Both the position numbers and the translations under genes were made by a program. DNA of 14,359 bases from NCBI GenBank assembly GCA_944358685.1, contig CALVRQ010000103.1, forward strand, positions 1 to 14,359, in the 5' to 3' direction. Below the pieces are notes generated by a model, which was not told the DNA's origin, searched no databases, and saw nothing but the letters and a program-made list of their open reading frames with translations. Positions 1 to 14,359 of this stretch are shown here, in pieces. Numbering within the stretch: the first letter of the stretch is position 1; each line of letters starts with the position of its first letter. This stretch comes from an uncultured Bacilli bacterium. Its GTDB lineage: Bacteria > Bacillota_I > Bacilli_A > RF39 > UBA660.

Positions 1-368
1 AAGCAAAAGACCAAAAAGATCCTATTCATGTTGATACTGACCAAATAACTAACGATAAAACAATTGCAATTGAAAATACCGAAGATACTCTTCAAACAAT
101 TGATTTAGATGGTGTAAATCTTGTTGTTAAAGATGCATCAGGTAATGAACTTTATAGATCTGATGAACTTGTTGTAGGAACAACTGTAGAAGTTAGTAAT
201 CCTGAAGTAGAACAACCAACTACTCCTGAAAATCCAGAAGAAGAAAAACCTGAAGAAGTTAAAGATGAAGTAGAAAATCCAAAGACTTCAGATGGAATTA
301 TGATTGCTTTTGGCTTACTTGCTGTAAGTATTGTTACAGGATTTATTGCTAAAAAGAAATTATCTTAA
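1..368 (+). CDS. C-terminal end of a sortase-anchored surface protein (5' truncated by window)
   Basis: The frame is open from position 3 to the TAA at 366-368, giving the last 121 residues of a longer protein; no start lies in the window. The first ~60 residues look like the end of an extracellular beta-rich domain. Then comes a Pro/Glu/Thr-rich, strongly acidic linker (residues ~66-91) of the wall-spanning kind. The tail has the cell-wall sorting layout: the pentapeptide NPKTS (residues 92-96), Asp97, a hydrophobic segment (98-116) and a positive end (KKKLS). This is an LPXTG-like signal with Asn for Leu and Ser for the usual Gly, so a housekeeping or class B-like sortase would be expected to cleave after Thr95. 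That reading rests on the layout and is inference for the enzyme class. A hairpin terminator follows directly. The protein's function cannot be read from this fragment. Confidence 0.8.
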   Translation, partial: AKDQKDPIHVDTDQITNDKTIAIENTEDTLQTIDLDGVNLVVKDASGNELYRSDELVVGTTVEVSNPEVEQPTTPENPEEEKPEEVKDEVENPKTSDGIMIAFGLLAVSIVTGFIAKKKLS

Positions 369-380
369 TTAAATGATTTT

Positions 381-416
381 AAAAAGTGCCTTACACAAGA
401 GGTGCTTTTTTTATTT
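381..416 (+). terminator. Intrinsic terminator after the surface protein gene
   Basis: A 10-bp stem (381-390 with 401-410, including two G-U pairs) has a 10-nt loop, and its 3' arm runs into a T-rich tract. It lies 12 nt after the stop codon of the sortase-anchored protein. Confidence 0.75.
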
Positions 417-467
417 AATAGGAATTTGCTTCCGTAAAAAAATAAACAAGATTATTTAATTTTGATG

Positions 468-473
468 TATAAT
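468..473 (+). promoter_or_regulatory. -10 element (TATAAT) upstream of the DUF2779 gene
   Basis: A consensus TATAAT stands 16 nt before the ATG at 490. No convincing -35 hexamer lies 16-18 nt upstream. Transcription would start near 480, leaving a very short leader that still includes the AGGTGA-type ribosome binding site at about 479-484. Confidence 0.45.
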
Positions 474-489
474 TTAGATAGGTGATATT

Positions 490-2316
490 ATGGCAATAAC
501 TAAGACTAAATTTATAAATTATTCAAGGTGTCCAAGATATGTAGCTTTAGATGATTTAAAAAAAGAAAAGTTAGATAGTATGATTTCAATTGAAGAATAT
601 AAAAAGGAGGAAGAATTAGAACATATTACAGAGTTACTTGGTGGCATGTTTGATGAAAATGGCAATGATTTAATTGATGTTAAAAACGAACATTTAGAGA
701 CGATGATGCCATATTATAATAAAGTTGAGATTTTAGCTGGTGAACTGGCTTCGAAATATTTTAAGGGGGATTTTAAGTTTTCAAAAAGTACTTATAATCA
801 GGAAAGCTTTGATGCGGTGGTTGATAATATTAGATATTTGTGTTATGTAGATATATATAATGAAAATGATGATGGTATTAATATTATTGAGGTTAAAGCT
901 ACGACGATGAAGAAATATTTAGCTTTAGGAAGTAAGGAATATTCTATATTTAAAAAAGGTGATGATGGAATATATTATTTACTTGAGGATTTGAATTTGA
1001 ATATAGAAGATTATATGCCATTTAAAGTTTATGAGAGAAATAGAGATAAATTATTTGATAAATATTCGGCTCCTGGACATTATATTTATGATATTGCAGT
1101 TCAAAGATTTATTATAGAAAATGATTTGAAAAGTCATGGTGGTAATAAGAATGTTAAATATTATTTAGCGGTTTTAAATAGTAATTATGTTTTTGATGGG
1201 AAGTATGAAGAAGGGGAAGCTAAATATGATACTATAAATGGTGAAGATATTATTTCATACATTGATGTGACGAGTGTTACAAGCTATTTAATGGATAAAA
1301 TATATTTAGATAGTAAAAAGATAAAAAGGTATATAGATAATCTTAGTGGTGATAGGGTACCTTTAGGAGAATACTGTGAGTATAAAAAGACAGTTAAGTG
1401 TAAGTATTGTCCACTTTGTTTTGATATTTTGCCAGAAAAACACTCTATATTTGCTTATATAAATAATAATTTTGGTTTTAAAAAAGGCAATATTAAGTAT
1501 GATACTTATGATTTGATTAATGATGGCAAGGTGAGTATGTTAGATATTCCTGATGAGATGCTTAATAGAGAGAAAAATAGGGTTCAAAAGGAGACTGTTA
1601 TTAGTGGTAAAGCTTATATAAATGAAAGAAAAATTAAAGATGGTATTAAACAAATTACATATCCACTTTATCATTTAGATTTTGAAACTTTTCCTTGTCC
1701 ACTACCTAGATATAAAGGTGAAAGACCTTATACACAGTCGGTATTTCAATTTTCTCTGCACGTTGAAAGAGAACCTGGAGTATGTGATAAAGAGAAAGAT
1801 CATTATGGTTATTTGGCCCCTAATCACGATGATCATAGATTAGATTTGGTTAAGTTAATGTGTGATTTGATTCCTGATGATAAGATGGTTTTAGTTTATA
1901 ATGATTCATTTGAAAAAACGAGGTTAAAGGAACTTGCTTATATCTTTCCTGAATATAGAGACAAATTGCTTAAAATAAGGGATAATGTGTTTGATTTGAT
2001 GAATATTGTTAAGACTAAATCTTCTTTGTATGAAATGCTTGGTTATTCTAAGGGTGAAGCGAAAATGTTTAATTATTATCATCCTGATATGGATGGTTCA
2101 TTTTCTATTAAGAAAGTTTTACCTTTGTTTTCTAATTTGACTTATAAAGGTATGGAAGTTGGTAATGGGGTTGAGGCGATGGTTACTTATGCGTCTTTTC
2201 CTAAGTTACTTCCTTTAGATTATAAGCATAAATATCAGAAATTAGTAGAGTATTGTCAGCAAGATACTTATGCTATGTTTGCGGTGCTTGATGGTCTTAG
2301 AAAAAGCGTTAAGTAA
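490..2316 (+). CDS. DUF2779 protein: Cas4-like nuclease domain plus DEDD-type exonuclease domain
   Basis: A 608-residue cytosolic protein without signal peptide or membrane segment. The N-terminal half resembles a Cas4/RecB-type PD-(D/E)XK nuclease. Cys14 (SRCPR) would pair with a C-terminal Cys cluster at 296, 304, 307 and 310 (CKYCPLC), as in 4Fe-4S Cas4 enzymes. Asp121 and Glu134-x-Lys136 (IEVKATT) fit the catalytic core. The C-terminal part (from ~393) is the DUF2779 region and looks like an RNase H-fold 3'-5' exonuclease: Asp397-x-Glu399 (LDFETF), Asp472 (YNDSFE) and Asp592 (CQQDTYAM) would form the DEDD set. No CRISPR array or cas gene is nearby, and the gene stands alone between a terminator and rpoZ. 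DUF2779 proteins are known from Mollicutes and other bacteria without a settled role; nucleic-acid processing or repair is inference. The ATG at 490 is preceded by a GGTGA ribosome binding site. Confidence 0.85.
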   Translation: MAITKTKFINYSRCPRYVALDDLKKEKLDSMISIEEYKKEEELEHITELLGGMFDENGNDLIDVKNEHLETMMPYYNKVEILAGELASKYFKGDFKFSKSTYNQESFDAVVDNIRYLCYVDIYNENDDGINIIEVKATTMKKYLALGSKEYSIFKKGDDGIYYLLEDLNLNIEDYMPFKVYERNRDKLFDKYSAPGHYIYDIAVQRFIIENDLKSHGGNKNVKYYLAVLNSNYVFDGKYEEGEAKYDTINGEDIISYIDVTSVTSYLMDKIYLDSKKIKRYIDNLSGDRVPLGEYCEYKKTVKCKYCPLCFDILPEKHSIFAYINNNFGFKKGNIKYDTYDLINDGKVSMLDIPDEMLNREKNRVQKETVISGKAYINERKIKDGIKQITYPLYHLDFETFPCPLPRYKGERPYTQSVFQFSLHVEREPGVCDKEKDHYGYLAPNHDDHRLDLVKLMCDLIPDDKMVLVYNDSFEKTRLKELAYIFPEYRDKLLKIRDNVFDLMNIVKTKSSLYEMLGYSKGEAKMFNYYHPDMDGSFSIKKVLPLFSNLTYKGMEVGNGVEAMVTYASFPKLLPLDYKHKYQKLVEYCQQDTYAMFAVLDGLRKSVK

Positions 2317-2337
2317 TGTCAAATTTTGGCGTTTTTC
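2301..2337 (+). terminator. Weak possible terminator overlapping the DUF2779 stop codon
   Basis: AAAAAGCG at 2301-2308 can pair with CGTTTTT at 2330-2336 with one bulged G, followed by a T-rich stretch. The stem is short and the loop long, and the structure would span the stop codon at 2314-2316. Termination here is uncertain. Confidence 0.3.
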
Positions 2338-2366
2338 TTGTATTTTTTTAAAAAGTGTTATATAGT
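2338..2366 (+). promoter_or_regulatory. Promoter of rpoZ
   Basis: TTGTAT (2338-2343), a 17-nt spacer and TATAGT (2361-2366) form a sigma-A-type promoter. An overlapping alternative is an extended -10, TGT followed by TATATA (2356-2364). Either gives a transcript starting within a few bases of the Shine-Dalgarno sequence at 2374-2380. Confidence 0.6.
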
Positions 2367-2386
2367 TGGTTATAGGAGGGGTAACT

Positions 2387-2587
2387 ATGATATATCCATC
2401 AATTGATGCATTACTACAGAAAATTGAATCAAAATATTTACTTGTTAATATTGCTTCTAAAAGAGCTAAAGAAATGGATGATACAAGTTATTTTCAAATG
2501 AAAGAAAATGAATATAAATCTTCAAAAAATATTGGTAGAGCTTTAGAGGAAATTAACAAGAATTTAATTCATATTAAAAAAAGTTAA
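2387..2587 (+). CDS. rpoZ: DNA-directed RNA polymerase omega subunit
   Basis: A 66-residue protein with the omega-subunit pattern: MIYPSIDALLQKIESKYLL at the N-terminus (Firmicutes omega begins with a similar YPSID...KY.LV), then an AxKRAKEM segment and IGRALEEI near the C-terminus. Omega binds the beta-prime subunit and assists assembly of core RNA polymerase. The start is set at the ATG at 2387 because AGGAGGG (2374-2380) lies 6 nt upstream and homology begins with this Met; an upstream in-frame TTG at 2366 would place the ribosome binding site inside the gene. In many Bacillota rpoZ sits between gmk and priA; here it stands alone between its own promoter and a hairpin terminator. Confidence 0.85.
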   Translation: MIYPSIDALLQKIESKYLLVNIASKRAKEMDDTSYFQMKENEYKSSKNIGRALEEINKNLIHIKKS

Positions 2588-2590
2588 ATG

Positions 2591-2630
2591 AAATCAGCCA
2601 TATAATTAATAGAATGGTTGATTTTTCTTT
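2591..2630 (+). terminator. Intrinsic terminator of rpoZ
   Basis: An 11-bp stem (2591-2601 with 2614-2624, one G-U pair), a 12-nt loop and a T-rich tail, 3 nt after the rpoZ stop codon. The 3' arm overlaps the -35 element of the secG promoter. Confidence 0.8.
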
Positions 2631-2646
2631 GATTTTATGGTAAATT
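2618..2646 (+). promoter_or_regulatory. Promoter of secG
   Basis: TTGATT (2618-2623), a 17-nt spacer and TAAATT (2641-2646) preceded by TGG, i.e. an extended -10. The -35 box is embedded in the 3' arm of the rpoZ terminator, so the two signals share sequence. Confidence 0.6.
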
Positions 2647-2667
2647 ATTAGAAGTCGGAGGGATACT

Positions 2668-2886
2668 ATGGAAATACTTTTAATTATTGTATCTATTTTA
2701 TTAATTGCAATTGTCCTTTTACAAAGTGGTAAGGCTGTAAGCCCTGATAGTAATATTATGGGTGGTAATGATGAATTATTCGCAAACCGTAAAGAAAGAG
2801 GCGGAGAATTATTTATAACTAGATTAACGGCTCTTTTGGGTGTGGTGTTTTTTGCTATTTGTATTGCTATGAATTTTATAAAATAG
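2668..2886 (+). CDS. secG: Protein translocase subunit SecG
   Basis: A 72-residue membrane protein of normal SecG length. It has two hydrophobic helices (residues ~2-19 and ~53-71) joined by a polar loop with the family pattern: LLQSGK after helix 1, a Gly-rich MGG stretch, then a basic segment before TRLTALLGVVFF. SecG is the small auxiliary subunit of the SecYEG channel and aids SecA-driven export. GGAGGG (2657-2662) lies 5 nt before the ATG. In many Bacillota secG is followed by rnr and smpB; here a strong terminator follows and the gene is monocistronic. Confidence 0.9.
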   Translation: MEILLIIVSILLIAIVLLQSGKAVSPDSNIMGGNDELFANRKERGGELFITRLTALLGVVFFAICIAMNFIK

Positions 2887-2926
2887 GTAAATATATTGTC
2901 AAATAGATGGTTATGAGTTAACAAAG

Positions 2927-2974
2927 TAATAGAACTTATGATAAAAAATATATGGAGTTCTATTATTTTTTTTT
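2927..2974 (+). terminator. Strong intrinsic terminator of secG
   Basis: A perfect 10-bp inverted repeat (2927-2936 with 2956-2965) and a 19-nt loop are followed at once by nine T residues (2966-2974). Confidence 0.85.
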
Positions 2975-2980
2975 GTAATT

Positions 2981-2989
2981 TGGTATAAT
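2981..2989 (+). promoter_or_regulatory. Extended -10 promoter of the rlmN operon
   Basis: TGG followed by the consensus TATAAT (2984-2989) makes an extended -10. No -35 is obvious, because that position falls in the T tract of the secG terminator. Transcription would begin near 2996, with the AAGGTGAG ribosome binding site (2997-3004) in the first bases of the RNA. No other convincing promoter was seen down to nifJ. Confidence 0.6.
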
Positions 2990-3009
2990 TAAATATAAGG
3001 TGAGAATTT

Positions 3010-4032
3010 ATGAACATATATGGAAAGACTCTTAAGGAATTAGAAAGTTATTTTTTAGATATTGGTGAAAAGAAATTTAAAGCTATTCAAGTGTATGACT
3101 GGCTTTATAAAAAAAGAGTTCATTCATTTGATGAGATGACGAATGTTAAAAAGAGTGTTATAGAAAAATTAAAAGAAGATTTTAATATGAATAAACTTAA
3201 TATATTAAGAGTTCAAAATGGAAAAGATGTTCATAAATATTTATTTGAACTTGATGATGGTCAAAAAGTTGAAGCGGTTTTAATGAATCATGATTATGGC
3301 AATAGTTTATGTGTGTCAACGCAAGTTGGGTGTAATATGGGCTGCGCTTTTTGTGAAAGTGGTAGACTTAAAAAGGTTCGTAATTTAGAAACTTATGAAA
3401 TGGTATTGCAATTACTTTTGGTGGAAGAAGATTTAGGTGTTAGAATTTCACATGTTGTTTTGATGGGAATTGGAGAGCCTTTTGATAATTATGATAACGT
3501 AATGAGATTTATTGATATTATCAATAGTGATTATGGTACCGCGATTGGAGCGAGACATATTACAGTATCTACTTGTGGGATAGTACCTAAAATAAAAGAG
3601 TTTACGAAAGAAAAAAGACAGGTTAATTTAGCTATTAGTCTGCACGCTCCTAATGATAAACTTCGAAGCAAGCTTATGAAGATTAATAAAGTGTATCCAC
3701 TTAATGAGGTTATGGATGCTATAAAAGAGTATTTAAGGGTTACTAATAGGAAGGTTACTTTTGAATATATTATGCTTGATGGAATAAATGATAGCGATGA
3801 ATGCGCTATAGAACTTGCTCATTTACTTAAGGGTTTAACGGCTTATGTTAATTTGATACCATATAATGAGACTAGTCATATAGAGTTTAAGAAAACAAGT
3901 AGAGATAAAATAATGCATTTTTATGATATACTTAAGAAAAATAAAATAAATGTGACGGTGCGCAAGGAGTTTGGCAGTGAAGTCAGTGCTGCTTGTGGGC
4001 AACTACGTAGTAACTTTGAGGAGGGAAAATAA
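3010..4032 (+). CDS. rlmN: Dual-specificity 23S rRNA/tRNA adenine-C2 methyltransferase RlmN
   Basis: A 340-residue radical-SAM enzyme of normal length. RlmN methylates C2 of A2503 in 23S rRNA and of A37 in certain tRNAs, tuning the peptide exit tunnel and decoding. The 4Fe-4S motif CxxxCxxC is at Cys108, Cys112 and Cys115 (GCNMGCAFC). The SAM-binding GxGEP motif is GIGEP at 153-157, with Ile where Met is usual. The C-terminal catalytic Cys329 (SAACGQLR) that forms the methyl-protein thioether is present. AAGGTGAG sits 5 nt before the ATG. It opens the classical cluster rlmN-prpC-prkC-rsgA-rpe, and its TAA overlaps the next ATG by one base (TAATG), pointing to translational coupling. The paralogue Cfr is less likely given this conserved location. 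Confidence 0.92.
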   Translation: MNIYGKTLKELESYFLDIGEKKFKAIQVYDWLYKKRVHSFDEMTNVKKSVIEKLKEDFNMNKLNILRVQNGKDVHKYLFELDDGQKVEAVLMNHDYGNSLCVSTQVGCNMGCAFCESGRLKKVRNLETYEMVLQLLLVEEDLGVRISHVVLMGIGEPFDNYDNVMRFIDIINSDYGTAIGARHITVSTCGIVPKIKEFTKEKRQVNLAISLHAPNDKLRSKLMKINKVYPLNEVMDAIKEYLRVTNRKVTFEYIMLDGINDSDECAIELAHLLKGLTAYVNLIPYNETSHIEFKKTSRDKIMHFYDILKKNKINVTVRKEFGSEVSAACGQLRSNFEEGK

Positions 4033-4769
4033 TGGAATTTTCATATTTGACTGATCCTGGACAAGTCCGAGATCATAATGAAGACAGTGTAACAATTGTA
4101 AAAAATGAAGCTGGTGAAATTTTGATGGCGGTTGCCGATGGTATGGGTGGCCACAAGGGTGGTGAGATTGCTTCATCAATTGCAATTACTCATATCGGTA
4201 AGAGATTTATTGATACCTCTAGTGTTGGTAATAAAGATGAGGCAATTAACTTTTTAAAAGAGGTTGTTAGTGAAGCTAATATGCTTTTATATAAGTATAC
4301 AGAAAATAATCCAGAGAGTGTTGGAATGGGTACAACAATAGTTATAGCTCTTTTGACAGATGAGTTTTTGCTTTTTGGAAATATTGGTGATTCTTCAGGT
4401 TTTGTTATTAAAGATAAAAAATTATATAAAATAACTAATGATCATACTTTGGTTAATTTATTAGTAAAATCTGGTGAAATTACAGAAGAAGAAGCTAAGG
4501 ATCATCCGAGAAAGAATGTTTTGATGAGAGCACTTGGGGCTAATATTACAGTGGAAATGGATGTGTTTGATGTTGAGAGAGATGTTAGTGGAATACTTCT
4601 TTGTAGTGACGGACTTACTAATATGCTTGATGAAAGACAGATTGAGAATGTGCTAGATAGTGATTTAGATATAGATGCAAAGGTTCAAAAACTTATTAAT
4701 AAAGCTAATAATCGTGGTGGAACAGATAATATTTCAGTTGCTTATTTACAGAAGGAGGAAATTAAATGA
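4032..4769 (+). CDS. stp: PP2C-family serine/threonine phosphatase Stp/PrpC
   Basis: A 245-residue cytosolic metal-dependent phosphatase that reverses the action of the neighbouring PASTA kinase. The PP2C motifs appear in order: RDHNEDS (14-19), the metal-binding VADGMGGHKGGE (34-45, Asp36/Gly37), GMGTT (98-102), GNIGDS (116-121), the flap-region stretch NDHTLVNLLV (136-145), the metal ligand Asp193 in LLCSDGL, and Asp232 in GGTDNISV. After GDS the family usually has Arg; here it is Ser122 (GDSSG), a mild departure. The start overlaps the rlmN stop (TAATG) and has GAGGAGGGA just upstream. Its own TGA overlaps the prkC start as ATGA, so kinase and phosphatase are translationally coupled. Confidence 0.93.
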   Translation: MEFSYLTDPGQVRDHNEDSVTIVKNEAGEILMAVADGMGGHKGGEIASSIAITHIGKRFIDTSSVGNKDEAINFLKEVVSEANMLLYKYTENNPESVGMGTTIVIALLTDEFLLFGNIGDSSGFVIKDKKLYKITNDHTLVNLLVKSGEITEEEAKDHPRKNVLMRALGANITVEMDVFDVERDVSGILLCSDGLTNMLDERQIENVLDSDLDIDAKVQKLINKANNRGGTDNISVAYLQKEEIK

Positions 4770-6481
4770 TAACAAGGGGACAACTTATTAATGATCGTTA
4801 TGAAATTATTAGGTCTATTGGTGAGGGTGGAATGGCTAATGTTTATTTAGCTCAAGATACTATTTTGGATAGAAAAGTTGCGGTTAAGATTTTAAGAGGT
4901 GATTTGGCCGAAGATGAAAAGTTTGTAAGACGTTTTCAAAGAGAAGCTATTTCTGCTAGTTCACTTAATGATCCAAATATTGTTGAGGTTTATGATGTTG
5001 GAGAAGATGATGGTAAATATTTTATTGTTATGGAATATGTTCAAGGTCTTACTTTGAAGCAACTTGTTAAAAAAAGAGGTAGTTTAACTTTACCAGAAGT
5101 GCAAGATATAATGCTTCAGCTTACTAGTGCGGTAGCGCATGCACATGAAAGTTATATTATTCATCGCGATATTAAACCACAAAATGTTATTATTTTAGAA
5201 GATGGAAGAGTTAAGATAATGGATTTTGGTATTGCAGTTGCTTTAAATGCGGGAGAGTTTACGCAGACTAATAGTGTTATGGGAACAGTTTATTACATAC
5301 CGCCTGAGCAAGCTAATGGTGGAGCTGCAACTGTGAAGAGTGATATATATTCACTTGGAATTTTAATGTATGAGCTTGTTACAGGGCATGTTCCATTTAA
5401 AGGTGATAATCCAGTTGAAGTGGCTATTAAACATATGAATGAGCCTATTCCAAGTATTTGTGAGTATGATCCTGAAATGCCACAGTCTATTGAAAATATT
5501 ATTTTAAGGGCATCGGCTAAGAATCCTAAGAATCGTTATGATTCGGCATGGGAGATGCATGAAGATTTAGAGACGGCTTTAGATAAAGATAGATTTAATG
5601 AGCCTAAGGTTGTTTATAAATACCGTGAAAAGGGATTTGAGGATGATGAGTCAGTTCCTAAGCAAGGTAGAGCGGCTAGAAATGCCGAAAAAGATGAAAA
5701 CAAAAAAGATAAGAGAATGAATAAAGCATTAATTGCGGTGGGAACGATTGTGGCAATACTTATTGCAGCTTTGATATTTGTATTTATTGTATGGCCAAAG
5801 ATTTCTGATAAACCGGATATTGAAATTCCAGATGTTAAGGGTATGACGGTTGAGCAAGCCGAAAGTACTTTGGAAGATAAAGGTTTTGAAGTTAGTGGTA
5901 AAACTAAGAAAGAAGCTAGTGATGATGTCGATGAAGGTAAGGTTATTGGAACTGATCCTGAGATAGGAGAGAGTTTGAAAGAGGGCTCTGAAATATCACT
6001 TATTGTGTCTAGTGGTTCAGAAAAGATTGAGATAGATGATTATACTGGCGAAGATTTTGACAAGGTTAAAGAGGAACTTGAAGATGCGGGAATTAGAGTT
6101 TTGAGTGATTTTAAAGATGTTTCGGCTAGTGAAAATGTTGAAGAAAATACAATTTTGGAACAAGATGTAGAGCCTGGTACTAAACTTGGCGACGGTGATA
6201 CAATTACTTTTGTTATTCCAAATATTTATGTAAGTTATCCTAATTTTACTGATGGAACTTATACAAGAGAAGATGTTCAAAAGTTTTGTGATGAAAATGG
6301 TCTTACTTTAAATGTTACTGAGGTAGAGGATCAGACTAAATCTGATGGTGCAGTTATATATCAAAATATGGCGGCTGGTAGTAAGGTTAGTAAGGGAGCT
6401 AATTTAAGAATAAAAGTTGTTAAAAATCCAGTACAAACAACTCCTGAAACAGAACCTAGTGATACTGGAGATATTGAGTAA
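4766..6481 (+). CDS. prkC: Membrane Ser/Thr protein kinase with three PASTA domains (PrkC/StkP type)
   Basis: A 571-residue one-pass membrane kinase that senses muropeptides or lipid II outside and phosphorylates division, wall and translation factors inside. The kinase domain spans residues ~11-270: Gly-rich loop GEGGMANV (19-26), catalytic Lys41 (VAVK), Glu60, HRD at 133-135, Asn140, DFG at 153-155, and an activation segment with several Thr/Ser (166-174) ending in PPEQ. A basic, charged juxtamembrane stretch (~283-320) leads to one transmembrane helix (~321-343). Three extracellular PASTA domains follow (about 352-415, 420-485, 489-553), then a short Pro/Thr tail. The middle PASTA is the most divergent at its start. 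The gene starts inside the stp stop codon (ATGA), with the GAAGGAGG site in stp, and lies directly before rsgA. In B. subtilis PrkC phosphorylates RsgA/CpgA, which makes the pairing functionally sensible. Confidence 0.95.
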   Translation: MITRGQLINDRYEIIRSIGEGGMANVYLAQDTILDRKVAVKILRGDLAEDEKFVRRFQREAISASSLNDPNIVEVYDVGEDDGKYFIVMEYVQGLTLKQLVKKRGSLTLPEVQDIMLQLTSAVAHAHESYIIHRDIKPQNVIILEDGRVKIMDFGIAVALNAGEFTQTNSVMGTVYYIPPEQANGGAATVKSDIYSLGILMYELVTGHVPFKGDNPVEVAIKHMNEPIPSICEYDPEMPQSIENIILRASAKNPKNRYDSAWEMHEDLETALDKDRFNEPKVVYKYREKGFEDDESVPKQGRAARNAEKDENKKDKRMNKALIAVGTIVAILIAALIFVFIVWPKISDKPDIEIPDVKGMTVEQAESTLEDKGFEVSGKTKKEASDDVDEGKVIGTDPEIGESLKEGSEISLIVSSGSEKIEIDDYTGEDFDKVKEELEDAGIRVLSDFKDVSASENVEENTILEQDVEPGTKLGDGDTITFVIPNIYVSYPNFTDGTYTREDVQKFCDENGLTLNVTEVEDQTKSDGAVIYQNMAAGSKVSKGANLRIKVVKNPVQTTPETEPSDTGDIE

Positions 6482-7309
6482 ATGCAGGGAAAAATAATTA
6501 AGCAAATTAGTAATGATTATACAGTAAAAAGTTTAGATGGTTTATATGTGTGTAAGGCTAGGGGGAAGTTTAGGAACCTTGGCCTTTCGCCAAAAACTGG
6601 TGATGAGGTTCTCTTTGATGAAGAAAATAAATATATTTTAGAAATATTACCTAGAAAGAATGAGCTTTATAGACCTGTAGTTGCAAATGTTGATATATTA
6701 CTAATTATTACTAGTTTAAAGAAACCAGATTTTTCTTCAAATTTACTTGATAAGTTTTTAGTTATATGTGAGTATAATAGGGTTAGACCAGTTATTATAT
6801 TTACGAAAGCTGATTTACTTAGTAAAGATGAGATGAATGAAATTAAGCCGATAATTGATTATTATAAGAAAATTGGTTATGAGGTTTATATGAATGATGA
6901 TATTTCTTCAATTAAAGAAATATTTTATGGTAAAGTATGTGTATTTGCTGGACAAAGTGGGGCTGGTAAATCGACGCTGCTTAATAGAATAAACCCTAAT
7001 TTGAATTTGAAAACAGGGGAGATTTCTCTTGCTTTAAATAGAGGGAAACACACTACTAGACATACAGAATTAATAGAGTTATGTGGTGGCTTGGTAGCGG
7101 ATACACCGGGATTTTCTGCTTTGGATTTTACGGGTATGAGTAAGGAAGATATTCGCGATAATTTTATCGAGTTTAATTTATATAGAGATGAATGTCAGTT
7201 TAGAGATTGTTTTCACATTCATGAGAAAAAATGTAAGGTTAAGGAAAAGGTTTATGATGGGGCAATTTTAAAAAGTAGATATGAAAATTATATAAATTTC
7301 CTAAAATGA
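6482..7309 (+). CDS. rsgA: Small ribosomal subunit biogenesis GTPase RsgA (YloQ/CpgA)
   Basis: A 275-residue circularly permuted GTPase that acts late in 30S subunit maturation. The N-terminal ~65 residues are an OB-fold RNA-binding domain. The G motifs come in permuted order: G4 TKAD (108-111), then the P-loop GQSGAGKST (157-165), the G2 region TTRHT (191-195) and G3 DTPG (207-210). The C-terminal zinc site reads Cys238-x4-Cys243-x-His245-x5-Cys251. Length is slightly short for the family (~290-300) but complete. The ATG follows the prkC stop codon with no gap. The ribosome binding site is weak (GGAG about 12 nt upstream), so translation probably depends on coupling to prkC. It ends in TGA, confirming TGA as a stop in this genome. 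Confidence 0.94.
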   Translation: MQGKIIKQISNDYTVKSLDGLYVCKARGKFRNLGLSPKTGDEVLFDEENKYILEILPRKNELYRPVVANVDILLIITSLKKPDFSSNLLDKFLVICEYNRVRPVIIFTKADLLSKDEMNEIKPIIDYYKKIGYEVYMNDDISSIKEIFYGKVCVFAGQSGAGKSTLLNRINPNLNLKTGEISLALNRGKHTTRHTELIELCGGLVADTPGFSALDFTGMSKEDIRDNFIEFNLYRDECQFRDCFHIHEKKCKVKEKVYDGAILKSRYENYINFLK

Positions 7310-7321
7310 GGTGATTATTAA

Positions 7322-8362
7322 ATGGTTAAGATTGCAGGTTCTTTTTTGAAGATTCAAGATGATTTTGATAGGATAAAGACTTTAGACCGAGTTTGTGATA
7401 TGATTCATTTTGATGTGATGGATGGAAAGTTTACGGAGAAGAAAACTTTGCCTATAGAAAAAATGAAAGAGACTGTTTTAAGTTTAGATAAACCTTTTGA
7501 CGTGCATTTGATGGTTAGAAATTTAAAAAAATATATTGATGAAGTGGCTATTTTGAATCCTAGTTATATTACTTTTCATTTAGAGGCTTCTATAGATGCT
7601 TTGGATATTATTAATTATATTCATGATAAGGGAATTAAAGTTGGAATTGCAATTAATCCGGCAACTGATATTGATAAACTTTATCCATATTTAGATTTGG
7701 TTGATTTAGTACTTATTATGAGTGTGAAAGCTGGAGCTGGTGGACAGACTTTTATTGATATTACGGATAGGTTAAATATTGTTTTAAAGTATCGTGAGGA
7801 TAATAATTTATCTTATGTGATAGAGGTTGATGGTGGAATTAATGATACAACTATTCGTTATGTTCGTGATGCTGATATAGTTGTTGCGGGTTCTTTTATT
7901 ACTAATAGTGACAATTATCAAAGTCAAGTTTATAAGTTGAAAAGAGCTTTACGTAATGGATTTACTTTAGCTGAGTTGCTTGGAGTTATTGTTATTTTGA
8001 GTATTTTAGGACTTATTGCTTTTACGGCGATTGATAGTAATTTAAGAGAAAGTCGTTATGATACTTGTATGGTGCAAAGGACTAATTTAATTGAAGGAGC
8101 TAAGACGTTAGTGATTGATTATCCTGATTTGTTACCGGCAGCTTCTGGTCAGACAGTAATTCCAGTTCAGGTTTTAGATGGTGGTGGTACAGTTAATGGT
8201 CAGACAATTAAAGGTGGTTATATTGAAAAAGATTTGGTAAATCCAATGACTGATAAACCTTATATAGAATCTGATGTTAGTGTGATTATAACAAGTAATA
8301 ATGGTAGTGATTTTGATTATACAGTTAATTTTGCTAATCCTGATGAGGATTGCCATGAGTAG
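7322..8362 (+). CDS. rpe: Ribulose-phosphate 3-epimerase fused in frame to a type IV prepilin
   Basis: A 346-residue open frame with two unrelated parts. Residues 1-~207 are a TIM-barrel ribulose-5-phosphate 3-epimerase (pentose phosphate pathway): metal/catalytic residues His29 and Asp31 (MIHFDVMDG), His62 (VHLMV) and Asp170 (EVDGGI) are present, as is the phosphate-site AGSF (189-192). The loop normally written NPGFGGQ is KAGAGGQ (136-142). Residues ~206-346 are a prepilin: basic leader LKRALRNG, cleavage site Gly213|Phe214, Glu218 at +5, a hydrophobic helix (~219-235), then an exported domain with Cys249 and Cys344, a possible disulfide. Normal Rpe ends just where the leader begins. GAGGTGA (7308-7314) lies 7 nt before the ATG. 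The position rsgA-rpe is canonical; in Bacillus thiN follows, here the pilin and nifJ. No stop codon or frame change was found at the junction. Whether it is made as one protein, cleaved, or reinitiated at an internal TTG is open. Confidence 0.88.
   Translation: MVKIAGSFLKIQDDFDRIKTLDRVCDMIHFDVMDGKFTEKKTLPIEKMKETVLSLDKPFDVHLMVRNLKKYIDEVAILNPSYITFHLEASIDALDIINYIHDKGIKVGIAINPATDIDKLYPYLDLVDLVLIMSVKAGAGGQTFIDITDRLNIVLKYREDNNLSYVIEVDGGINDTTIRYVRDADIVVAGSFITNSDNYQSQVYKLKRALRNGFTLAELLGVIVILSILGLIAFTAIDSNLRESRYDTCMVQRTNLIEGAKTLVIDYPDLLPAASGQTVIPVQVLDGGGTVNGQTIKGGYIEKDLVNPMTDKPYIESDVSVIITSNNGSDFDYTVNFANPDEDCHE
7937..8362 (+). other. Prepilin module with possible internal TTG start
   Basis: This marks the pilin part of the rpe fusion. 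The in-frame TTG at 7937 would start a 141-residue protein with leader MKRALRNG, an ideal 8-residue class III signal, cleaved before Phe (FTLAELLGVIVILSILGLIA). No Shine-Dalgarno sequence precedes the TTG (upstream reads CAAGTTTATAAG), so internal initiation would be weak or coupled. The exported part is Gly/Asn/Asp-rich with one Cys near each end. No prepilin peptidase, assembly ATPase or platform protein lies in the window. It may be a pseudopilin of a com or T2S/T4P-like system encoded elsewhere. Confidence 0.6.
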
Positions 8363-8366
8363 GAGG
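8361..8366 (+). promoter_or_regulatory. Ribosome binding site deciding the nifJ start
   Basis: A perfect AGGAGG overlaps the last two bases of the rpe-pilin stop codon. It lies only 1 nt before the ATG at 8368 but 7 nt before the in-frame ATG at 8374, so the latter is the likely start. Confidence 0.75.
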
Positions 8367-8373
8367 CATGAGT

Positions 8374-11300
8374 ATGAAAAAAATAATTTGTGATGGTAAT
8401 GAAGCTTGCGTGCAGGCTTCGTATTTATTTAGCGAGGTACTTGGAATATATCCAATTACACCTTCTAGTCCAATGCCGGAGCTTATAGATAAGTGGTCTA
8501 GTGATGGTAAGAAAAATATATTTGGATTAGTACCTAAAGTTGTGGAGATGCAAAGTGAAGCTGGGGCTATTGGACTTGTTCATGGTATTTTACAAACGGG
8601 TGTTTTAGCTTCAACTTATACAGCTAGTCAGGGATTACTGTTGATGATACCTGATATGTATAAGATTGCTGGCGAGATGCTTCCTTGTGTAATTCATGTG
8701 GCAGCTAGGTCTTTAGCTACTCATGCGCTTAGTATTTTTGGTGATCACCAAGATATATATGCGACAAGAGCTACTGGTTTTTGTATGCTTGCTTCTTCTT
8801 CGGTTCAAGATGTTTATCATTTGTCTTTAGTGAGTCATTTAGCTAGTATAGAGTCTTCTTTACCGTTTTTACATTTCTTTGATGGCTTTAGAACAAGTCA
8901 TGAACTTAATAAGATAAGTATTTTAGATAGTGATAATATTAAAAATCTTATTCCAAGGGATAAATTAGAAAAGTTTAGAAGTAGGGCATTAAATAGTGAT
9001 AAACCGGTGACTAGAGGAACTAATCAAAATGGTGATATTTATTTTCAAGAGATGGAATCACGTAATAGGTTTTATTTGAATATTCCGGATGTTGTTAGTG
9101 ATTATATGGATAAAATAAATAAATTAGCGGGAACTAATTATAAACCATTTAATTATTATGGTAGTTTAAATGCTTCAAAGGTTATTGTGGCAATGGGTTC
9201 TGTTTGTGAGACGATTAAGGAGTATATAGATTATAGTGATGAAGAGATTGGTTTAATTGAGGTTCATTTATATAGACCTTTTAGTTCTCAATATTTACTT
9301 AGTGTTTTACCGGATAGTGTTTCAAAGATTGCAGTGCTTGATAGGACTAAGGAAGCTGGAAGTGAAGGAGAGCCTTTATATTTAGATGTTGTAAGTAGTT
9401 TGAAGGAAAGAAATTTGAAAATATGTCATGGACGTTATGGATTATCTAGTAAAGATACTACTCCTGGTATGATTAAGGCTGTTTATGATATGCTTGACAA
9501 TCCTAAAGATGAGTTTACGATTGGTATAGATGATGATGTGACTAATTTATCTTTGATTTATGAAGATATTGATATAAGTAATAGTACGGAAGTTTTGATT
9601 TATGGATATGGTAGTGATGGAATGGTTAGCTGTAGCAAATCATTACTTAGTACTATAGGTAATAATATGTATGTTCAAGGTTATTTTGAGTATGATTCAA
9701 AGAAGTCTGGTGGGGTTACTTGTAGTCATTTGAGATTTTCCGATAAGCCTATTGGTTCGACATATTTTGTACATAATCCGAAGTTGGTGGTTATCTCTAA
9801 GGATACTTATTTATCTATTTTTGACGCAATTAGTAATCTTAAGAAAGATGGAACACTTTTGATAAATACAGCTATGAGTGATGATAAACTTTTAGACGCT
9901 TTAAATCCATATAAAAGATTTTTAAAGGATAATAATATTACAGTTTATAGGGTAGATGCAGATGCGATTGCAAGAAAGCATAATTTAGGTATGAAAATTA
10001 GTATGATTATGGAGAAGGCTATATTTAAGTTAATAGATGGTGTAGATGAAGATAAGGCGACTTTAGAACTTGAGGATTACGTTATGCGCAAGTTTGGGGT
10101 TAAGAGTAAGGAAGTTGCTATTAATAATATAGAAGCGCTTAGAGATGTTTCACTTAGAAAAGTAGAACTCGATGATTTAGAGGAGGAATTAAGTTTTAAA
10201 GTTGATAGTATTTACGATGCTTTGGCTCATAGAAAAGGTAATAGTTTAAAAGTGTCTGATTTTAAAGGTTATGAAGATGGTAGCTTTATTCATACGGAGC
10301 CGGAGATGCAGAACATTTCAGAGTTTGTTCCTGAATGGATAAAAGAAAACTGCATTCAGTGTAGTATGTGTTCGCTTGTTTGTCCTCATGGTGTTATTCG
10401 TCCATTTTTACTTAATGAAGAGGAATATGCTAAAGCTCCAGATTATGTAAAAGATAAATGCAAACCAGCTTTGGGTGCACCTAATCATTATTATGTGATT
10501 GCTATTTCGGCTAAGAATTGTACAGGATGTGGTGTATGTATTAATACTTGCCCTGGGTTAAAAGGAAATAAGGCTTTGGCTTTTGGTAAGCTTACTGATA
10601 GTAAAAATGATATGGTGTTTGACTATTTAGTTAATAATGTTAGTGTGAAGGATAGTTTTAAGAAAGAAACGATTAAGGGTAGTCAATTACAAAAACCGAA
10701 ATTTGCTTTTCACGGAGCTTGTGCAGGATGTGGAGAGACAGCTTATATTAAATTATTAACTCAGCTTTCTTCAGATAATTTAGTGATTGCGAATGCGACC
10801 GGATGTTCTTCTATTTATGGAGGGGAATTACCAAATGCTCCATATAGTGTCCCTTGGGTTAATAGTTTATTTGAGGATAATGCGGAATTTGGTTATGGTA
10901 TATTAAGTGGTTTTGAGTATGGTCATAATATGGTTAGAGAGTATATGCTTAAACATAAAGATGAATTGTTCTCTAAATGGCTTAATAATTCTAATGATTA
11001 TGATATTACTAAGGAAGTTGCTTTAAAAATCAATTATGAAAAACATCCTAGATTGAAAGAGCTTAAGAATTATATAGTAGCTAAAAATGTGTGGGCTATC
11101 GGTGGCGATGGCTGGGCTTATGATATTGGCTTTGGCGGAATTGATCACGTACTTTCTAGTGGTGATAATATTAATATTTTAGTTTTGGATACTCAAGTTT
11201 ATTCTAATACTGGTGGTCAGGCTTCTAAGTCGACACCAGAAGGAATGGTTGCTCAGTTTGCGGCTCATGGTAAGAAGAATTATAAAAAAGATTTAGCACG

Positions 11301-11715
11301 TATTGCTTTGTCTTACCCTAATGTTTATGTAGCGCAGGTGTCATTAGGGGCAAATATGATGCAGACGATAAAGGCTTTTAATGAGGCGATTAAGCATGAT
11401 GGACCGTCAATTATAATTGCGTACTGTCCTTGTATATCTCATGGTATTAAGGCTGGTATGGGCTGTTCGGTAGAGGAAGAAGCTTTAGCTACTAAATGTG
11501 GATATTTTCCAATATTTAGATATGATGGAAGTAATGATAAATTTACTTTAGATAGTCCTAATCCTGATTTTAGTTTATATGAAGAATTTTTAAGTAATCA
11601 AACTAGATATAGTATGCTTAAGACGGTGAATCCAGAGAATGCAGATGTGATGCTTAAGGCTAATAAGGAAGAAGCTATTAAGAGATTTAATTATTATAAG
11701 AATTTAGTAAAATAG
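8374..11715 (+). CDS. nifJ: Pyruvate:ferredoxin (flavodoxin) oxidoreductase, single-chain
   Basis: A homodimer-type single-chain PFOR of 1113 residues, somewhat shorter than the usual ~1170. It converts pyruvate and CoA to acetyl-CoA and CO2 with reduction of ferredoxin or flavodoxin, a mark of anaerobic metabolism. Order of parts (numbered from the ATG at 8374): N-terminal pyrimidine-binding domain with YPITPSSP (~26-33); the gamma and CoA-side domains to ~600; a two-cluster ferredoxin domain with Cys660/663/666/670 (CxxCxxCxxxC) and Cys716/719/722/726; then the TPP-pyrophosphate domain. The latter has Cys783 and Cys786 (CAGCGE), Cys811 and probably Cys1020 for the third 4Fe-4S cluster, GDG at 911-913, and NTGGQASKSTP from ~945. 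The start is set by AGGAGG. The gene directly follows rpe-pilin and ends the operon at a strong terminator. A fermenting anaerobe using this as its main pyruvate exit is inference. Confidence 0.95.
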   Translation: MKKIICDGNEACVQASYLFSEVLGIYPITPSSPMPELIDKWSSDGKKNIFGLVPKVVEMQSEAGAIGLVHGILQTGVLASTYTASQGLLLMIPDMYKIAGEMLPCVIHVAARSLATHALSIFGDHQDIYATRATGFCMLASSSVQDVYHLSLVSHLASIESSLPFLHFFDGFRTSHELNKISILDSDNIKNLIPRDKLEKFRSRALNSDKPVTRGTNQNGDIYFQEMESRNRFYLNIPDVVSDYMDKINKLAGTNYKPFNYYGSLNASKVIVAMGSVCETIKEYIDYSDEEIGLIEVHLYRPFSSQYLLSVLPDSVSKIAVLDRTKEAGSEGEPLYLDVVSSLKERNLKICHGRYGLSSKDTTPGMIKAVYDMLDNPKDEFTIGIDDDVTNLSLIYEDIDISNSTEVLIYGYGSDGMVSCSKSLLSTIGNNMYVQGYFEYDSKKSGGVTCSHLRFSDKPIGSTYFVHNPKLVVISKDTYLSIFDAISNLKKDGTLLINTAMSDDKLLDALNPYKRFLKDNNITVYRVDADAIARKHNLGMKISMIMEKAIFKLIDGVDEDKATLELEDYVMRKFGVKSKEVAINNIEALRDVSLRKVELDDLEEELSFKVDSIYDALAHRKGNSLKVSDFKGYEDGSFIHTEPEMQNISEFVPEWIKENCIQCSMCSLVCPHGVIRPFLLNEEEYAKAPDYVKDKCKPALGAPNHYYVIAISAKNCTGCGVCINTCPGLKGNKALAFGKLTDSKNDMVFDYLVNNVSVKDSFKKETIKGSQLQKPKFAFHGACAGCGETAYIKLLTQLSSDNLVIANATGCSSIYGGELPNAPYSVPWVNSLFEDNAEFGYGILSGFEYGHNMVREYMLKHKDELFSKWLNNSNDYDITKEVALKINYEKHPRLKELKNYIVAKNVWAIGGDGWAYDIGFGGIDHVLSSGDNINILVLDTQVYSNTGGQASKSTPEGMVAQFAAHGKKNYKKDLARIALSYPNVYVAQVSLGANMMQTIKAFNEAIKHDGPSIIIAYCPCISHGIKAGMGCSVEEEALATKCGYFPIFRYDGSNDKFTLDSPNPDFSLYEEFLSNQTRYSMLKTVNPENADVMLKANKEEAIKRFNYYKNLVK

Positions 11716-11747
11716 TTTTTAAAAATGTTATTGTAAAATGAAAGAGA

Positions 11748-11793
11748 AACAAGTGATTTATCGAAAATATTACTTGTTTTTTTTTTTTTTTTT
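11748..11793 (+). terminator. Strong terminator of the rlmN-nifJ operon
   Basis: A 10-bp stem (11748-11757 with 11769-11778, one G-U pair) with an 11-nt loop runs into an unusually long T tract (17 T, 11777-11793). The tract also lies within the likely promoter of the next gene. Confidence 0.85.
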
Positions 11794-11803
11794 GTGATAT
11801 CTT
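11775..11803 (+). promoter_or_regulatory. Candidate promoter with poly-T spacer for the variable surface gene
   Basis: TTGTTT (11775-11780), a spacer of 17 nt and TATCTT (11798-11803) preceded by TGA, so with an extended -10. Of the 17 spacer bases, 13 belong to the T tract, so slippage would change -35/-10 spacing. Transcription would begin near 11810, just before the ribosome binding site at 11819-11826. Only 38 nt separate the T tract from the ATG, leaving little room for another promoter. Confidence 0.5.
11777..11793 (+). repeat. 17-nt T homopolymer
   Basis: The longest mononucleotide run in the window. It serves as the U tract of the operon terminator and as most of the spacer of the candidate downstream promoter. 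Tracts of this length are prone to slipped-strand length change; read errors could also alter the apparent length. Confidence 0.9.
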
Positions 11804-11831
11804 GGATATGGATAGGATAGGAGAGGCAAAA

Positions 11832-12767
11832 ATGAAAGAGAAAAAGAACCAATATATCAAGACAAATATAATAGGATTTGTAATAGGCGGTCTTATAATA
11901 AGTGGAGTTGCAGTGTATGCGGTAGTTACTTTTCCAAGTAATGAAGTTATATATGATAATGGGACAAGTGGGTTAGAATCAAATAATGTTCAAGGAGCAA
12001 TCGACGAGCTTTATAAAACATGTACAGAGGAACCATCAGCTTCAGATACTATAACTGACTTGTTACCAAGTAATCCAGATGAATTATATGAAGATGAGCA
12101 TGGAGATATCAGATATTATGGTGCAACTCCAAATAATTATGTTAGCTTTAATAATGAATTATGGAGAATACTAGGAGTAATAGATGGAAAAATAAAAATA
12201 ATCAGAAATGAAAGTATAGGAGATATGCAATGGAATTCAACTTATAACAATAATTGGAATAATGCATCATTAAAGAGTTATTTGAATGGGGAATACTATA
12301 ATAGTATAGATGGAACATATAAAAATATGATATCAGAGGAAACGTATTATTTGGGAGGAGCAACAGGTAGTAATTATAGAACCTTAACAGCAAGTGGTTA
12401 CTATAATGCCGAAAGAGATAGCAGTCAAGTATATAGTGGAAATCCAGCAAGTACAACACAATATATAGGATTAATGTATCCAGATGATTATGGATATGCG
12501 GCAGGAAGTAGTTGTTTATCAACCGCACTTAATGTCTATGATGGTAGTTGTAAAAACAGTGATTACTTATCAGGAGTAACTGAATGGTTACAGACGCCTG
12601 ATGCCGGTAATGGTTCCACTGCGGCCCGTTTGATCAGTTCTGGCTTTGTCGACGTTGGCAACCAAGTGACCGGCTCTTACGGCGTCCGTCCAGTCTTATA
12701 TCTAAACACAAATGTACAAATCACAGGAGGTGATGGGTCTCAAAGTAATCCATATACTTTGGGTTAA
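11832..12767 (+). CDS. Membrane-anchored exported protein with a GC-rich, candidate variable C-terminus
   Basis: A 311-residue protein. A short basic N-terminus and one hydrophobic segment (~13-33) point to a membrane anchor with the rest outside. A short conserved-looking segment follows (VIYDNGTSGLES, then VQGAIDELY, ~39-61), of a kind I recall before many exported domains in gut Bacillota. A Tyr/Asn/Ser/Gly-rich domain begins around WRILGVIDGKIKIIR (111-125) and ends in GVRPVLYL (284-291). This layout resembles DUF6273/C-type-lectin-like proteins, some of which are diversity-generating retroelement targets. The start is the ATG at 11832, with AGGAGAGG (11819-11826) 5 nt upstream; an in-frame TTG at 11802 is less likely. 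Codon use is unlike the neighbours: of 21 Ile codons 15 are ATA, 6 ATC and none ATT, whereas the operon genes mainly use ATT. Residues 254-288 lie in a GC-rich patch. Ligand or target unknown. Confidence 0.8.
   Translation: MKEKKNQYIKTNIIGFVIGGLIISGVAVYAVVTFPSNEVIYDNGTSGLESNNVQGAIDELYKTCTEEPSASDTITDLLPSNPDELYEDEHGDIRYYGATPNNYVSFNNELWRILGVIDGKIKIIRNESIGDMQWNSTYNNNWNNASLKSYLNGEYYNSIDGTYKNMISEETYYLGGATGSNYRTLTASGYYNAERDSSQVYSGNPASTTQYIGLMYPDDYGYAAGSSCLSTALNVYDGSCKNSDYLSGVTEWLQTPDAGNGSTAARLISSGFVDVGNQVTGSYGVRPVLYLNTNVQITGGDGSQSNPYTLG
12591..12695 (+). other. GC-rich, adenine-poor patch: candidate variable region
   Basis: Codons 254-288 of the exported protein. By count, 12591-12690 has 59 G/C and 15 A in 100 bases. 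The 100 bases before (12491-12590) have 37 G/C and the 100 after have 32. Of 35 codons only two end in A and 20 end in G/C. Most sites expected to vary read NNC or NNT (GGT, TCC, ACT, CGT, ATC, TTT, GAC, GGC, ACC, TCT, TAC), as would result from AAC/AAT template codons after adenine mutagenesis. The patch encodes PDAGNGSTAARLISSG and continues to GVRPV. A retroelement origin is inference; no reverse transcriptase or template repeat is visible in the window. Confidence 0.5.
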
Positions 12768-12770
12768 CTA

Positions 12771-12803
12771 ATAAAAGCATACTTCTTTAAGGTATGCTTT
12801 TAT
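12771..12803. terminator. Bidirectional terminator between convergent genes
   Basis: A perfect 12-bp inverted repeat (12771-12782 with 12792-12803) with a 9-nt loop, and A- and T-runs on its outer ends, so it can work in both directions. The minus-strand flippase stop codon (12800-12802) lies inside one arm. Confidence 0.8.
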
Positions 12804-14095
12804 ATATTTAAGGCTTTTTTGACATGTTTATATTGATGAAGGGTGACGATAATTATATTTATACCAGTTGCCCATACTAAGGACCATAATCCAATATGAG
12901 AGAAGCAAAGAATAAATAATGTTATGGTTCTAACTATGGTACCAATTAAGGTTCCACGCATGGCTTCTTTGGCTTTACCCATAGCTTGAAGTGAAGCGGT
13001 TAGAGGGGCTTGGATATAATGTAAGAGGGCGATTGGGGCTAATATTTTAATGTAATTGGTACCGATGGTTGTATTATAAATTAATTTCATTGGTATTCCT
13101 GGAATTAACTCAAATATTATGGTAGCGGGAATACCAATTAGTAAGGATATAAAAATGGCTAATTTAATTTTATTCCAAACATATTTATAGTGTTTTCTAC
13201 TATGAGCTTTAGAAATATTTGGTATTAGAGCTTGAGAAATGGCTCCGGTGAAGAATGATGGAAGTAATATTAGTGGCATAACATAACCATTGATAACTCC
13301 ATATTCATTAACAATAAAATTATTTGAATATCCACTTTTGATAAGTCCATAGGTTAATATGATAGGTTCTAAAAATGCACCTATAGAACCGATGATTCTA
13401 CTCATGGTGGTTGGTATGCCAATAGAAAATACTTCTTTAATATTTCCTTTATTTGGTTTTAAATCTTGTTTGGTTATTTTAAAGTTTTTTGGGATAAAGA
13501 AAAATAGAACAAAGATTGATGTTAATTCGCTTATGACATTTGTTAAGACGATAAAAGCTACAGCATATTCTATACCTAGTTTTAAAAAAATAGGAATTCC
13601 AATTATGATAGCGATTAATCTAACAAAGTCTTCAGTGACATTTGATAAAACATGCGGAAACATTTGTTGTTTACCGAAAAAATATCCTCTTAGAATACTT
13701 GATATACTGATAAATGGTAGGACGAATCCAATACATATTATAGCCCAGTAGCACCTATCTTCATTAAGCAGAGTGTGTGATATATATCCTGCGGTTAGGA
13801 ATAGTAGAATAATTATTACGATGTTTAAAGCTAATGATATTGGAATAACAGAAAAAACTAGGTTTTTATTGTTTTTATTATCTTCGGCGACTAATTTACT
13901 GATGGCTACTGGGAAGCCTAACTGTGCTAAAGCCATAAGCATGATGAAAGTAGGGGATATTAACATATATATTCCCATGCCTTCGGTGCCAATTAGTCGT
14001 GCTAAAACTATTTTTATAAACATGCTTATAATTTTAGTTAAAAATCCGCCGATTAAAAGTAAGATAACTGATTTTAAGAAGATATTTTTTTTCAT
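12800..14095 (-). CDS. SpoVB/MurJ-type MOP-superfamily flippase
   Basis: A 431-residue polytopic membrane protein with about a dozen hydrophobic helices. It belongs to the polysaccharide-transporter (MOP/MVF) superfamily, whose members flip lipid-linked wall precursors. The N-terminal region is typical of the SpoVB group: ARLIGTEGMGIYMLISP (~32-48), then GFPVAISKLVAE (~60-71), and SSILRGYFFGKQQM in the middle. It is shorter than SpoVB/MurJ (~510-530) and closer in length to B. subtilis YkvU (~445). A role in peptidoglycan or teichoic-acid precursor transport is more likely than sporulation, which cannot be judged here. The gene converges on the exported-protein gene and shares its terminator. 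No Shine-Dalgarno sequence is visible before the ATG (upstream strand reads CATATATTCTAAT), so the transcript may be leaderless or the start poorly translated. A TAA lies in frame 9 codons upstream and no ATG, GTG or TTG falls between. Confidence 0.85.
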   Translation of the reverse strand: MKKNIFLKSVILLLIGGFLTKIISMFIKIVLARLIGTEGMGIYMLISPTFIMLMALAQLGFPVAISKLVAEDNKNNKNLVFSVIPISLALNIVIIILLFLTAGYISHTLLNEDRCYWAIICIGFVLPFISISSILRGYFFGKQQMFPHVLSNVTEDFVRLIAIIIGIPIFLKLGIEYAVAFIVLTNVISELTSIFVLFFFIPKNFKITKQDLKPNKGNIKEVFSIGIPTTMSRIIGSIGAFLEPIILTYGLIKSGYSNNFIVNEYGVINGYVMPLILLPSFFTGAISQALIPNISKAHSRKHYKYVWNKIKLAIFISLLIGIPATIIFELIPGIPMKLIYNTTIGTNYIKILAPIALLHYIQAPLTASLQAMGKAKEAMRGTLIGTIVRTITLFILCFSHIGLWSLVWATGINIIIVTLHQYKHVKKALNI

Positions 14096-14238
14096 ATTAG
14101 AATATATGCTTTTGAAAAAAAATTAAAAACTATCAATTTTCCAAATTAGTAAAAAAACACATACAAAAACTAAAATTTTATATAACAAAAATCTGAAATT
14201 GGGTATATTAAGTATGTTCAAAACCTGAAATTAATCAT

Positions 14239-14267
14239 TTGCCTACTTTCTTTACTTTGTATATATT
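14239..14267 (+). promoter_or_regulatory. Promoter of the Rpn-like gene
   Basis: TTGCCT (14239-14244), a 17-nt spacer and TATATT (14262-14267). The start of transcription would be near 14274, directly before the ribosome binding site AAAGGAG (14277-14283). The rest of the gap between the two divergent genes (14096-14238) is A/T-rich and shows no gene or clear structure. Confidence 0.65.
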
Positions 14268-14288
14268 ACTTTTCTGAAAGGAGAGGTT

Positions 14289-14359
14289 ATGACAAAGTTA
14301 AAAGAAAAAAAGTTTTATAAAGCGACAAATGATCAAGTATTTAAAGCTATATTTACCCC
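14289..14359 (+). CDS. N-terminal fragment of a probable Rpn/PD-(D/E)XK nuclease-family transposase protein (cut by window end)
   Basis: Only the first 23 complete codons are in the window, starting at the ATG at 14289 with AAAGGAG 5 nt upstream. The segment TNDQVFKAIF matches the opening of the Rpn (recombination-promoting nuclease) / PDDEXK-2 family, whose members often begin with a PTND.VFKKIF-like motif. These genes are frequently multicopy and linked with mobile DNA. The catalytic residues lie beyond the window edge, so the call rests on this short motif. Confidence 0.5.
   Translation, partial: MTKLKEKKFYKATNDQVFKAIFT

Follow-up and report, generated by a model that had tools for sequence, protein, structure and literature searches.

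A GC-rich patch in a DUF6273 gene of an uncultured Bacilli bacterium is very probably the variable region of a diversity-generating retroelement target

The DUF6273 gene and its GC-rich patch

The stretch of DNA analysed (the window, 14,359 bases in length) carries on its forward strand a gene of 311 codons (11832-12767), situated between a PFOR gene and a flippase gene, whose product has a DUF6273 domain at residues 128-292 (PF19789, E 1.2e-8; 35.5 bits against a gathering score of 23.5). The reading frame is also open from an upstream TTG at 11802, and the ATG at 11832 was chosen as the start because the homologues start there. A hydrophobic N-terminal segment looked by eye like a membrane anchor, and the DUF6273 domain is probably extracellular and lectin-like. 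Structure prediction from 32 close homologues gave a pLDDT of 33.4 and a wider set of 82 was then used; no variable protein of a diversity-generating retroelement (DGR) was among the 50 matches listed, with which a C-type-lectin-like fold is still compatible. A search of viral contigs with A1 gave nine weak matches, all but one within query residues 5-67, and a profile of A2 gave no matches to PDB sequences.

The protein has 2480 homologues, of which the best 120 were used, with P0001 99% identical to the window protein. An alignment of 32 homologues showed that much of the protein is little changed, with strong change between EWLQ and VRPVL. Mean column entropy was 0.43 bits over residues 72-254, 1.56 bits over residues 255-288 and 0.59 bits over residues 289-311. 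The residue bins 60-69 (1.11 bits), 130-139 (1.40 bits), 230-239 (1.07 bits) and 310-311 also exceeded 1 bit; two of these (130-139 and 230-239, window positions ~12219-12248 and ~12519-12548) are variable stretches outside the variable region described below, and no template was found for them.

The strong change coincides with codons 254-288, which form a patch of unusual base composition. The first-pass annotation had described a sharply bounded patch with 59% GC and 15% A, and a direct count of the 105 bases at 12591-12695 bore this out (62 G+C, 59.0%; 16 A, 15.2%). Its 100-base flanks have a GC content of 37%, as had been stated, and 31%, where 32% had been given, compared to 31.3% for the whole window. 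With G/C scored as +1 and A/T as -0.85, the maximal-scoring GC segment of all 14,359 bases was exactly 12591-12695, and the best 105-base stretch elsewhere, without overlap to the patch, reached 47.6% GC. The codons of the patch are mainly NNC, NNT and NNG, in agreement with the NNC/NNT bias noted earlier. Fourteen more copies of the patch, found in relatives with one protein pattern, had a GC fraction of 0.37-0.57 and an A fraction of 0.15-0.25, with GC of at least 0.50 in 13 of the 14 (the exception was L008).

A contig scan for homologues of the target returned 78 loci, mostly in metagenome-assembled genomes (MAGs) of uncultured Bacilli. At least one DUF6273 match was present in 41 of 44 genomes of the genus, and five genomes of 1.1-1.4 Mb were rich in them (41 matches in G003, 35 in G001, 33 in G007, 31 in G002 and 28 in G006), only part of these matches being shown as DGR targets.

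The DGR operon and template adenines in related genomes

Genomes of the same genus contain a DGR operon made up of a template (TR), a small ORF, Avd and a reverse transcriptase (RT). Of the genomes searched, G001 is nearest to the window (82% identity over the PFOR gene). It has the order target (L001:10001-10924), TR (11348-11446), a 119-aa ORF, an Avd-like frame broken by a stop (L001:12041-12214) and RT (12345-13400), and the two genes 3' of the RT were read as rpsF and ssb. This RT matches RVT_1 and phrog_1423 ('Reverse transcriptase'), and its best PDB sequence is 8ub7_A ('Reverse transcriptase'), which we take to be the BPP-1 enzyme. It contains YMDD and the motif IGGLSSQ, presumably a mark of DGR RTs. 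At the Avd position an uninterrupted ORF of 111-112 aa was found in G003, G005, G007, G008 and G091; the Avd family PF22296 was matched above the cut-off in the operons of G003 and G009 and just below it in that of G005. A scan of loci with variable regions found a TR adjoining an RT in G001 and G003, and further TRs were found in G005, G008, G007 and G091. RVT_1 matches, not all of them necessarily DGR RTs, occurred in 10 of the 11 genomes first tested and 34 of the 44 of the genus. The TR pattern was present in 4 of the 44 genomes of the genus and in 2 of a sample of 386 from the family, with no matches in viral contigs.

Between G001 and G003 (L017), 200-base bins of the DGR block (about 11000-13800 of L001) have an identity of 97-100%, compared to 79-93% in the bins around it, except for one at 97%. 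This difference suggests that the block was recently exchanged. A second type of target (WWTLSP...VRPA) has its own TR of 117 bases beside a second RT in G009 (L093:160-276 and 562-2448). Three G009 targets differ from this TR at 19-21 A and 11-12 non-A positions and one G002 target at 21 A and 18 non-A positions. Beside Avd and RT, the second-class operon of G009 also has a small ORF that matches MutS domain I (PF01624, E 6.8e-8); the corresponding ORF of class 1 was below the cut-off for PF01624.

The variable region (VR) of the window gene (12594-12693, forward strand) lies within the GC-rich patch and aligns ungapped over 12595-12693 with the G001 TR, which has 99 bases (30 A, 69 non-A). 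Eleven VRs were compared with this TR and one with the TR of G007, and VRs of other length (such as L008, L009, L014 and L021) were left out. Within G001, L007 differed from the TR at 15 of 30 A and 0 of 69 non-A positions (p = 7e-10), L004 at 15 A and 3 non-A positions and L001 at 14 and 4. L017 of G003 differed at 13 A and 2 non-A positions, and the VR of G007 differed from its own TR at 15 of 31 A and 3 of 68 non-A positions. Against the G001 TR, the A and non-A differences were 15 and 7 (L013), 12 and 10 (L044) and 14 and 14 (L049) in G004, 18 and 9 (L005), 17 and 11 (L002) and 15 and 12 (L003) in G002, and 18 of 30 and 13 of 69 in the window (p = 8.5e-5), counts that include divergence of the TRs because a foreign TR served as reference. 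A near-copy of the patch beside a DGR-type RT, with mismatches confined to template adenines, had been put forward as a check in the first-pass annotation; one was found in the nearest genomes, with nearly all mismatches at such adenines.

At the template A sites the VRs of L007, L017 and L004 together have A 47, G 23, T 11 and C 9 times, and the window has A 12, G 9, T 5 and C 4 times at the 30 A sites of the G001 TR. The composition of the patch fits the DGR mechanism, since the G001 TR has 30 A and 47 G+C per 99 bases and the window retained A at 12 of the 30 sites.

Variation among the proteins follows the same positions. For 76 of 121 proteins (the best 120 of 2480 homologues plus the window; the 45 without an ungapped 38-residue VR were left out), variation per codon tracked the template adenines of the G001 TR (Spearman 0.85, p = 4e-10). 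Mean entropy was 0.52 bits at the 15 codons with no A in positions 1-2, 1.96 bits at the seven with one and 3.18 bits at the 11 with two, and in the AAY columns 12 of 836 residues were impossible from NNY codons. An exception is codon 274, which varies widely and is GGT in the G001 TR; it is AAC in the G005 TR and AAT in the G007/G091 TR.

Origin and present status of the patch in the window

The TR, RT and Avd of relatives, together with the adenine-restricted mismatches there, support what had been proposed from base composition, and the patch is very probably the variable region of a DGR target gene. In the lineage of the window, TR RNA would have been reverse transcribed with errors at adenines and the cDNA would have been written into the target over about 12594-12693, guided by the conserved GC-rich 3' end. 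This 3' end, GTCCGYCCAG (12684-12693, forward strand), is present in VRs, in the G001/G003 TRs and in the G005 TR, and not in the G007/G091 TR; by analogy it may be the position at which mutagenic homing is initiated. Since the DUF6273 domain is probably extracellular and lectin-like, on a protein with a putative membrane segment, rewriting of the VR would change what the target binds.

No RT was found in the window and no TR-like repeat within 11700-14359. The lack of an RT means that a DGR acted in trans, or that the target changed its place or outlasted its DGR. Action from a distance, as the first-pass annotation had it, is supported in a relative, G001, where L007 and L004 are both off the RT contig. 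In G001, the copy next to the flippase gene is L004, with a VR identical to that of L136; L136 matches window 11930-14112, and the PFOR contig of G001 ends in the same leader as lies upstream of the window target. At this locus, G001 thus has a plain DGR target, on a contig other than that of the RT. Between the window and this same-locus copy, the VR is identical at 66 of 100 positions and the rest of the gene at 598 of 736.

Against the DGR reading stand the 13 non-A differences of the window VR, far above a survey mean of ~1.5 per TR-VR pair; the available part of this survey also describes many VRs per TR (PMC6642488). The combination of 18/30 A and 13/69 non-A differences implies either that the window's TR differs from that of G001 or that the patch drifted. 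None of the other TRs tried fits the window VR better than the G001 TR: the ungapped A and non-A differences were 17/30 and 16/69 for G005, 18/31 and 22/68 for G007/G091, and 23/32 and 26/67 for G008, a count that a possible indel may inflate. Eight of the window's 13 non-A differences are common with another TR or VR and five are private. P0001 differs from the window protein by T178A, Q278H and G284D; two of the three lie in the VR, and residue 284 corresponds to a codon that has no A in the TR of G001. The variable bins outside the VR (residues 60-69, 130-139 and 230-239) likewise count against the DGR reading.

Drift of this kind is what would be expected if a past DGR made the patch and the lineage then lost its RT and TR, a reading that falls just short of an even chance. 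The five private differences favour it, and two of them are silent (TCC to TCT, CGC to CGT), although a diverged TR would yield the same differences. In the available text on Treponema denticola, DGRs have remote targets, and isolates without RT and TR keep leftover ones (PMC4891356). Loss of the RT is also consistent with a 1,520,450-base contig, the contig named for six target clusters (P0001, P0003, P0016, P0024, P0064 and P0091), which was the longest contig of none of the RT clusters (best 120 of 2877) or Avd clusters (best 120 of 137); in comparison, a contig of 966,690 bases was named for both target cluster P0026 and Avd cluster P0241. This absence is an indirect argument against a DGR being active at present in the species of the window, the link of the 1.52-Mb contig to the window being itself indirect and the RT clusters being the best 120 of 2877. 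The chances that the window's genome still carries a DGR are about even.

Instead of homing at the window's locus, the patch could have come from a paralogous target through gene conversion or duplication, which we consider unlikely. Targets do come and go between loci, and the gap between the PFOR and flippase genes has no target gene in G005 (95 bases) and G010 (32 bases). In G001, L001 (10402-11051) and L006 (3786-4435) share at least 650 identical bases, the VR among them, and the 200 bases upstream are 86-96% alike, so copying or duplication between targets also occurs, unless this identity reflects an assembly fault; it could also be a recent duplication. Conversion from a paralogue, which the first-pass annotation had offered as an alternative source, thus has support from L001/L006. 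Conversion, however, copies diversity and does not create adenine-restricted differences, which it alone does not explain, and the GC border of the patch falls at the border of TR homology and not at that of a longer conversion tract. Without a retroelement, the sharp borders and the codon use, which departs from that of the remaining gene, could reflect a foreign insert or constraints of protein structure on codons; this was dropped as extremely improbable because the borders match those of TR homology, and the patch recurs in relatives with a matching TR and with residues differing at fixed codons.

The shared leader and comparison with known systems

Upstream of the target gene, the window contains a terminator-like hairpin (11740-11786, forward strand; -15.5 kcal/mol, z -4.2), with similar sequences upstream of the targets of relatives. 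The hairpin overlaps a run of 17 T (11777-11793), the sole single-base run of T or A of at least 10 in the window, which is followed by a conserved leader (TGATATCTT...GGAGAGG, 11795-11826) on the same strand. We read the leader as a putative extended -10-like site and ribosome-binding site. A promoter scan gave eight sites compared to 7.2 expected by chance, none of them at the poly-T leader, so the proposed role of the leader rests on its conservation. A terminator scan of the window gave no terminator, including none at the upstream hairpin, and Rfam gave no match at the gathering score.

The leader pattern, consisting of six T and the last part of the leader and therefore mostly missing T-runs shorter than six, occurred at 33 sites in 5 of 44 genomes and at none for the reversed control. 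For 31 sites (the window and 30 fetched), 23 lead to an ORF with VQ(G/D)AIDE, three to a close variant and five to neither; two of these five (L185 and L209) directly precede a DUF6273 match. The T-run lengths and the folding exclude three of the 31, which lie at the edge of a contig. At the remaining 28 sites (among L181-L210 and the window), the T-run was 7-8 bases long at eight, 16-22 at 19 and 36 at one, with none of 9-15; the lengths come from MAG assemblies and are provisional, and they compare paralogues and species, not sites within a strain. Hairpins were strong at many, not all, of the long-tract sites and weak at most short-tract sites.

This arrangement raises the speculative and rather doubtful prospect of a repertoire in two layers, in which DGRs acting in trans would rewrite scattered DUF6273 binding sites and slippage in the poly-T would switch each copy on or off. 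A cell with a genome of ~1.3 Mb would then both write new receptors and randomly choose which to display. Among the papers listed by a literature search, none joined DGRs with phase variation, poly-T or slippage, or DGRs with RF39, Bacilli or Mollicutes. Homopolymer tracts are known from phase-variable promoters such as those of the vlp genes of Mycoplasma hyorhinis. A second case is sabA of Helicobacter pylori, as given in the available portion of PMC2715451. As in these promoters, a long single-base tract lies upstream of a putative -10-like site, the genes appear to be surface-protein genes, and the length differs between copies. Unlike in vlp and sabA, the lengths compared here are those of different paralogues and species.

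A further hairpin lies 78 bases 3' of the VR (12771-12803, forward strand; 12-base perfect arms, -15.0 kcal/mol, z -5.3). This is probably a two-way terminator between convergent genes, and it was not seen at the same-locus copy of G001.

The DGR of Bordetella phage BPP-1 is composed of mtd, TR, avd and brt. The system described here resembles it in the C-terminal VR of the target and, in relatives, in a single operon of TR, Avd and RT, in changes at template adenines and in an RT whose best PDB match is 8ub7_A. It differs from BPP-1 in residing in what appears to be a cellular genome and not a phage, in the lack of an RT in the window, in DUF6273 in place of Mtd and in an additional small ORF that separates TR from Avd. 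DUF6273 targets of DGRs are described from gut phages, with a C-type-lectin-like fold by modelling, in the available parts of PMC11792537 and PMC10743442. These share the Pfam domain and the C-terminal VR with the window target; as far as those texts extend, they adjoin their DGR, whereas the window target is chromosomal, between the PFOR and flippase genes, and has a putative membrane segment. Several targets remote from the core module are a feature in common with T. denticola as the accessible text presents it, as would be leftover targets in a lineage that lacks RT and TR; each T. denticola isolate there has 7 or 8 targets (PMC4891356) compared to 28-41 DUF6273 matches, not all shown to be targets, in five genomes here.

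The window gene is thus very probably a DGR target of a known kind, and what stands out as unusual is the apparent size of the target family and the shared leader. A base-composition patch alone led to the proposal of a DGR target without an RT nearby, a type of remote target that, according to the part available, a large contig-based survey would miss (PMC8144416). Small genomes rich in DUF6273 genes, two or more DGR classes and a common leader element make the genus one in which the service of many targets by one TR, the spread of targets between loci and possible copy-by-copy switching are testable.

Two further features lie elsewhere in the window. The ORF end at 3-368 (forward strand) encodes a C-terminal protein piece without a Pfam match, with an NPKTSD end, a hydrophobic tail and lysines, and was read by eye as a sortase-type anchor. 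A ribulose-phosphate 3-epimerase (PF00834) and the N-terminal motif of a type IV prepilin (PF07963) share one ORF of 346 aa at 7322-8362 (forward strand), through either a fusion or a lost stop.
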